The notes under the pieces are model-generated. The model searched no databases, was not told where the DNA came from, and saw only the letters and a list, made by a program, of their open reading frames with translations. The position numbers and the translations under genes are program-made. This document shows positions 1 to 64,000 of a stretch of 64,000 bases of DNA, piece by piece. Source of the DNA: Acidicapsa acidisoli (GTDB taxonomy: Bacteria > Acidobacteriota > Terriglobia > Terriglobales > Acidobacteriaceae); contig NZ_JAGSYI010000003.1 in NCBI RefSeq assembly GCF_025685625.1, forward strand, positions 868,001 to 932,000. Reading direction: 5' to 3'. How positions within the stretch are numbered: the stretch's first letter is position 1; every line of letters starts with the position of its first letter.

Positions 1-1449
1 GCCGTTTGGGATCGCAGTTCCCGGTTCCAGAGCCAAGAACGTTCCATCGCCTCGGCTTATGGCCCCAATCAGGATGGTTCCATCGAACTCAAGTGGATCC
101 GTATTGAGTTCAAGCACATCTGTGAGACCATCTCCGTTTAAGTCCGCTGTTACCGTAGAACCGCCAGGCAGAGTCGGAAGCGCGTTGAAAGTGCCATCTC
201 CATTCCCGGTCACTATCGTCATGAAAGAAGAGCCTGCCATCCAATCGCCGCCGGAGAAGAGGAGATTCGTCTTACCGCCAGCGGCAGGAACAGGAGACAC
301 GGGGCCGCTTAGAGCGTAGGAGGGGCCGAAAGTGAAACCGCCGTTACCGTCTCCGAGCAGAATTGTGGCCTGATCGTTCGTTACCACCAGGTCGAGGTCA
401 TTACCACTGCCTGTTGCGCCGGCAAATGCAAGCCCTGTGCCACCAGCCCCGAAATCATACCAACTCAATGGAATGTTGGCGCCCAAATCAAATTGTCCAC
501 TCGAATTACCCAACAGAACCTGCACTGCCGCCGGACCGGGCGTTGTCGAAAACGCAGGCGAAGTCACGTACACCAGGTCGGTTATGCCGTCGTGATTCAA
601 GTCGGCTGCGAGCATGGGAGAGCCAAAGCCAAGCGCTACCGGAGCACTAACCGCTACCGGGACTGCATTCTGGAGTGTTCCGTCTCCGTTGCCGATGTAG
701 AGGAAAAATGAAGACAGCACAGGCTCCTCATCTACGGGATCTATGGAAATGAGGACGTCCTGCTTGCCGTCTCCATTGAAGTCTCCGATAACCACAGAAT
801 CGGTGACCAAAGGAGCACTATAGGTCGCTGGAGGCAGAAGCGCTCCACCACTCCCGCTGCCCTTGTTCAGGAAAACAGCAACCACGCTCTCCGTAGGTGA
901 GGGTATCGGTCCCCCTATTAATTCGTTTGCGACAAGATCTGGGTATCCGTCTCCATTCAGATCCACCGGCTGCGCGATTTGGATTATTCCAATTGCTGCA
1001 GTAATCGTTGGGGCGCCAAAGCTGCCATCGCCCTTGCCGAGCATCACTGCTACGTTTCCGTTACATGCGAAAACGACATCGAGAATCTTGTCGTTATTCA
1101 TGTCAACGGCATAGAGAGAGGCGACGGAAGTACAATTCAAGCCGTTAGTGGTAACAGTCTTTGGCGGGTTCCCATCCCCCTGATTCAGCAGAACCGTGAT
1201 CCCTTGCACCAGGTTTGCCGTGCCAGTTGTCAGGGTCCCAAGATAGGCAATATCCGGTAACCCATCGCCGTTGAAATCTCCTGTCACAGTTTGCCGCGGC
1301 GCAACATTGGCGGGGAATGGCACCGTGGGTAAAACAGGAAATAACGGCTTTGAAGCTGCGGCAATGGCGACGGGAGTCAGCGAGAAGGCAACGAAGGAAA
1401 GAGTCAGGAGATACTCAAAGCCGATCAATGCTCTCAGTTTGGTCTTCAT
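1..1449 (-). CDS. FG-GAP/VCBS repeat secreted protein (C-terminal part cut off by window edge)
   Basis: The frame is open from an ATG at 1449 to the window edge, giving 483 codons without a stop. The start is preceded by AGGAG about 14 bases upstream. The N-terminus (MKTKLRALIGFEYLLTLSF...) is a hydrophobic export signal ending near an Ala-rich stretch. Many calcium-binding-type loops follow at roughly 40-60 residue intervals, such as GDFNGDG, DMNNDK, DLNGDGYPD and DLNHDG, each followed by a Gly-rich strand such as LLNQGDGN or LGDGNGGF. This is the FG-GAP/VCBS beta-propeller pattern. These proteins are usually extracellular and act in adhesion or binding; no catalytic domain is seen in the part present. 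The true length and any C-terminal anchor lie outside the window. Confidence 0.85.
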   Translation of the reverse strand, partial: MKTKLRALIGFEYLLTLSFVAFSLTPVAIAAASKPLFPVLPTVPFPANVAPRQTVTGDFNGDGLPDIAYLGTLTTGTANLVQGITVLLNQGDGNPPKTVTTNGLNCTSVASLYAVDMNNDKILDVVFACNGNVAVMLGKGDGSFGAPTITAAIGIIQIAQPVDLNGDGYPDLVANELIGGPIPSPTESVVAVFLNKGSGSGGALLPPATYSAPLVTDSVVIGDFNGDGKQDVLISIDPVDEEPVLSSFFLYIGNGDGTLQNAVPVAVSAPVALGFGSPMLAADLNHDGITDLVYVTSPAFSTTPGPAAVQVLLGNSSGQFDLGANIPLSWYDFGAGGTGLAFAGATGSGNDLDLVVTNDQATILLGDGNGGFTFGPSYALSGPVSPVPAAGGKTNLLFSGGDWMAGSSFMTIVTGNGDGTFNALPTLPGGSTVTADLNGDGLTDVLELNTDPLEFDGTILIGAISRGDGTFLALEPGTAIPNG

Positions 1450-1871
1450 ATAAAGGCGCACTCCTATCGACGCCCGTTACATTAGCCCGTGCCGGAGTAT
1501 AGCATTGGTTTTGGATAGGGAAACATAAATCGCAAATTTAGCTCAGATAACATATATCTGCTTCTTATGATTCAAGGATTACTTTGACTCGTGGCCTGGT
1601 CAAATATCCGACGTATAAAAAGTACTCGATAGGCTTCGACTTCGGTTATAAATTCGCCCGTGATGTCGTGGTATCAATCCCATAACCAAATCCGTGTGAG
1701 ATACCCGGTCTCGCAGCGAAATCCCCAGCATCTTCGTCTCCCCGCAGAAGTGACTGCGTTCCGCTCGATTACAAATCTTTACAGGATTACCATTTACAAC
1801 CGATAGCCGCGACGCGTAGCTTTGAGCCCATTCGCATTTCAGTTCGATAAATCGATTTAAGCGGAGGGAAC
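1450..1871. other. Divergent intergenic region between the FG-GAP and GH3 genes
   Basis: This 422-bp spacer is AT-richer than its flanks, especially 1500-1610, and separates two divergently transcribed exported-protein genes, so it should carry both promoters. On the minus strand a TATACT hexamer (complement of 1496-1501) lies about 47 bases before the FG-GAP start, with only a weak TTTCCC 16 bases further upstream. For GH3, GGAGG at about 1863 is a good ribosome-binding site. No small ORF looks convincing. Confidence 0.5.
1583..1604. promoter_or_regulatory. Inverted repeat TTTGAC-N10-GTCAAA, possible operator
   Basis: Perfect 6-bp half-sites at 1583-1588 and 1599-1604 are separated by 10 bases, so their centres are about 1.5 helical turns apart, as for many dimeric repressors. 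The site is about 270 bases upstream of the GH3 start and 130 bases upstream of the FG-GAP start. It could be a chance palindrome: only 12 bases are constrained. Confidence 0.25.
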
Positions 1872-4589
1872 ATGTCGATCGGTCCTTCAAGGAAAAGACT
1901 GCTCTGGCTGGCAGCGGCTCTTACAGTTTCGGGATTCCTGGCCACTCCGAAAGCGAGGACGCAACAGCCTGCTGCCTCCGCATCGCAGCCCATGGAGGAC
2001 GCATCCAATCTGCCCTACATGAATCCCGCGCTGCCCATCGAGCAGCGTGTTGACGACCTGATTCATCGCATGACCCTCGAAGAAAAAGCGACCCAGTTGG
2101 TAAACCAGGCGCGCGCCGTTCCGCGGCTCGGCGTGCCCGCTTATGACTGGTGGAGCGAAAGCCTGCACGGCGTTGCGGTCAATGGCACGACGGAGTTTCC
2201 GGAGCCGATCGGCCTTGGCGCGACCTTCGATCCAGAGACGATCCACCAGATGGCCATCGCCATCAGCACCGAGGGCCGCATCAAGCATGCGCAGGATGTG
2301 CGCGCCGGGCACAGCAATATCTTTGAAGGGCTCGATTTCTGGGCTCCGAACATCAACATCTTTCGCGATCCGCGCTGGGGCCGAGGCCAGGAAACCTATG
2401 GCGAAGATCCATTCCTGACAGGCCGCATGGGCGTCGCCTTTGTAACGGGAATGCAGGGTGATGATCCGAAGTACTATCGCGTCATTTCAACGCCCAAGCA
2501 CTTTGCAGTGCATAGCGGACCGGAGCCGACGCGGCACTTTGCCGATGTGGATGTGAGCAAGCACGACGAGGTGGATACTTATCTGCCGGCCTTCCGCGCC
2601 GCGGTAACCGAGGGCAAGGCGGGTTCCGTCATGTGCTCCTATAACTCGATCAACGGCCAGCCCGGATGCGCCAACGAGTTCCTGCTTCAGCGCGAGTTGC
2701 GAGGCTTTTGGGGCTTTAACGGATATGTCGTTTCGGACTGCGGCGCGGTAATAGACATCTTCAACGGACACCACTTCCGGCCTACTCAGGCGCAGGCCTC
2801 TGCTATCTCGTTGCGAAGAGGCATGGACAACGAGTGCGCCGACTTCTTCGCCAAGGTAACAGACGACCATGATTACAAACCCTACGTGGACGCGGTGAAG
2901 CAGGGCTATTTGAACGAAAGCGAGATCGATACCACGCTGCGACGGCTCTTCACGGCGCGCATCAGGCTGGGCATGTTCGATCCACCTGACATGGTGCCGT
3001 ACACGAAGATCGATGAGAAGGAGATGGACTCGGCGGAGCATCGTGCGCTGGCGCGCAAGCTGGCTAACGAGTCCATGGTGTTGCTCAAGAACGATGGCGT
3101 GCTGCCGCTGAAGACAGGGGCTCTGAAAATTGCCGTTGTTGGACCGCTGGCCGACCAGACCAAAGTGCTGCTTGGCAACTACAACGGCGTGCCAACGCAT
3201 ACCGTAAGCGTGATGGAAGGGCTCAAAGCCGAGTTCCCTTCCGCCACCATCAACTACGTCCCAGGAACGCAGTTTCTGCGCGCCGAGGGTGTTCCTGTAC
3301 CTGCCGCGCTGCTGACCACCCCTGACGGCAAGCCTGGTCTAAAGGAGGATTTCTCGACAGGGGACTTGATGGGCGGCAAACCAACGCCTCTCGCCAGCCG
3401 CGTGATCGCAAAGGCCGATTACACGGGCGAGTCTCTTCCCAAAGAAACCGACGGTAAGGTGCCCCTGCTAGTCGGCTGGTCCGGCTTTCTCACTCCCAGC
3501 GAAACCGGTGAATACAATCTCGGGTTCCTCGCCGACGGCTTTGCCTCGCTGACCGCCGACGGCAAGCAGGTCGCGCAGGAATATCAGACCGCAGGTGCCG
3601 AAGCCAAGACGGGCCGTATCCATCTGGAAAAGGGCAAGAAGGTTGAAATCAAGGTTCAATATGCGGCGATGAGCTTTGGAGGCGGAGCGGCGTCCAAGCC
3701 CAAACTCCAACTCATCTGGTCCCCGGTCGACATGAAGCCCTCACCGGCTGCGGCCGCGGCGGCTAAGAACGCGGATGTGGTCGTAGCCGTTGTCGGAATT
3801 ACAAGCCAGCTTGAGGGCGAAGAGATGCCCGTCAGCGAGGAGGGATTTCTGGGCGGCGACCGCACTAGCCTCGATCTTCCGCATCCGGAGGAAGAACTGC
3901 TCGAATCAGTCGCTGCCACGGGCAAGCCGCTTGTCGTGGTGCTGATGAATGGCAGCGCGCTCGGCGTCAACTGGGCCAATCAACATGCGAACGCGATCCT
4001 TGAAGCCTGGTACTCCGGCGAAGAAGGCGGCGGTGCGGTTGCGGAAACGTTGAGCGGCAAGAACAATCCAGCGGGAAGGCTGCCGCTAACCTTCTACAAG
4101 GATGTAAGTCAACTGCCGCATTTCGAAGACTACTCGATGCATGGGCGAACTTATCGCTACTTCGAGGGCACGCCGCTTTATCCCTTCGGATATGGGCTGA
4201 GTTATTCGACCTTCAGTTATAGCAACCTGAAGCTGCCTACAACGCCTCTGAAGGCTGGCGACCCGCTTACTGCGGAGGTTACGGTCACCAACTCCGGCTC
4301 GAAGGCCGGCGACGAGGTGGCGCAGCTTTATCTCAGCTTCCCGGATGTCAAAGGCGCGCCAATCCGGGCCTTGCGCGGATTCAAGCGAGTGCATCTGGAC
4401 GCAGGCGCGAGCCAGACTGTCAAGTTCGAACTGCGTCCGCGCGAGTTGAACATGGTCACGGAGGACGGCGATCCGATCATCGCCGCCGGTAAATACACCG
4501 TGTCGGTCGGCGGAGGCCAGCCGAAGACCAGTGCTGCAACTGTAAGTGGAGAGTTTTCGGTGGACGGAACTTTGAAGCTTTCGGAATAA
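1872..4589 (+). CDS. Exported glycoside hydrolase family 3 beta-glucosidase/beta-xylosidase with PA14 insert
   Basis: This 905-residue protein probably removes terminal beta-linked glucose or xylose from plant polysaccharide fragments. A signal peptide occupies about residues 1-30. The GH3 N-terminal barrel follows, with the conserved KHFAVHSGPE segment and GYVVSDCGAV, in which D289 is the expected nucleophile. The C-terminal sandwich domain (from about 395, NESMVLLKNDGVLPL) is interrupted at about 480-620 by a PA14-like beta barrel (VGWSGFLTPSETGEYNLGF), which often recruits sugar to the active site. A fibronectin III-like domain ends the protein from about 790. The GGAGG ribosome-binding site fixes the ATG. 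The PA14 arrangement fits beta-xylosidase/beta-glucosidase subgroups; the exact substrate cannot be told. Confidence 0.93.
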   Translation: MSIGPSRKRLLWLAAALTVSGFLATPKARTQQPAASASQPMEDASNLPYMNPALPIEQRVDDLIHRMTLEEKATQLVNQARAVPRLGVPAYDWWSESLHGVAVNGTTEFPEPIGLGATFDPETIHQMAIAISTEGRIKHAQDVRAGHSNIFEGLDFWAPNINIFRDPRWGRGQETYGEDPFLTGRMGVAFVTGMQGDDPKYYRVISTPKHFAVHSGPEPTRHFADVDVSKHDEVDTYLPAFRAAVTEGKAGSVMCSYNSINGQPGCANEFLLQRELRGFWGFNGYVVSDCGAVIDIFNGHHFRPTQAQASAISLRRGMDNECADFFAKVTDDHDYKPYVDAVKQGYLNESEIDTTLRRLFTARIRLGMFDPPDMVPYTKIDEKEMDSAEHRALARKLANESMVLLKNDGVLPLKTGALKIAVVGPLADQTKVLLGNYNGVPTHTVSVMEGLKAEFPSATINYVPGTQFLRAEGVPVPAALLTTPDGKPGLKEDFSTGDLMGGKPTPLASRVIAKADYTGESLPKETDGKVPLLVGWSGFLTPSETGEYNLGFLADGFASLTADGKQVAQEYQTAGAEAKTGRIHLEKGKKVEIKVQYAAMSFGGGAASKPKLQLIWSPVDMKPSPAAAAAAKNADVVVAVVGITSQLEGEEMPVSEEGFLGGDRTSLDLPHPEEELLESVAATGKPLVVVLMNGSALGVNWANQHANAILEAWYSGEEGGGAVAETLSGKNNPAGRLPLTFYKDVSQLPHFEDYSMHGRTYRYFEGTPLYPFGYGLSYSTFSYSNLKLPTTPLKAGDPLTAEVTVTNSGSKAGDEVAQLYLSFPDVKGAPIRALRGFKRVHLDAGASQTVKFELRPRELNMVTEDGDPIIAAGKYTVSVGGGQPKTSAATVSGEFSVDGTLKLSE

Positions 4590-4651
4590 CTCAGTAAGGA
4601 TCATGGGTTGAAGGTGCTCGCCTGATTTGAGATCGATGGGGTCGGCAATAA

Positions 4652-5377
4652 ATGAAGCACTATCGTTCCTCAATTCCGAAAGCAGCCCTGGAGCGCGTAG
4701 TTTCCACTCATCAATCTACTGGGAAGAAGCAAAAGGTAGAGTATGTGCTCGGCGATGAAGTGGTTGGCGTTCGTTGGTTCGCTCAAGATGGCTTAATGGG
4801 CTCCGAGACCCCGTGGAAGAATGGCGTGCCTCACGGGACCATGTATTACTTCGACGACAGGTTCGACGGATTATTGAGAGTCACCTTCGCTGAGCCCTAT
4901 CGAAACGGCCTTTCTCATGGCGTCGCGAAGCAATGGTCTGGGTACAATGGAAGACTGATTGGCACCTATTCCATGAAACGCGGTACCGGAATCGACCTTT
5001 GGCGGTGTGAAACCTATTCCGGTAAGTCTGTATATCTCCACGAGGCCCGATACATCCAAGGCGGCAAGTGGCATGGCTTTGAATGGTGGCTTGAAGATGA
5101 CCAGAAATCCGTTCATCAGGAAGCACACTTCTGGGACAACCTTCAGCACGGCATTCGGCGACTGTGGAATAGCGAAGGCAGGCTGAGACGCGGCTATCCC
5201 CAATATTGGGTCAAGAACGAACGCGTTTCCAAGCGGCAATACCTCCGCGCCTGTACCCAAGACCCTAATCTGCCGTTGTTCCGTGAGATCGACAACCTTC
5301 CGCAAAGAAAATTCCCGTCAGAAGTTCGAGTCGCAATCAAACAAACCGCCAGCCTCCAGCTAGCGGCTAGGGGCTGA
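4652..5377 (+). CDS. MORN-variant (YwqK-like) repeat protein of unknown function
   Basis: The 241-residue product has no signal peptide. Its middle part holds degenerate repeats of the MORN-2/YwqK kind: GVPHGTMYYFDD, GLSHGVAKQWSG, GKWHGFEWWLED and LQHGIRRLWNSEGRL, each with a G-x-x-H/W-G turn followed by an aromatic strand. Such proteins are often near toxin or effector genes, but no toxin is evident here. The basic C-terminal 60 residues have no recognised domain. The gene starts 62 bp after the GH3 stop and ends 3 bp before the convergent response-regulator gene. The start rests on codon usage and repeat position rather than a strong ribosome-binding site. Confidence 0.7.
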   Translation: MKHYRSSIPKAALERVVSTHQSTGKKQKVEYVLGDEVVGVRWFAQDGLMGSETPWKNGVPHGTMYYFDDRFDGLLRVTFAEPYRNGLSHGVAKQWSGYNGRLIGTYSMKRGTGIDLWRCETYSGKSVYLHEARYIQGGKWHGFEWWLEDDQKSVHQEAHFWDNLQHGIRRLWNSEGRLRRGYPQYWVKNERVSKRQYLRACTQDPNLPLFREIDNLPQRKFPSEVRVAIKQTASLQLAARG

Positions 5378-5380
5378 AAG

Positions 5381-6772
5381 CTACTCTCTAACTGAGATTC
5401 CCAGTGCTTTCATCTTGCGGTAGAGATGGCTGCGCTCCAGGCCGAGCAGCTCTGCCGCGCGGCTCACGTTGCTTTTGGCCTCTTCCATTTTTTTTAGGAT
5501 GTAATCGCGCTCGTAGGCGTCCCGCGCCTGTTGCAGCGTCGAGAACTCCTCGCTGATGCGCGCGCTGGATCGCTGCGTCAGCGGCGGCAGGTGCTTTCGT
5601 TCTATGCGCAAAGCTCGCGGATTGAGGATCAGCACCCGCTCGACCAGATTTTTGAGCTCCCGCACGTTGCCGGGCCAGCTATGCTGCGCCAGCACCTCCA
5701 GCGCTTCTTCGCTGACCTCCATGCGTGGGCGGCCGTATTGCCGACCGAACTCGCGCAGAAACTCGCGCACGAGCGGCGGAATATCCTGCTTACGCTCGCG
5801 AAGCGGAGGAACGGAGAACGGGACAACATTGAGCCGGTAAAAAAGGTCTTCGCGGAAGTTTCCCTTGAGGATTTCTTCTTCCAAATTCTTATTGGTCGCT
5901 GCGATCACGCGTACATCCACGCGAATCGGCTGCGTTCCGCCAACTGGCGTAAAAAGCTGCTCGTCTAAGGCTGACAGAACCTTGGCCTGCGTCTTGAGAC
6001 TCATGTCGCCGACTTCATCGAGAAACAGCGTGCCCCCATCGGCGCGCTCCAGCGTTCCGCGCTTCTCGGGACTCGCCGTTGGCGGACCCAGGTTGCTGCC
6101 CGATCCCGCCGCCAGCGGATAAGCGCCATGCCGCACGCCAAACAACTCGGCCTCGATGTGCGCCTCCGGAATTGCCGCGCAGTTCAACTCGACGAAGACG
6201 CTGTCCCGGCGCAGGCTTTCGGCGTGAATGGCGCGCGCAATCAGCTCCTTGCCGGTTCCCGATTCGCCGTAGATCAGCACTCGCCCATTGGTAGGAGCCA
6301 TGAGCCGGATCTGCTGGCGCAGGGCCTTCGACGGAACGCTTTCTCCGGTTAAAACGCTTTGCACGGAAAACTGCCGCTTGAACTCCTGATTGTCCCGCCG
6401 AAGTCGCCGGGCCTCGACTGCGTTCTTGAGCACGATCAGCGTCCGCTCCAGCGACAGCGGCTTTTCGAGGAAGTCGTAGGCCCCGAGCTTGGTTGCTCTT
6501 ACCGCCGTCTCAATCGTTCCGTGGCCCGAGATGATGACGACTTCTGGGCGCGCCTCGATTGCCAATGCGTGGACATCGCCGAGGACGTCGAGGCCGTCCC
6601 GATCTGGGAGCCAGATATCGAGCAGCACAACGTCATAGGGAGCATCCTGCAGCAGCGTGATCGCTTCCGCCGCAGTGGCCGCCGTTGCAACGCCATATCC
6701 CTCTTCGCGAAGGATTTCTTCGAGCGAGGTACGAATCTCCGTCTCGTCATCGACGATCAGAATGTGGTTCAT
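5381..6772 (-). CDS. NtrX-like response regulator with AAA+ domain and Fis helix-turn-helix
   Basis: This 463-residue protein has an N-terminal receiver domain (acidic pocket D8/D9, phospho-acceptor D52 in DVVLLDIWLPD, K104), an AAA+ module (Walker A GESGTGKE at 169-176, Walker B GGTLFLDEV near 246-254, arginine-finger segment FREDLFYRLNVVPF) and a C-terminal Fis-type helix-turn-helix (SNVSRAAELLGLERSHLYRKM). The GAFTGA loop that contacts sigma-54 is missing: after AELFG the sequence reads VRHGAYPLAAG. Loss of that loop is known in NtrX-type regulators, so it may act on sigma-70 promoters or as a repressor. The likely kinase gene lies at 7908-10226 in the same orientation, across an intervening plus-strand gene. 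Confidence 0.88.
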   Translation of the reverse strand: MNHILIVDDETEIRTSLEEILREEGYGVATAATAAEAITLLQDAPYDVVLLDIWLPDRDGLDVLGDVHALAIEARPEVVIISGHGTIETAVRATKLGAYDFLEKPLSLERTLIVLKNAVEARRLRRDNQEFKRQFSVQSVLTGESVPSKALRQQIRLMAPTNGRVLIYGESGTGKELIARAIHAESLRRDSVFVELNCAAIPEAHIEAELFGVRHGAYPLAAGSGSNLGPPTASPEKRGTLERADGGTLFLDEVGDMSLKTQAKVLSALDEQLFTPVGGTQPIRVDVRVIAATNKNLEEEILKGNFREDLFYRLNVVPFSVPPLRERKQDIPPLVREFLREFGRQYGRPRMEVSEEALEVLAQHSWPGNVRELKNLVERVLILNPRALRIERKHLPPLTQRSSARISEEFSTLQQARDAYERDYILKKMEEAKSNVSRAAELLGLERSHLYRKMKALGISVRE

Positions 6773-6915
6773 TTCCGTCCGGTCTCACAGGATTTCCGGT
6801 GCACTTCGATTGTATTCTGGAGCGTTGCCGCAGAGCGACGAGTGGCGGAATCACCCGGACGTGGGAAAATAGGGTTTGTGCGTGGTTTCCGCATTCCTAA
6901 CTCAATGGGCCGATC

Positions 6916-7881
6916 ATGTTGAAACGAACCAGGCGAACGAAATTTCACAATCTTCATCCTCACTCCGCCCATGACTTCGCCGGGATTGTACGATGGAAGC
7001 TCGGTTTGGCCTCCGAAAACTCTGAAACACCCGCAATCAAGGCTCCCGGCAAGAGTTGGGCGCTCCACACGCCTCCGCAAAAGCCGGCTGCCGGGTCGCC
7101 AGAGAAGACGCAGATTCGCCTTACATGGATCGGTCACTCCAGCTTTCTGATCCAGCATCAGGGCCTCAATATCCTGACGGACCCGATCTTCGGAGACTGC
7201 CAGCCGATTCCGGTCGGGCGCATGCGCCGCTCAACGCCACCCGGAATTCGGTTTGCCGATCTGCCTCCGATCGACCACGTGCTGATCAGCCACTCTCATT
7301 ACGACCATCTTGATCTGCCTACGATTCGCAAGCTGGGCAACGGGGTTCGCTACTGGACGCCCGAAGGGCTTTCCCGCTGGTTTCGCAGGCGCGGCATTAC
7401 TTCCTGCCGCGAGCTTGCCTGGGGCCAGTCCGCGCAGCTTTCCGAGGAGCTTACGATTCATTGCGTCCCGGCGCAGCACGGCTCCGCCCGCACGCTATTT
7501 GATCGAAATCGCACCCACTGGTGCGGCTGGGTGATCAAGAGCGCCGATCGGACGGCTTATTTTGCAGGGGACACGGGCTACTCGCCGATCTTTCGCGAAA
7601 TAGGGGAAGAGTTTGGCGGCTTCGATCTGGCCATGATCCCGATTGGGGCCTACACCCCTCGATGGCTGATGCACCCGGTGCATCTCAACCCCGCGGACGC
7701 GGTTCAGGTGCATCTCGATGTCCGGTCCCGGCTGTCGATTGCGTGTCACTGGGGCACATTTCGCCTGGCGGATGAACCACCTGAGGAGCCGCCGGCTCTG
7801 CTGGCGCACGAACTGGCGGAGGCTCATGTCGATCCGAGCAAGTTTCTCGCGATTCAGCCGGGGGATGCTGTCGAGGTTTGA
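6916..7881 (+). CDS. Metallo-beta-lactamase-fold hydrolase, NAPE-PLD/UlaG-like
   Basis: The 321-residue protein carries the two-metal MBL signature HSHYDHLD (H126, H128, D130, H131), a preceding TWIGHSSFLIQ/ILTDPIF block, the later H of CVPAQHGS, the D of FAGDTGYS and the H of ACHWGTF. These are the landmarks of the COG2220 branch that includes N-acyl-phosphatidylethanolamine phospholipase D and ascorbate-6-phosphate lactonase. No signal peptide is clear, so it is probably cytoplasmic or peripheral; an internal Met at 6970 could be the true start because the upstream ribosome-binding site is weak. It lies between the two genes of an NtrY/NtrX-like pair, on the opposite strand. The substrate is unknown. 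Confidence 0.85.
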   Translation: MLKRTRRTKFHNLHPHSAHDFAGIVRWKLGLASENSETPAIKAPGKSWALHTPPQKPAAGSPEKTQIRLTWIGHSSFLIQHQGLNILTDPIFGDCQPIPVGRMRRSTPPGIRFADLPPIDHVLISHSHYDHLDLPTIRKLGNGVRYWTPEGLSRWFRRRGITSCRELAWGQSAQLSEELTIHCVPAQHGSARTLFDRNRTHWCGWVIKSADRTAYFAGDTGYSPIFREIGEEFGGFDLAMIPIGAYTPRWLMHPVHLNPADAVQVHLDVRSRLSIACHWGTFRLADEPPEEPPALLAHELAEAHVDPSKFLAIQPGDAVEV

Positions 7882-7907
7882 GATCGGCTCGATCCAAGTA
7901 GCAAATG

Positions 7908-10226
7908 TTATCCCAAACCATCGGCGGCCAATGCTGACGTTTCAACTTCGGAGTTGCCGTCGATGGTGGCGGAAACGGAGTTCTCCATCACGGGCAGACA
8001 CAGCAGGAAGCGGGCGCCCTTTGGCGTATTCGCCTCGGCGCGGATCGATCCGTGATGCTCCTGCGCAATCTTCGCGGCAATGGACAGACCCAGTCCCGTG
8101 CCCCGCTGCTTGGTGGAGTAGAACGGCAGAAACAGGCGCTCGCGAATGTCATCCGTAAGCCCGTGACCGGTGTCGCAGACGGCGACCTCGACCGACATTC
8201 CGTCTTCGCTCAATCCTGTCGTCACGGTCAATTCGCGCAGCAGGCTGGTCTGCATCGCTTCGGCTGCGTTGTCTATGAGGTTGGCGAGCGCACGCTTGAC
8301 GGCGTCTGGATCGGCCATTACCTGCGGCAGGGCAGGTTCCATCCTCTTGCGGGTTGTAATTCCGTCGAGACGCCCGGAAAACAGCAGCAGTGCGTCGTCG
8401 ACAATCTGATTCATGTCGCAAGGGCGCGGCTGCGGCGCCGGAAACTGGGCCAAGGCGGCGAACTGATCCACCAGCGAACGCAGTGTGCCGACACAGCCGA
8501 GAATCACCTCGCTGCACTTGCGAATCACGCTCGGCGACTCTTCCGTGGCGCGATCGAGATGCCTGCGAATCCGCTCGGCGGAGAGCGCAATCGGCGTCAA
8601 CGGATTCTTGATCTCATGTGCGACGCGTTGCGCCACTTCCTTCCAGGCCAATTGCCGCTGCGCGCGCAACAGTTCGGTGGTGTCTTCCACGACCAGCACC
8701 GAACCTTGTTTATCCTGGCCGAGTTCGAGGCGCGCGCTGGTGACTGCCAGATGCATCACGCGCCCGAGGGCACGCGTTTCCACTTCGATGGACGCTGCGC
8801 CCATGCGGTGGCTGCGGCGAATGACCCGGGACAGGTCGTCGCTGCAATCGGCGGGAAAAAGCGTCTCAATCTGCCGACCGCTCAGGTCGCTCTCTTCGCG
8901 ATGCCCGGTGAGCGCAGAAAATGCCCGGTTGGCGAGCAGAATCGCTCCGGTTCGATCCAACGTGACGACGCCGCTGGGAATCGTCTCAAGAATCGTCTCC
9001 AGTTCCCGGCGGCGCTCTTCAAGAGCCTGATTGGCAGCGGAAAGCTGCTCCCGCGAACTCTCGGCCATGTGCCGGCTGCTCTCCAGATCCTGAGCCATGT
9101 GGTTGAAGGCACGGACCAGTTCGGCCATTTCGCCGCCTGACTCGACGGCGACCCGCCGGCCGAGCTTGCCATCGGCGATCTCGTCCATGGCATCGGCCAG
9201 TGCTTCGACGGGCCGCGTGATCTGTTTCGACAAGAACAGCGCCAGCCACATGCTGCTGAAAAAGACAAGCGTGGTGATCAGGAGCAGCATGAAGATGTAG
9301 GTCCAGCGAATGCTGTTGCGGGAGCGAAACAAAGCCCAGTACTGGCTGGCTCCGATACGGATCTGGCTGGCCGTCTCGCTGAGCCCCTGCGGCATCGGCA
9401 ACCCGACCACCACCAGCCTTCCGCCGGGGGTGACGGCGATGCCGGAGGCGAACTCCCGCTTTTGCTGCCCGTCGTCGACGATCAAAATCGGCTCGTCGCT
9501 GCGCTGCGCCACGGCCAGGAGATCGGAGTAAACGGGCCCTTGCAGCGGGGTTGCGTCCGATTTGCCATCATCGAGCCAGGGCAACAGGCTGCGCTTGCTG
9601 CTCTCGGCGGGCAGTTGGTAGCCGAGCACTCCCTGCCGAACTCCCTGCAAGCCCTGCCCATAGACGGCGACATAACCGCCCTCAAGCGTAATCCGGCGGG
9701 AGTGAATCTCGGCGTTGGCGGCTTCGACGTCTTTGTCCAGCGCTCCTGAGGTTGCAATTGCCTCGGCCTCCAACCGTGCATTCGAAGAGGCATAATGCGC
9801 TAATTCCAATACGACGCGCGTCGAGTCCTCGCGCAGCTCCGAGGTAGGCTGCGAGAACCACCGGTCTACCGAGCGATTCAGCAATTGAAAGCTGAAGAGA
9901 TACATGAAGGCCGCCGGAGCCAGCGCAATGAGCGCCGCGCCCAGAACCATGCGGGTGCGCAGGCGCGAGCCGAGCGCACGGCTTCGCTGATCGACAAAGA
10001 GCTTGAGGATGTTGCGGATGAGGAGAACCAGAAGCAACAGCAGCAGCAGAAAGACGATCACCGACATTGCGGTGAAGACGAGAATATCGCTTGTGGTCTG
10101 CGGAGTCAGAAAGGGATATTTGCTTGTGTTGAAGGCTTGCAGAGCCACCAGAGCCGCGAAAATGACAAATGCCCCCGCCGCCAGCCAGGCGATTGTTCTA
10201 CGACGTGAGCTGCCGAAAAGGGACAT
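7908..10226 (-). CDS. NtrY-like membrane sensor histidine kinase
   Basis: At 772 residues this is a full NtrY-type kinase. N-terminal membrane helices (about 10-35 and 45-75, plus one near 110) are followed by a periplasmic loop, another helix around 305-330 (FMLLLITTLVFFSSMWLALFL), a HAMP linker (KQITRPVEALADAMDEIADG), a PAS domain (LETIPSGVVTLDRTGAILLANRAF), the HisKA box AHEIKNPLTPI with phospho-acceptor H537, and an ATPase domain with N box NLIDNAAEAM and G boxes DTGHGL and GTGLGLS. It probably phosphorylates the response regulator at 5381-6772 in reply to an envelope or nitrogen/redox cue. It converges with the MBL gene with a 26-bp gap. Confidence 0.92.
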   Translation of the reverse strand: MSLFGSSRRRTIAWLAAGAFVIFAALVALQAFNTSKYPFLTPQTTSDILVFTAMSVIVFLLLLLLLVLLIRNILKLFVDQRSRALGSRLRTRMVLGAALIALAPAAFMYLFSFQLLNRSVDRWFSQPTSELREDSTRVVLELAHYASSNARLEAEAIATSGALDKDVEAANAEIHSRRITLEGGYVAVYGQGLQGVRQGVLGYQLPAESSKRSLLPWLDDGKSDATPLQGPVYSDLLAVAQRSDEPILIVDDGQQKREFASGIAVTPGGRLVVVGLPMPQGLSETASQIRIGASQYWALFRSRNSIRWTYIFMLLLITTLVFFSSMWLALFLSKQITRPVEALADAMDEIADGKLGRRVAVESGGEMAELVRAFNHMAQDLESSRHMAESSREQLSAANQALEERRRELETILETIPSGVVTLDRTGAILLANRAFSALTGHREESDLSGRQIETLFPADCSDDLSRVIRRSHRMGAASIEVETRALGRVMHLAVTSARLELGQDKQGSVLVVEDTTELLRAQRQLAWKEVAQRVAHEIKNPLTPIALSAERIRRHLDRATEESPSVIRKCSEVILGCVGTLRSLVDQFAALAQFPAPQPRPCDMNQIVDDALLLFSGRLDGITTRKRMEPALPQVMADPDAVKRALANLIDNAAEAMQTSLLRELTVTTGLSEDGMSVEVAVCDTGHGLTDDIRERLFLPFYSTKQRGTGLGLSIAAKIAQEHHGSIRAEANTPKGARFLLCLPVMENSVSATIDGNSEVETSALAADGLG

Positions 10227-10387
10227 GGCGAGATTATAGGCTGACGGGCGTCGTAAACGTCCGGAATCGATGCGAGTCAGATCGTGTCGATTTTAGTCTG
10301 CCGCACTTATTCGACGCTGGCGCGATCCTAAAGTCTCTCCGGTACAATCGGCGGGAGAGACTCCAGGAGCCAGCGAGGAAATTTCCC

Positions 10388-10888
10388 GTGAACGAATTAG
10401 CCCGAGCACTCATCGGAAGCAGCGCATTTGCCCCGGCCGCAAACATTCTTCAGGCAATTCCCGAAAGCGCAGCACAGGAAAAGCCTGGCGCCGCGCTCGG
10501 CGCCTCTCCGCGATCCATCTACGAAGAGGTCTGGCATATGGCTTTCTGGCAAGAGATCAGTTTGGATTGGGTACAAGGAAAGCCCACGCCCTACCCGGCC
10601 CACGCTACTGAGGGATTTCCGGCGAATTTCGATGAGCCGTGGGAAAGTCTTCGCGGACGGTTTCTTGCCGGGACACAAAACGCCGCCGCGATCGCCAACG
10701 ACACGGATAGGCTGGAAATTCTTGTCGCCTGTCCCACCAATCCGGAGCGCAACCGGCCCACGGACATGACGGTTCGTGAGCAACTGGAAAGCCTCGCCGC
10801 TCACAACGCCTATCACCTGGGCCGCGTCGTGCTGTTGCGCCAGTTGCTTGGAAGCTGGCCCCCGCCTGACGGCGGGGACTCGTGGTAG
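10388..10888 (+). CDS. DinB-like four-helix-bundle protein
   Basis: I place the start at the GTG at 10388, preceded by GCGAGGA at a suitable distance; the frame stays open further upstream but overlaps the kinase gene. The product of 166 residues has the DinB/YfiT layout, with metal-ligand-type histidines in YEEVWHMAFWQE and in AAHNAYHLGRVVLLRQLLG near the C-terminus. Family members bind divalent metal; some act as bacillithiol- or mycothiol-dependent transferases, but most have no proven role. The stop lies 13 bases before the end of the convergent NIPSNAP gene. Confidence 0.75.
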   Translation: MNELARALIGSSAFAPAANILQAIPESAAQEKPGAALGASPRSIYEEVWHMAFWQEISLDWVQGKPTPYPAHATEGFPANFDEPWESLRGRFLAGTQNAAAIANDTDRLEILVACPTNPERNRPTDMTVREQLESLAAHNAYHLGRVVLLRQLLGSWPPPDGGDSW

Positions 10889-10901
10889 CTAGATTGGCAA
10901 A

Positions 10902-11696
10902 CTAGATCTGTGACGATCCCATCGGGGTCAGGATTAGGTTGGTGATGTTACTTACCGTTGGTTCGAAGCCATAACGCGGATCGGCCGAGAGTTTCTTCCA
11001 CTCCGGATTGCTCCCGAAGGCTTCCCACTTGGTATTCAGCTCTTCGAGGTTATCGAGGCCAAGCATGTAGGTCAGCGCAGGCAGCCGCGAACCGATGAGC
11101 GCGTCGCCGTAAAATACCGAGTGCAAACCGGCGGATTTGAAGAAATCGAACTCGCCGTGGTGGAACATCTCCACCTTGCGGACATGATCGCGATAGCTCG
11201 GGCTCTCGTAGGTTCGCAGTTGGAATATTCGCTTGGCCTTGGTCGTCGAGCTGGCTGGCAGGGTCAGCTTTGGCCAGCCCTCAAAAGCGATATAGAGCGA
11301 GCTTTCGACGCGGATAAATGCAGGATCGCTTGCCGGTGCATTCCAGAATGGGTCAGCAGCCTTCTGGAATTCCGCGTCTTCCGCCAGATGCAGATCGGCG
11401 GTCACGAGCGCTTCTACCGATGAGCCTGGAATCAGCAGATAATACGTCGGAGTTTCCGGCCCGATGTTTACCGAAAACGCGCCAATCGGCCCGAATCCCA
11501 TCCGGCCCAGCGCCGGAATCAGAGCTTGGGAAAAGTAATTTCCAGTCAGCTTCGTCTGCGGACCGTTTTGCATCTTGTATTGCCGAATCTGGTAGAACTC
11601 ACGAGCGGTAGAGGCGGAACTCTGCGCCTTGGCGTCACGCGCCAAGGCCAGAGCTGAGGTTGCAAGAGAAGCAGCTAGAAACTGACGACGTTGCAC
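10902..11696 (-). CDS. Tat-exported NIPSNAP-family protein
   Basis: The gene begins with GTG at 11696 behind a GGGGG ribosome-binding site. The first 25 residues (MQRRQFLAASLATSALALA...) are a twin-arginine type signal ending AKAQ. Two ferredoxin-like NIPSNAP modules follow: YQIRQYKMQNGPQTKL in the first half and FQLRTYESPSYRDHVRKVEMF in the second, each followed by a Gly/Phe-rich strand. In Acidobacteria and Planctomycetes such exported NIPSNAP proteins are common, but their biochemical function is not established. The next gene upstream on this strand, alanine dehydrogenase, ends 44 bp away; I see no functional link. Confidence 0.82.
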   Translation of the reverse strand: MQRRQFLAASLATSALALARDAKAQSSASTAREFYQIRQYKMQNGPQTKLTGNYFSQALIPALGRMGFGPIGAFSVNIGPETPTYYLLIPGSSVEALVTADLHLAEDAEFQKAADPFWNAPASDPAFIRVESSLYIAFEGWPKLTLPASSTTKAKRIFQLRTYESPSYRDHVRKVEMFHHGEFDFFKSAGLHSVFYGDALIGSRLPALTYMLGLDNLEELNTKWEAFGSNPEWKKLSADPRYGFEPTVSNITNLILTPMGSSQI

Positions 11697-11740
11697 AGAA
11701 ACCCCCGTAGATAATTTTTAAGAACAGGGATAATTATGCA

Positions 11741-12856
11741 CTACGCCAGCACCTCCGCGGGCGCGGTCCATGCGCGGCCCTGTGACTCGGCAACTCCGCG
11801 ATGAGTCAGAGTTCCCTTCCAGACATTCAACCCTTCGGCGAGGCCCGCATCGGCGCGCAGCGCCTCGGCTGCACCCTGGTTGGCAAGGCGCAACAGATAG
11901 GGGAAGGTAGCGTTGGTCAGCGCCAGCGTCGAGGTATGCGGCACCGCTCCCGGCATATTGGTCACGCAGTAATGAACCACGCCGTCCACAACATACGACG
12001 GATCGGAGTGAGACGTTGGACGCGCCGTTTCCACGCAGCCGCCCTGGTCGATAGCCACGTCCACAATGACTGCGCCCTTCTTCATCTTGCTCACCATTGC
12101 CTTGGTCACGATTTTTGGAGCTGTAGCGCCCGGAATGAGCACTCCGCCGATCACCAGATCCGCTTCGCGGGTTGCGCGGCCGACGTTATAGCTGTTCGAA
12201 GCGAGCGTGTGCAGCCGCCCGACAAAAATATCATCCAGCTCGCGCAGGCGGTTCAGGCTGACATCCACCAGCGTCACATGCGCGCCCATGCCCACTGCAA
12301 TTTTAGCCGCATTGGTGCCGACGATTCCGCCGCCGATGATGCAGACGTTCGCGGGAGGCACACCCGGTACGCCGCCGAGCAGAATACCGCGTCCGCCCTT
12401 TTCTTTTTCGAGATAGGATGCGCCTACCTGCACACTCATCCGGCCAGCGACTTCGCTCATGGGAGTCAGCAATGGCAGCGTGTTCGCGCGGTCTCGCACT
12501 GTTTCATAGGCAATTCCGATCACCTTGGACGCAAGTAGAGCATCGGTGAGGCCAGGCAGCGGAGCAAGGTGGAGATAGGTGAACAGCACGAGCCCTTCGC
12601 GGAAGAAGACGTATTCGCTTTCGACCGGCTCCTTCACCTTTACGATCGTCTCGGCATTGGCCCAGACGTGCCCGGCTTCGCCTACGATCTCCGCCCCGGC
12701 TTCCTGATATTCATGGTCCGGAAAACCCGATTGCGCACCCGCATGTGTCTCGACCAGCACAGTATGCCCCGCTTCGACAAGCGCCTTTGCGCCTGCCGGA
12801 GTTACGCCTACGCGTGCTTCGTGATCCTTAATTTCTTTCGGTACTCCAATAATCAT
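11741..12856 (-). CDS. ald: Alanine dehydrogenase
   Basis: It catalyses NAD-dependent interconversion of L-alanine with pyruvate and ammonia in the cytoplasm. The 371-residue length and landmarks fit the family: N-terminal [20 protein letters not shown], the substrate-site block [11 protein letters not shown], the glycine-rich NAD fold [25 protein letters not shown] and the C-terminal [19 protein letters not shown]. The frame remains open 17 codons upstream, but the ATG at 12856 is chosen because GGAGA lies 8 bases before it and the protein then starts exactly where homologues do. It is probably transcribed alone: 216 bp separate it from the orphan gene upstream on the same strand. Confidence 0.96.
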
Positions 12857-13072
12857 CCAACAATCTCCATATTCCAGGTCCTGCGTTTTTCTCGCACTGG
12901 CTACCATTGTAGATGCCGGACCACTCTTCTAGGTGCGACTCCAACCCCACCATCGGTTTGCCGCTGCCTCCGACAAAAAATCGGGCAGTAGGTCAGTTTA
13001 GAATTCACAGACCGAACCAGCGTTGAAGTAACGCGTCAATTTCGGTGAAACCGACCACACGACCGCGAGTCG

Positions 13073-13468
13073 CTATGTTTCGAGACGTTCAGCGCATTCG
13101 AGTAGCTGCTCAGGAAGACAGCCGAAGTTGCTGGCAACGTCAGGGCTGGTAACCGTATCGTGCAAAGCCTCGCCCATCTTCGCCAGTACGTCATGGAAAT
13201 CATCAGGCAAGTCTTGATCTGACCAATGATGCTCCCCGTCGTCGGAACAGAAGAATAGGTCAGCCGCCCAACAGTTTGCGCTCGTCCGCCCTTCGCCGCT
13301 GAGGTATTGAAGCAGTTCCACAAGGCTGTTCTTCAAGGCTAGCAAGTTGACAGGACTCGTGCCCACGTCGTTGTGGACGCGGAGCACGAGGGGCTTCAAC
13401 TCTTGCAACACTGCTTCCCCACCACGAGTCCTAGCGACGGAACTCCAAACCTGCTCAAAGTCCTTCAT
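13073..13468 (-). CDS. Orphan 131-residue acidic protein
   Basis: This is an unrecognised cytoplasmic protein. It is acidic, without signal peptide or membrane helix. A predicted helical N-terminal half (VLQELKPLVLRVHNDVG, LLALKNSLVELLQYLSGEGR) is followed by a W/C-containing segment (CWAADLFFCSDDGEHHW) and a helical tail. A purine-rich AGAGAGAAG precedes the ATG. The size and acidity resemble immunity-type proteins, but no toxin partner is adjacent, so that is only a guess. Its composition is less GC-biased than the flanking conserved genes, and the Hsp70 remnant begins about 160 bp upstream of its start. Confidence 0.6.
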   Translation of the reverse strand: MKDFEQVWSSVARTRGGEAVLQELKPLVLRVHNDVGTSPVNLLALKNSLVELLQYLSGEGRTSANCWAADLFFCSDDGEHHWSDQDLPDDFHDVLAKMGEALHDTVTSPDVASNFGCLPEQLLECAERLET

Positions 13469-13628
13469 CTTCTCTCTCTGGAGCTATCTGAAACATATCA
13501 AGAAAAGAGTTCTGAGAGGATGACCGGCTATCCGAAAGCTACTGATCCAACCGTGTGGATTCAAACTGCCCCATGACCGAAAATCGCGGAAGGGCGATGC
13601 CGATCCTCAACCCGAGAAATACTGGGAA

Positions 13629-13760
13629 AAACGGCAATCGACCAAATCCCTGCATTCGTAAGCCATAGCATCCGCGATCAGGATCGACTTCGGCACCGCC
13701 AACGAATCTGTCGCGCTGGCCGATCGCGGCCAGCGCGAGCTGGTTTCTTTCACCCTCTAG
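13629..13760 (+). pseudogene. Decayed 5' fragment of an Hsp70-family gene
   Basis: Bases 13632-13751 align without gaps to 15710-15829, the beginning of the intact Hsp70 gene; my hand count is about 92 identities in 120. In the matching frame it reads RQSTKSLHS, a TAA stop at 13656-13658 where the intact gene has a Gln codon, then AIASAIRIDFGTANESVALA, clearly the phosphate-1 motif of the neighbour (IGIDFGTTNSSVALA). The start codon is lost (AAA replaces ATG, with a one-base indel just before). Weaker similarity extends upstream to about 13595. Similarity stops at 13753, where the stop codon of the PNGase A-like gene begins on the other strand. Confidence 0.88.
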
Positions 13761-15493
13761 AAGAAATGCGGCTTGCACTCCTTCTGGTCGGCGACTCCGG
13801 TAAGTTCATTGTTGGCCGCGGTAAGTGTACGGCTGTAGCACCCGCCCAGCGAGTCCTGATAGATATACGTCTGCTTGCTGGTTTGGCCGGAGTTAGGCCC
13901 GAGCGAGAAGCCGGTAGGCGAGGCCACGAACGTAGCCGTATCGCCCGAAGTCAGCACATTGCTGACATTCGAATGGAAGATAGGAAATCCCTCCAGTGTC
14001 TCGGTCTCATCCCGCAGAAAATTCTGCCCGACGGTAGTGACCTGGCCGATATTGCCATTCGACTCCACTGTCTCGAGAAAGTTGATGTTGAAGGGATACG
14101 AGACATGCGTCTCCTTGGCCGTAACCAGGAAACCTGCCTGCGTCGTTGTCTTCGCATTCACGGTCGAGGTTTGCACCACGCCCTGACCGAATGTCGTGGC
14201 GGAGGAGGTGACGGTCTGCGCATTGCTGAAGTTCACCTTCTCATCGATCTTCGTGCTCACCCGTCCATGCGAAGTATTCACCCAGCCGGAGATGGTAAAG
14301 TCTTGTGCGCTGGTCACAGTCACTTCGCCCCCGCCATTGCCGCTGGCATCGAAGACAACGTTATTCACCACCACCGGATTCGGGGCGGTCAGCGTGTTTT
14401 CCGTCACCTCGCCCGTTACCTTCTTGCTTCCGTGATCCTCATACAACACCAAGGTAGCCACGGTGCTGAAGAATTGGAAAGCGTTGTAGACGGTTACGCC
14501 GATCGTATGCGGTTGCCCATTGCTCAAGAGACCCGCGAAAGGCGTCAGATCCACGCGATAGGGCAGCAGGTTGAGCGTCTGCACGCCGGGAATCGGAATC
14601 CACAGGCCTGGGTCCACTCCGCCGGTGTAGATCCAGGGAAAGACCGGCGCAACTCCAGCGGGCGTGCCGTCGATGCTTATATTCACCTGGCGAAAATCCG
14701 TGTTGCCGCAGTCGCCCACATCGCTCGCAACACTGTTCGGCAAGCAGAGAAACCACTGCTCTTCCTGATTCTGGCTCTGCGCGATCACGTCAAGATAGGC
14801 GCTCTCAACATTGGTCGGCAGGGTAAAGGTCTCGGTGTACTCGGGGTTCGCGTTGTTGAGGATGACGCTGTCATTTCCATCCTGCGTCACAGGTAGCACC
14901 ACGTCGGCTGTGCGCGGCACCGGGTTGATAAAGTTTGCCGGGTAGAACTCCAGCTTGAAGGTGCCGAAGATAATCGAGTTCAGCCCATCTTCCCCGATGA
15001 TGTTGCCCAGGCTCGCGAAGCCGGCTTGCGGAGTCTTGAAGAGTGCGCTGTAGTCTGTCAGATCGCGCTCGACGTGCCAGGTATCCGTTAACTTCGCAAG
15101 GGGCTCGGCGGTTGTTCCGAAGTAGATATTCACATTGCCAAGGAAAAGCTGCCCGGTGCGGTCAAATTGCACGCCAGGCTGAATGGAAAAGTCTCCTGTG
15201 AAGACAACCTTCGCCCAGGGACCGGGGCATGCGGCCGGCGGCGTGTATGTGTAGGTTGGGTTATTGAAATTCTCGAAAGCCTGGTTGGCCAGCAGAGTCA
15301 CGACACAAGGCTTGGTGTTGGGCCGGGGCACGGCCGGATCGGCTGTGGCCTCAAGCGACGAGCCTAGCTGGAACTGGCTCGACGAGCTGGCTGCATTGTT
15401 GGTTTGAGAGTGAAGCGTGCTGGCCACAGCAAGGACTGAGATTGCAACAAGCAGGCGTCTCCGGGAGGGAGCCGTCTGGAGTCTTGATCGCAT
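13757..15493 (-). CDS. Secreted peptide-N-glycosidase A-like protein (PNGase A family)
   Basis: The 578-residue product has a signal peptide (about 1-30). From about residue 60 to 380 it shows the ordered blocks of eukaryotic-type PNGase A: KPCVVTLLANQAFENF, PWAKVVFTGDFSIQPGVQFDRTGQLFLG, a TAEP/WHVERDLTDYSALF block, FRQVNISIDGTPAG, FPWIYTGGVDPGLWIPI and YRVDLTPFAGLLSNGQPHTI. Enzymes of this family cleave the amide between N-glycan and asparagine, including core-fucosylated plant glycans, at acidic pH. The C-terminal half is a beta-rich domain (TGEVTENTLTAPNPVVVNN...). It sits between an Hsp70 remnant and the intact Hsp70 gene and is divergent from the latter. Function is inferred from block similarity; catalysis is unproven. 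Confidence 0.82.
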   Translation of the reverse strand: MRSRLQTAPSRRRLLVAISVLAVASTLHSQTNNAASSSSQFQLGSSLEATADPAVPRPNTKPCVVTLLANQAFENFNNPTYTYTPPAACPGPWAKVVFTGDFSIQPGVQFDRTGQLFLGNVNIYFGTTAEPLAKLTDTWHVERDLTDYSALFKTPQAGFASLGNIIGEDGLNSIIFGTFKLEFYPANFINPVPRTADVVLPVTQDGNDSVILNNANPEYTETFTLPTNVESAYLDVIAQSQNQEEQWFLCLPNSVASDVGDCGNTDFRQVNISIDGTPAGVAPVFPWIYTGGVDPGLWIPIPGVQTLNLLPYRVDLTPFAGLLSNGQPHTIGVTVYNAFQFFSTVATLVLYEDHGSKKVTGEVTENTLTAPNPVVVNNVVFDASGNGGGEVTVTSAQDFTISGWVNTSHGRVSTKIDEKVNFSNAQTVTSSATTFGQGVVQTSTVNAKTTTQAGFLVTAKETHVSYPFNINFLETVESNGNIGQVTTVGQNFLRDETETLEGFPIFHSNVSNVLTSGDTATFVASPTGFSLGPNSGQTSKQTYIYQDSLGGCYSRTLTAANNELTGVADQKECKPHFF

Positions 15494-15706
15494 AGTGATT
15501 TCCCTTCTGGTTGAATTTCGAGTGAGCCCCTTCGAACGTCGGGAAGAATAACTCGCCGCACGGAGCGCAGTCTATCTTTTTGAAAAAAACGCGCAACTCT
15601 GAATGCACAGATTGAAGTTCATCGTCATAATTCCGCGAGAAACGATCAAACATTGTCAGAATCGATTCGCGCGACAGTCGATCACAAATTGGGAAATAAT
15701 GGGGAA

Positions 15707-17050
15707 ATGCGGCAATCGACCAAATCCCTCCATGCTCAAGCCATCGCATCGCCTATCGGGATCGACTTCGGCACCACGAACAGCTCCGTGGCGCTCGCCC
15801 GTGGCGGCCAGATTGAGCTTGTCCGCTTCGCTCGGCGGAGTGGTGAAACCGAGTCCTTCCGCTCCGTCCTTTACCTCGAACGCGTCCGCCAGGACGGCCA
15901 TTTGCGCATCGGGAGCTGGACAGGACCCACGGCAATCGAACACTACCTGGATGCCGAGAAAAAGGGCCGGCTGATCCAGTCGCTGAAGAGCTACCTGAGC
16001 AGCAGCAACCTCACCGGCACCGAAATTCTTGGCCGGCACTTCAGCTTTGAGAACCTGATCTCGCGCATCCTGACAGATCTTCGCTTGAACGCGGAGCGCC
16101 AATTCGGAAGGGATATTCGTTACGCCATGGTCGGCCGCCCCGTGCGCTTCGTTGGCGCGGAATCCGCAGAGGACGATGCCTTTGCCGTCGGACGCCTGCA
16201 ACGCGCTTTTGAGTTTGCTGGTTTCGAAAAGGTCGAGTTCGCCATGGAGCCGGTCGCGGCGGCTTATGCCTACGAGTCGACGCTGGACCACGATGAGCTG
16301 ATCCTGATTGGCGACTTCGGCGGTGGTACGAGTGACTTTTCGCTGCTTCGTGTCGGCCCCGGAATTCGCAAGCGTGGCCGCAGTCCGCAGGATCTGCTGG
16401 GCAACAGCGGACTCGGACTCGCTGGAGACGCCTTTGATGCGCGTATCGTACGCAAGCTGGTTTCTCCGGCGCTTGGCGCGGGAACGCTGCTGCATCCGGC
16501 GAGCAAGATGCTCCCCGCTGTTCCGGCGTGGATTTACCTGAATCTGGAGCGATGGCACTATCTGTCCTTCCTGCGCACGCGCAATGTCACCGAGATCCTG
16601 AAGAGCGCCCGCGTCCGGGCGATGGAGCCGGATAAGATCGAGGCGCTGATTACGCTGGTGGATGAGGATCTTGGATTTCAGTTGCATCAGGCTGTGCAGC
16701 GACTCAAGTTCGAATTATCGAGCGCAGAGACGGCGGAGTTTCGGTTTGTCGACGGCACGCTGGAGTTGCGCAAGGCAGTGACTCGCGCCGAGTTTGAAAG
16801 CTGGATAGCCGATGACCTGGCTGCGATTGAAGGCTGCGTGGATTCGCTCTTCGACAGCTCCAGCGTTGGTTATGCGGACGTCGACCGAGTCTTTCTTACC
16901 GGCGGGACTTCGTTTGTGCCTGCTGTGCGCGGTATCTTTGAGCGGCGGTTTGGCGTGGACCGCGTTCGCAGCGGGAATGAGTTTACGTCTGTAGCTCGCG
17001 GACTGGCTTTGCGGGCGGAAGAGTCTCTGTCCGACGCACGCCATAGTTAG
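15707..17050 (+). CDS. Hsp70-family (YegD-like) chaperone ATPase
   Basis: The product of 447 residues covers little more than the actin-like ATPase domain of DnaK and lacks the usual long substrate-binding and lid regions, as in YegD-type proteins. Landmarks are phosphate-1 IGIDFGTTNSSVAL, YAMVGRPVRFVG, FAMEPVAAAYAYES, phosphate-2 LIGDFGGGTSDFSLL and VFLTGGTSFVPAVRGIFERRFG. I use the ATG at 15707 (GGGG just upstream); the frame is open 18 codons earlier. The role is probably ATP-dependent protein quality control or partner binding, unproven. Its last codons overlap by 4 bp those of the convergent CE15 gene. A decayed copy of its 5' end lies at 13629. Confidence 0.88.
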   Translation: MRQSTKSLHAQAIASPIGIDFGTTNSSVALARGGQIELVRFARRSGETESFRSVLYLERVRQDGHLRIGSWTGPTAIEHYLDAEKKGRLIQSLKSYLSSSNLTGTEILGRHFSFENLISRILTDLRLNAERQFGRDIRYAMVGRPVRFVGAESAEDDAFAVGRLQRAFEFAGFEKVEFAMEPVAAAYAYESTLDHDELILIGDFGGGTSDFSLLRVGPGIRKRGRSPQDLLGNSGLGLAGDAFDARIVRKLVSPALGAGTLLHPASKMLPAVPAWIYLNLERWHYLSFLRTRNVTEILKSARVRAMEPDKIEALITLVDEDLGFQLHQAVQRLKFELSSAETAEFRFVDGTLELRKAVTRAEFESWIADDLAAIEGCVDSLFDSSSVGYADVDRVFLTGGTSFVPAVRGIFERRFGVDRVRSGNEFTSVARGLALRAEESLSDARHS

Positions 17051-18552
17051 TGACGCATGCTATTGCCCGCTGAATGCTGAGTGCCCGGGGCGGTCAGGTA
17101 GCGGCTCGCGAAAGTGATGAACGTCGGCCAGTTCGGCGCGGGCGTGTGACCGCCGGAGTGCTGGCGAAAGGCCAGGTCTCCATCAATGAGCGGGGTTTCG
17201 ATAGGTGGGAAGGTCGTCGTGCCCATATCTTTTTTGCCGAGAAGTTTGTAGACAGGGCCCGCCGCCGCAGCAGCCATGAACATGCCTCTAGCGTCGATCC
17301 AGCCGTCGCCATCGCTGGGATGACCGCTCACGCCATTCGTCGCTCCGCCGCTGATAAAGACAGGACGCGGTGCGCAGAGAGCGATCAGTTCATGAGAATC
17401 GACGGGCAGATCGTTGGGGTGGAGCGGACCGGCGTATTTGAGAAAGTTACCCGCCATCCAGTGATATTCCTGCGTTCCGGCTACGTTTTCCAGCATCTCG
17501 CCCCAGTGCCTGCGATAGAGCGCTGCTCCACCTGCGCCGGACGAGCTGATGTAGCCGATGGCGAAGCGCTGGTCGTAGGCCATGGTGACTAGGGCAGCCT
17601 TGCCGTAGCGCGAATGACCCGTGATTCCAACCTCCTTGGCGTTTACGGCTTTGTCGGTTTCGAGGTAATCGAGAGCACGGCTGGCTCCCCACGCCCAGGC
17701 TCGCAGCGCGCCCCAGTCGTCGGGCTTGCGGTACTGGCCTTTGTTGCACAACCCGATGATTCCCTCCCGCAGACCAGCGCCGTTGTCAGCCTGGATTGTC
17801 GTGGGAATCAATTCCGCGTAGCCCCATCCCTTGGCCAGAACCTGCTGCTGCCACGTTGGGCCAACCTGCGACGGTAGGGCGAAGTTGGGGAAACGCTTGC
17901 GCATGGCCGCCAGGAAGGCTGGATCGAGGCCAAATTCAATAATGACCGGCACCGGACCTTTCGCATCGGCCGGCGTAGAGACAGAGAAGTCGATATTGAC
18001 GGTGATCGCGGGGTCCGCCGAGTTGTCGACGTGGCCGATCAGCTTCTTCGTTACGACGCTGAAGTCGCCGTTCTTTTCGGTGGTTGTGCTCACCATCTCC
18101 CACGTAACCTTCGGAGTGTGCGCGGGAACGCGGCCGTAGATTTCGCGGTCGAAATCCTCAACGATCTCGGGACGGCGCTGCTTCCACCACTCCTTCGCGG
18201 ATGTTACTTTCTTGCCGTCCTTGAGGGTCAGCAGATCCGGCAGATCAGGAAAGGGATTAGCCTTCGATTCGTCGTAATTGGCGAAGTTGGGGGCACTGGG
18301 GTCAGTTCCGTTCGCGCCGCCGCGAAGTGAGGCGATATGGAGCTGATCCATCATTTGCTGATGATCGGCTTCCGAGGCTGCCTGCTGTGCGAGTTGTTCT
18401 GGAGTGGGCGCGAGACGGGTGGGCGGAGTTGCAGGAGCGGCTGGCGTCGCAGATGCAGCCTGTCCAATTGCCTGGGACACAAATGGCGCTGCGTAGGCGA
18501 AAAGAGCGGAGAGGAACAGCAGGCGGGACAGCTTCCATTTCGGAGTGGGCAC
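17047..18552 (-). CDS. Exported CE15 4-O-methyl-glucuronoyl methylesterase
   Basis: CE15 enzymes cleave ester bonds between glucuronic acid of xylan and lignin alcohols. The 501-residue protein has a signal peptide (LLFLSALFAYAAPFVSQAIGQA) and a long Ala/Pro/Gln linker, then an alpha/beta-hydrolase with nucleophile S314 in VGITGHSRYGK, the block EYHWMAGNFLKYAG, the ALCAPRPVFISGGATNG strand and the probable catalytic H469 in SGGHTPAPNWPTF. The family's usual C-S-R-x-G-K elbow is H-S-R-Y-G-K here, meaning the disulfide-forming Cys before Ser is absent, as in many bacterial members. It pairs logically with the GH3 glycosidase as a lignocellulose function but is not in an operon with it. Confidence 0.9.
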   Translation of the reverse strand: MPTPKWKLSRLLFLSALFAYAAPFVSQAIGQAASATPAAPATPPTRLAPTPEQLAQQAASEADHQQMMDQLHIASLRGGANGTDPSAPNFANYDESKANPFPDLPDLLTLKDGKKVTSAKEWWKQRRPEIVEDFDREIYGRVPAHTPKVTWEMVSTTTEKNGDFSVVTKKLIGHVDNSADPAITVNIDFSVSTPADAKGPVPVIIEFGLDPAFLAAMRKRFPNFALPSQVGPTWQQQVLAKGWGYAELIPTTIQADNGAGLREGIIGLCNKGQYRKPDDWGALRAWAWGASRALDYLETDKAVNAKEVGITGHSRYGKAALVTMAYDQRFAIGYISSSGAGGAALYRRHWGEMLENVAGTQEYHWMAGNFLKYAGPLHPNDLPVDSHELIALCAPRPVFISGGATNGVSGHPSDGDGWIDARGMFMAAAAAGPVYKLLGKKDMGTTTFPPIETPLIDGDLAFRQHSGGHTPAPNWPTFITFASRYLTAPGTQHSAGNSMRH

Positions 18553-18612
18553 GTGATCGCTCCTTGGGATTTACTACGGGACGCGAAGGAATGACGCACG
18601 AAGGATATCGAT

Positions 18613-18640
18613 TCTGTAGGGCTTTGACAAACTTTGACAA
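18613..18640 (-). promoter_or_regulatory. Possible CE15 promoter within a TTTGACAAA tandem repeat
   Basis: On the minus strand TTGTCA (complement of 18635-18640) and TACAGA (complement of 18613-18618) are spaced by 16 bases, about 60 bases before the CE15 start. The -35 lies in a direct repeat, CTTTGACAAA followed by CTTTGACAAA, at about 18621-18641. A housekeeping promoter is plausible, but the match is only moderate. Confidence 0.3.
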
Positions 18641-18833
18641 ATTGGGCCGAAAACCAACACGGCAGACTCTCAAGTCAGGAATGAAAGCCGCGACTTCGAC
18701 ATTCGCTGCGAACTCATTTATTTCCATTGATACCTGCGAAGTTCCGGGAACAACTGGCATGTTCGCGGCGTAGAAGAGATTGACGTGATCAAGCTTCCAT
18801 ATCGTCGCCCCACTGATTTCAAAGGAGAATCCG

Positions 18834-19355
18834 ATGCGTAAGCCCTTCGGCGTTATCGCTCTGTTCATCCTGCTTTGTCTCGCGGTTCCCGGCAGTTTTG
18901 CAAAGACTCCGTCGACTCCCAAGAGCGGAACAGGCACGATCGTCATTGTCTTCAAGGATGGCCACCGGCAGAGCTTCAATCTGGGCGATATTGAGCGGGT
19001 GGAGTTTCCGGTCGGCTCAGATGCGACCGGTTCGACTGGTAGCACTAGTTCCGTGACGCCGACCCGCGAGCATTTCCTGGGCAAGTGGGAGGTCGGTGAG
19101 GGCAACGGCAGCGGCAACTACTTCTTCATCACGCTCAAGGAAAGCGGAGATGCGGAGCGATCCCTGGGCGACATTCATGGAAAGTGGGTCTATGTGGATG
19201 GCGAAGCACGCGTGACCTGGGACGACGGCGCGCAGGACGCAATCCGCAAGGTCGGGACAAAGCATGAGAAATTCGCCTACAGAGCCGGCAAATCCTTCAC
19301 GGATACACCGGATAACGTAACCGCTGCGCGCAATACAACTCCGCATCCCATTTAG
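18834..19355 (+). CDS. Small exported protein of unknown function
   Basis: The 173-residue protein has a clear signal peptide (MRKPFGVIALFILLCLAVPGSFA) and a well-placed GGAG ribosome-binding site. The mature part starts with a short strand-rich block (TIVIVFKDGHRQSFNLGDIERVEFP) found at the N-terminus of several acidobacterial exported proteins. A Ser/Thr/Gly linker follows, then a lipocalin-like strand series (FLGKWEVGEGNGSGNYFFITLKESG...GKWVYVDGEARVTWDDG). I infer a small periplasmic beta-sheet protein, possibly ligand binding. It is flanked by a divergent CE15 gene and a convergent aldo/keto reductase, so it is probably monocistronic. Confidence 0.75.
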   Translation: MRKPFGVIALFILLCLAVPGSFAKTPSTPKSGTGTIVIVFKDGHRQSFNLGDIERVEFPVGSDATGSTGSTSSVTPTREHFLGKWEVGEGNGSGNYFFITLKESGDAERSLGDIHGKWVYVDGEARVTWDDGAQDAIRKVGTKHEKFAYRAGKSFTDTPDNVTAARNTTPHPI

Positions 19356-19390
19356 GGAGTTCTCTTCCTTCCGCTGACAGCTCGATCCGA

Positions 19391-20281
19391 TCAGGCGAGG
19401 GCCAGATTCAGGTTATCGATGGCTTCGTCGACCTCTGCCGTGCTCTTGTAACCAACGGTAACGCAGTCGACGCCGGCAGTTTTGAACGCGAAGCGCATGG
19501 CCTTCTGTCGGTCTTCGTGATTGAAGACACCTTCGCCGACAAGCTTCATGCTGATGACGCCCATGCCTTCTTTGCGCGCCTGATGGACGTGGGTGACGAC
19601 TTCGCTGACATTGCCGAGCATCGGGGCGTCGGGAACCTCGGCATCCATGCGGGTGCCGTTGTGATTGACGCGAATCATGGCGACCTTGAGCCACTCGTTG
19701 CCGGGAACGAGGCGCAGCGCCGGAAGCCCGTGAACCGATGCGCCATGGCTGACGATGACTTTTCTGGATTCCGCTTCGAGGATTGCGTCCTGCCACTTGC
19801 GTGTGTCAGTGGGCCAGGTGGGCGTGTGCTGGTAGTGCAGCAGCATGATATCGAAGTAGTCGGTCTTGGCTAGGGTGCGGAGTTCGTCGAATTTCTGCTG
19901 CGGATCGACCTCGTGATACGTCGTGACCTTGGACATGATGCGATAGCTCTCGCGGGGCAGTCCCTGAAGGGCGATGCCGAGCATCTTGTGCATTTCGCCG
20001 TAGGACTCAGAGGTTTCGAAGAATCGGATGCCGCGATCATAGGCGTGGCGCACCAGCCGCGTGAACTGCTCCTGGCCGAGATCCCGCTGAACCTGTCCGC
20101 TCATGCTGCCGGTGCCGAAGGCGAGGCGCGTTACTTTCACATCAGACCGGCCAAGCGTAACCCAGTCCGTCGCCGTCTGCCGTTCCGCATTCAGAGAAAG
20201 GCTGCCTGCGCCTGCAATGGCGCCGGCTGCGAGCGAAGTTTTGAGGAAATCACGCCGGGAGAATTGGGAAGTTTGAGCCAT
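19391..20281 (-). CDS. Tat-exported aldo/keto reductase
   Basis: The first 35 residues contain the twin-arginine motif SRRDFLK and a hydrophobic AAGAIAGAGSLSL stretch, so the enzyme is likely exported folded with its nicotinamide cofactor. The remainder is a shortened TIM barrel of the aldo/keto reductase superfamily: LGRSDVKVTRLAFGTG, YDRGIRFFETSESYG (catalytic Tyr of the D-x-x-x-Y region), DYFDIMLLHYQHTP and a VIVSHGASVHGL strand. At 296 residues it is shorter than many cytosolic members. A catalytic Lys is expected near MSKVTTYHE. The substrate is unknown; such enzymes are frequent in acidobacterial genomes. It follows infB on the same strand but after a hairpin, so it is probably a separate unit. 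Confidence 0.83.
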   Translation of the reverse strand: MAQTSQFSRRDFLKTSLAAGAIAGAGSLSLNAERQTATDWVTLGRSDVKVTRLAFGTGSMSGQVQRDLGQEQFTRLVRHAYDRGIRFFETSESYGEMHKMLGIALQGLPRESYRIMSKVTTYHEVDPQQKFDELRTLAKTDYFDIMLLHYQHTPTWPTDTRKWQDAILEAESRKVIVSHGASVHGLPALRLVPGNEWLKVAMIRVNHNGTRMDAEVPDAPMLGNVSEVVTHVHQARKEGMGVISMKLVGEGVFNHEDRQKAMRFAFKTAGVDCVTVGYKSTAEVDEAIDNLNLALA

Positions 20282-20362
20282 GGGAACGAGCCTCCGATGG
20301 GCCGAATCTTACCACAGCTTATGAATCCCATGGATAAACCTTTGAAATCGTAGAAAATCGAT

Positions 20363-20393
20363 TGGCCCGCCTCCCATAATGAGAGGCGGGCCA
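20363..20393 (-). terminator. Hairpin after infB, likely terminator of the rimP-nusA-infB operon
   Basis: TGGCCCGCCTC at 20363-20373 pairs perfectly over 11 bp with 20383-20393 around a 9-base loop. The T-run immediately after the stem (TTTTGTT) is on the plus strand, while on the minus strand the U-rich part comes only after ATCGA. It may work in both directions or be optimal for plus-strand readthrough. Its position between the infB stop and the reductase gene fits the end of the operon. Confidence 0.65.
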
Positions 20394-20418
20394 TTTTGTT
20401 GCTGTTGGATTGTGGCTG

Positions 20419-23928
<3,510 letters not shown>

Positions 23929-24045
23929 CCGCCTCTTTTCGTGGTGTTACCCAATGCCGGTTAACCGTTCATAGCAACCTCGTGGCAACAAAAACTCTGC
24001 CAATTGCTATTATCCTCTGAAACTATCTTTGCGGGGCGGCACATA

Positions 24046-25638
24046 CTACTCGCCGCCCTGCCTTTCCCCGGAATCAATCACTGCTTCTTCTGCCTTTTCT
24101 GTCTCTTCCAGCACTGCTTCCGCTGAAACATGCACGACATCTCCGCTTGCAACCGGATGCGTGCGCTCAGGATCGGCAGCATTTTCGACTTCCATGATCT
24201 CGGTGGCTGCGTCTTCCTGATTGGAATCAGGCGTCAGCTCCGCGGTTGCTTCCTCAACTGGCTCATCCGGGGTTCCGGGCTCATCAACTTCCTCCGCGGC
24301 GTCTTCGTTGGCCTTGGCTGCTCCTGCGGCTGCGGCATTCGGATTCGACTCGCCCGATTCGTACTCGCCGAAGTAGTGCCGAACGGCGACACTGATGCGT
24401 TCCAGCGTCTTTTCGCCGATGCCGGGGATTTCTTCAAGCTGCTCCGGCGTCATATCCGCCAGACCTTCGACGGTCGTGATGCCAGCAGCAACCAGCTTCT
24501 GGATAATGGTCTCGCCCAGCTCGGCAACCTGCTCGATCGGTGTCGAAGGACCGCTGGAGAAGCCGGTCATCTGCTGCTCGACTTCCTGGCGCTTCTCTTC
24601 CTCGCTCTTGATGTCGATCTTCCAGCCGAGAAGCTTGGCCGCGAGGCGAACATTCTGCCCTTTTTTGCCGATTGCGAGCGACAGTTGCGTGTCGTCTACG
24701 ATGACCTCAAGCTGCTTATCGGCCAGGTCCACAATCGACACCCGGCTGACCTTGGCCGGCTGCAATGCCTTTTCGGCAAAGGTCGTAATTTCCTCGTTGT
24801 ACTCGATGATGTCGATCTTCTCGCCGCGCAGTTCGCGAATGATCGACTGCACGCGCATCCCCTTCATGCCAACGCACGCGCCGACCGGGTCAACGTCCTT
24901 GTCGCGGGACATAACAGCGATTTTGGTGCGCTCGCCGGCTTCGCGCGCGATGGCGCGGATCACAACCGTGTTGTCGTAAATCTCGGGAACCTCGGACTGG
25001 AAGAGGTTCGAGACCAGCTCCGGAGCCGCGCGCGAGACGACGACCTGAGGGCCCTTGGCGGCGCGATCCACCTTCAGCAGAACCACGCGAATCCGCTCGC
25101 CCACGCTGAACTGCTCCAGCCGCGACTGCTCGCGCTTGGGCATGCGGGCTTCCGCCTTGCCCAGATCGATAATGATGTCCTGGCCCTCAATGCGCTTGAC
25201 GGCGGCCGACAGGACTTCCTTCTCGCGATGAGCATACTCGTTGAAAACCGTGTCGCGCTCGGCTTCGCGCACCTTCTGAAAGATGACCTGCTTGGCCAAT
25301 TGCGCGGCAATGCGGCCGAGTGGGCGCGTGTCCTTGTAGAGGCGAATCTCACTGCCCGGCTCAAGCTCGGCTCCGGCCGCCATGGCCTGCGCCTCTTCCA
25401 GCGTGATTTGATTGACGGGATCTTCAATCTCGTCCTCGCCGTTCATGACTGTCTTGTAGGCGTAAACCGTGATCTCGCCGGTCTCCTTGTTCAGCTCACC
25501 GCGCATGTTTTCCTGGGTTTTGTAATACTTGCGGGTGGCGAGGGCAATAGCCTCCTCGACGGCGGAAACGACAATCCCCGGGTCAATGCTCTTTTCGCGG
25601 CTGAGTGCCTCAATGCTTTGATACAACGCGCTGGACAT
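24046..25638 (-). CDS. nusA: Transcription termination/antitermination factor NusA
   Basis: NusA binds RNA polymerase and nascent RNA and modulates pausing, termination and antitermination. The 530-residue product has the N-terminal polymerase-binding domain (ALYQSIEALSREKSIDPGIVVSAVEEAIALATRKYY), an S1 domain (about 135-200), two KH domains (KIAVMSRDKDVDPVGACVGMKGMRVQ and LAIGKKGQNVRLAAKL) and a helix-hairpin-helix region (LADMTPEQLEEIPGIGEKTLERI). It ends in an acidic Glu/Ala/Pro-rich tail of about 100 residues. The start at 25638 is preferred to the open extension because AGGAAAG lies upstream and the sequence begins like homologues. Confidence 0.97.
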   Translation of the reverse strand: MSSALYQSIEALSREKSIDPGIVVSAVEEAIALATRKYYKTQENMRGELNKETGEITVYAYKTVMNGEDEIEDPVNQITLEEAQAMAAGAELEPGSEIRLYKDTRPLGRIAAQLAKQVIFQKVREAERDTVFNEYAHREKEVLSAAVKRIEGQDIIIDLGKAEARMPKREQSRLEQFSVGERIRVVLLKVDRAAKGPQVVVSRAAPELVSNLFQSEVPEIYDNTVVIRAIAREAGERTKIAVMSRDKDVDPVGACVGMKGMRVQSIIRELRGEKIDIIEYNEEITTFAEKALQPAKVSRVSIVDLADKQLEVIVDDTQLSLAIGKKGQNVRLAAKLLGWKIDIKSEEEKRQEVEQQMTGFSSGPSTPIEQVAELGETIIQKLVAAGITTVEGLADMTPEQLEEIPGIGEKTLERISVAVRHYFGEYESGESNPNAAAAGAAKANEDAAEEVDEPGTPDEPVEEATAELTPDSNQEDAATEIMEVENAADPERTHPVASGDVVHVSAEAVLEETEKAEEAVIDSGERQGGE

Positions 25639-25780
25639 AGCTTGTGCTTTCCTGCCTTGTCTTACTGAGAATCTCCCGGACAGGCCCTGATTCATGGCCG
25701 CCAGGGGAGTGGCTTGCTGAGCTTCGCGTCAATTTCGACAGCCGCAAGCGAGGTGAACGACTTCCGGAAAAATCCGGCGA

Positions 25781-26401
25781 TCAAAATTCCGGGACAAGTT
25801 GCGCCTTCTCGATGTTGCCGAGGGCGATTTCGACCGTGCTAACGCCTGTCTTGCGGGACTTGCTGTTTTGCCGCGTTGCAGTCAGGTCGACCGTAATCGA
25901 CTCTGCTGAACATTGTGTCAACCTCCCCTGCCAATGGCGGTTGTTGGCGATCGGTTCCTGGGTCTGGAGCTTCAACAGACACCCTTGAAACCTTTCAAAA
26001 TCTTCCCGCCGGGTCAGCTTGCGATCAAGCCCTGGAGAACTCGCTTCCAGAGTGTACTCCCCGTCAGGAATCAAATCTTCCACGTCGAGCAGCGTTCCAA
26101 AATCGCGGCTGAACTCGGCGCAATCTTCGTGCGTCAGCCAGGAAAGCTGGTCTGGATTCAACTCGCCCTTGGCAAGCCGCTCGGGAACAACGACTTCGGC
26201 ATCAGCGCCTGCTTCCGGATCGGCAACAGCCGCAGCGGCGATGGCAGCCTGCGCCGCGCGCCCCTCGGCATTCTTCTCCAGATAGATGCACAAAATGCGG
26301 CTTTTCGCTGTACCGGTAAACTCAACATCCACCACGTCCAGCCCAAGCGACGCCGCCACCCGATCTGCGGCTTTGCGAATTTCGTCCAGCTTTACCGCCA
26401 T
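25781..26401 (-). CDS. rimP: Ribosome maturation factor RimP
   Basis: RimP helps assemble the 30S subunit. The chosen ATG at 26401 has GGAGAAG directly before it and yields 206 residues; the open frame upstream encodes nothing RimP-like. Conserved blocks are LGLDVVDVEF, HEDCAEFSRDFGTLLDVEDLIPDGEYTLEASSPGLDRKL (in two parts) and the C-terminal small barrel. Between the first beta-strand pair and the HEDCAEF helix there is an extra segment of about 45 residues rich in Ala, Glu and Asp (RAAQAAIAAAAVADPEAGAD...), which explains why the protein exceeds the usual length of about 150 residues. It heads the operon with nusA and infB. Confidence 0.92.
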   Translation of the reverse strand: MAVKLDEIRKAADRVAASLGLDVVDVEFTGTAKSRILCIYLEKNAEGRAAQAAIAAAAVADPEAGADAEVVVPERLAKGELNPDQLSWLTHEDCAEFSRDFGTLLDVEDLIPDGEYTLEASSPGLDRKLTRREDFERFQGCLLKLQTQEPIANNRHWQGRLTQCSAESITVDLTATRQNSKSRKTGVSTVEIALGNIEKAQLVPEF

Positions 26402-26480
26402 CTTCTCCAGCTTTTGCGGCCTAAACTCCAGCCAATTCCGCCCAAATTCAATCCCAGCGCCGGCGAATATTTGCACCAAA

Positions 26481-26503
26481 GAAAAAGTGGGCTGTGAGCC
26501 CAC
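26481..26503 (-). terminator. Intrinsic terminator or leader attenuator upstream of rimP
   Basis: On the minus strand a perfect 7-bp stem (26497-26503 with 26487-26493, 3-base loop) is followed at once by TTTTTC. It lies 130 bp after the stop of the exported-protein gene at 26633 and 80 bp before the rimP start. It may end the upstream transcript, or, if the rimP promoter is further upstream, act as an attenuator in its leader. Confidence 0.7.
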
Positions 26504-26632
26504 TCCTCTCTCCGCCACCCGGATTGCACACAGCGCGGCGGACAAATTCGTCTGCACATATAGAATACGGCCAAACTGCGGGAAATTCAATGTGTAATGG
26601 CTGCGTTCGGGGAGTAGGCTTCATTGAAGCCG

Positions 26633-27247
26633 CTATTTCTCTGGTCTACGGAGAACATCTCCCGGTTGAGTGGTGTATACGCCGAGGTTGCCATCAATGG
26701 ACTTGAGGAGATTGTCGAATATTTCTTGCATGCCCGAATCGTATTGAGGCGAATTTTTCGACAAATGGGGCCACGCAACTCTAACCGCTACAATCACATC
26801 CGCAATGCTTTTCTTGGCATCCAGAACCGCGTACTCTGTTTCCTTCTGATGGGCCTTCTGAGAGTACAAGTCCCATCCCAGGCGCGAACTCGCAGTAACT
26901 GAGCCCTCGTAGCTCTTACCAATCTTGATTAGAGCGCGCTCCCCTTCTTCGGTACCGGGCTGAATCAGACTGATGACAACATTCGTTGCATCGGACGTGT
27001 GCTTATCTGCCTGATTCACCAGTTGAAATCCAGCTACTGCAACCGGAGGTTTACTCTGCATCGTGATTACTCTCCAATCCTTGGAGACTGAAAAGCTGAC
27101 ATAGCCATTGGCAGTAAGGACTGTGAATCGAAAGCTTGGAACGTTACTCGGCTGGGACACGATGACATCCCCGACAGTGGGGGTGGTATATCCAAGGGAG
27201 GGCAAACTGGCAAGAAACAGGGCCGCCACGATCAGGAGTTTTCGCAT
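26633..27247 (-). CDS. Exported protein of unknown function
   Basis: The 204-residue product begins with a signal peptide (MRKLLIVAALFLASLPSLGYT) and has GAGG upstream of its ATG. The mature part is a single alpha/beta domain (FRFTVLTANGYVSFSVSKDWRVI, AVAGFQLVNQADKHTSDATNVVISLI, SRLGWDLYSQKAHQKETEYAVLDAKKSIADVIVAVRVAWPHL in outline) that resembles small PsbP/DUF1795-like proteins in layout only; I do not assign a family. Codon composition is a little AT-richer than its neighbours. It is divergent from guaB with a 120-bp spacer and followed by the terminator at 26481. Confidence 0.72.
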   Translation of the reverse strand: MRKLLIVAALFLASLPSLGYTTPTVGDVIVSQPSNVPSFRFTVLTANGYVSFSVSKDWRVITMQSKPPVAVAGFQLVNQADKHTSDATNVVISLIQPGTEEGERALIKIGKSYEGSVTASSRLGWDLYSQKAHQKETEYAVLDAKKSIADVIVAVRVAWPHLSKNSPQYDSGMQEIFDNLLKSIDGNLGVYTTQPGDVLRRPEK

Positions 27248-27367
27248 TTAAATAGCCTCGAAGGGATCGCACCATCTTAAGGTTCAGCATGGCTCCGCTA
27301 CAATACACAGAAGCTCCTGCGCCGCCCGAGCTTGAAGCGCGCGTCGCGCCAGGAGCATCTAAGCCCT

Positions 27368-28891
27368 ATGTTGACCCATCCACTGCCCGAAGCTTTGACC
27401 TTTGACGATGTCCTGCTGGTGCCTGCCTTGTCCGATGTGGTGCCAACGCTGGTGAGTACGCAGACGCAGCTCACCAAGGACATCACCCTGAATACGCCAC
27501 TGATCTCCGCCGCCATGGACACCGTGACCGAATCGCGCATGGCCATCGCCATGGCGCAGCAAGGCGGAATCGGCATCGTTCACCGCAATCTGCCGATTCA
27601 GGATCAGGCTGGCGAAATAGACAAGGTCAAGCGATCCGAGAGCGGCATGATCGTCGATCCGGTGACGATTGAGCCGGATCAGCCGATCTCCGCCGCGCTG
27701 GACGTGATGCGGCGCTATAAGATTTCCGGCGTCCCGGTCACGCGCGGCAAGCGACTGGTGGGCATTCTCACCAATCGCGATCTGCGTTTCGAGACCCGCT
27801 CAGACATTCCAATCGGCGATGTGATGACCAAGAACGACCTGATCACGGTGCCGGTCGGGACGACGCTGGAAGAGGCAGAGCTGATTCTGCACAAGCACCG
27901 CGTCGAAAAGCTGCTCGTGGTCGACGACCAGTACCAGCTCAAGGGCCTGATTACGGTCAAGGACATCCAGAAAAAACTGAAATATCCCAATGCCTCGAAG
28001 GATTCGAAGGGCCGGCTGCGCGTGGGCGGAGCGATTGGCGCTACCGGCGATTTTCTGGAGCGCGCTGCTGAAATGGTGCGCGCACGGGCCGATGTGCTGG
28101 CCATTGATTCGGCGCATGGGCACTCCACGCGTGTTCTTGAAGCTGTTCGCGAGGTGAAAAAAGCCTTCCCAAATGTCGGCTTGCTGGCCGGAAACGTGGC
28201 CACGTACGAGGGCGCGTTGGCGCTGATCGACGCGGGCGCGGACGCGATCAAGGTCGGTTTTGGACCGGGCTCGATCTGCACTACGCGCATGGTCACGGGC
28301 GCGGGAATGCCACAGATTACAGCGGTCGCCGAAGCCTACAGGGCCGCGAAAGAACGCAATATCCCGGTGATCGCCGACGGCGGCATCAAGTACTCCGGCG
28401 AAGTGACGAAGGCAATAGCGGCGGGAGCCAGTTCGGTAATGATCGGATCGCTCTTTGCGGGCGTGGATGAGAGCCCCGGCGAGACGATCCTCTATCAAGG
28501 CCGGTCTTTCAAATCGTATCGAGGCATGGGATCTCTGACCGCCATGGCGCTCGGTTCGAGCGAACGCTACTTCCAAAGCAGCGATGACGCCGGGGCAGCC
28601 TCGGAGAGCGTGGAAAATGTTGTGCAGCGGGAACGGTCCAGCCAGAACCGGCTGGCAAAGTTCGTCCCCGAGGGCATCGAAGGGCGTGTCCCATATCGTG
28701 GACCGCTCGAAGGCATGGTCTTGCAACTGGTCGGCGGACTTCGCTCCGGCATGGGCTACCTGGGCTGTGGGACGATTGCCGAGCTTCAGGAAAATGCGAA
28801 ATTCGTCCGCATTACCGGAGCCGGGTTGCGCGAGAGCCACGTTCATGACGTGATCATCACCCGCGAGGCGCCAAATTATCATGTCGAGTAA
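27368..28891 (+). CDS. guaB: IMP dehydrogenase
   Basis: It oxidises IMP to XMP with NAD, the committed step of guanine nucleotide synthesis. The 507-residue product shows the N-terminal [15 protein letters not shown], two CBS domains (about 95-215, [25 protein letters not shown] and [23 protein letters not shown]), the IMP loop GPGSICTTR with catalytic C304, [18 protein letters not shown] and the flap [10 protein letters not shown]. The ATG at 27368 is used, with AGGAGC 10 or more bases before it; a TTG 12 codons earlier is also open. A TACAAT box at 27299-27304 is a possible -10 element. The vanZ-like gene begins 5 bp after its stop. Confidence 0.97.
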
Positions 28892-28896
28892 AGCGC

Positions 28897-29418
28897 ATGC
28901 CGAGTAGCGTAGCCTCACCACCGGTTTCCCCCGACCGCGGCAGTCTGCGCCACCAGGTGAGCGCCTGGACTCCGGTGGTTTTGTGTGTCCTGGTCATTGC
29001 GATGGAGTCGACCGTTTACTTCGGAGCGGACCACACGACCGGCCCGCTCCAGCGGTTTTGCGAATTCCTCCTGCACCGGCATTTCTCTCAGCCCCAGTGG
29101 TGGCGGCTTCACATCATCATTCGCAAATGCGGGCATTTCACGGGATACGGCATTCTCTCGCTCGCATGGTTTCGCGCCTTCTGGATGACGCTGCCCCAGC
29201 CTCTGGAACGGAATCGCCTGCGAATCACCGCACACGCTCTTGCCATGCTCGGAACGCTCCTGGTCGCGTCTTGCGACGAAACGCATCAGCTATTCCTGCC
29301 CAACCGCAGCGGTTCCTTCCGGGACGTCATGATCGACTGCACCGGCGGTCTGATTATGCAGATGCTGGTATGGTTCTGGATGCGCTTCGGTCACTCGAAA
29401 CAGTCCAAAATCGCCTAG
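28897..29418 (+). CDS. VanZ-family membrane protein
   Basis: The 173-residue protein has about four membrane helices and the VanZ signatures: RKCGHFTGYGILSLAWFR in the second helix region and CDETHQLFLPNRSGSFRDVMIDCTGG, the D-E-x-x-Q/P-x-R-x-x-x-x-D-x-x-x-D pattern. VanZ of enterococci gives low-level teicoplanin resistance, but most chromosomal homologues have no known role beyond the envelope. The ATG comes 5 bp after the guaB stop, so it is almost certainly co-transcribed with guaB. Confidence 0.85.
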   Translation: MPSSVASPPVSPDRGSLRHQVSAWTPVVLCVLVIAMESTVYFGADHTTGPLQRFCEFLLHRHFSQPQWWRLHIIIRKCGHFTGYGILSLAWFRAFWMTLPQPLERNRLRITAHALAMLGTLLVASCDETHQLFLPNRSGSFRDVMIDCTGGLIMQMLVWFWMRFGHSKQSKIA

Positions 29419-29603
29419 CCGCCTGTCCCTGCTTCGGGTAGATTTGCTGGTACGGTTCCGATTTGTGCATCCCCGAAGGGTTTGCCGCCATCTGCATAGG
29501 GAACACTCGTTGCCTGTCCAAATGTCGTTTACTCAAGTCTGAGCCTCACAGAGATTCTTGGTCAATCTCGTTCAAAAGGCTCAGCTCGAAAAGGGGAAAG
29601 CCG

Positions 29604-31310
29604 ATGGGAAGTACAGCTGGGGCTCTAACTGGCGGCGAAGCATTTCCCGATTCCCCCGCGCAAAGCAAGCCCGCTGAGCCGGCTACGGCTCCCTCCAGCG
29701 GAGAAAAGACCATCAAGAACCCGTCCATCTCGGCCAATGATCATGCGCATTGGAAGCCGCGCGTCAATCCCTGGCTGATCGCCATGACGGTGGCGCTCGC
29801 CGCCTTTATGGAGGTGCTCGACACCTCCATCGCCAACGTTGCCCTGCCCCACATCGCCGGAGACCTCGGCGTCAGCACCGACGAGGGAACATGGGTACTG
29901 ACCAGCTACCTGGTCGCCAACGCTATTGTGCTGCCGTTGGGCGGCTGGGCCTCGAACCTCATTGGCCGCAAGAACTTCTTCCTTCTCTGCATCACCATCT
30001 TCACCGTCTCCAGCTTTGCCTGCGGGATCGCTCCCTCCCTCCCGATTCTGCTGCTCTGCCGGGTGCTTCAGGGCGCGGGCGGCGGCGGATTGCAACCGAT
30101 GGCTCAGGCAATCATGGCGGACAGTTTTGACGAGCGCAAACGCGGTCAGGCCTTTGCGCTGTACGGCCTGGTCGCCGTGCTCGCCCCCTCGATTGGACCG
30201 TCGCTGGGCGGCTGGATCACGGACAGCTACTCCTGGCGTTGGATCTTCTACATCAATATCCCGGTCGGCATCCTTGCCTACGTTCTGGTGACGCGCATGG
30301 TCGAAGATCCACCATGGATCAAGCCGGACCGCTCCAAACTCTTCAACATGGACTTCATGGGCCTGACCTTCCTCACCCTGGCCATGGGCGGCTTGCAGAT
30401 CATGCTGGACAAGGGCGAAGAAAACGACTGGTTCGCTTCCAATTTCATCCGCTTCTTCGCCGTCACATTCGTGGTAGGAATCGTCGGGCTGATCGTCTGG
30501 GAACTGCGTCAGAAAGATCCTCTGATCAATCTGCGGCTCTTCAAGTTCAAAAACTTCGCCATCTGCTGTTTTCTGATGATGCTGGTCGGCGGAGTTCTCA
30601 ACGCGAGCACCGTTTTGCAGCCGCAGTTCCTGCAGCAACTGCTCGGCTATACCGCGACCAACGCCGGACTGGCCCTGACCGCCGGCGGTGTCTCGCTGCT
30701 GGTCGTCATGCCATTTGCCGGTTGGGCGACCGGCAAGTTCCCTGCCCGCAACGTCGCTGCCTGCGGATTCATCATCTTCGCATTCTCGTTCTGGTATTCG
30801 ACCACTCAGCTCAGCCTCGACATGAGCTTCGCCAACGCATCCTGGCTGCGCGTCATCCAACTCGCACCGATTCCGTTTGCCTTCATCTCGATCACGACAG
30901 CGGCTTACGTAGGCATGCCCAAGGAAGCCAGCAACCAGGTCGCGGGATTGATCAATTTCGTCCGCAACATCGGCGGCAGCGTATTCATCGCAATCACAGG
31001 CGCGGAAGTCACCAATCGGTCGCTCTACCACGAGGCGCACCTGCAGCAGAACATGACCTCGTTGAATATTCCCTACAAGCAGTACTCCCAAGGCTTGGGA
31101 GCTGTCATGGGGCAGGATTTTGGAAGTGCGAACAGTCAGGCCAAAGCTTCCGGCAACATCTACCAGATGTTGCAGCAGCAGGCTGCCATGTTGGGCTATC
31201 AGGATGTGTACAAGATGCTCTTCTGGATGGCCCTGGGGATGGTCTTCCTGGCCTTCATGCTGAACAAGAACCGCCCCGGCGGCGGAAGCAGCGACATCGC
31301 GATGCACTAG
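29604..31310 (+). CDS. DHA2-family (EmrB/QacA-like) multidrug exporter
   Basis: The 568-residue inner-membrane protein has the 14-helix DHA2 layout. Motifs: the helix-1 segment MEVLDTSIANVALPHIAGDL, motif A-like GGWASNLIGRKNFF, LLCRVLQGAGGGGLQPMAQA, and motif C-like LVAVLAPSIGPSLGGWITDSYSWRWIF. These are characteristic of proton-coupled drug/H+ antiporters that usually pair with an EmrA-type adaptor and an outer-membrane channel; no adaptor gene is adjacent. I chose the ATG at 29604 because GGGGAAAG precedes it; the open extension of 47 codons upstream is not membrane-like and lacks a ribosome-binding site. Confidence 0.93.
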   Translation: MGSTAGALTGGEAFPDSPAQSKPAEPATAPSSGEKTIKNPSISANDHAHWKPRVNPWLIAMTVALAAFMEVLDTSIANVALPHIAGDLGVSTDEGTWVLTSYLVANAIVLPLGGWASNLIGRKNFFLLCITIFTVSSFACGIAPSLPILLLCRVLQGAGGGGLQPMAQAIMADSFDERKRGQAFALYGLVAVLAPSIGPSLGGWITDSYSWRWIFYINIPVGILAYVLVTRMVEDPPWIKPDRSKLFNMDFMGLTFLTLAMGGLQIMLDKGEENDWFASNFIRFFAVTFVVGIVGLIVWELRQKDPLINLRLFKFKNFAICCFLMMLVGGVLNASTVLQPQFLQQLLGYTATNAGLALTAGGVSLLVVMPFAGWATGKFPARNVAACGFIIFAFSFWYSTTQLSLDMSFANASWLRVIQLAPIPFAFISITTAAYVGMPKEASNQVAGLINFVRNIGGSVFIAITGAEVTNRSLYHEAHLQQNMTSLNIPYKQYSQGLGAVMGQDFGSANSQAKASGNIYQMLQQQAAMLGYQDVYKMLFWMALGMVFLAFMLNKNRPGGGSSDIAMH

Positions 31311-31376
31311 GGCCAATCACAGCGATGAAACGCGGTCCCTCGATGCTATGATTGGGAAAAGATTGAGGAGGATTGG

Positions 31377-32387
31377 TTGGCGAAGGTCTTGCTGCATTCA
31401 GTTGCGCTCACGGACGCAAAAATCGATCCATGGTACCAAGGCGGATACAAACTATTTCGAAAGAGCGCTGAAGAGGATGTATTCGGCGTTCATCAGCTCA
31501 CAGACAATCCCTCGGAAGCTGATGTTATTCTGTTTGCCGAGTTAGGCGGGCACGGGCTGTTTTCCGAGTTAGTTCGCCGTGATCCTTATGTAAAACAATA
31601 CCGCGAGAAATGCTTCCTGTTCGATCCGGGAGATTACGCACTCCCATTCCTTCCGGGCATTTATGCATCCCTGCGGAAGCAGTACCACGATCCCACCCGT
31701 ACACGCACCGGCTACTATCTCCGGCTCGACGAGAATCCTTATATTGAGTTCCGCGCACCGCATACCAATCCCAAGTATCTCGGGTGCTTCATCGGTTCCC
31801 TGGAAAATCACCCCGTTCGGGCTGCGTTAGGCAATTTGCCTGCTGACCGCTTCCTCATCGAAGACACATCCAAGTTCGCGTTGAAGATGCTCGTCGGAGG
31901 CGAAGAGCAGGACCGCCATCAGTTCTGGTCTCACTACGCCGACGCCATCGATATAGGAGCATTCTCTCTGTGTCCGCGCGGCCGTGGGCCCGGAAGCATT
32001 CGATTATTCGAATCGATGCGCATGGGACGATGCCCTGTCATCCTGGCCGATGAATGGGTCTATCCCGAGCGCGTTGACTGGCCGAGTTGCAGCATCATCG
32101 TCGCGGAAAAGGACGTTGCAAACCTGCCTCAGATCCTGGAAGCGAATCTGCACCGAGCGACCGAAATGGGGCTGCGCGCCCGGCAGGAATGGGAGCGCAT
32201 CTATGCCTCCAATGTCCGCTTTCACTGGCTGGCCGAGGACTGCCTTGCGATGTTGCACGCACGGAGCACAAGCGAAGCTATCGCCGGGCGTCGGGTCTGG
32301 CGTCATCTCTTCGATGACGGAAATCTTCGCCGATATCTGACCTCGAAGAAGCATCTGTACAAGCAGTTCGGACGCATCCTCCTTTAG
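31377..32387 (+). CDS. Exostosin-type glycosyltransferase
   Basis: The gene starts with TTG at 31377, supported by an excellent AGGAGG six bases before it. The 336-residue protein has no signal peptide. Its second half carries exostosin/GT47 features: GAFSLCPRGRGPGSIRLFESMRMGRCPVILADEWVYP in outline, where the SIRLFESM/RCPVIL blocks bind the nucleotide sugar, followed by VAEKDVANLPQIL. Such enzymes add glucuronate, galactose or related sugars to polysaccharides; the acceptor is unknown. It stands alone, 66 bp after the transporter gene. Confidence 0.82.
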   Translation: MAKVLLHSVALTDAKIDPWYQGGYKLFRKSAEEDVFGVHQLTDNPSEADVILFAELGGHGLFSELVRRDPYVKQYREKCFLFDPGDYALPFLPGIYASLRKQYHDPTRTRTGYYLRLDENPYIEFRAPHTNPKYLGCFIGSLENHPVRAALGNLPADRFLIEDTSKFALKMLVGGEEQDRHQFWSHYADAIDIGAFSLCPRGRGPGSIRLFESMRMGRCPVILADEWVYPERVDWPSCSIIVAEKDVANLPQILEANLHRATEMGLRARQEWERIYASNVRFHWLAEDCLAMLHARSTSEAIAGRRVWRHLFDDGNLRRYLTSKKHLYKQFGRILL

Positions 32388-32537
32388 AGCGTCGTATCTT
32401 TCCGCTGAACGTTGGCCAGATCCGCCTCGGCCCGAAATGCGAAGTATCTCCGCGACAAACTGCTCGCTTACTCCCTGCAACGCAGCGTAGGATGGCGTCC
32501 AGGTTTGTAGAGTCTCAGGATCGGCTGCGGAGTGCGG

Positions 32538-33843
32538 ATGAAAGCAGGAAGGCCAGGTTGCCCGGTCCAGGTATTCGGCTTGTGGCTGCTGCTCTCTTGC
32601 TTCCGTTCCGCAGCGCCGCAAGAGAGCCCATCTCAGGACACCCCATTCAAGATCGAGGTAAACGTCAACCGGGTATTGGTCCAGGTAGTGGCCCGTGATG
32701 CGCAAGGCCAGGTCGTTCGCGACTTGAAGTAGGGAGACTTTCAGGTCTTCGATAACGACAAGCCGCGCCCTGTGTCTGGATTTGTAATCGAAAGCCACGG
32801 CATCAGCGAAGAGGTGGCAGCGAGCACCGGTCCCGCCTTATCCGGCGCCATCACAACCACTCAGCCTCCTGTCGTGGCCCAGCGTTTCATTATTTTCCTG
32901 TTTGATGACCTGCACTTGAGCAACGAAGACCTCGCACACGCACAGAAGGCAAGCGCCAAGGTAATCGATGCGGCATTGACAGGCTCGAATATGGCCGCTG
33001 TCGTCTCTATTTCCGGAACCACGAATACCGGACTGATCCGTGACCGCGCCAAGTTACGGGACGCAATCATGAGCCTGCGATCCCGCAGCCTCTACCGCTC
33101 CGACAACGCCGAGTGTCCGAAGCTCGATTACTACCAGGCTGATCAAATCGAAAACAAACATGACGAAACGGCGCTTCAGGACGCGATGCGGCAGTTGTTC
33201 GACTGTTCGCCAGGCCTGAATCCCCAGCGCGACGCGAACATGGCCGAAAGGATTGCGGATTCAACGGCAATGCGTGTCCTGAATCTGAACCATCAGGATA
33301 TTCAAGCGACCTATAAGTCGATGGCTGAATACATCCGTCGCGTTGCGACCCTGCCCGGAGAACGCATCATGATCCTTGTATCGCCAGGCTTCCTATCCTA
33401 TGAAGCAGAAGCCCTGACGATGGAATCCCGGCTGATCGACATGGCCGCGCAATCGAATGTCACGATCAGCGCCCTCGATGCGCGCGGGGTGTTTACGACA
33501 GAACTCAACGCCAGCGAGCGCAGTCCAGGGTTCAGCGCGGGGGGGAAGCTTGCAGTCGCAGGGCGAGTATCGCCGGACAAGCATGACACTTGCCGAAAAC
33601 GTGATGGCCGAGTTAGCCGATGGGACAGGCGGAACGTTCTTTCACGGCAGCAACGATCTCGGTGCAGGATTCAAGAGCCTGGCACAGACGCCGGAATGCA
33701 CGTACTTGCTTGAGCTTCCACTGGACGGCGTGAAGCAGGATGGCTCCTACCACCGATTGAAAGTCAAAGTCGATCGCGACGGGCTTCAATTGCAGGCACG
33801 TCGCGGCTACTTTGTACCGAAACCCGCAAAAACCAGGAAATAG
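32538..33843 (+). pseudogene. Broken VWFA-related exported protein (acidobacterial VWFA type)
   Basis: Three pieces make one protein of about 435 residues. A signal-bearing N-terminus (MKAGRPGCPVQVFGLWLLLS... then VNRVLVQVVARDAQGQVVRDLK) ends at TAG 32730-32732, where family members normally have a Lys-rich K-x-D-F link; the same frame continues at once with GDFQVFDNDKPRPV. The VWFA core follows (RFIIFLFDDLHLSNEDL, MIS-type loop AAVVSISG). At the G7 tract 33539-33545 the frame shifts by one extra base into GEYRRTSMTLAENVMAELADGTGGTFFHGSNDL and YHRLKVKVDRDGLQLQARRGYFVP, the typical family C-terminus. An AAG-to-TAG change plus one inserted G would explain both lesions. Confidence 0.88.
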
Positions 33844-33992
33844 TGATTCGTGCCATCGCACCAGCAATAGAACTTACTGCTGTGTCGGCGCATCAGCGAG
33901 GACCTGCACCGTCGAGGCGAAGCGACGATGATCGATAAAAAGTGGCTCGGTCAACCAAAGAGTCGGCCCCTCTCCGTGCTATTTCTCGATAT

Positions 33993-34067
33993 AACTTCGG
34001 ATTTTCCGTAACATCGCAGAGATTCTTAATAAGTGTGTAGGAATAATTTCACGGAACTTCGGATTTT
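33993..34067 (+). repeat. Direct repeat AACTTCGGATTTT, two copies
   Basis: Identical 13-mers occupy 33993-34005 and 34055-34067, 62 bases apart (about six helical turns). They precede the NHL lipoprotein gene by about 150-230 bp and could be protein-binding sites. Confidence 0.5.
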
Positions 34068-34150
34068 GATAGCTAGTCCGACAGTTCTTCGAGTAGAGTC
34101 ATTGAAATTGGTATCTCCCCAGGCGCTGTACGCAAGCCTTTTGCGGATCT

Positions 34151-34178
34151 GAAAATTGGACCTCTCCAATTTTCAGTC
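34151..34178. promoter_or_regulatory. 11-bp perfect palindrome before the NHL lipoprotein gene
   Basis: CTGAAAATTGG at 34151-34161 is the exact reverse complement of 34168-34178, with a 6-base loop. It ends 42 bases before the ATG. It could be an operator, an mRNA 5' stem or a weak terminator for upstream readthrough; no T-run follows on the plus strand. Confidence 0.5.
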
Positions 34179-34219
34179 GTCATGACCTATCTTTCCGCAA
34201 TCGCCAAGGAGCCCTAGCC

Positions 34220-37200
34220 ATGCCTAAGCTGTCTCTTCCGCTCCTATTTGTCGCAGTCGTGGTCGTCCTTTCCGGATGCTCTTCTTCCAATCACCCTTCC
34301 AGTCCAATGCCCCCAACTCTCCCATCGGCGTCCGCGCCAACGTTCTTGCCTATGGCGGGTTCCTATAACTCGGCCCAGTCCGTACAAATCATGGACGCAA
34401 CTTCGGGAGCAAAGATCTATTACACAACCGACGGAAGTACGCCGACGGCAAGTTCCACTCAGTACACTGCATCCATTCAAGTAAGCGCAACAGAGACGCT
34501 CAAAGCGATCGCCGTGGCTACGAACTATGACCCGTCGGCTGAAACGGACGCCGCCTACACAATCAACCATCCTGTGATGTACACGATCGCCGGGACTACC
34601 CAGTCCGGAGACTGCGGATCGCCAGCGGTGGGCCCCATGTTGGCAACCGCGTCGGAACTGGGCGTTCCGGGCGGGATCGCGGTAGATCCGGCGGGGGACG
34701 TTTACATTGCGGATTCCGGAGACAATTGCGTTCGTGAGATTTCGAAGGCTTCCGGAGTTCTCACGGCCATTGTGAACACTGCGAACGGTCTGACATTCCC
34801 AATGGGAATGTCTCTGGACAACTCAGGCAATCTCTACATTGCGGACTATTTCAACAACCTCATTCGAGAAGTCTCGGTTTCGAATGGCAGTCTCACCGTC
34901 GTGGCTGGCGGTGGCAGCGGTGACGATGGAGGTCCGGCAACCGGCGCACGGCTATCTTCTCCAGAAGATGTGGGAGTCGACGCTGCCGGCAACCTCTATA
35001 TCGCTGACTCAGGGGATAACCTGGTTCGCAAGGTAACAGCAGCCACTGGAATCATCACAACAGTTGCCGGAACCGGAACAAGCGGCTACTCCGGCGACGG
35101 CGGAGCAGCCACAAATGCCGAACTGAATTACCCGGCGGGAGTTGCGTTGGATAGTGCCGGCGATATTTTTATTGCCGACTACAACAACAACGTCGTCCGC
35201 GAGGTTTCCGCGAAGACTGGATTGATCAGCACCGTGGCCGGAAATGGATTTGGAGCCGGAAGCGGCAAGAAGGGATCAGGGACAGGCGGCTACGCGGGCG
35301 ACGGTGGAGCGGCCACCAGCGCCGAACTCTTCAACCCAGAGGGCGTTGCCGTTGATTCGGCGGGCAACCTCTACATCGCGGATCACGGAAACGGTGCGAT
35401 CCGTGAAGTATCCACGGCAGGAATTATCACAACCATCGCAGGGAATGGCACGAACGGATACAACGGATCAGGAGGATCAGATGGAAAGAATGAACTTAGC
35501 GGTCCGGAGAAAATTACCTTTGACAAGACAGGCAATCTATATATCGCAGATGCCGGAAACAATCTGGTTCGAGAAGTCATCTTTTATCCTTCTCTTCCCG
35601 GAAATGCTACGCCAACGCCCGTCATAACCCAGCCGTCGGGCACATTTTCCACAGTCGAAGGGACTGGAATTACCGATTCAAATGCAGCAGCGCAGATCTA
35701 TTACACAACGGATGGCTCGATACCTACATCGACATCCACCGTTTACTCAGGTGGTATCTTGATCGACTCAAGTGCGACCCTGCAAGCGATTGCGCTGGCT
35801 CCTGGTTATTCCCAGAGTCAGATAGCTTCGGCGGTTTACACGAGTACTGTACCTCCCAACGCGACCCCGACCTTTTCGCCACCTGGCGGAACCTATGCCT
35901 CGCCGCAGACGGTCACTATTTGTTGCGCAGATAATCGGTTCACCGTTCTTTTCTACACAATCGACGGCTCACCACCGTCATCTTCGACCACTTCCGCGCG
36001 CTATGACGACGCCATTATCGTGGGGGCCAATGAGACTTTGAGTGCCCAAGTGGGCTCCGCGAATGCCCCTCCCAGCGCGGTGGCCACGGCTTCCTACATC
36101 ATCACAACGCCAGCCAGTCAGCTGATTTATACCGTCGCAGGCAATAGGGCGGAGGGCTATAGCGGAGACGGAGGCAATCCGCTCGCCGCAACTTTCAACA
36201 ACCCGGGATCCGTCGCATTGGATGGAGCGGGCAATCTTTACGTCGCGGATAGCGGAAATAATGTGATCCGGGAGATTTCCGCCAGCACGGGCCTGATTAC
36301 CACCATCGCAGGAAGCGGCCATTCAGGCTATACCGGAGACGGAGGGCCGGCGATCGATGCGACACTCTCTACGCCTTTGGACATTGCAATCGACAGCGCC
36401 GGCGACATTTACATTGCAGACTCCGGAAACAACGTCATTCGACGCATTTCCGCAAGCAACGGCATGATCTCTACAGTCGCGGGCACAGGTCACGCCGGTT
36501 TCTCTGGCGATGGCGCTGCCGCAACCTTGGCTGAACTCAATTCCCCGACAGGTATTGCGCTAGACAAGGTAGGAAACCTTTTTATCGCCGATAGCTCCAA
36601 CTTGAGGGTCCGCGAAGTATCCGCGACGACAGGGGTGATTAAAACAGTGGCTGGAGGCGGGTCAGGAGGCGATGGCGGACTGGCGACCGCTGCCAGCCTC
36701 ACCGCTGCCAGTCGAGTCGCATTCGACAGCACCGGAAATCTGTATATCGCGTGCGCCTTCACGATCGAGCAGGTCTCCGCAAAGACTGGCGTAATCAATG
36801 CAGTGGCGGGATTCAATCCACCCGAAAACGCTATGTACTTTTTCCCGGTTCTCGGCGACGGCGGTCCAGCCACGTCGGGCTTTCTAGCAACTCCGGTGGG
36901 AATGCTATTCGACTCCATGGACAATTTGTACATCGCCAACGCTGGAAACAACCGCATTCGAGAGGTTTTTGCAACGACGGGCATCATCACAACAATTGCG
37001 GGCTCGGACCTGGTCGGCGCAAGCGGAGACGGAGGACCGGCAACGAATGCGGCACTCAACGGCCCCACCGGCATCGTCATGGACAAGCACGGAAGTCTTT
37101 ACATTGCCGACGTCGGGAATATGGTGGTCCGCGAAGTGGTGGGCTATGCCAAACCCTCAACAGCGCTCACAGCAACGCCTGAAATCACACCTGCGGGAGG

Positions 37201-37504
37201 GACTTTTGCCACCCCACCGATTGTTACCATCAGCGACAGCACACCAGGCTCGGCCATTTACTTCACGCTCGACGGGACTGCTCCTGGTACTTCTTCGCCA
37301 ATGTACAGCGGTCCAGTGCAAGTGCCCTCAACAGCGTCGCTGCGAGCGATTGCGATAGCACCGGGCTACCTATGGAGTTCAGAAGCATCGGCCGCGTTCA
37401 CCGTGACTTCCGCGCCGTCGGCCAGTTCGCCAATCACTGGCACGGTGTCCAACGGGTACAAGGGGGCTGATTCAATCGGACAAGCCCAGCAAAAACGAGA
37501 GTAG
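34220..37504 (+). CDS. NHL-repeat/chitobiase-like-domain lipoprotein
   Basis: The 1094-residue protein begins with a lipoprotein signal (VVVVLSGC, lipid-attached C20) and a Ser/Pro linker. Chitobiase/beta-hexosaminidase C-terminal-type domains occur at about 40-115, 466-543, 549-630 and 987-1063, each with IYYTTDGSTPT or a variant. Between them lie two NHL beta-propeller-like arrays (about 120-455 and 635-980) built of 50-60 residue units of the form GYSGDGGxAT...PxGVAxDSAGNLYIAD...NNxVREVS...GIITTVAG. These proteins are abundant in Acidobacteria and probably bind partners or polysaccharides at the cell surface; no enzyme motif is present. The bidirectional terminator at 37518 follows. Confidence 0.88.
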   Translation: MPKLSLPLLFVAVVVVLSGCSSSNHPSSPMPPTLPSASAPTFLPMAGSYNSAQSVQIMDATSGAKIYYTTDGSTPTASSTQYTASIQVSATETLKAIAVATNYDPSAETDAAYTINHPVMYTIAGTTQSGDCGSPAVGPMLATASELGVPGGIAVDPAGDVYIADSGDNCVREISKASGVLTAIVNTANGLTFPMGMSLDNSGNLYIADYFNNLIREVSVSNGSLTVVAGGGSGDDGGPATGARLSSPEDVGVDAAGNLYIADSGDNLVRKVTAATGIITTVAGTGTSGYSGDGGAATNAELNYPAGVALDSAGDIFIADYNNNVVREVSAKTGLISTVAGNGFGAGSGKKGSGTGGYAGDGGAATSAELFNPEGVAVDSAGNLYIADHGNGAIREVSTAGIITTIAGNGTNGYNGSGGSDGKNELSGPEKITFDKTGNLYIADAGNNLVREVIFYPSLPGNATPTPVITQPSGTFSTVEGTGITDSNAAAQIYYTTDGSIPTSTSTVYSGGILIDSSATLQAIALAPGYSQSQIASAVYTSTVPPNATPTFSPPGGTYASPQTVTICCADNRFTVLFYTIDGSPPSSSTTSARYDDAIIVGANETLSAQVGSANAPPSAVATASYIITTPASQLIYTVAGNRAEGYSGDGGNPLAATFNNPGSVALDGAGNLYVADSGNNVIREISASTGLITTIAGSGHSGYTGDGGPAIDATLSTPLDIAIDSAGDIYIADSGNNVIRRISASNGMISTVAGTGHAGFSGDGAAATLAELNSPTGIALDKVGNLFIADSSNLRVREVSATTGVIKTVAGGGSGGDGGLATAASLTAASRVAFDSTGNLYIACAFTIEQVSAKTGVINAVAGFNPPENAMYFFPVLGDGGPATSGFLATPVGMLFDSMDNLYIANAGNNRIREVFATTGIITTIAGSDLVGASGDGGPATNAALNGPTGIVMDKHGSLYIADVGNMVVREVVGYAKPSTALTATPEITPAGGTFATPPIVTISDSTPGSAIYFTLDGTAPGTSSPMYSGPVQVPSTASLRAIAIAPGYLWSSEASAAFTVTSAPSASSPITGTVSNGYKGADSIGQAQQKRE

Positions 37505-37517
37505 CGGCTGCCGAAAA

Positions 37518-37553
37518 AAAACGGATACATCCAATCAGGAGTGTATCCGTTTT
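37518..37553. terminator. Bidirectional intrinsic terminator
   Basis: AAAACGGATACA at 37518-37529 pairs perfectly with 37542-37553 around a 12-base loop; the A-run upstream and T-run downstream give a U-tract in both directions. It ends the NHL lipoprotein transcript (plus) and the whole ribosomal superoperon after rplQ (minus). Confidence 0.9.
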
Positions 37554-37580
37554 ACTACCGAAGCGAGACGACGAGCCTGA

Positions 37581-38054
37581 CTAAGCAGCCTCTTCGCCAC
37601 CTTCGGCAGCCTTCGACTCTTCAAGCTGCTTTTCGAGTTCAGCGCGCTTCTTGGCTTTGGCATCGGTCCGCTTCTGGCGCTTCTCGTCCAGCTGCTTTTC
37701 AGCACCGAGGAGTTCGATGAAGGCCTTTTCGGCGCCATCGCCCTTCTGGAAGCCGGTCTTGACGATGCGCAGATAGCCGCCGTTGCGGTCACCGTAGCGC
37801 GGAGCCACAGTCTCGAACAAGCGGGTCACGGAGTCATCGGTCATCAGGAACGCGAGTGCCTGACGGCGCGAATGCAGATCGCCCTTCTTGCCCAGCGTAA
37901 TCATTTTTTCCACGAGAGGACGCACGGCCTTCGCCTTGGCCACAGTCGTCTCGACGCGGTCTTCGATAATGACGGACGTGACCAGGTTGCGCAGAAGCGC
38001 GCGGCGATGGCTGGTGTTGCGTCCGAGTTTAAATCCTGCATTGCGATGGCGCAT
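37581..38054 (-). CDS. rplQ: 50S ribosomal protein L17
   Basis: The 157-residue product starts [24 protein letters not shown], the L17 hallmark; the ATG at 38054 is chosen over the 20-codon upstream extension, which is translated hairpin sequence. The conserved [22 protein letters not shown] follows. A Lys/Glu/Ala-rich C-terminal tail of about 40 residues is longer than in E. coli. This is the last gene of the superoperon. Confidence 0.97.
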
Positions 38055-38086
38055 GATGTTGCTCTCTTTCAATAAGTGTGAAGTGT

Positions 38087-38137
38087 GAGTGTGAAGTGTG
38101 GATGCCTTGCACACCCCACACTCCGCACTTCACACTC
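38087..38137 (-). repeat. GTGTGAAGTG inverted repeat, copy A (rpoA-rplQ spacer)
   Basis: GAGTGTGAAGTG at 38087-38098 pairs exactly with 38126-38137, with further partial TGTGG/CCACA pairing inside. An extra AAGTGTGAAGTGT precedes it from 38075, so the 5' arm is a short tandem. It fills almost the entire 86-bp spacer between rpoA and rplQ. Confidence 0.8.
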
Positions 38138-38140
38138 GTA

Positions 38141-39235
38141 CTAAAAGTTTTCCGTCTCGGTCGGCAGAAGCATATCCACGGAGTCGAGCAGTTCGTCCTC
38201 GTCGTCGAAGCGGCTGAAGCCAGCGGCCAGGGCGGCAGAGGGGAGAATGCTGGTCGGTCCGGGGACGGCGTTGCCGTTCTCGTCGATCTTCATACCCAGG
38301 GAGAGCCCCATCTGAGCCAGGATCTCCTTGATTTCGTTCAGGCTCTTGCGACCGAAGTTCTTGGTCTTAAGCATCTCGGCTTCGGTCTTCTGCACCAGTT
38401 CGCCGATGGTCTGAATGTTGGCGTTCTTAAGGCAGTTGTAGCTGCGAACCGAAAGCTCCAACTCTTCAACGGAGCGATTCAGATTGTCATTACGCAGCGT
38501 TCCAAAGCCTGTGTCATGATGACCTTCCGCCTCGATTTCCTCCTCGAAGTTGATGAAGATGTTCATGTGGTCCTTGAGGAGCTTGGCAGCCAGACCGACT
38601 GCATCGGCTGGCAGAACAGCGCCGTTGGTCCACACTTCGAGGGTCAGCTTGTCGTAGTCGGTGATCTGTCCGAGCCGGGCCGCTTCGACGAGATAGTTCA
38701 CGCGGCGGACCGGCGAGTGGACCGAATCCACAGGGATAAAACCAATGCCAAGATCGGCATCGAAATTCTTGTCGGCGGAGACATAACCGCGCCCACGCTT
38801 GAGGCGCATCTCCATGTCCAGACGGCCACCTTCGGAGACAGTCGCGATGTACACATCCTTGTCGAGAATCTCGACGTCGCCATCGGCCTCGATCATACCC
38901 GAAGTCACAACGCCGGGCTGGTCAGCGCGAAGATACAACGCCTTTGGGCCGTCGCCATTGAGCTTGAACGGAATCTGCTTCAGATTCAGGATGATATCGG
39001 TTGCATCTTCTACCACGCCGCCAATCGACTGAAATTCGTGCAGCACTTCCTCGATGCGGACGGCGGTGACTGCGGCTCCCTCGATCGAGCTGAGCAGGGT
39101 GCGGCGAAGGGCGTTGCCAATCGTCGTACCAAACCCGCGCTCAAAGGGCTGCGCGCTGAACTTGCCAAACTTTTCGGTTAACGTCTCAGCATCGACTGCC
39201 AAACGCTTCGGCTTTTGAAATCCTCGCCACAACAT
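38141..39235 (-). CDS. rpoA: RNA polymerase alpha subunit
   Basis: Alpha nucleates core polymerase assembly. The 364-residue sequence has the N-terminal dimerisation domain ([25 protein letters not shown]), the beta-contact loop region ([25 protein letters not shown] in outline) and the C-terminal DNA-binding domain ([42 protein letters not shown]). A tail of about 45 residues after the CTD (from [14 protein letters not shown]) is longer than in E. coli and acidic. It lies between two copies of the GTGTGAAGTG inverted repeat. Confidence 0.98.
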
Positions 39236-39350
39236 TGCTTATTTCCTTTTCCTGTGTGCCCTCTCCGGCGCGAAGCATTTTGCGCCGGTCACACTGGCTA
39301 TCCTTCGTTTGGATTGACCGGACAGCGTGTTAGTCCGGGGTGGTTCAAGT

Positions 39351-39410
39351 ACGAGTGTGAATGCGAAGTGTGGCGTGTGAAAAATACACTAACCACACTT
39401 CACGCTCCAG
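39351..39410 (-). repeat. GTGTGAAGTG inverted repeat, copy B (rpsD-rpoA spacer)
   Basis: The sequence runs from GAGTGTGAATG through GCGAAGTGTGG (39363-39373) to CCACACTTC at 39393-39401, giving a 9-bp perfect stem extended by GC-G pairing with a 2-base bulge. It is more degenerate than copies A and C but is clearly of the same composition and sits just after the rpsD stop (39413). Confidence 0.7.
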
Positions 39411-39412
39411 AC

Positions 39413-40042
39413 TTACTTGGAGTAAAGTTCGACGATCAACTGCTCGTTGACCGGCAGCGAAACCTCGTCGCGCTTCGGAAGCGAGATCACCTTGCCTGTA
39501 AAGTTCGGGAAGTCGATCTGGAGCCACGAGGGCGAATGGTTCTGCGCCGCGTATGCGCTGGCAGCTTCCACGATTCCGAGTTTCTTGGCGTTCTCACGGA
39601 TGGCGATGGTGTCACCCACGCTCACCTGATACGAAGGAATGTTCACCTTGCGGCCATTCACTTCGACGTGCCCGTGACGAACAACCTGGCGTGCCTGACG
39701 GCGGCTGATAGCAAATCCGAGACGGAATGCCACGTTGTCGAGACGGCGCTCCAACTGCTGGATGAGCAGGTCGCCCGTGACGCCAGTGGCGCGGTTCGCC
39801 TTCTCGTAATAAGCGCGGAACTGGGTCTCGAGGGTGAAGTAGATGCGCTTGGCCTTCTGCTTCTCACGCAGTTGCAGACCGTAACCCACGATCTTGGCCT
39901 TGCGGCTCTGGCCGTGCTGGCCAGGAGCGAAGTTGCGCTTTTCCAGCGGGCAACGGTCGCTCATGCATTTGGTGCCCTTCAAAAAGAGCTTTGTGCCTTC
40001 GCGACGGCAAAGGCGGCATACGGGGCCGGTGTAACGTGCCAT
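39413..40042 (-). CDS. rpsD: 30S ribosomal protein S4
   Basis: S4 binds 16S rRNA early in assembly. The 209-residue protein carries the N-terminal zinc knuckle (VCRLCRREG ... KCMSDRCP, four cysteines) that marks the zinc-binding form, and the S4 RNA-binding fold ([34 protein letters not shown] in outline). In E. coli S4 represses its own operon; no equivalent pseudoknot was checked here. Confidence 0.98.
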
Positions 40043-40115
40043 GAATTCTCCTGACTTCGGATGTCGGCCGGTTTACGGTGTCGCAAGCGACAGCTTCTTC
40101 CCGGCCCTTAGTTTG

Positions 40116-40295
40116 CTAGCTCGTGACCCGTGTGGGCCGGCGAACCAATTCCCCGCGGCAGTTGGGGCAAATACCCTCAAGCTCCGCGAAACACTGCTCG
40201 CAAAACGTGCATTCGTAACTGCAAATGAACGCTTTGCCGTCCAGCGCGAGCAGCGTATTGCACCGCTCGCAGACCGGACGCATTTCGAGCGTCAT
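40116..40295 (-). CDS. DUF1272-type small zinc-binding protein inside the alpha operon
   Basis: This 59-residue gene starts with an ATG at 40295 that shares its A with the TAA stop of rpsK (TAATG), so it should be translationally coupled to rpsK; rpsD begins 73 bp further on. The sequence begins [12 protein letters not shown] and contains eight cysteines in C-x2-C, C-x3-C-x2-C-x2-C and C-x2-C groups (ICSYECTFCEQC, GICPNC) before a basic end (ELVRRP). This matches the pattern I know for DUF1272 proteins, of unknown function. It probably binds one or two zinc ions. Its place in the conserved rpsM-rpsK-rpsD-rpoA cluster is unusual. Confidence 0.85.
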   Translation of the reverse strand: MTLEMRPVCERCNTLLALDGKAFICSYECTFCEQCFAELEGICPNCRGELVRRPTRVTS

Positions 40296-40711
40296 TAGAC
40301 GCGACGACGCTTGGGCGGACGGCAGCCGTTATGTGGAACCGGCGTAACGTCCCGAATCGAGCGAACGTCGATGCCGGCCGCAGCCAGCGCACGAATCGCC
40401 GACTCACGACCCGAACCCGGTCCGGAGACGCGCACGTCAACGGCACGAAGGCCGTGATCCCGCGCGGCGTTTGCCGCGTTCTGAGCTGCCTGCTGCGCCG
40501 CGAAGGGAGTTCCCTTACGCGAACCGCGGAAGCCAAGTGACCCGGAGCTCTTCCAGCTCAGCGTGTTGCCCATCGGATCGGTGATGGTCACAATGGTGTT
40601 GTTGAACGTAGCCTGAATGTAGACCAAGCCAAATGGAACATTCTTTCGCTCACGCTTTTTGAACTTCTTATTTTTGCCCGGCTTGGCCGCGGCGCTCTGC
40701 TGCTTTGCCAT
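40295..40711 (-). CDS. rpsK: 30S ribosomal protein S11
   Basis: The 138-residue S11 forms part of the platform near the mRNA exit. It has a basic N-terminal arm ([16 protein letters not shown]) and the core blocks [43 protein letters not shown] and [20 protein letters not shown] (C-terminal signature). Its ATG overlaps the rpsM TAA and its own TAA overlaps the next ATG, so three genes are chained by TAATG. Confidence 0.98.
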
Positions 40712-41094
40712 TAGGTCTTGGTCGCTTTCTTCTTGCCGGCAACGGTGCCCTTACGGGGTCCCTTGCGGGTGCGAGCGTTGGTGCGGGTGCGCTGGCCGTT
40801 GACGGGCAGCGAGCGCTTGTGGCGCGTTCCGCGATAGCTTTGGATGTCCATCAGGCGCTTGATGTGCATCGAGACGTCCTTGCGCAGGTCGCCTTCGATG
40901 TTTCCTTCATCTTCAATCACCTGACGAATGCGGTTGACCTCGTCTTCGCCCAGATCCTGGATCTTCTTGAAGGCGTCGACATTCGCCTTCTCCAGAATCC
41001 TGAGCGCACGCGGGTTACCGATCCCGAAAATGTACGTGAGCGCGATTCGTGCCTGCTTGTTGCGGGGCAGATCGACGCCAGCAATACGTGCCAT
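40711..41094 (-). CDS. rpsM: 30S ribosomal protein S13
   Basis: The 127-residue protein contacts the 50S head bridge. It starts [26 protein letters not shown] and has [27 protein letters not shown] near the end, both diagnostic. It follows rpmJ with 169 bp between, an unusually wide gap for this cluster in which I see no gene. Confidence 0.98.
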
Positions 41095-41263
41095 GTGCTT
41101 CCTTCGTTGTTACTCAGGCTGTGTGCTTCCGGCTTCCATCCGGCCTGCACAGGTTACTACGGCGTTCCTCCGGGGTTCCTCGCAAGCCTTGACTTCGGCT
41201 AACTAGCCCCTGGGCCTGAATACATCTACCCGATGGAGGTTTCCGCAAATACCAGGGCGGAAC

Positions 41264-41377
41264 TTATCCCTGACGCTGCTTATGCTTTGCGTTTTCGCAG
41301 ATCACCCGCACCACACCGCGGCGATGAATGACCTTGCACTTATCGCAAATCTTCTTGACTGATGCACGAACCTTCAT
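41264..41377 (-). CDS. rpmJ: 50S ribosomal protein L36
   Basis: A 37-codon gene reading [20 protein letters not shown] and ending KHKQRQG. The C-x2-C, later C and H ligands are all present, so this is the zinc-binding (C+) form. It lies between infA and rpsM as in many bacteria. Confidence 0.97.
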
Positions 41378-41445
41378 TTTGCTGCTTCCTCTCGGGCCTT
41401 ATCAGCCCGGCCTTCCAACCTTACGGCTGAATGCTGTTAACAATC

Positions 41446-41664
41446 CTATTTATAGCGGTATACAATCCGCCCGCGATTCAGGTCATACGGACTTAATTCG
41501 ACCGCGACCCGGTCTCCGGGGAGAATGCGAATGAAGTTCTTCCGCATGCGGCCGGAAACATGAGCCAGCACCTGATGCTCATTCTCCAGCTTGACCTTGA
41601 ACATGGCGTTGGGCAGCGTCTCTACAACCACTGCCATTACCTCAATCGCGTCTTCCTTCGACAA
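41446..41664 (-). CDS. infA: Translation initiation factor IF-1
   Basis: This 72-residue single S1/OB-fold protein blocks the A site during initiation. It begins [20 protein letters not shown] and contains [22 protein letters not shown] and [16 protein letters not shown], essentially the bacterial consensus. Residue 2 is Ser rather than the more usual Ala. It follows map by about 100 bp. Confidence 0.97.
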
Positions 41665-41764
41665 ACTCAGTTTCCGCTTCCGCCGGATTCGCCCTCAGTT
41701 CCCCTAAGGCCCAGCCTGTTGTACCGAACGGCATAATCGCAATCCGGTTAAAACCATAGATTCG

Positions 41765-42517
41765 TTACTCGGTCAGAATCATAGCGCCCGTCGCGGTGAC
41801 TGCCACCGTGTGCTCAAAATGGGCGCTCATGCTGCCGTCTTCCGTAACTGCCGTCCATCCATCTTTCAAAACTTCCACACCCGGCTTGCCGGCATTCACC
41901 ATCGGCTCAATCGCCAACACCATGCCCTCGCGTAACTTCATACCGCGCCCACGCTCGCCGTAGTTGGGAACCTGCGGGTCTTCGTGCATCCGCGTCCCGA
42001 TTCCGTGGCCGACAAAATCGCGCACCACAGAAAAACCTTCCGCCTCGACCACCGCCTGAACCGCAGCTCCTATATCGCCCAGCGTAGCCCCAGGCTTGAC
42101 CGTCTCGATCGCCGCCCGAAGCGATGCCTGAGTCGCGTCGAGCAATCGCTGCGTCTTGTGGTCGATCTTTTCGCCTACCGGCACGGTGATCGCCGCGTCG
42201 CCATAGAAGCCGTCGACAATCGCCCCGCAATCGATGGAAACGATGTCGCCTTCCTTCAGAATCCGGGCCTTTGACGGAATACCATGCACCACCTCACTGT
42301 TGACCGAGGTGCAGAGAACGCAGGGGAAACCGTGATAGCCCTTGAACGCCGCCTTCGCGCCCAAATCCTTGAGCATCGCCTCGGCGGCATTTTCAAGATC
42401 CTGCGTCGTGGCGCCCGGACGGACCTGATCGCGCACATGATCCAGCACCTGGCGGACGACTTTGCCGGCGCGCCTCATGTGTTCAACTTCCCGTGCTGAC
42501 TTTAAAATGACCGCCAC
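41765..42517 (-). CDS. map: Type I methionine aminopeptidase
   Basis: It removes the initiator Met from new proteins. The 250-residue metalloenzyme starts with GTG at 42517 (AAGGG upstream). Metal and substrate residues are in the expected blocks: GFPCVLCTSVNSEVVHG, VSIDCGAIVDGFYGDAAITV (two Asp ligands), FVGHGIGTRMHEDPQV (His), AIEPMVNAG (Glu) and MSAHFEHTVAVT (Glu). There is no N-terminal SH3-binding zinc extension. It lies downstream of adk with 83 bp between. Confidence 0.97.
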   Translation of the reverse strand: MAVILKSAREVEHMRRAGKVVRQVLDHVRDQVRPGATTQDLENAAEAMLKDLGAKAAFKGYHGFPCVLCTSVNSEVVHGIPSKARILKEGDIVSIDCGAIVDGFYGDAAITVPVGEKIDHKTQRLLDATQASLRAAIETVKPGATLGDIGAAVQAVVEAEGFSVVRDFVGHGIGTRMHEDPQVPNYGERGRGMKLREGMVLAIEPMVNAGKPGVEVLKDGWTAVTEDGSMSAHFEHTVAVTATGAMILTE

Positions 42518-42600
42518 AGTACCACTTACCCTTCAAAATTCCGCTGCTCTTTCACACAAAAACCCGCCGAAACGATCCGAGATAGAAGCCAGAAATCGCT

Positions 42601-43338
42601 CTAACCTCGTAAACGCTCGACAGAAGACACAATGCCAGCAGCCACTTCGGCCACCGGCTGATCTCCATTGACCTCGGCAAACCTGCTCAGCGCGCGATAA
42701 TGCTCAATAACGGGCGCGGTCAGGCTTTCGTAGGTTTTCATCCGCCCTGCAAAGCATTCTTCTGTATCGTCGCTTCGCTGTACCAGGGTCGCACCCTCTA
42801 CGTCGCAAATACCCTCATGCCTGGGCGGTTGCAGGTAGACGTTATAGATCGTCTGGCAGACAGGACAATTCCTGCGCCCAGTGATACGGCGCAATAACTG
42901 AGTATAGTCCACCTGAATGTTCACTGCAACTACGGGTAGACAACAGCAGTTGCTTCCCGGTTGCCCCGCCTGCTCCTTCAGATAATTGTCGAGCCAATCC
43001 GCCTGCGGCAGTGTACGCGGAAAACCATCGAGAATGAATCCGCGCGAGGTGTCGGGCTCTAGCAGTCGCGCCGCGACCATATCGTTGACCAGCGAATCGG
43101 GCACCAGCTTGCCCTGCTTCATCAACTCATCGGCCAGCTTGCCAAGCTCGGTTCCGCGATCCCGATGCGCACGGAGCAGATCGCCCGTTGAAATCTGGGG
43201 AATGCCCCAGAGCTTCACAAGTTCTTTAGCCTGTGTTCCCTTACCCACCCCAGGCGCACCTAGCAGCAAAATCGGCCCTGGAACGACCTGCTTAGGCTGC
43301 TTGTCCGCTCCCGTAACCATTGACGCCGCCGTAGCCAT
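42601..43338 (-). CDS. adk: Adenylate kinase
   Basis: It interconverts ATP+AMP and 2 ADP. The ATG at 43338 overlaps the secY TAA (TAATG). The 245 residues include P-loop GAPGVGKGTQAKELV, AMP-site blocks ISTGDLLRAH and GFILDGFPRTLPQADWLD, and a zinc-type LID (CPVC ... GICD: three Cys and one Asp). It is about 25-30 residues longer than typical, from an extended N-terminus (MATAASMVTGADKQPKQ) and a Cys-rich insert, QPGSNCCCLPVVAVNIQVD, where most homologues have a short linker. Confidence 0.95.
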   Translation of the reverse strand: MATAASMVTGADKQPKQVVPGPILLLGAPGVGKGTQAKELVKLWGIPQISTGDLLRAHRDRGTELGKLADELMKQGKLVPDSLVNDMVAARLLEPDTSRGFILDGFPRTLPQADWLDNYLKEQAGQPGSNCCCLPVVAVNIQVDYTQLLRRITGRRNCPVCQTIYNVYLQPPRHEGICDVEGATLVQRSDDTEECFAGRMKTYESLTAPVIEHYRALSRFAEVNGDQPVAEVAAGIVSSVERLRG

Positions 43339-44723
43339 TACCACGTCTTCCTTCCGCGAATGCGGCCGGAACGCGGCGAGAAGCCGTCATAATGACGCAT
43401 AATCAGCTGCGACTCGATCTGGTTGGCTGTATCCATCGCCACACCCACAACGATCAGGAGCGAAGTTCCGCCGAAGTAGAAATTCAGGCCGAGACCGTTG
43501 GTAACCCATGTCGGCAGATGTTCGAAGAAACCGCCGACCAGCCAGAGATGGTTTAGGTGGAAGCCCGAGATCAGGAATGTCGGTACCAGAGAAATCAGAA
43601 TCAGGTAAACCGCGCCGACCAGCGTGATGCGAGTCAGGATGTCATTGATGTAATCCGACGTGCGCCGCCCGGGACGGATGCCTGGAATGAACGATCCGCT
43701 CTTGCGCATATTGTCCGCGATGTCATCGGGACGGAAGACAATCGAGATATAGAAATAGGCGAAGAAGATGATCGCCGCAATGAACAGGACCAAGTACCAG
43801 GGCTCGCCTGTTTGAAGATTGGCCAGCACATTGGACAGGAACTTGTTCGACTGAACGAACCCGATCTGGCCGAAAAGCAATGGTGCCGAGAGAATCGAGG
43901 CTGCGAAGATCACCGGCATTACGCCGCCGGAGTTCACCTTCAGCGGCAGGTGCGAGCTGAGGCCGCCCATCTGACGCCGTCCAACGATTCGCCGCGCGGA
44001 CTGCACCGGAATCCGCCGCTCCGAGCGCTCGACGTAGACGATAAAGGCCACCAGCGCCACCATTGCCGCCAGCAGAATCAGGACCGCCAGCACCGTGAAA
44101 GCGCCCCAGGCGTTGGTGCGAATCTTGTCCGCAATTCCGGCCATGCCGCGCGGCAATCCTACGACGATACCTGTAAAGATCAGCAGGCTCATGCCGTTGC
44201 CGATGCCGCGATCTGTAATCTGCTCACCCAGCCACATGATGAATGCCGTGCCGGTGGTCAGTGTCAGGACCGTCAACAGGATGAAGGACGGACCGGAAAT
44301 AATGGTCATTCCCTGGCTGTTCAAGCCAAAGGCGATGGCAATCGACTGGAATGCGGCGAGAACCACAGTGAGATAGCGGGTCCACTGGGTAATCTTGCGG
44401 CGTCCCAGTTCACCTTCCTTCTGAAGCCGGGCTAGCGGCTCGTATACGACAGTCAGGAGCTGGAAGATAATCGACGCCGTAATGTACGGCATGATGCCCA
44501 GCGCAAAGATCGTGAACTTGCGCAGGTTACCGCCGGAAAACATGTCCAGGAGGCCAAGCGCCGAACCGCCCTGCGTATGGAAGAACTGGTCGAGCAGCTT
44601 GCTGTTGACCCCTGGCGTAGGCAGCCACGCGCCCAGACGATAGATGGCCAGCATACCCAGCGTGAAGAGGACGCGCTTGCGGAGATCCGGAATACGAAAG
44701 ATATTGAGGAATTTTTCGAACAT
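43338..44723 (-). CDS. secY: Protein translocase channel subunit SecY
   Basis: SecY forms the membrane pore of the Sec translocon. Ten membrane helices are evident; landmarks are MFEKFLNIFRIPDLRKRVLFTLGMLAIYRLGAW at the N-terminus (two overlapping pieces), the plug region LDMFSGGNLRKFTIFALGIMPYI, the cytosolic loop ERRIPVQSARRIVGRRQMGG and the C-terminal IESQLIMRHYDGF. I use the ATG at 44723 (461 residues), where homologues begin; a GTG five codons upstream is also open and neither has a strong ribosome-binding site. Confidence 0.96.
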   Translation of the reverse strand: MFEKFLNIFRIPDLRKRVLFTLGMLAIYRLGAWLPTPGVNSKLLDQFFHTQGGSALGLLDMFSGGNLRKFTIFALGIMPYITASIIFQLLTVVYEPLARLQKEGELGRRKITQWTRYLTVVLAAFQSIAIAFGLNSQGMTIISGPSFILLTVLTLTTGTAFIMWLGEQITDRGIGNGMSLLIFTGIVVGLPRGMAGIADKIRTNAWGAFTVLAVLILLAAMVALVAFIVYVERSERRIPVQSARRIVGRRQMGGLSSHLPLKVNSGGVMPVIFAASILSAPLLFGQIGFVQSNKFLSNVLANLQTGEPWYLVLFIAAIIFFAYFYISIVFRPDDIADNMRKSGSFIPGIRPGRRTSDYINDILTRITLVGAVYLILISLVPTFLISGFHLNHLWLVGGFFEHLPTWVTNGLGLNFYFGGTSLLIVVGVAMDTANQIESQLIMRHYDGFSPRSGRIRGRKTW

Positions 44724-44883
44724 AGCTGGGAAATCCACTCCGCGGAAAACCTGATCTTCAGGATCCGCCTTCCAACGATTCGCCTACCCTAACACCCAGA
44801 CGTTGGCTGTATCTATCATCCTACCCCCGGCAGCCCTCGCCTGTCCTCGCGAACGGCTTAGAAACTGCCGGAGATGGATTGAA

Positions 44884-45363
44884 CTACGCCTTCGCGACAG
44901 CTTCCCCGCCGGCAACGAGCGCCTTACCGCCAGCCTTTTCGATCTTTTCCTGAGCAGACTTGGAGAACTTATGCGCGCTGATGGTGATCGCCGAGGTCAA
45001 TTCCCCATTGCCGAGGATCTTGATCAGCTCTTTCTTGCTGCTGCAGAGACCGAGCTTCTTATAGTCGTCTAGGCCAATCTCGGAGACACCCTTTTCAGCA
45101 GCAACGGAAGCGATGCGGGTGAGGTTGATGACCGTGTACTCCACGCGGAAGATATTCGTGAAGCCGCGCTTGGGTAGACGACGGTGCAGCGGCATCTGGC
45201 CACCCTCAAAGCCGCGCATCAGGCTGGAGCCGGAGCGCGATCCCTGGCCCTTGTGGCCGCGGGTTGAGGTCTTGCCCATGCCGGAGCCCATACCGCGGCC
45301 GACACGCTTGCGCCCGATGTTTGCCTTCTTGGGGGCGCGCAGATTCGATAGATTCTTTGCCAT
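44884..45363 (-). CDS. rplO: 50S ribosomal protein L15
   Basis: The ATG at 45363 is preferred because GAGG lies six bases upstream and the product then starts MAKNLSNLRAPKKA like homologues. The glycine-rich N-terminal arm (KRVGRGMGSGMGKTSTRGHKGQG) winds into 23S rRNA, and the globular part ends EKIEKAGGKALVAGG. The 145 bases to secY show no gene or clear promoter. Confidence 0.97.
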   Translation of the reverse strand: MAKNLSNLRAPKKANIGRKRVGRGMGSGMGKTSTRGHKGQGSRSGSSLMRGFEGGQMPLHRRLPKRGFTNIFRVEYTVINLTRIASVAAEKGVSEIGLDDYKKLGLCSSKKELIKILGNGELTSAITISAHKFSKSAQEKIEKAGGKALVAGGEAVAKA

Positions 45364-45415
45364 GTTTTCCTCGCTCATGCGCCGACACTGGCGTGCTGCC
45401 GACTCGCGTTAGTGC

Positions 45416-45480
45416 GAGTGTGAAGTGTGAAATGTGAAGTGCGAAAACAGCTCACACTCCACATTTCACACTTCACACTC
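45416..45480 (-). repeat. GTGTGAAGTG inverted repeat, copy C (rpmD-rplO spacer)
   Basis: A perfect 21-bp stem: 45416-45436 (beginning GAGTGTGAAG) is the exact reverse complement of 45460-45480, with a 23-base loop. It nearly fills the spacer between the rpmD stop and the rplO start. This is the best preserved of three copies in the superoperon. Confidence 0.88.
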
Positions 45481-45488
45481 GAGGTAAC

Positions 45489-45674
45489 TTAGTCCAGGAT
45501 GCGGACCAGGTGCGGAACAGTCTTGACCATGCCGCGAACCGACTCATTGTCCACGCGCTCTACAACCTGATTGAGGCGCGTAAAGCCCAGGCCCACGATC
45601 ACTCTCTTGTGCTTAACCGGGGTCGAGATAGCCGAACGATAGTACTGAATGCGAATTTTCTTGGCTTCGGTCAT
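45489..45674 (-). CDS. rpmD: 50S ribosomal protein L30
   Basis: The 61-residue protein starts MTEAKKIRIQYYRSAISTP and has the L30 core VIVGLGFTRLNQVVERVDNESVRGMVKTVPHLVRI in overlapping blocks. It begins 2 bp after the rpsE stop, consistent with the invariant rpsE-rpmD-rplO order. Confidence 0.96.
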   Translation of the reverse strand: MTEAKKIRIQYYRSAISTPVKHKRVIVGLGFTRLNQVVERVDNESVRGMVKTVPHLVRILD

Positions 45675-45676
45675 GA

Positions 45677-46183
45677 TTAAAGCTCCTCAACCGTTTTGCC
45701 GCGCATCAGGGCGACTTCGGCCTTGTCGCGCAGTTGCGTCAGTGCGTCAAAGGTAGCCTTGATCACGTTGTGCGGATTGGCCGTACCCAGGCTCTTGGTC
45801 AGCACGTTCTGCACGCCCGCCGAAGTCATCACAGCGCGCACCGCGCCACCGGCAATGACGCCTGTTCCTTCCGGAGCCGGCTTCAACAGCACGTGACCGG
45901 AGCCATAGCGACCCAGCACCTGGTGCGGAATCGTGGTCTCCGTCAGGTTGATCTTGACCAGATTCTTCTTGGCCGATTCAATTCCCTTGCGAATCGCCTG
46001 AGGAACTTCCTTGGCCTTGCCGGAACCATAGCCGACGACTCCGGCAGTCGCGTCGCCCACCACCACCAGCGCGGCAAAGGACATGTTCTTACCGCCTTTG
46101 ACCACCTTGGTTACGCGGTTGATCGCCACGACTTGATCGGTCAGCTTGAAGCTGTTGGCGTCGAGTTTCTTCGTAAATGCCAT
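45677..46183 (-). CDS. rpsE: 30S ribosomal protein S5
   Basis: S5 helps keep decoding accurate. The 168 residues carry the double-stranded-RNA-binding N-domain ([39 protein letters not shown]) and the C-domain ([28 protein letters not shown]). It begins about 70 bp after the rplR stop. Confidence 0.98.
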
Positions 46184-46254
46184 TATTCTTCCGTGTCCTT
46201 CCCGGGGGCCTTCCAGGCCCTTGATCCTTTTGCTTCGAAATCCAGACCTGCGAC

Positions 46255-46611
46255 TTAGAAGTCCAAACCAGCTTCGCGCGCGGCATCGGCCAGCGCCTTG
46301 ATGCGTCCGTGGTAGAGATAGCCGCCACGGTCAAACACGACCTTCTTCACACCCTTGGCAATAGCCTGCTCAGCCACCAGCTTGCCGATTTCCTTGGCCG
46401 CAGCAACATTGCCGCCGGTAGAAATCTTGGCTGCGAGCGTCGAGGCGGAAGCCAGAGTCTCGCCCTTCGTGTCGTCGATGACCTGCGCGTAGATATGGTT
46501 GAGCGAACGGTAAACGTTCAGGCGCGGTCGCTCGGGCGTGCCGGAGATCTTCTCGCGAATGCGGAAATGCACCCGGCTGCGAATCTGATTTCGTTCTGTC
46601 TTTGCAATCAT
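46255..46611 (-). CDS. rplR: 50S ribosomal protein L18
   Basis: L18 binds 5S rRNA. The 118-residue protein has the basic N-terminus [30 protein letters not shown] and the diagnostic end [28 protein letters not shown] (split blocks). Upstream lies a 100-bp spacer with the hairpin at 46664. Confidence 0.97.
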
Positions 46612-46663
46612 TGTCGTTTCTTCCTATCAGCGAAACTGCTTCACAGTCTCGTTCGGTCGTAGT

Positions 46664-46703
46664 GGGACCAGTTCGGAATATTTATTCCCTAATCCCTGGT
46701 CCC
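46664..46703. repeat. Inverted repeat in the rplF-rplR spacer
   Basis: GGGACCAG at 46664-46671 pairs with CTGGTCCC at 46696-46703; an inner GGAATA/TATTCC-like element adds symmetry. No U-run follows, so it is more likely an mRNA processing or stability stem than a terminator. It is unrelated in sequence to the GTGTGAAGTG family. Confidence 0.5.
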
Positions 46704-46711
46704 TATTCCTG

Positions 46712-47251
46712 TTATTTACTGCCCGACTTGCCGGCCTTCTTCTTCAGCTTCTCGCCGGTGTAGCGAACACCCTTGTTCTTGTACGGATCGGGCTTGCGCA
46801 GTGACCGCATATCCGCGGCAACCTGGCCGACCTTCTGTCGGTCGATACCGGAGATGGTCAGGTGTGTCTGCTTCGGATCGATCGTCACTTCAATGCCTGT
46901 GGGCAGCGGAAACTCGATGGGGTGCGAATAGCCCAGGGTGAATACCACCATCCCCTTGCCCTTCATTTCCGCACGGTATCCGATACCGACGATGTCCAGA
47001 TCCTTGGTCCAGCCTTGGGTCACACCGTGAACTGCGTTGTAGACCAATGCACGGGTAAGACCATGGAACGCGGCAGCCTTGTCGCTCTCGCGGTTCACAT
47101 GGAGCACTCCGTCGGTCTTTTCCAGCGTGATGCCGGGGGCAATCAACGCAGAGACTTTACCCTTGGGTCCTTCAACGAGAACAGTGTTGCCGTCGACGGT
47201 GTACTTCACGCCTGCCGGCAACGGAATCGGTTTCTTGCCAATACGCGACAT
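46712..47251 (-). CDS. rplF: 50S ribosomal protein L6
   Basis: L6 lies near the factor-binding site. The 179-residue product starts [21 protein letters not shown] and ends with the signature [27 protein letters not shown], followed by a short Lys-rich tail. Spacer to rpsH is 137 bp without recognisable features. Confidence 0.98.
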
Positions 47252-47388
47252 TTCTTAATCCTTAAGTGGCTTGCGAGTCCTTTGACAGCTTTCGCTCTCA
47301 AATTCCACTGCAGCCCAAGAGCATAGCTCTTGTAAATCTCAACAACGGCCAGCTAGGTCACGCGAAGCGACCGCCTGGACGGCCAGTC

Positions 47389-47787
47389 CTACCAGACTTC
47401 GCAGAGGATCTCGCCGCCTACGCCTTCGCGGCGCGCCTGACGACCGGTCATGACACCCTTCGGGGTGGTCATGATCGAGATACCCAATCCACCCTGTACT
47501 CGCTTAATCTCGTCGCGGCCGATATAAACGCGGCAGCCAGGACGAGAGATGCGGGCCAGATCGCGGATCGCAGCTTCAGAACCCGCACCGTACTTCAAAT
47601 ACACGCGCAGAATCGCTTTGCCGTCTTCTTCCTGGGTCTTGTAGTTCGAGATGTAGCCCTCTTCCTTGAGAATGCGGGCAATCTCGGCCTTCAACTTCGA
47701 AGCTGGCACATCCAGCTTCTGGTGGCGTGCACGGATTGCGTTCCGGATGCGCGCCAGAAAATCTGCAACAGGGTCGGTCAGACTCAT
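47389..47787 (-). CDS. rpsH: 30S ribosomal protein S8
   Basis: The ATG at 47787 follows GGAGAAGGA and gives a normal-length 132-residue S8 beginning MSLTDPVADFLARIRNA. The C-terminal signature GGLGISIMTTPKGVMTGRQAR and VGGEILCEVW are complete. In E. coli S8 regulates the spc operon; the target site was not examined. Confidence 0.97.
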   Translation of the reverse strand: MSLTDPVADFLARIRNAIRARHQKLDVPASKLKAEIARILKEEGYISNYKTQEEDGKAILRVYLKYGAGSEAAIRDLARISRPGCRVYIGRDEIKRVQGGLGISIMTTPKGVMTGRQARREGVGGEILCEVW

Positions 47788-47889
47788 TCCTTCTCCTTCA
47801 TCCCCCGTTCGCTCCACTTATCCAGTAGAGAACCTGCGGGGATGTTCACTAGCTTCGTTGCTAGATGCTTCGTTTCAACTCGCTACTGC

Positions 47890-48075
47890 TTACCAGCTCG
47901 ATTTGACAACGCCGGGGATTTCTCCCTTATGCGCCAGGCTACGGAAGCACAGACGGCAGATCCCAAACTTGCGAAGGAACGCACGCGGACGTCCGCAGAG
48001 CTGGCATCGATTGTGTTTGCGGGAGCTGAACTTCGGCTTGCGCGCGTCTTTCACTCGTTTTGCGGTGGTTGCCAT
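47890..48075 (-). CDS. rpsN: 30S ribosomal protein S14, zinc-binding type
   Basis: The 61-residue length and the [21 protein letters not shown] block (two C-x2-C pairs) identify the short zinc-binding (type Z) S14. It starts [20 protein letters not shown]. It lies between rplE and rpsH in the standard spc order. Confidence 0.97.
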
Positions 48076-48096
48076 ATTTCCTCTTGATCCTCTCGC

Positions 48097-48645
48097 TTAC
48101 GCGCCCTGGCGAAACGGCATCCCGAACTGGCGCAGCAAAGCGCGAGCCGAGTTGTCATCCGTGGCTGTAGTCACGATGGTGATATTCATGCCCTTCAGCT
48201 TCTCCACCTTGGAGTAATCGATCTCCGGAAAGATCAGCTGATCGCGCAGGCCAAGCGTGTAGTTGCCACGCCCGTCAAAACTCTTGGTGGACACGCCGCG
48301 AAAATCGCGAACCCGAGGCAAAGCCGTCGAGATCAGGCGGTCCAGAAACTCGTACATCGCATCGCTGCGCAGCGTCACCATGGCGCCGATTGACATACCG
48401 GCCCGCACCTTGAAGGCCGCAATCGACTTCTTCGCCTTCGTGGTCACCGGCTTCTGTCCGGTCACGGCAGCCAGATCCGCAACCAGCGGATCGAGCAGCT
48501 TGGTGTTCTGGGTGGCTTCGCCAAGACCCATGTTCACGACAATCTTTTCAATTCGCGGGACGGCCATGATGTTGTCCAGGCCCAGCTCCTTCTGGAGCGC
48601 CGTGCGAATCTCACCTTGGTACTTCTCTTTCAAACGTGCTGCCAT
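48097..48645 (-). CDS. rplE: 50S ribosomal protein L5
   Basis: L5 binds 5S rRNA and the P-site tRNA. The ATG at 48645 gives 182 residues starting [20 protein letters not shown], as in homologues; the open frame 35 codons upstream is non-conserved. Core blocks: [39 protein letters not shown] and [20 protein letters not shown]. Confidence 0.97.
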
Positions 48646-48769
48646 TTGCTCTATGCTCTCTTTCTTCCGGTCTGCGGAGTGGGTCTTAAGGAACCCGTAT
48701 ACCGTTACGGAAGTGATTGACTGGCGACGCCTCTCAACGAGGCACCCCAATCGGGATCAAATACAGAAA

Positions 48770-49102
48770 CTACTTTGCCTTCGTCGGCAGTGCATTGCCG
48801 CACTTCCGGCAGACCCGGGTCTTAGTGTCGCCTTCAACCTTGTAGCCGACCCGCGTCGCCTTGCCGCAGCTCGAGCAGACGATCGCTACATTCGAAACAT
48901 GCAGCGGCGACTCCTGTTCCGCGATGCCGCCCTTGGTGTTCTTGCCCGACTTCGAGCTGACAGTCTTCTTGACCACGCGAACGTGCTCAACCAGAACGCG
49001 ATCCTTGTCCGGGAATACCCGCAGAACACGCCCGCGTTTGCCGGCGTCCGATCCCGCGATTACCTCGACCGTGTCGTTGCGATGAATATTCAATCCAGCC
49101 AT
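48770..49102 (-). CDS. rplX: 50S ribosomal protein L24
   Basis: The ATG at 49102, after GGTGAGAGAGAA, gives 110 residues with the KOW motif NDTVEVIAGSDAGKRGRVLRV and the later GKATRVGYKVEGDTKTRVCRKCGNALP. The C-terminal pair of C-x2-C groups (VCSSCGKA and VCRKCGNA) suggests a zinc-stabilised tail. Confidence 0.96.
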   Translation of the reverse strand: MAGLNIHRNDTVEVIAGSDAGKRGRVLRVFPDKDRVLVEHVRVVKKTVSSKSGKNTKGGIAEQESPLHVSNVAIVCSSCGKATRVGYKVEGDTKTRVCRKCGNALPTKAK

Positions 49103-49177
49103 TTCTCTCTCACCTGCCGCCTGGACCCGGATCACTCCGCCATGCAGCCCAATCTCATTTGTAAACACGCCCGGAAG

Positions 49178-49549
49178 TTAGATAACTTCGGGAGCCAGCG
49201 ATACAATCTTCAAAAACTTCTTCTCGCGCAACTCACGGGCAACCGGCCCGAAGACGCGCGTACCCACGGGCTCGCCGGCCTCGTTAATCAGCACCGCCGC
49301 ATTCTCGTCGAAGCGGATGTAGGTACCATCGCGGCGACGATACTCCTTGCGCGTGCGCACGATCACAGCCTTGACAACCTTGCCCTTCTTCACCGTTCCA
49401 TCCGGCGAAGACTCCTTCACGGCGGCCGTCACCACATCGCCCAGACCAGCCTTCTTGCCGGAAGAACCACCCAGGGGAAGGATTACCTGCAACTTGCGAG
49501 CGCCCGAATTATCGGCGACTGCAAGCATCGTTCTCATCTGTACTGCCAT
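49178..49549 (-). CDS. rplN: 50S ribosomal protein L14
   Basis: The ATG at 49549 follows GGAGAAGGAG and yields a 123-residue protein starting [21 protein letters not shown]. The signature [29 protein letters not shown] is intact and the protein ends [10 protein letters not shown] as usual. The 12 codons of open frame before it are ignored. Confidence 0.97.
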
Positions 49550-49617
49550 ATGCCTACTCCTTCTCCCGGCGTCCGACCGCGTCAAGCGCGAATCGGGCCT
49601 GGCTCAATCTGCTGCAA

Positions 49618-49965
49618 CTAGCTGGCCGACGGGGCCGCGTCTTCAATCTGCGCCAGCGATGAACGCCGGACAATCTCTTCCAGAGCCCAGCGCTTCAGCT
49701 TACTCAGCGGACGGCTCTCGCGAATCCGAACCACATCGCCGACACGCGCCGAATTCTGCTCGTCATGGGCATAGAACTTCTTGTTGCTCTTGACGATGCG
49801 CTTGTACTTCGGATGCGCCTTGCGCATCTCGACCTCAACGACAATCGTCTTCTGCATCTTGGTCGAAACAACGTTGCCGACCTTCTCGTTACGCCGTCCG
49901 GCGGCGCTCGAAGTTACCGCGCCTTCCGTTGCCGCAACCTGCGGAGTTTCCTTAGTGGCCGTCAT
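49618..49965 (-). CDS. rpsQ: 30S ribosomal protein S17
   Basis: The 115-residue protein has the S17 core [37 protein letters not shown] and [19 protein letters not shown]. About 25 Thr/Ala-rich N-terminal residues ([17 protein letters not shown]...) precede it and are absent from E. coli S17. It starts 2 bp after the rpmC stop. Confidence 0.96.
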
Positions 49966-49967
49966 AA

Positions 49968-50231
49968 TTACTTGGCCTCCTTCTTGGTCTTCTTGGCCTT
50001 GACAGGCGCAGCCGAGACGGCGACCGGCGCAGCGCCGTGAATGCCGATTGCTCGCTCGCGGGCAACCGTCTTGATGCGGGCAATATCCTTACGCAGTTCG
50101 CGCAGCTTCTTAACGCCCTCGTTCTGCCCCAGCTTGGCCTGGAAGCGAATGCGGAAGAGCTGCTCGGAGGCCTTGACCTCTTCGATCTTCAGTTCGTCAT
50201 CGCTCCAGTTACGAATCTTCGTCAATTCCAT
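49968..50231 (-). CDS. rpmC: 50S ribosomal protein L29
   Basis: The helical-hairpin core ([49 protein letters not shown]) occupies residues 5-65; an Ala/Val/Lys-rich tail of about 20 residues extends it to 87. L29 sits at the peptide exit near the trigger-factor site. Confidence 0.95.
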
Positions 50232-50279
50232 ATCTTCTCTCCAGCAAGCCCGATGCCGGGCCGCCTCAATTCCAACTTC

Positions 50280-50729
50280 TTACTGCGCCGCTTCCGTTTC
50301 AGCTGGAGCATTCTTGATCACCGCGGGACGCTGCACGAAGCGCGTCTTGAGGGGCAGCTTGTTCGCCGCCAGGCGCATCGCTTCCATCGCGATTTCGGGA
50401 GTAACTCCCTCCATCTCGAAGAGGATCTTGCCCGGACGAACCACCGCCGCCCAGTGATCCAGAGCACCCTTTCCCGAGCCCATTCGAACTTCGGCCGGCT
50501 TCTTGGTCACCGGCTTATCGGGGAACAGGCGAAGCCAGACCTTGCCGCCGCGCTTGATGAAGCGCGTCATCGCGATACGGCTGGCTTCGATCTGGCGGTC
50601 GGTAATATAGCCGCACTCCATGACCTTCAGACCGTATTCGCCAAAGCTCAGCGTGGAGCCGCGCCATGCCTTGCCGCGCATTTTGCCCTTCTGCTGCTTG
50701 CGAAACTTAACCTTCTTTGGCATCAACAT
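50280..50729 (-). CDS. rplP: 50S ribosomal protein L16
   Basis: Start at 50729 (GAGG eight bases upstream) gives [24 protein letters not shown]; an internal ATG two codons on is the usual start in homologues. Core blocks [24 protein letters not shown] and [28 protein letters not shown] are conserved; the last 15 residues are Ala/Glu-rich. Confidence 0.96.
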
Positions 50730-50792
50730 AGCGAAATCCTCAGTACTTGCTTAGCGAAACTCAATCAAAACGTGACTCGTGGCGACAACAAT

Positions 50793-51467
50793 CTAAAGCT
50801 GAAACGCTCCCGCACCAACCGCAACCGGCTGACGCCGCTTCTGCTCGTAGATATCGCCGCGATAGATCCATGTCTTCACGCCGATCACGCCGTAGGTCGT
50901 GCGCGCCTCGGAGAAACCATAGTCGATGTCGGCGCGCAACGTGTGCAGCGGCAGACGTCCCTGGAGATACCACTCGGAGCGCGCGATTTCGTTGCCGTTC
51001 AGACGGCCCGACACGCGAACCTTGATCCCCTTGCAGCCGAAACGCAGCGCCGAATCCACGCTCTTGCGCATTGCGCGGCGGAAACCGACGCGCTTTTCGA
51101 GCTGCAGCGCGATGTTTTCCGAGACCAGTTGAGCGTCAAGCTCCGGCTTGTTCACTTCGAGGATATCGATGAAGACGTCCCGGCCGGTGCGCTTGGCCAG
51201 TTCAGTCTTCAGCTTCTCGATTTCCGTACCCTTGCGGCCAATCACAATGCCAGGGCGTGCGGTGCGGATGATGAACCGCAGCTTGTTGCCCGGACGCTCG
51301 ATCTCGACCGAGCTCACGCCAGCAGCCTTCAGCTTGTCCTTCAGCTCTTCCTTGAGCTTAACGTCTTCAACCAGCAGCTTCGCGTAGTCGCGAACGCTGA
51401 ACCAGCGTGAGCGCCAGGGCTTGTTGATTCCGAGCCGAAATCCATAGGGGTGGACTTTCTGTCCCAT
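50793..51467 (-). CDS. rpsC: 30S ribosomal protein S3
   Basis: S3 guards the mRNA entry tunnel. The 224 residues start [23 protein letters not shown], include the KH domain ([22 protein letters not shown]) and the C-domain ([36 protein letters not shown]). It ends shortly after [10 protein letters not shown]. Confidence 0.98.
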
Positions 51468-51547
51468 ACTTTGCCTCTCAAATCCTTCTTTGCGAACCGG
51501 TGTTACAAACCACTACAAAACTTTGAGCTACGCTAGCCGTTTAGAAG

Positions 51548-52042
51548 TTACGCAGCCGACTTGGCCTTGACCGTTGACTTCCGCGCCGTCTTGGTGGACG
51601 TCTTGCCTGCCGACTTTTTGGCTGGCTTTGACGCTTTGGCTTCCGCCGCAACGACCTTCGTCACCAGACCCTCGGCTTCAGGCCGCTCTGCCACAGAAAC
51701 GATGATGTGGGTGAGACGCCGCTGGTAGCGGAAAGCCCGGCCCATCGGGGCGGGACGGATGCGCTTCATGCGCGGTCCTTCATTGGCCACGGCCGTCTTC
51801 ACAAACAGGTTGTCTACATCCAGATCCAGACCGCGTTCATCGGACAGGTATTTCGCATTGTCCAGTGCCGAGGTCAGCACCTTGTGAATCACCGGAGCGA
51901 TCCGCTTCTTGGTAAAAGCCAGCGTCTCCAGCGCCTTCTGAACTCCCTGGCCCTTGACCAGATTCAGCACCAGCCGCGCCTTTTGCGGCGATACGCGCTG
52001 GAACCTTGCTTCGGCCCGAAATTCCTTTGTTTCGACTGCCAT
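51548..52042 (-). CDS. rplV: 50S ribosomal protein L22
   Basis: The L22 fold (VSPQKARLVLNLVKGQGVQKALETLAFTKKR and the tunnel-loop segment NEGPRMKRIRPAPMGRAFRYQRRLTHI) fills residues 1-122. A Lys/Ala/Ser/Thr-rich tail of about 40 residues brings the length to 164, compared with about 110 in E. coli; the tail is basic and probably disordered. Confidence 0.97.
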   Translation of the reverse strand: MAVETKEFRAEARFQRVSPQKARLVLNLVKGQGVQKALETLAFTKKRIAPVIHKVLTSALDNAKYLSDERGLDLDVDNLFVKTAVANEGPRMKRIRPAPMGRAFRYQRRLTHIIVSVAERPEAEGLVTKVVAAEAKASKPAKKSAGKTSTKTARKSTVKAKSAA

Positions 52043-52121
52043 AATCTGCCTTCCTCGGGGACTAGCCGTCCTGGCGGCGTGCCCAAATCACTGCTTTAGC
52101 CGGCTCAAACAGAGCCTGCAA

Positions 52122-52409
52122 TTACCGCGCCTTCGCGCCCGACTCTGCCGACTTCTGGGTGTGCCCCTTGAAGGTGCGGGTCGGAGAGAACTCGCCGAAC
52201 TTGTGCCCGACCATGTTCTCCGTCACGTAGACTGGAATGAACTTTCTGCCGTTATGCACGGCAACGGTGTGGCCGATGAACTCGGGGAAGATCGTGGAGC
52301 GCCGCGACCAGGTCTTGACGACCTTCTTGTCGTTGGCGGCATTCAGCACTTCCACCTTCTTGATCAGATGCTCGTCCACAAAGGGACCCTTCTTCGTTGA
52401 CCGTGCCAT
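52122..52409 (-). CDS. rpsS: 30S ribosomal protein S19
   Basis: The 95 residues carry [68 protein letters not shown] in overlapping blocks, a near-perfect S19 consensus. It begins 14 bp after rplB. Confidence 0.98.
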
Positions 52410-52423
52410 AAATCTCCCCTACC

Positions 52424-53248
<825 letters not shown>

Positions 53249-53380
53249 CGTCTGTTTCCCTTGGGCAACTGAGGCCGGCTCTCGCCTGACCCGTCTCCCA
53301 CGTTTCTCCGGGGTTCAAATTTCGCCCCGATAATTCCTGCGACTTACCCGTCAGCACTACTTTTCCGTAATTCAACGGAA

Positions 53381-53674
53381 CTAGTAGTTGGCCACGTACT
53401 CCGGCAGCTTTTCTCCGGACTTCAGGCGAACATACGCCTTCTTCCAGTCCGGTTTATAGCCGGAAAACTTGCCCCTGCGACGTTCTTTGCCGAGCACGTT
53501 GGCGGTGCGGACATTCTCCACCTTCACCTTGAACAGTGCTTCGACAGCCTGCTTGACTTCCGTCTTGGTCGCCTCGGGAGCCACGTCGAATACCAAAGTG
53601 CTCTCGGTTTCCTTGACCTGCAGGCCCTTTTCCGTGATCAGAGGGCGGCGAATAATCTCATAGAGTGTCGGCAT
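53381..53674 (-). CDS. rplW: 50S ribosomal protein L23
   Basis: The 97-residue L23 docks trigger factor and SRP at the exit tunnel. Blocks: IIRRPLITEKGLQVKE, KTEVKQAVEALFKVKVENVRTANVLGK and KAYVRLKSGEKLPE. Its ATG overlaps the rplD TAA by one base. Confidence 0.96.
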   Translation of the reverse strand: MPTLYEIIRRPLITEKGLQVKETESTLVFDVAPEATKTEVKQAVEALFKVKVENVRTANVLGKERRRGKFSGYKPDWKKAYVRLKSGEKLPEYVANY

Positions 53675-54363
53675 TATGCGACCTCCTTCTGTGCGGCGGC
53701 TTGCGCTGCCAGCTTTCGCTTCGAGACTGTCTTCTTCAGCGATTCGCCGAGAAGCTCGATAGCAGCCTTCGAGAAGATCGCCCGCTCATAGCGCAACAGG
53801 TCGTAAGGATGAACCTCGTTATTGAGCATCAGCTCAACGCGATCAAGATTACGAACTCCGAGGAACAGTGCCTCCGAAAGCGTCTTGCCGCTCTCGACGA
53901 TCAGCGTAGTCCGGTTCGCTCCGAGCTTATCCAGAGCGGCGCGATACAGCTTCGTCTTGGCTTCCTTGATCTCCAGGGAATCCACGATGGTCAGCTTGCC
54001 GTCGGCCAGCTTCGAAGCCAGAGCGGAACGCAATGCGCCCAGCAACTTCTTGCGCGGGAAAGCGTAATCGTAGCTGCGCGGCTGCGGTCCATGCACCGTG
54101 CCGCCATGACGCCACAGGGGAGAACGCACCGAACCGATACGTGCGCGGCCAGTCCCCTTCTGCTTCCAGAGCTTCTTGCCGGAGCCGGCCACGAGCTTGC
54201 GATTCTTGGTGGCGTGGGTGCCCTGGCGCATAGCGGCGCGATAGTGCTTTACCGCTTCCCACAGGAGAGCTTCGTTCACTTCTGAGGCTGCGAACACTTC
54301 GTCCGCCAGCTCCACAGTGCCGACCTTGTCCCCGTTCAGATTGACTACATCCACGTTTGCCAT
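53674..54363 (-). CDS. rplD: 50S ribosomal protein L4
   Basis: The ATG at 54363 gives 229 residues starting MANVDVVNLNGDKVGTVELAD. The tunnel-lining loop (QGTHATKNRKLVAGSGKKLWKQKGTGRARIGSVRSPLWRHGGTVHGP, in pieces) and NLDRVELMLNNEVHPYDLLRYE are diagnostic. In E. coli L4 represses the S10 operon. A short Lys/Ala tail ends the protein, and its stop is shared with the rplW start. Confidence 0.97.
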   Translation of the reverse strand: MANVDVVNLNGDKVGTVELADEVFAASEVNEALLWEAVKHYRAAMRQGTHATKNRKLVAGSGKKLWKQKGTGRARIGSVRSPLWRHGGTVHGPQPRSYDYAFPRKKLLGALRSALASKLADGKLTIVDSLEIKEAKTKLYRAALDKLGANRTTLIVESGKTLSEALFLGVRNLDRVELMLNNEVHPYDLLRYERAIFSKAAIELLGESLKKTVSKRKLAAQAAAQKEVA

Positions 54364-54420
54364 CTTCTTCTTCTTTCGGGCTCCTCGCCCTTTCAACTTG
54401 GTAATGCCGTACGGCCAGGA

Positions 54421-55149
54421 CTACTTCTTCTTGCCGGCTGACGCCTTCTTGGAGGCCTTCAACGGATCGACCGTGCCGGCGCCTGCAAATCCACGGCGCT
54501 CACGCGGCGGAGCCTTGGCCTTCGAAATCAGCACGTAGCCATCACGCGGCCCCGGTACTGCTCCCTCGACCATGATCAGGTTCTCTTCAAGGTCGATGCC
54601 GCGAATGCGCAGATTGCGCACCGTGACCTGATCGACACCGAAGTGACCCGGCATCCGCTGCCCCGGAAATACACGGGACGGGAAGCTGGAAGCACCGATC
54701 GAACCCTGTACCTGGAACATGTGTCCATGCGACTTGGGGCCGCCGCCAAAACCATGACGACGAACGACACCGGCAAAGCCACGTCCCTTGGAGGTGCCAA
54801 TCACATCCACAAACTTCTCGTCCGCGAAGATGTCTACGAGAACCCGGTCGCCTGCCTTGGCCGCACTCTCACCCTCAACCAGATTGTCGAGACCGACTTC
54901 GCGAATCTCCTTCACCGGAGGAGCATCGTGCTTGGCAAAGTGACCGGCCAGCGGCTTAGTGATGCGCGAAGCCTTGACGAACTCGACCAAGCCGATCTGT
55001 GCCGCCTCGTACCCGTCCTTTGCAGCCGTCTTCAACTGCGTGATCACGCATGGACCAGCCTGCAGGACGGTAATCGGGTGCACATCACCCTTCTCGTCGA
55101 AGACCTGCGTCATGCCGATTTTTTTACCTAGAATTCCAGTAACTGACAT
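54421..55149 (-). CDS. rplC: 50S ribosomal protein L3
   Basis: The 242-residue protein starts MSVTGILGKKIGMTQVFDEKG and carries the signature GVVRRHGFGGGPKSHG and the central extension that reaches the peptidyl transferase centre (GQRMPGHFGVDQVTVRNLRIRGID). It ends in a Lys/Ala-rich tail. Confidence 0.98.
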   Translation of the reverse strand: MSVTGILGKKIGMTQVFDEKGDVHPITVLQAGPCVITQLKTAAKDGYEAAQIGLVEFVKASRITKPLAGHFAKHDAPPVKEIREVGLDNLVEGESAAKAGDRVLVDIFADEKFVDVIGTSKGRGFAGVVRRHGFGGGPKSHGHMFQVQGSIGASSFPSRVFPGQRMPGHFGVDQVTVRNLRIRGIDLEENLIMVEGAVPGPRDGYVLISKAKAPPRERRGFAGAGTVDPLKASKKASAGKKK

Positions 55150-55210
55150 ATTTTCCTTTCCTCATCATGCGAGGCTAATCTCAGAACCACGCACTGCCGG
55201 AGTTAGCGGC

Positions 55211-55534
55211 TTACTTTTCGAAAGCCTTGATTTCCACATCCACGCCGGCGGGCAGATCGAGCTTCATCAGCGCATCTACCGTTTGCTGGGTGGGTTCCAG
55301 AATGTCGATCAGGCGCTTGTGCGTCCGGATCTCAAATGCCTCGCGGGATTTCTTGTCCACGTGCGGCGAGCGCAGCACGCAATACTTGTTCTTGACCGTC
55401 GGCAGCGGGATCGGCCCGGCCACCTGTGCTCCGGTACGCTTGGCAGTCTCGACGATCTCGCCCGTCGAGGTGTCCAGTACCCGGTAGTCGTATGCCTTAA
55501 GCCGAATTCGAATTCTCTGTCCTACCATGCCCAT
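55211..55534 (-). CDS. rpsJ: 30S ribosomal protein S10
   Basis: S10 also serves as NusE in antitermination with NusA and NusB. The 107 residues contain [39 protein letters not shown] and [25 protein letters not shown], a close match to consensus. It starts 66 bp after the tuf stop, where other bacteria often place an S10 promoter; none is obvious. Confidence 0.98.
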
Positions 55535-55600
55535 CCATCTTTCCCGTACGGGGAGGGTTCTTGCAAACCCTCCCCGTACTAGCCCAACTCAATCGAACTA

Positions 55601-56788
55601 CTAAGCGATAATCTCCGAGATGGCCCCGGCGCCGACTGTCCTGCCGCCTTCGCGGATGGCGAAACGCAGGCCCTTTTCCATCGCAACCGGCGTGTGCAGC
55701 TCGATCTCCAGCTGGATATTGTCGCCCGGCATCACCATCTCCGTACCGGCAGGAAGCTTCGCCGTGCCCGTCACGTCCGTGGTGCGGAAGTAGAACTGGG
55801 GACGGTAGCCGTTGAAGAACGGCGTATGACGGCCGCCTTCTTCCTTGCTCAGTACGTAAACCTCGCCCTTGAACTTGGTGTGCGGCGTAATCGAGCCGGT
55901 CTTGGCCAGAACCATGCCGCGCTCCACGTCGTCCTTGGCGATGCCGCGCAGCAGCAGGCCGGCGTTATCGCCCGCCAGACCTTCGTCCAGCTGCTTCTTG
56001 AACATTTCCACGCCGGTCACAACCGTCTTGCGCGTGTCGCGGAAGCCGACGATTTCAACTTCCTCGCCTACCTTCACCTTGCCGCGCTCGATGCGGCCCG
56101 TAACAACCGTGCCGCGTCCGGAGATCGAGAAGATATCTTCGATCGGCATCAGGAAGGGTAGGTCGACCATGCGGTCCGGCTGCGGAACGTACTTGTCGAC
56201 CGCATCCATCAGCTCGTCAATCTTGGCTTCCCACTGCGCTTCGCCGTTCAAAGCTCCAAGTGCCGAGCCGCGGATGACCGGAACGTCGTCGCCCGGGAAC
56301 TGATACTTGGAGAGCAGCTCGCGCACTTCCATTTCCACTAGCTCCACCAGCTCTTCGTCCTCGACCGCGTCGCACTTGTTCAGAAACACCACCAGTGAAG
56401 GTACGCCGACCTGGCGGGCCAGAAGCACGTGCTCCTTGGTCTGGGGCATCGGGCCGTCGGTGGCCGCAACCACCAGAATGCCGCCATCCATCTGCGCCGC
56501 GCCGGTGATCATGTTCTTGATGTAGTCGGCGTGGCCCGGGCAGTCGACGTGCGCGTAGTGACGGTTGGCCGTCTCATACTCCACGTGCGCTGTCGCGATC
56601 GTGATGCCCCGCTCCCGCTCTTCCGGCGCGTTGTCAATCGTGTCGAACGAACGGAACTGGATCTTCGGATTGTGCTTCGACAATACCTTCGTGATCGCCG
56701 CCGTCAACGTCGTCTTTCCGTGATCGATATGCCCGATCGTTCCCACGTTCACGTGCGGCTTAGACCGGTCAAATTTTTCCTTCGCCAT
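55601..56788 (-). CDS. tuf: Elongation factor Tu
   Basis: EF-Tu delivers aminoacyl-tRNA to the ribosome. The 395 residues have G1 [11 protein letters not shown], the switch I block [39 protein letters not shown] and SALGALNGE, plus the two beta-barrel domains ending [17 protein letters not shown] single copy is seen here; a second may exist elsewhere. Confidence 0.99.
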
Positions 56789-56885
56789 AACTTCCCCGAA
56801 TCCCTTTCGTAGCTTGTGTTGCCTGTTTCACCTGGGGGCGCCGGCGATCCGGCTCCAGCCCCCAAAACTATGCTGCCTGACCCGA

Positions 56886-58967
<2,082 letters not shown>

Positions 58968-59085
58968 GGATATTCTTCCCTGCGGACACCTTGGTCCGCT
59001 GTTATTGGTACTACTTGATTCGCTGCGGCCGAGCCCGAAAGCGCCCCGCCCTGCTACTCTTCTATCTGCAACCGGCTATCGCAAA

Positions 59086-59556
59086 TTACCAGCGATAGTG
59101 CGCAAAAGCCTTATTGGCTTCCGCCATGCGGTGCACATCTTCCTTCTTCTTCATTGCCGCGCCGCGACCATTCGCCGCGTCAAGCAGCTCATTGGTCAGC
59201 TTGTCAATCATTCCCTTTTCGCCACGGGCGCGCCCATAGGTAATGAGCCAGCGAATCGCCAGAGACGTTCGGCGCTCCGGGTTCACTTCGATCGGAACCT
59301 GATAGTTTGCGCCGCCGACACGACGAGACTTCACCTCAAGGAGCGGCTTGCAGTTCTCGACCGCGCGCTTGAAGAGCTTGAGGGCTTCGTCGCCGCCTCG
59401 CTGCTCCAGGTTCGTCATCGACGTGTAGAAAATACCCTGAGCAGTCGACTTCTTTCCGCCCCACATTAATGAGTTCACAAACTTGGTGACCAGCGTCGAA
59501 CCGTAAACCGGATCGGGAGCTACTTCCCGCTTCGCAATGTGACCTTTTCTCGGCAT
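59086..59556 (-). CDS. rpsG: 30S ribosomal protein S7
   Basis: S7 nucleates the 30S head. The 156-residue protein begins [20 protein letters not shown] and has [22 protein letters not shown] and [19 protein letters not shown]-type block (here [19 protein letters not shown]). It ends KAFAHYRW and starts 47 bp after rpsL. Confidence 0.98.
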
Positions 59557-59603
59557 TCCTTAAATCCTTTTGCGCTCTGCTCGAGCCGCGTCAAAACCTG
59601 AGA

Positions 59604-60008
59604 CTACTTCTTACCCTTGCCTGCCGGTGCCGCGCCGCCCTTGCCGCGCTTGGCTCCGTACTTCGACCGGCTCTGCTTACGATTGGCCACACCGACCGAA
59701 TCCAGCGTGCCGCGCACAACGTGATAGCGAACGCCCGGCAGATCCTTCACACGGCCGCCGCGAATGAGCACAATCGAATGCTCCTGCAGATTGTGGCCAA
59801 TGCCAGGAATGTAAGTCGTAACCTCGATCCCATTCGTGAGGCGCACACGGGCAACCTTACGCAGGGCCGAGTTCGGCTTCTTGGGGGTTTGCGTGTAAAC
59901 GCGCGTGCAAACTCCACGCCGCTGCGGCGAAGCTTGCAGCGCCGGAGAGGCCGTCTTGTACCGTGGCGCCGTGCGCCCCTTGCGAACCAGCTGATTAAAT
60001 GTGGGCAA
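59604..60008 (-). CDS. rpsL: 30S ribosomal protein S12 (UUG start)
   Basis: S12 controls decoding accuracy and is the classical streptomycin target. I place the start at TTG 60008 because AAGGAG lies exactly seven bases upstream and the product (134 residues) then begins (M)[11 protein letters not shown] like all S12 proteins. The frame is open for a further 108 codons upstream, but that stretch has no S12 homology. The loop [18 protein letters not shown] carries wild-type Lys at the position where streptomycin-resistance changes are known; the second site, [13 protein letters not shown], is also the sensitive form. Confidence 0.97.
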
Positions 60009-60490
60009 ACCGCAACTCCTTGAAACCGAACCGTTCAAAACCACTGCCGGGCAACATTCATTGCAACCGGCGAAAATCCTGTCATCGGCAAGCGCACACA
60101 GCCATATGGCTTCCCCGCGTTTTAAGCGCCCGAACACGGAGCGCAACAATGCGGAAGCCCAGGTTAGCTGCTTCGCGTCTGCCCTCGTACCAATACCAGA
60201 CGAAAACCCGGACGGTGACCGTACGCTTCCTTCGATTCCAGAAAGGTCGATTCCGTTTCCTAAGTTTCGGCCTGCATAATCCTCCAAGGTGGAGGGGGTC
60301 GCAGGCACCGTAGCGAAAAGTCCAGCCCGCACAAGAGACGAGCTACTTCAGGACTATTGGGTGGCCCGATTTACCTTATTGAGCCTTTACCCTGGCGGCT
60401 TCTCAACCATCGGCTTTACCGACTTGAGGGCCGCTCTGCAAGATTTCCGCTTACAACACGCGGTTAACCCCGCTCTTGTGGAACCTTCTT
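60009..60490 (-). other. Long untranslated leader of the str operon
   Basis: About 480 bases separate the predicted transcription start (near 60484) from rpsL. No conserved ORF is seen on either strand. A CCTCCA-AGG-TGGAGG hairpin lies at 60281-60295; on the minus strand it includes GGAGG followed closely by ATG (60277) and a five-codon reading frame ending in TAG, which could be a leader peptide or coincidence. Length alone suggests regulation by attenuation or RNA binding. Confidence 0.5.
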
Positions 60491-60519
60491 ACAATACCAA
60501 GAACCGTGGCCAAGGTCAA
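60491..60519 (-). promoter_or_regulatory. Predicted promoter of the ribosomal superoperon
   Basis: On the minus strand TTGACC (complement of 60514-60519) and TATTGT (complement of 60491-60496) are separated by exactly 17 bases, a good housekeeping sigma-70 match. It lies 42 bp past the nucleoside hydrolase stop and is the best candidate to drive rpsL and the downstream genes. Confidence 0.6.
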
Positions 60520-60561
60520 TGGTTGCTTCCTTTGGAGAAGCCAAATGACAAGAAAATCTCA

Positions 60562-61614
60562 TTACAATCGTTGGTGGAGTGTCTTCTGAAGATTAAATTT
60601 CTCTTTGTCGCTGAGCATGATTCTCTTTTTGAGCAGTGCTCGAAAGGCATCTTCGTCCGATTTCAAGCAAACCTGTGCATTCGGCGGACCTTCCACCTTG
60701 CGCGTAAAGCCTTTGTCATCAACCTCGATTCGAATCGGCTGCATCGGGCACAGCTCCGGCCGGAAGGTGTAAGCCGCCGCCACCGGATCGAACAATGTCG
60801 GGGTGGCGGAATGATTCGGCGTCTTCGCCACCCACTGGTGGTAGAGCAAGGTCAACTGATCGGTCAGCGGATAGCCGTCGGCAAATATGGCCTCTCGATC
60901 AGCAGCATCCAGGTGAATCTGGGTCGAATCCAACGGAGCCATAAAAATCGGGACTCCAACTGAGAAAAGCTTCGCCGCGCTTTTCGGATCGCACTTGATG
61001 TTCCACTCGGCGTCCGGCGGTTTCGGCGAACCATCCGCCGTAAGACCATAACCTCGCTCGACCGACCCGCCCATCATCACCACCCGTTTCAACTGGCGAA
61101 AAGTCTCTGGATCGCGGTCGATCGCGGCGCCAATATTGAAGAGCGGACCGATCGCGATCAGCGTAATCTCTCCCGGATGCCGCTTAATCTCCCCAAGCAA
61201 CGCCGCAACCCCGTCTGGATGCTCCCGCGCCGGAAAACGCTCCGCGTAAGCCCGCTGGGTCATTACATTGTCTGTCTCGGTATGCACCCCCGCCGTCACC
61301 GGAATCGCCGACTCGCTGGTTGCAGCGAGAAAGCGGTCCACCAGCCGCGCGCGCGTCTCGGTATCTCCAAAGGCCGTTGAGATACCCAGAACATGCAACT
61401 CCGGGCTGCCGAGAATCAGCCCAAGCGCGAAGGCATCATCAATATCGTCCCCGATATCGGTGTCAACCCAGACCAATTGCGGCCTTTCCGTCTGAATTCC
61501 CTGTGCACCCACCTGCCCCCGCGCTCGGCTTGGCTCCATGGCAGCCAGAATAGCCAGAAAGGCAATCGCCGCAACCAGCTTTCCAACGGACAATTCATTT
61601 TTATAAAGTCGCAT
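60562..61614 (-). CDS. Exported inosine/uridine-preferring nucleoside hydrolase
   Basis: Such enzymes cleave the N-glycosidic bond of nucleosides to ribose and base. The 350-residue product starts at ATG 61614 (GAGG nine bases upstream; a TTG one codon earlier is also open) with a signal peptide (LVAAIAFLAILAAMEPSRA). The calcium-binding DTDIGDDIDDAFAL motif, the AIGPLFNIGAAI block and the MMGGSVERGYG loop are typical of IUNH proteins. The C-terminal His/Asp calcium ligands are less clear. Export suggests nucleoside salvage in the periplasm. It precedes the str promoter on the same strand. Confidence 0.88.
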   Translation of the reverse strand: MRLYKNELSVGKLVAAIAFLAILAAMEPSRARGQVGAQGIQTERPQLVWVDTDIGDDIDDAFALGLILGSPELHVLGISTAFGDTETRARLVDRFLAATSESAIPVTAGVHTETDNVMTQRAYAERFPAREHPDGVAALLGEIKRHPGEITLIAIGPLFNIGAAIDRDPETFRQLKRVVMMGGSVERGYGLTADGSPKPPDAEWNIKCDPKSAAKLFSVGVPIFMAPLDSTQIHLDAADREAIFADGYPLTDQLTLLYHQWVAKTPNHSATPTLFDPVAAAYTFRPELCPMQPIRIEVDDKGFTRKVEGPPNAQVCLKSDEDAFRALLKKRIMLSDKEKFNLQKTLHQRL

Positions 61615-61752
61615 CAATGCGATCCTCGCAGCTTTTTGGATTCAACTCACACAAAGCAAAGACAAACAATCTCCCGTACAGTAGCATCATGGCAGGTTTC
61701 TAAGCCATAGATCGACGCGGCTTTTGAGCACCGCTCCGGGAACACCATACCG

Positions 61753-63840
61753 ATGTCTGCGCCCCGAAAAATTCGCCGCTGGTTTTTCTGCGCGGTCGTC
61801 TGTCTCTCGCTTCTCGGCGGCATGAGTTCCCTGCCTGCCGTAGGTCAGTATGTGATCCCCCGCACGAGCCCCAAACTGACGGGAACGCCTGCAACCTTCG
61901 ACCTGGACCGCGACCGTCAGTCTCTGGTCTCCCTAGATGGCCTCTGGCGCTTCCATCCCGGGGACGACCCGCACTGGTCGGAACCATCCTTCGACGATTC
62001 CAGTTGGCCGCTCCTGCACAGCGACAAACCGTGGTCCGTGCAGGGATACCCAGCCATGGGCGGATTCGCCTGGTATCGCTTCGCCATCCATGTACCGGCC
62101 ACTCACCCGGCACTTTCGCTCGATCTTGCGCCGATCATGACCTCGTACGAGATCTTCGTCGACGGACACATCGCCGCTGCAGTCGGCCACATGCCGCCGA
62201 ATATCTTCCCGACCGCGTCCTGGGACTATCGGACCGTTCCCCTCTCCGCTGCATCGTCCCAGGGCGACAACCGCGAGCAGACGATCCACGTCGCGATCCG
62301 TGTCTGGCACTCCAGCATCTGGGCCAGTTATATTGACGGCGGCCCGGCTTTTGGCGACAGCCTTGTCGGAGACTCCGAGCTGATCGCCGCCGAACAGAAG
62401 CATCATGAAGGCCGGCACCGCATGGTCTTCATCGACGTCTTTTCGTATTCAATCGCCGCCTCCATCATCGGCATCACCATCTTTGGCCTCTACCTGTTCC
62501 GGCCAAAGGAGCGTGAGTATCTCTGGTTCGCCATCCAACTGATGGCCACGTCTCTGGACGGAGCCCTGATCGTATCTAAGGAGCTGTTTGCCTTTCCGCC
62601 GATCCCTGTCTTCGATCTCCTCGACGGAATGCTCGTCGCCTGCGCTCAGATCGCATTTCTGCTCTTTCTCTCGAAGGTTCTCAAGGCTCGCCGCGGCTTG
62701 ATCTGGCAGGCCGTTACCGCAATGGCCGCGCTCAGTTCCATCTTCGGAGTGCTTTACTGGCCCGGCTGGCTCTCCGCTCCGGCCGGTGCTCTTGTCCAGG
62801 TCTTTCTGCTTCTGCCCTCGTCCATCTGGATGCTCCTTACCCTGGCCGCAGGCGCGATTCGCCGCGATACGAACGCCCGCCTGCTTCTACTGCCCGTGCT
62901 TCTAGTTCAGGGCCTGTATGTAGCCGACAACATCACCATTGCGCTGAATCAGCTCGGCCTCGAAGCCGATCCCCGCCCGTTCGAGACACCATTCATCACC
63001 TCGCCCTATACCGTCCATCCCTACGTGCTGGCCGAATTGCTCTTTCTGCTCGCCATGCTGGCCTTTCTCATCCGCCGCTTCACCATCGCCCGCAGGCGGG
63101 AGGAGCGCTGGGAAGGTGCGCTCGAAGCCGCCCGCCAGGTGCAACACCTCCTGCTTCCTGAAGCAATTCCCCAGGTTCCAGGATTCTCCATCGACTGCAT
63201 CTACCGTCCCGCGGACGCGGTCGGCGGCGATTTCTTCCAGATATTGCCTTGCGGAGACGGCGACCTCCTCATCGTCGTCGGCGACGTGGCAGGCAAAGGC
63301 CTGCCTGCGGCCATGATGGTCTCCATGATCGTTGGCGCCATCCGCACCGAGGCGGCCCACACCACCGACCCATCCGAGCTTGCGTCCACCCTGAATCACC
63401 GCATGACAGGCCGGAGCGCGAACGAGCTGGGTACCGGATTTACCACCTGCCTTTGCGCTCATCTCTCCGCGAGCGGGCGGCTAGTGCTGGCCAACGCAGG
63501 CCATCTCCCGCCCTATCGCAATGGCCGGGAGATGGCGATGCCCGGCGCCCTGCCGCTGGGAATGCTCGGCGGTATCACCTACGAGCTCGTAACCGCCCAG
63601 CTTCAGCCCAGCGACCGGCTCACCTTCGTCTCCGACGGCGTGGTCGAAGCGCAGAGCAAGTCCGGCGAGCTCCTCGGCTTCGACCGCACCCAGGACCTGA
63701 GCACGCGATCCGCCGCTGAAATCGCCGAAATCGCCAACCGCTTCGGTCAGGTCGACGACATCACCGTCGTAACCATCGATTTTCTGGGAATCCCCGCCTC
63801 CGTGGGCTCACTCCAGGAAAAGGAGGCAATGGCTCGCTGA
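61753..63840 (+). CDS. Membrane PP2C-type (SpoIIE) phosphatase with jelly-roll sensor domain
   Basis: The 695-residue protein joins an exported jelly-roll domain (about 45-190: LDGLWRFHPGDDPHWSEPSFDDSSWPLL, then WYRFAIHVP and YEIFVDGHIAAAVGH, like the sugar-binding domain of GH2 enzymes or 7TMR-DISM sensors), six or seven membrane helices (about 225-445), a short coiled linker (EERWEGALEAARQVQHLLLPEAIPQVPGF, split) and a C-terminal PP2C domain with metal ligands D493 in GGDFFQ and D511 in VGDVAGKG. Relatives (RsbU/RsbP class) dephosphorylate anti-sigma-factor antagonists. No anti-sigma pair is adjacent. The next gene overlaps its stop. Confidence 0.88.
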   Translation: MSAPRKIRRWFFCAVVCLSLLGGMSSLPAVGQYVIPRTSPKLTGTPATFDLDRDRQSLVSLDGLWRFHPGDDPHWSEPSFDDSSWPLLHSDKPWSVQGYPAMGGFAWYRFAIHVPATHPALSLDLAPIMTSYEIFVDGHIAAAVGHMPPNIFPTASWDYRTVPLSAASSQGDNREQTIHVAIRVWHSSIWASYIDGGPAFGDSLVGDSELIAAEQKHHEGRHRMVFIDVFSYSIAASIIGITIFGLYLFRPKEREYLWFAIQLMATSLDGALIVSKELFAFPPIPVFDLLDGMLVACAQIAFLLFLSKVLKARRGLIWQAVTAMAALSSIFGVLYWPGWLSAPAGALVQVFLLLPSSIWMLLTLAAGAIRRDTNARLLLLPVLLVQGLYVADNITIALNQLGLEADPRPFETPFITSPYTVHPYVLAELLFLLAMLAFLIRRFTIARRREERWEGALEAARQVQHLLLPEAIPQVPGFSIDCIYRPADAVGGDFFQILPCGDGDLLIVVGDVAGKGLPAAMMVSMIVGAIRTEAAHTTDPSELASTLNHRMTGRSANELGTGFTTCLCAHLSASGRLVLANAGHLPPYRNGREMAMPGALPLGMLGGITYELVTAQLQPSDRLTFVSDGVVEAQSKSGELLGFDRTQDLSTRSAAEIAEIANRFGQVDDITVVTIDFLGIPASVGSLQEKEAMAR

Positions 63841-64000
63841 TGCACCAACCATTTGCCAATCCTACTGTTCACCTGCGCCAGCAGGACGCGAAGCTCATCC
63901 AGATCGTCGATGCAGCCCTGGCGGACGCAACCCTCCGCGCCGGCGCACATCTCGCCTGCCGTCCCGGCTGCACACAATGCTGTCACGGAGCCTTCGCCAT
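63840..64000 (+). CDS. YkgJ-type cysteine-cluster protein (5' part only)
   Basis: The ATG overlaps the TGA of the phosphatase gene (TGATG), so the two are probably coupled. The 53 complete codons visible end with CRPGCTQCCHGAFA, the C-x3-C-x2-C-C arrangement at the start of YkgJ/UPF0153 proteins, thought to bind zinc or an Fe-S cluster. The rest lies beyond the window. Confidence 0.75.
   Translation, partial: MHQPFANPTVHLRQQDAKLIQIVDAALADATLRAGAHLACRPGCTQCCHGAFA

Follow-up and report, generated by a model that had tools for sequence, protein, structure and literature searches.

Partial direct copies of a gene, one degenerate and one intact, are known beside added genes at insertion joints. 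Homology-facilitated illegitimate recombination (HFIR) combines a homologous join at one end with an illegitimate join at the other end (PMC3240628), and merodiploids can be produced by transformation (PMC3784515). A second described system are the U-poor terminators of GC-rich bacteria, in which a strong GC-rich hairpin without a U-tract follows soon after the stop codon; among the highly structured transcript ends of Methylosinus sporium, 78% were of this 'I-shaped' type (PMC12403871). Furthermore, multi-base changes caused by template switching can complete the inverted repeat of an RNA hairpin, as described in a study on RNA gene histories (PMC8794818). PNGase A-like enzymes of acidobacteria, e.g., from Terriglobus roseus, have already been made and tested (PMC4231336, PMC7348039).

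The locus analyzed here, in the genome of a soil acidobacterium, resembles each of these systems in part. Here, too, a partial direct copy lies next to an added gene, but it carries a perfect hairpin that follows this gene, and its mechanism of formation is a proposed one. In contrast to the described U-poor terminators, the hairpin is a candidate predicted from sequence and derives from protein-coding DNA with a parent-type gene 2 kb away. It differs from the template-switch hairpins covered by that study in lying within a bacterial gene relic and in having probably needed at least two steps. Like the acidobacterial PNGase H+ enzymes, the product of the added gene is a PNGase A-like protein, in our case a predicted one. 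In the open literature covered by a limited title and abstract search we found no case of a coding relic turned terminator. All coordinates refer to positions within the window, i.e., the whole 64-kb stretch of DNA that was analyzed.

An Hsp70-family gene and the relic of its 5' end

The intact gene (15707-17050, plus strand) is the parent-type copy of the relic. Its product of about 447 aa belongs to the Hsp70 family PF00012 (96.6 bits versus a Pfam gathering score of 20.6), and the match ends inside the nucleotide-binding part. DnaK-type proteins are defined by a length of about 600 aa, a C-terminal substrate-binding domain and the NCBIfam equivalog cut-off, and the product reaches only 95 bits versus 822 for TIGR02350. 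The best NCBIfam match is E. coli YegD (PRK11678), which also agrees in length (450-position model, 446-aa query); with 215 bits versus an equivalog cut-off of 331 we therefore regard the product as YegD-like and not as a YegD member. The label 'Hsp70' given in the first-pass annotation is thus correct for the family, but not in the sense of DnaK, as this is a short YegD-like protein without a substrate-binding domain.

A relic of the 5' end of this gene is located at 13614-13754 (plus strand), with a coding-derived part at 13629-13754. In a repeat search, 13624-13744 and 15702-15822 were reported as the sole direct repeat of at least 60 nt in the window (spacing 2078, 79% identity over the best 121 nt), and the PNGase gene indeed lies between two direct copies of an Hsp70 5' end, as had been proposed from a first inspection. 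Compared with the intact gene from its ATG (15707-15709) onward, 94 of the 126 nucleotides at 13629-13754 are identical (75%) without any gap. Whole-genome searches with the relic region led to the intact gene with E-values of 5.0e-23 (287-nt query) and 2.9e-23 (166-nt query) at 78% identity over about 130 nt, which confirms that the similarity is real. In the relic, AAA replaces the start codon and a TAA stands in frame at 13659-13661, both in agreement with the earlier description; conserved nucleotide-binding residues are replaced. Being truncated as well, it qualifies as a pseudogene of the Hsp70-family gene. To the left the similarity extends to about 13614, one-base gap included, and to the right it fades at about 13751-13754. 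The fragment adjoins the end of the PNGase gene as noted before, but it does not stop exactly there, since it fades 2-6 nt before the stop codon (13757-13759). Past 13733 the similarity is weak when taken alone, and the final 23 nt (13732-13754) share 13 of 23 positions with the intact gene, likewise weak alone; within them, GAGCTGGT is, as judged by eye, shared at the corresponding position by the orthologues of G004, G011 and G002.

The surrounding locus and the origin of the PNGase A-like gene

The left neighbor is aldA (11741-12907, minus strand), encoding alanine dehydrogenase; it is also found next to this site in G004, G006 and G011. Between aldA and the relic lies an ORF of 131 aa (13073-13468, minus strand) without a Pfam family, for which only one of 200 family genomes (G171) besides the own genome gave a match. 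In G004, aldA and the Hsp70-family gene are 208 bp apart with neither PNGase gene nor relic between them. G004 is the closest relative by the Hsp70-family protein; by aldA, G001 (93%) and G011 (92%) are at least as close. With the aldA-Hsp70 spacer of G004 the locus has 15 nt CCATTGTAGATGCCG in common at 12904-12918 (11 nt aligned, the rest by eye), the last point to the left of the added stretch at which ancestral sequence can be recognized. On the Hsp70 side, a spacer (15494-15706) separates the divergently oriented PNGase gene and Hsp70-family gene, and its last ~24 nt resemble the same place in G004. These matches are too short to fix the joints.

A DNA search detected the relic in none of the 14 other genus assemblies. 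Family-wide, with two candidates per genome scored, 20 of 398 genomes including the own one gave a match; the 19 non-self matches span 21-86 nt, and many fall on the conserved nucleotide-binding motif or the GC-rich hairpin stretch, although a heavily decayed relic may still be present in another genome. A YncE-like phosphoesterase gene is located between aldA and the Hsp70-family gene in G006 and G011, 4.4 kb upstream of the latter in G001, and with its 3' end upstream of it at a contig end in G002. In G000, the best copy is on a different contig, and its 19-kb surroundings contain no detectable pieces of the Hsp70-family gene or the site. Relocation of this gene does not account for the relic.

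The PNGase A-like gene (13757-15493, minus strand) encodes 578 aa of family PF12222 (185.5 bits versus a gathering score of 25.3) with a putative signal-peptide-like N-terminus recognized by eye; its putative activity is the release of N-glycans. Its product is 73-75% identical to those of two of four g86 genomes and 63% to the other two, compared with 62-63% to G001 and 44.5-46% to G004 inside the genus. For aldA, the identity is 87-93% to four genomes of the genus and 76-78% to three of the g86 genomes, not counting G194, which contributed only a contig-end piece. In the PNGase tree the gene sits in a clade mixing three genera, and therefore it was probably acquired. Joint arrival with the relic from a donor locus is rejected as far as seen: no YegD-like gene was present within the 12-18 kb examined around the PNGase genes of G155, G194, G153, G107, G001 and G004. 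A target-site duplication by a mobile element is not favored either, as aldA and the Hsp70-family gene are separated by two genes, the PNGase gene and one without Pfam family, with no transposase by Pfam. Usual target duplications are far shorter than a repeat of about 130-150 nt.

A perfect hairpin within the relic

A scan, made without a prior prediction of a hairpin, revealed a perfect hairpin with a 12-bp stem and a 4-nt loop at 13711-13738, which had escaped the first-pass annotation. It lies 18 nt past the PNGase stop codon and is built from Hsp70-gene sequence. By hand count, all 12 stem positions pair in the relic and six of 12 form Watson-Crick pairs in the intact gene, and all six stem differences are pair-making in the relic. 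Fewer than six changes built the stem, since at least the C of GTC, one of the pair-making bases, probably dates back to the ancestor and has disappeared from the intact copy. In simulated drift from the intact sequence a 12-bp stem arose anywhere in none of 20,001 runs, and this particular stem in none of 200,000 runs at 16 or 32 substitutions. At several stem positions it is ambiguous which copy changed, and therefore a conservative ancestor was also used; from the most favorable one the stem was reached in 2.3-3.5 per 10,000. An ancestral hairpin lost by the intact gene is not supported, as judged by eye from the lack of such a palindrome in the orthologues of G004, G006, G011, G002, G001 and G185. 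Nor is the hairpin a dispersed repeat, because its 28 nt occur once in the 7.1-Mb genome at up to three mismatches. For the 71-nt stretch, the fold z-scores of -2.5 and -2.8 are modest, and among 200 shuffles 5 and 3, respectively, folded equally well.

In 464 kb of the genome, nine of 12 perfect hairpins with a stem of at least 11 bp are located 12-65 nt past a stop codon, the one in the relic included. Half of the PNGase relatives (10/20) have a perfect stem of at least 9 bp within 70 nt of the stop, compared with 1.35% of 2,000 random stretches from the same loci; the other 10 have no stem of at least 7 bp there. Among the ORFs of the window, 2/46 are followed by a perfect stem of at least 8 bp within 70 nt. 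On the PNGase strand the hairpin is not followed by a U-tract, and with the tail CAGATTCGTT it is not a canonical (L-shaped) intrinsic terminator in spite of its 12-bp GC-rich stem. U-poor (I-shaped) terminators are characterized by a strong hairpin shortly past the stop codon without a U-tract, and the hairpin has this structure, taken as a structural feature only. A terminator scan reported it on the plus strand only; the four sites found in 3 kb are not above shuffles (2.7 +/- 1.6). Most likely, the relic was co-opted as a putative U-poor terminator of the PNGase gene.

Proposed course of events and alternatives

We consider it fairly probable that the PNGase gene came to lie beside the YegD-like gene, that a truncated 5' copy was left over, and that the hairpin of this copy serves as a 3' element of the PNGase mRNA. 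In detail, the PNGase gene would have entered the gap between aldA and the Hsp70-family gene, and this event, or a duplication just before, would have left the second 5' copy behind its stop codon, for example through a homologous join on one side and an illegitimate one on the other. The PNGase gene would have retained its coding end and lost a 3' flank of its relatives' type. Some of the multi-base steps could have come from template switches between imperfect inverted repeats and would then have been preserved by selection for 3'-end formation. The hairpin would most likely act as a U-poor terminator or a 3'-protecting hairpin, and may shield aldA and the ORF at 13073-13468, which have the same direction, from PNGase transcription. 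That a few pair-making changes rebuilt a dead coding-gene fragment into the terminator of a newly acquired neighbor deprived of its own has, in our view, about an even chance.

Another reading, to which we give perhaps one chance in a few, takes the relic for plain debris of a duplication or insertion, free of selection, and the hairpin for a functionless product of template switching during replication. Truncated copies at recombination joints are ordinary, and the damage to the relic, with lost start codon, gained stop and replaced binding residues, fits. Template switching is able to create or mend perfect stems (PMC8794818); however, with the intact copy taken as close to the ancestor, the inner half of the stem follows the right arm of that copy and the outer half its left arm, so that one switch would not be sufficient. 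Moreover, the hairpin has the position of most long perfect hairpins in the sampled genome, which half of the PNGase relatives also share, and the relic shows no indel in 126 nt at a dS of about 0.6. Far more doubtful is that the acquired PNGase gene brought the hairpin along as its native 3' flank and that 13711-13754 resembles the Hsp70-family gene by accident. The hairpins of PNGase relatives in the same place would agree with this, as would the facts that 13732-13754 alone is not significant and that the 28 nt of the hairpin alone are not unique (score of 20 against the intact gene, reached by 5 of 127,946 placements, self included). But 13711-13754 scores 29/44 at the collinear place, the best of 127,914 placements excluding self, and the hairpins of G155, G194 and G177 are built on GGCCCGG, a different sequence.

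The first-pass annotation had suggested either a tandem duplication or capture of the PNGase gene, and a copy that was once translated. A full tandem pair of old age, whose first gene was truncated recently when the PNGase gene inserted, would be compatible with a co-opted hairpin, but we regard it as rather unlikely. The differences between relic and intact gene are distributed 11/5/16 over the codon positions, and this third-position excess and a Ka/Ks of 0.30 (bootstrap 0.11-0.67) speak in its favor. In simulations of neutral evolution since birth with equal branches, so few replacement changes occurred in 0.2-1.3% and a pN/pS this low in 3-7% of runs, and with 70% of the divergence on the relic in at most 0.1% and 0.5%; the neutral simulations fit, however, when the share of the relic is smaller (9-38% and 21-49% at 30%). 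A former coding phase is thus weakly supported. Against a once complete second gene stand the strong orthologues found in nine of 61 genomes, each with a single copy and none with two full genes, and the lack of its middle or 3' part in a protein search of the own genome. The capture part of the suggestion, a second 5' end flanking a probably acquired PNGase gene, is supported by the site in G004, which has neither of the two, by the lack of the relic in the other genus assemblies and by the genus-mixing PNGase tree.

The origin of transcript-ending hairpins is seldom visible, because the source sequence is usually gone. Scrap gene DNA may here have turned into a new terminator, and if this is true, the parent-type gene 2 kb away allows one to read base by base how coding DNA gave rise to a terminator. 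As parent-type gene, relic and orthologues can be compared, the individual changes behind the stem can be listed and put to the test. This suggests that an acquired gene severed from its own 3' flank may gain a new one from the debris of its host.

Decayed copy of the Hsp70-family gene

In the 7.1-Mb genome of A. acidisoli (G000; here C3:868001-932000), the gene order at the locus is aldA (alanine dehydrogenase, 11741-12907, minus strand), a 131-aa ORF (minus), the relic (13614-13754), a PNGase A-like gene (13757-15493, minus), the intact YegD-like Hsp70-family gene (15707-17050, plus) and a glucuronyl-esterase-like gene (minus). The 131-aa ORF (13073-13468) has no Pfam or NCBIfam match and, its own genome aside, is present in a single one of the 200 family genomes (G171, 61%). 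The first-pass annotation had described two direct copies of an Hsp70 5' end, and these are real: they are 79% identical over 121 nt at a spacing of 2078 nt, form the sole direct repeat of at least 60 nt reported in the 64 kb, and match each other with an E-value of 5.0e-23 in a whole-genome search. Beginning with the start codon, the two copies agree at 94 of 126 nt without any gap (13629-13754). The start codon is indeed lost (AAA), a TAA stop codon occurs at 13659, and the nucleotide-binding motif of the relic carries substitutions at conserved residues (GIDFGTTNSS vs. RIDFGTANES). The fragment was also said to stop exactly where the PNGase gene ends, which holds approximately, as the similarity fades within ~6 nt of that gene's stop codon.

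Both copies share the N-terminal stretch STKSLH, which was not seen by eye in the orthologues of six relatives (G004, G006, G011, G002, G001, and G185). In a 45-nt core, identity of the relic is 76% to the intact copy versus 60-69% to these six orthologues. The intact copy itself reaches 78-80% to G006, G001, and G185, equal to or slightly above its match to the relic, which is expected if the relic changes faster. In our reading, the relic and the intact copy are sisters, and the relic arose after the orthologues compared had split off.

The differences are distributed 11/5/16 over codon positions 1/2/3, and Ka/Ks is 0.30 (bootstrap 0.11-0.67; dS ~0.6, dN ~0.18). When a copy evolving neutrally from the outset was simulated with equal branches, replacement changes were as few as observed in 0.2-1.3% of runs and pN/pS was as low in 3-7%; the respective values were 9-38% and 21-49% with 30% of the divergence placed on the relic, and at most 0.1% and 0.5% with 70%. 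The earlier suggestion that the copy was once translated is thereby reduced to a possible coding phase.

Relatives and origin of the arrangement

In a list sorted by E-value, a strong orthologue of the Hsp70-family gene was found in 9 of 61 genomes including our own, one per genome if the relic is set aside. The closest by this protein is G004 (84%), where 208 bp lie between aldA and the gene; by aldA, G004 (91%) is no nearer than G001 (93%) and G011 (92%). A YncE-like phosphoesterase gene of 2.8 kb separates aldA from the Hsp70-family gene in G006 and G011, and the gap beside aldA appears to be a site where genes turn over. The best G000 copy of this phosphoesterase is located on another contig (G000:C1:2500188-2502794, L158; 73%). 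The relic was not found in any of the 14 remaining genus assemblies, a few of them with a completeness of 84-88%, and the sole match in the genus search comprises 32 nt within G004's own orthologue. Family-wide, 20 of 398 genomes including our own gave a match, the others over 21-86 nt only. In G155, the YegD-like gene (G155:C1:3532644-3533904) gave two matches that lie in different open frames and is possibly broken.

Within the genus the PNGase gene is present in 4 of 15 genomes and within the family in 60 of 200, own included in both. In a tree of 21 PNGases, G000 falls into a fully supported group of eight in which three genera are mixed, its place within the group not being fixed, and G004 lies outside. 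Identity of the G000 protein is 73-75% to two of four genomes of another genus (g86) and 63% to the other two, compared with 62-63% to G001 and 44.5-46% to G004 inside the genus; in contrast, aldA reaches 93% in G001, 91% in G004 and 76-78% in three g86 genomes. This conflict is explained by transfer or by differential loss of old copies, and transfer is the simpler of the two. Addition of foreign DNA by one homologous and one illegitimate join has been described (PMC3240628), as has duplication during transformation (PMC3784515), and either route may have led to the relic. The first-pass observation is confirmed, and its interpretation as an old tandem duplication or gene capture is partly supported.

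Hairpin within the relic

The new point beyond that annotation is a hairpin at 13711-13738, TCGCGCTGGCCG-ATCG-CGGCCAGCGCGA, with 12 perfect pairs, located 18 nt past the PNGase stop. A terminator scan listed it (plus strand) among four sites, with 2.7 ± 1.6 expected. The fold z-score of the 71-nt stretch containing it is -2.5 (PNGase strand) and -2.8, compared with -0.3 and -0.8 for the corresponding stretch of the intact gene. At the place of the hairpin, the intact gene has 6 of the 12 Watson-Crick pairs. Of the eight differences within the 28 nt, two are in the loop and all six in the stem are pair-making in the relic; the C of GTC, and perhaps others of the six, is probably an ancestral base because G006, G011, and G002 have it.

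Perfect hairpins of at least 12 pairs (loop 3-8) occur at three places in the 64 kb, the relic's included, and the mean raw count in 15 first-order random sequences was 0.07. Drift of the intact sequence to 32 differences gave a 12-stem in 0 of 20,001 runs and a stem of at least 10 in 0.15%; the exact stem was reached in none of 200,000 runs with 16 or with 32 substitutions, and in 0.023-0.035% (200,000 runs per setting) with the pairing base preset at every uncertain stem position. Since the best match of 13711-13754 in the window is the collinear intact-gene position (29/44), we take the hairpin to be composed of Hsp70-gene sequence, an origin not evident from its 28 nt alone (score 20, attained at 5 of 127,946 placements including its own) or from the last 23 nt of the relic (13/23). 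The inner half of the stem follows one arm of the intact sequence and the outer half the other, and therefore at least two steps are required provided that the intact copy lies near the ancestor; template switching may have completed the stem (PMC8794818).

Likely role behind the PNGase gene

Two further structures were noted in the window. A perfect hairpin with a 14-bp stem and the geometry of the relic's (55546-55579) lies 21 nt past the stop of ORF 55601-56788 (minus), and a perfect 12-bp palindrome with a 4-nt loop (34149-34176), perhaps an operator or leader hairpin, precedes the long ORF 34220-37504 by ~44 nt.

Against a terminator speak the missing U-tract at the relic hairpin, the 10 of 20 PNGase relatives without such a stem, and the perfect stems of at least 8 that follow the stop in only 2 of 46 window ORFs. 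However, a census of 464 kb of G000 (330 ORFs, from the window plus 20 stretches of contig C1) revealed 12 perfect hairpins with stems of at least 11, nine of which, the relic's included, lie at most 80 nt past a stop codon; one of the others is in a chosen ORF and two are elsewhere intergenic. Five T in a row follow one of the nine. GC-rich bacteria have been described as commonly carrying U-poor terminators (PMC12403871). The other 10 PNGase relatives have a perfect stem of at least 9 within 70 nt past the stop, compared with 1.35% of 2,000 random stretches from the same loci; in G155, G194, and G177 the stem is based on GGCCCGG, a sequence absent behind the G000 PNGase. Based on the post-stop placement in G000, the stems in PNGase relatives and the frequency of U-poor terminators in GC-rich bacteria, we infer that the relic would serve the PNGase gene as a terminator or 3' protector.
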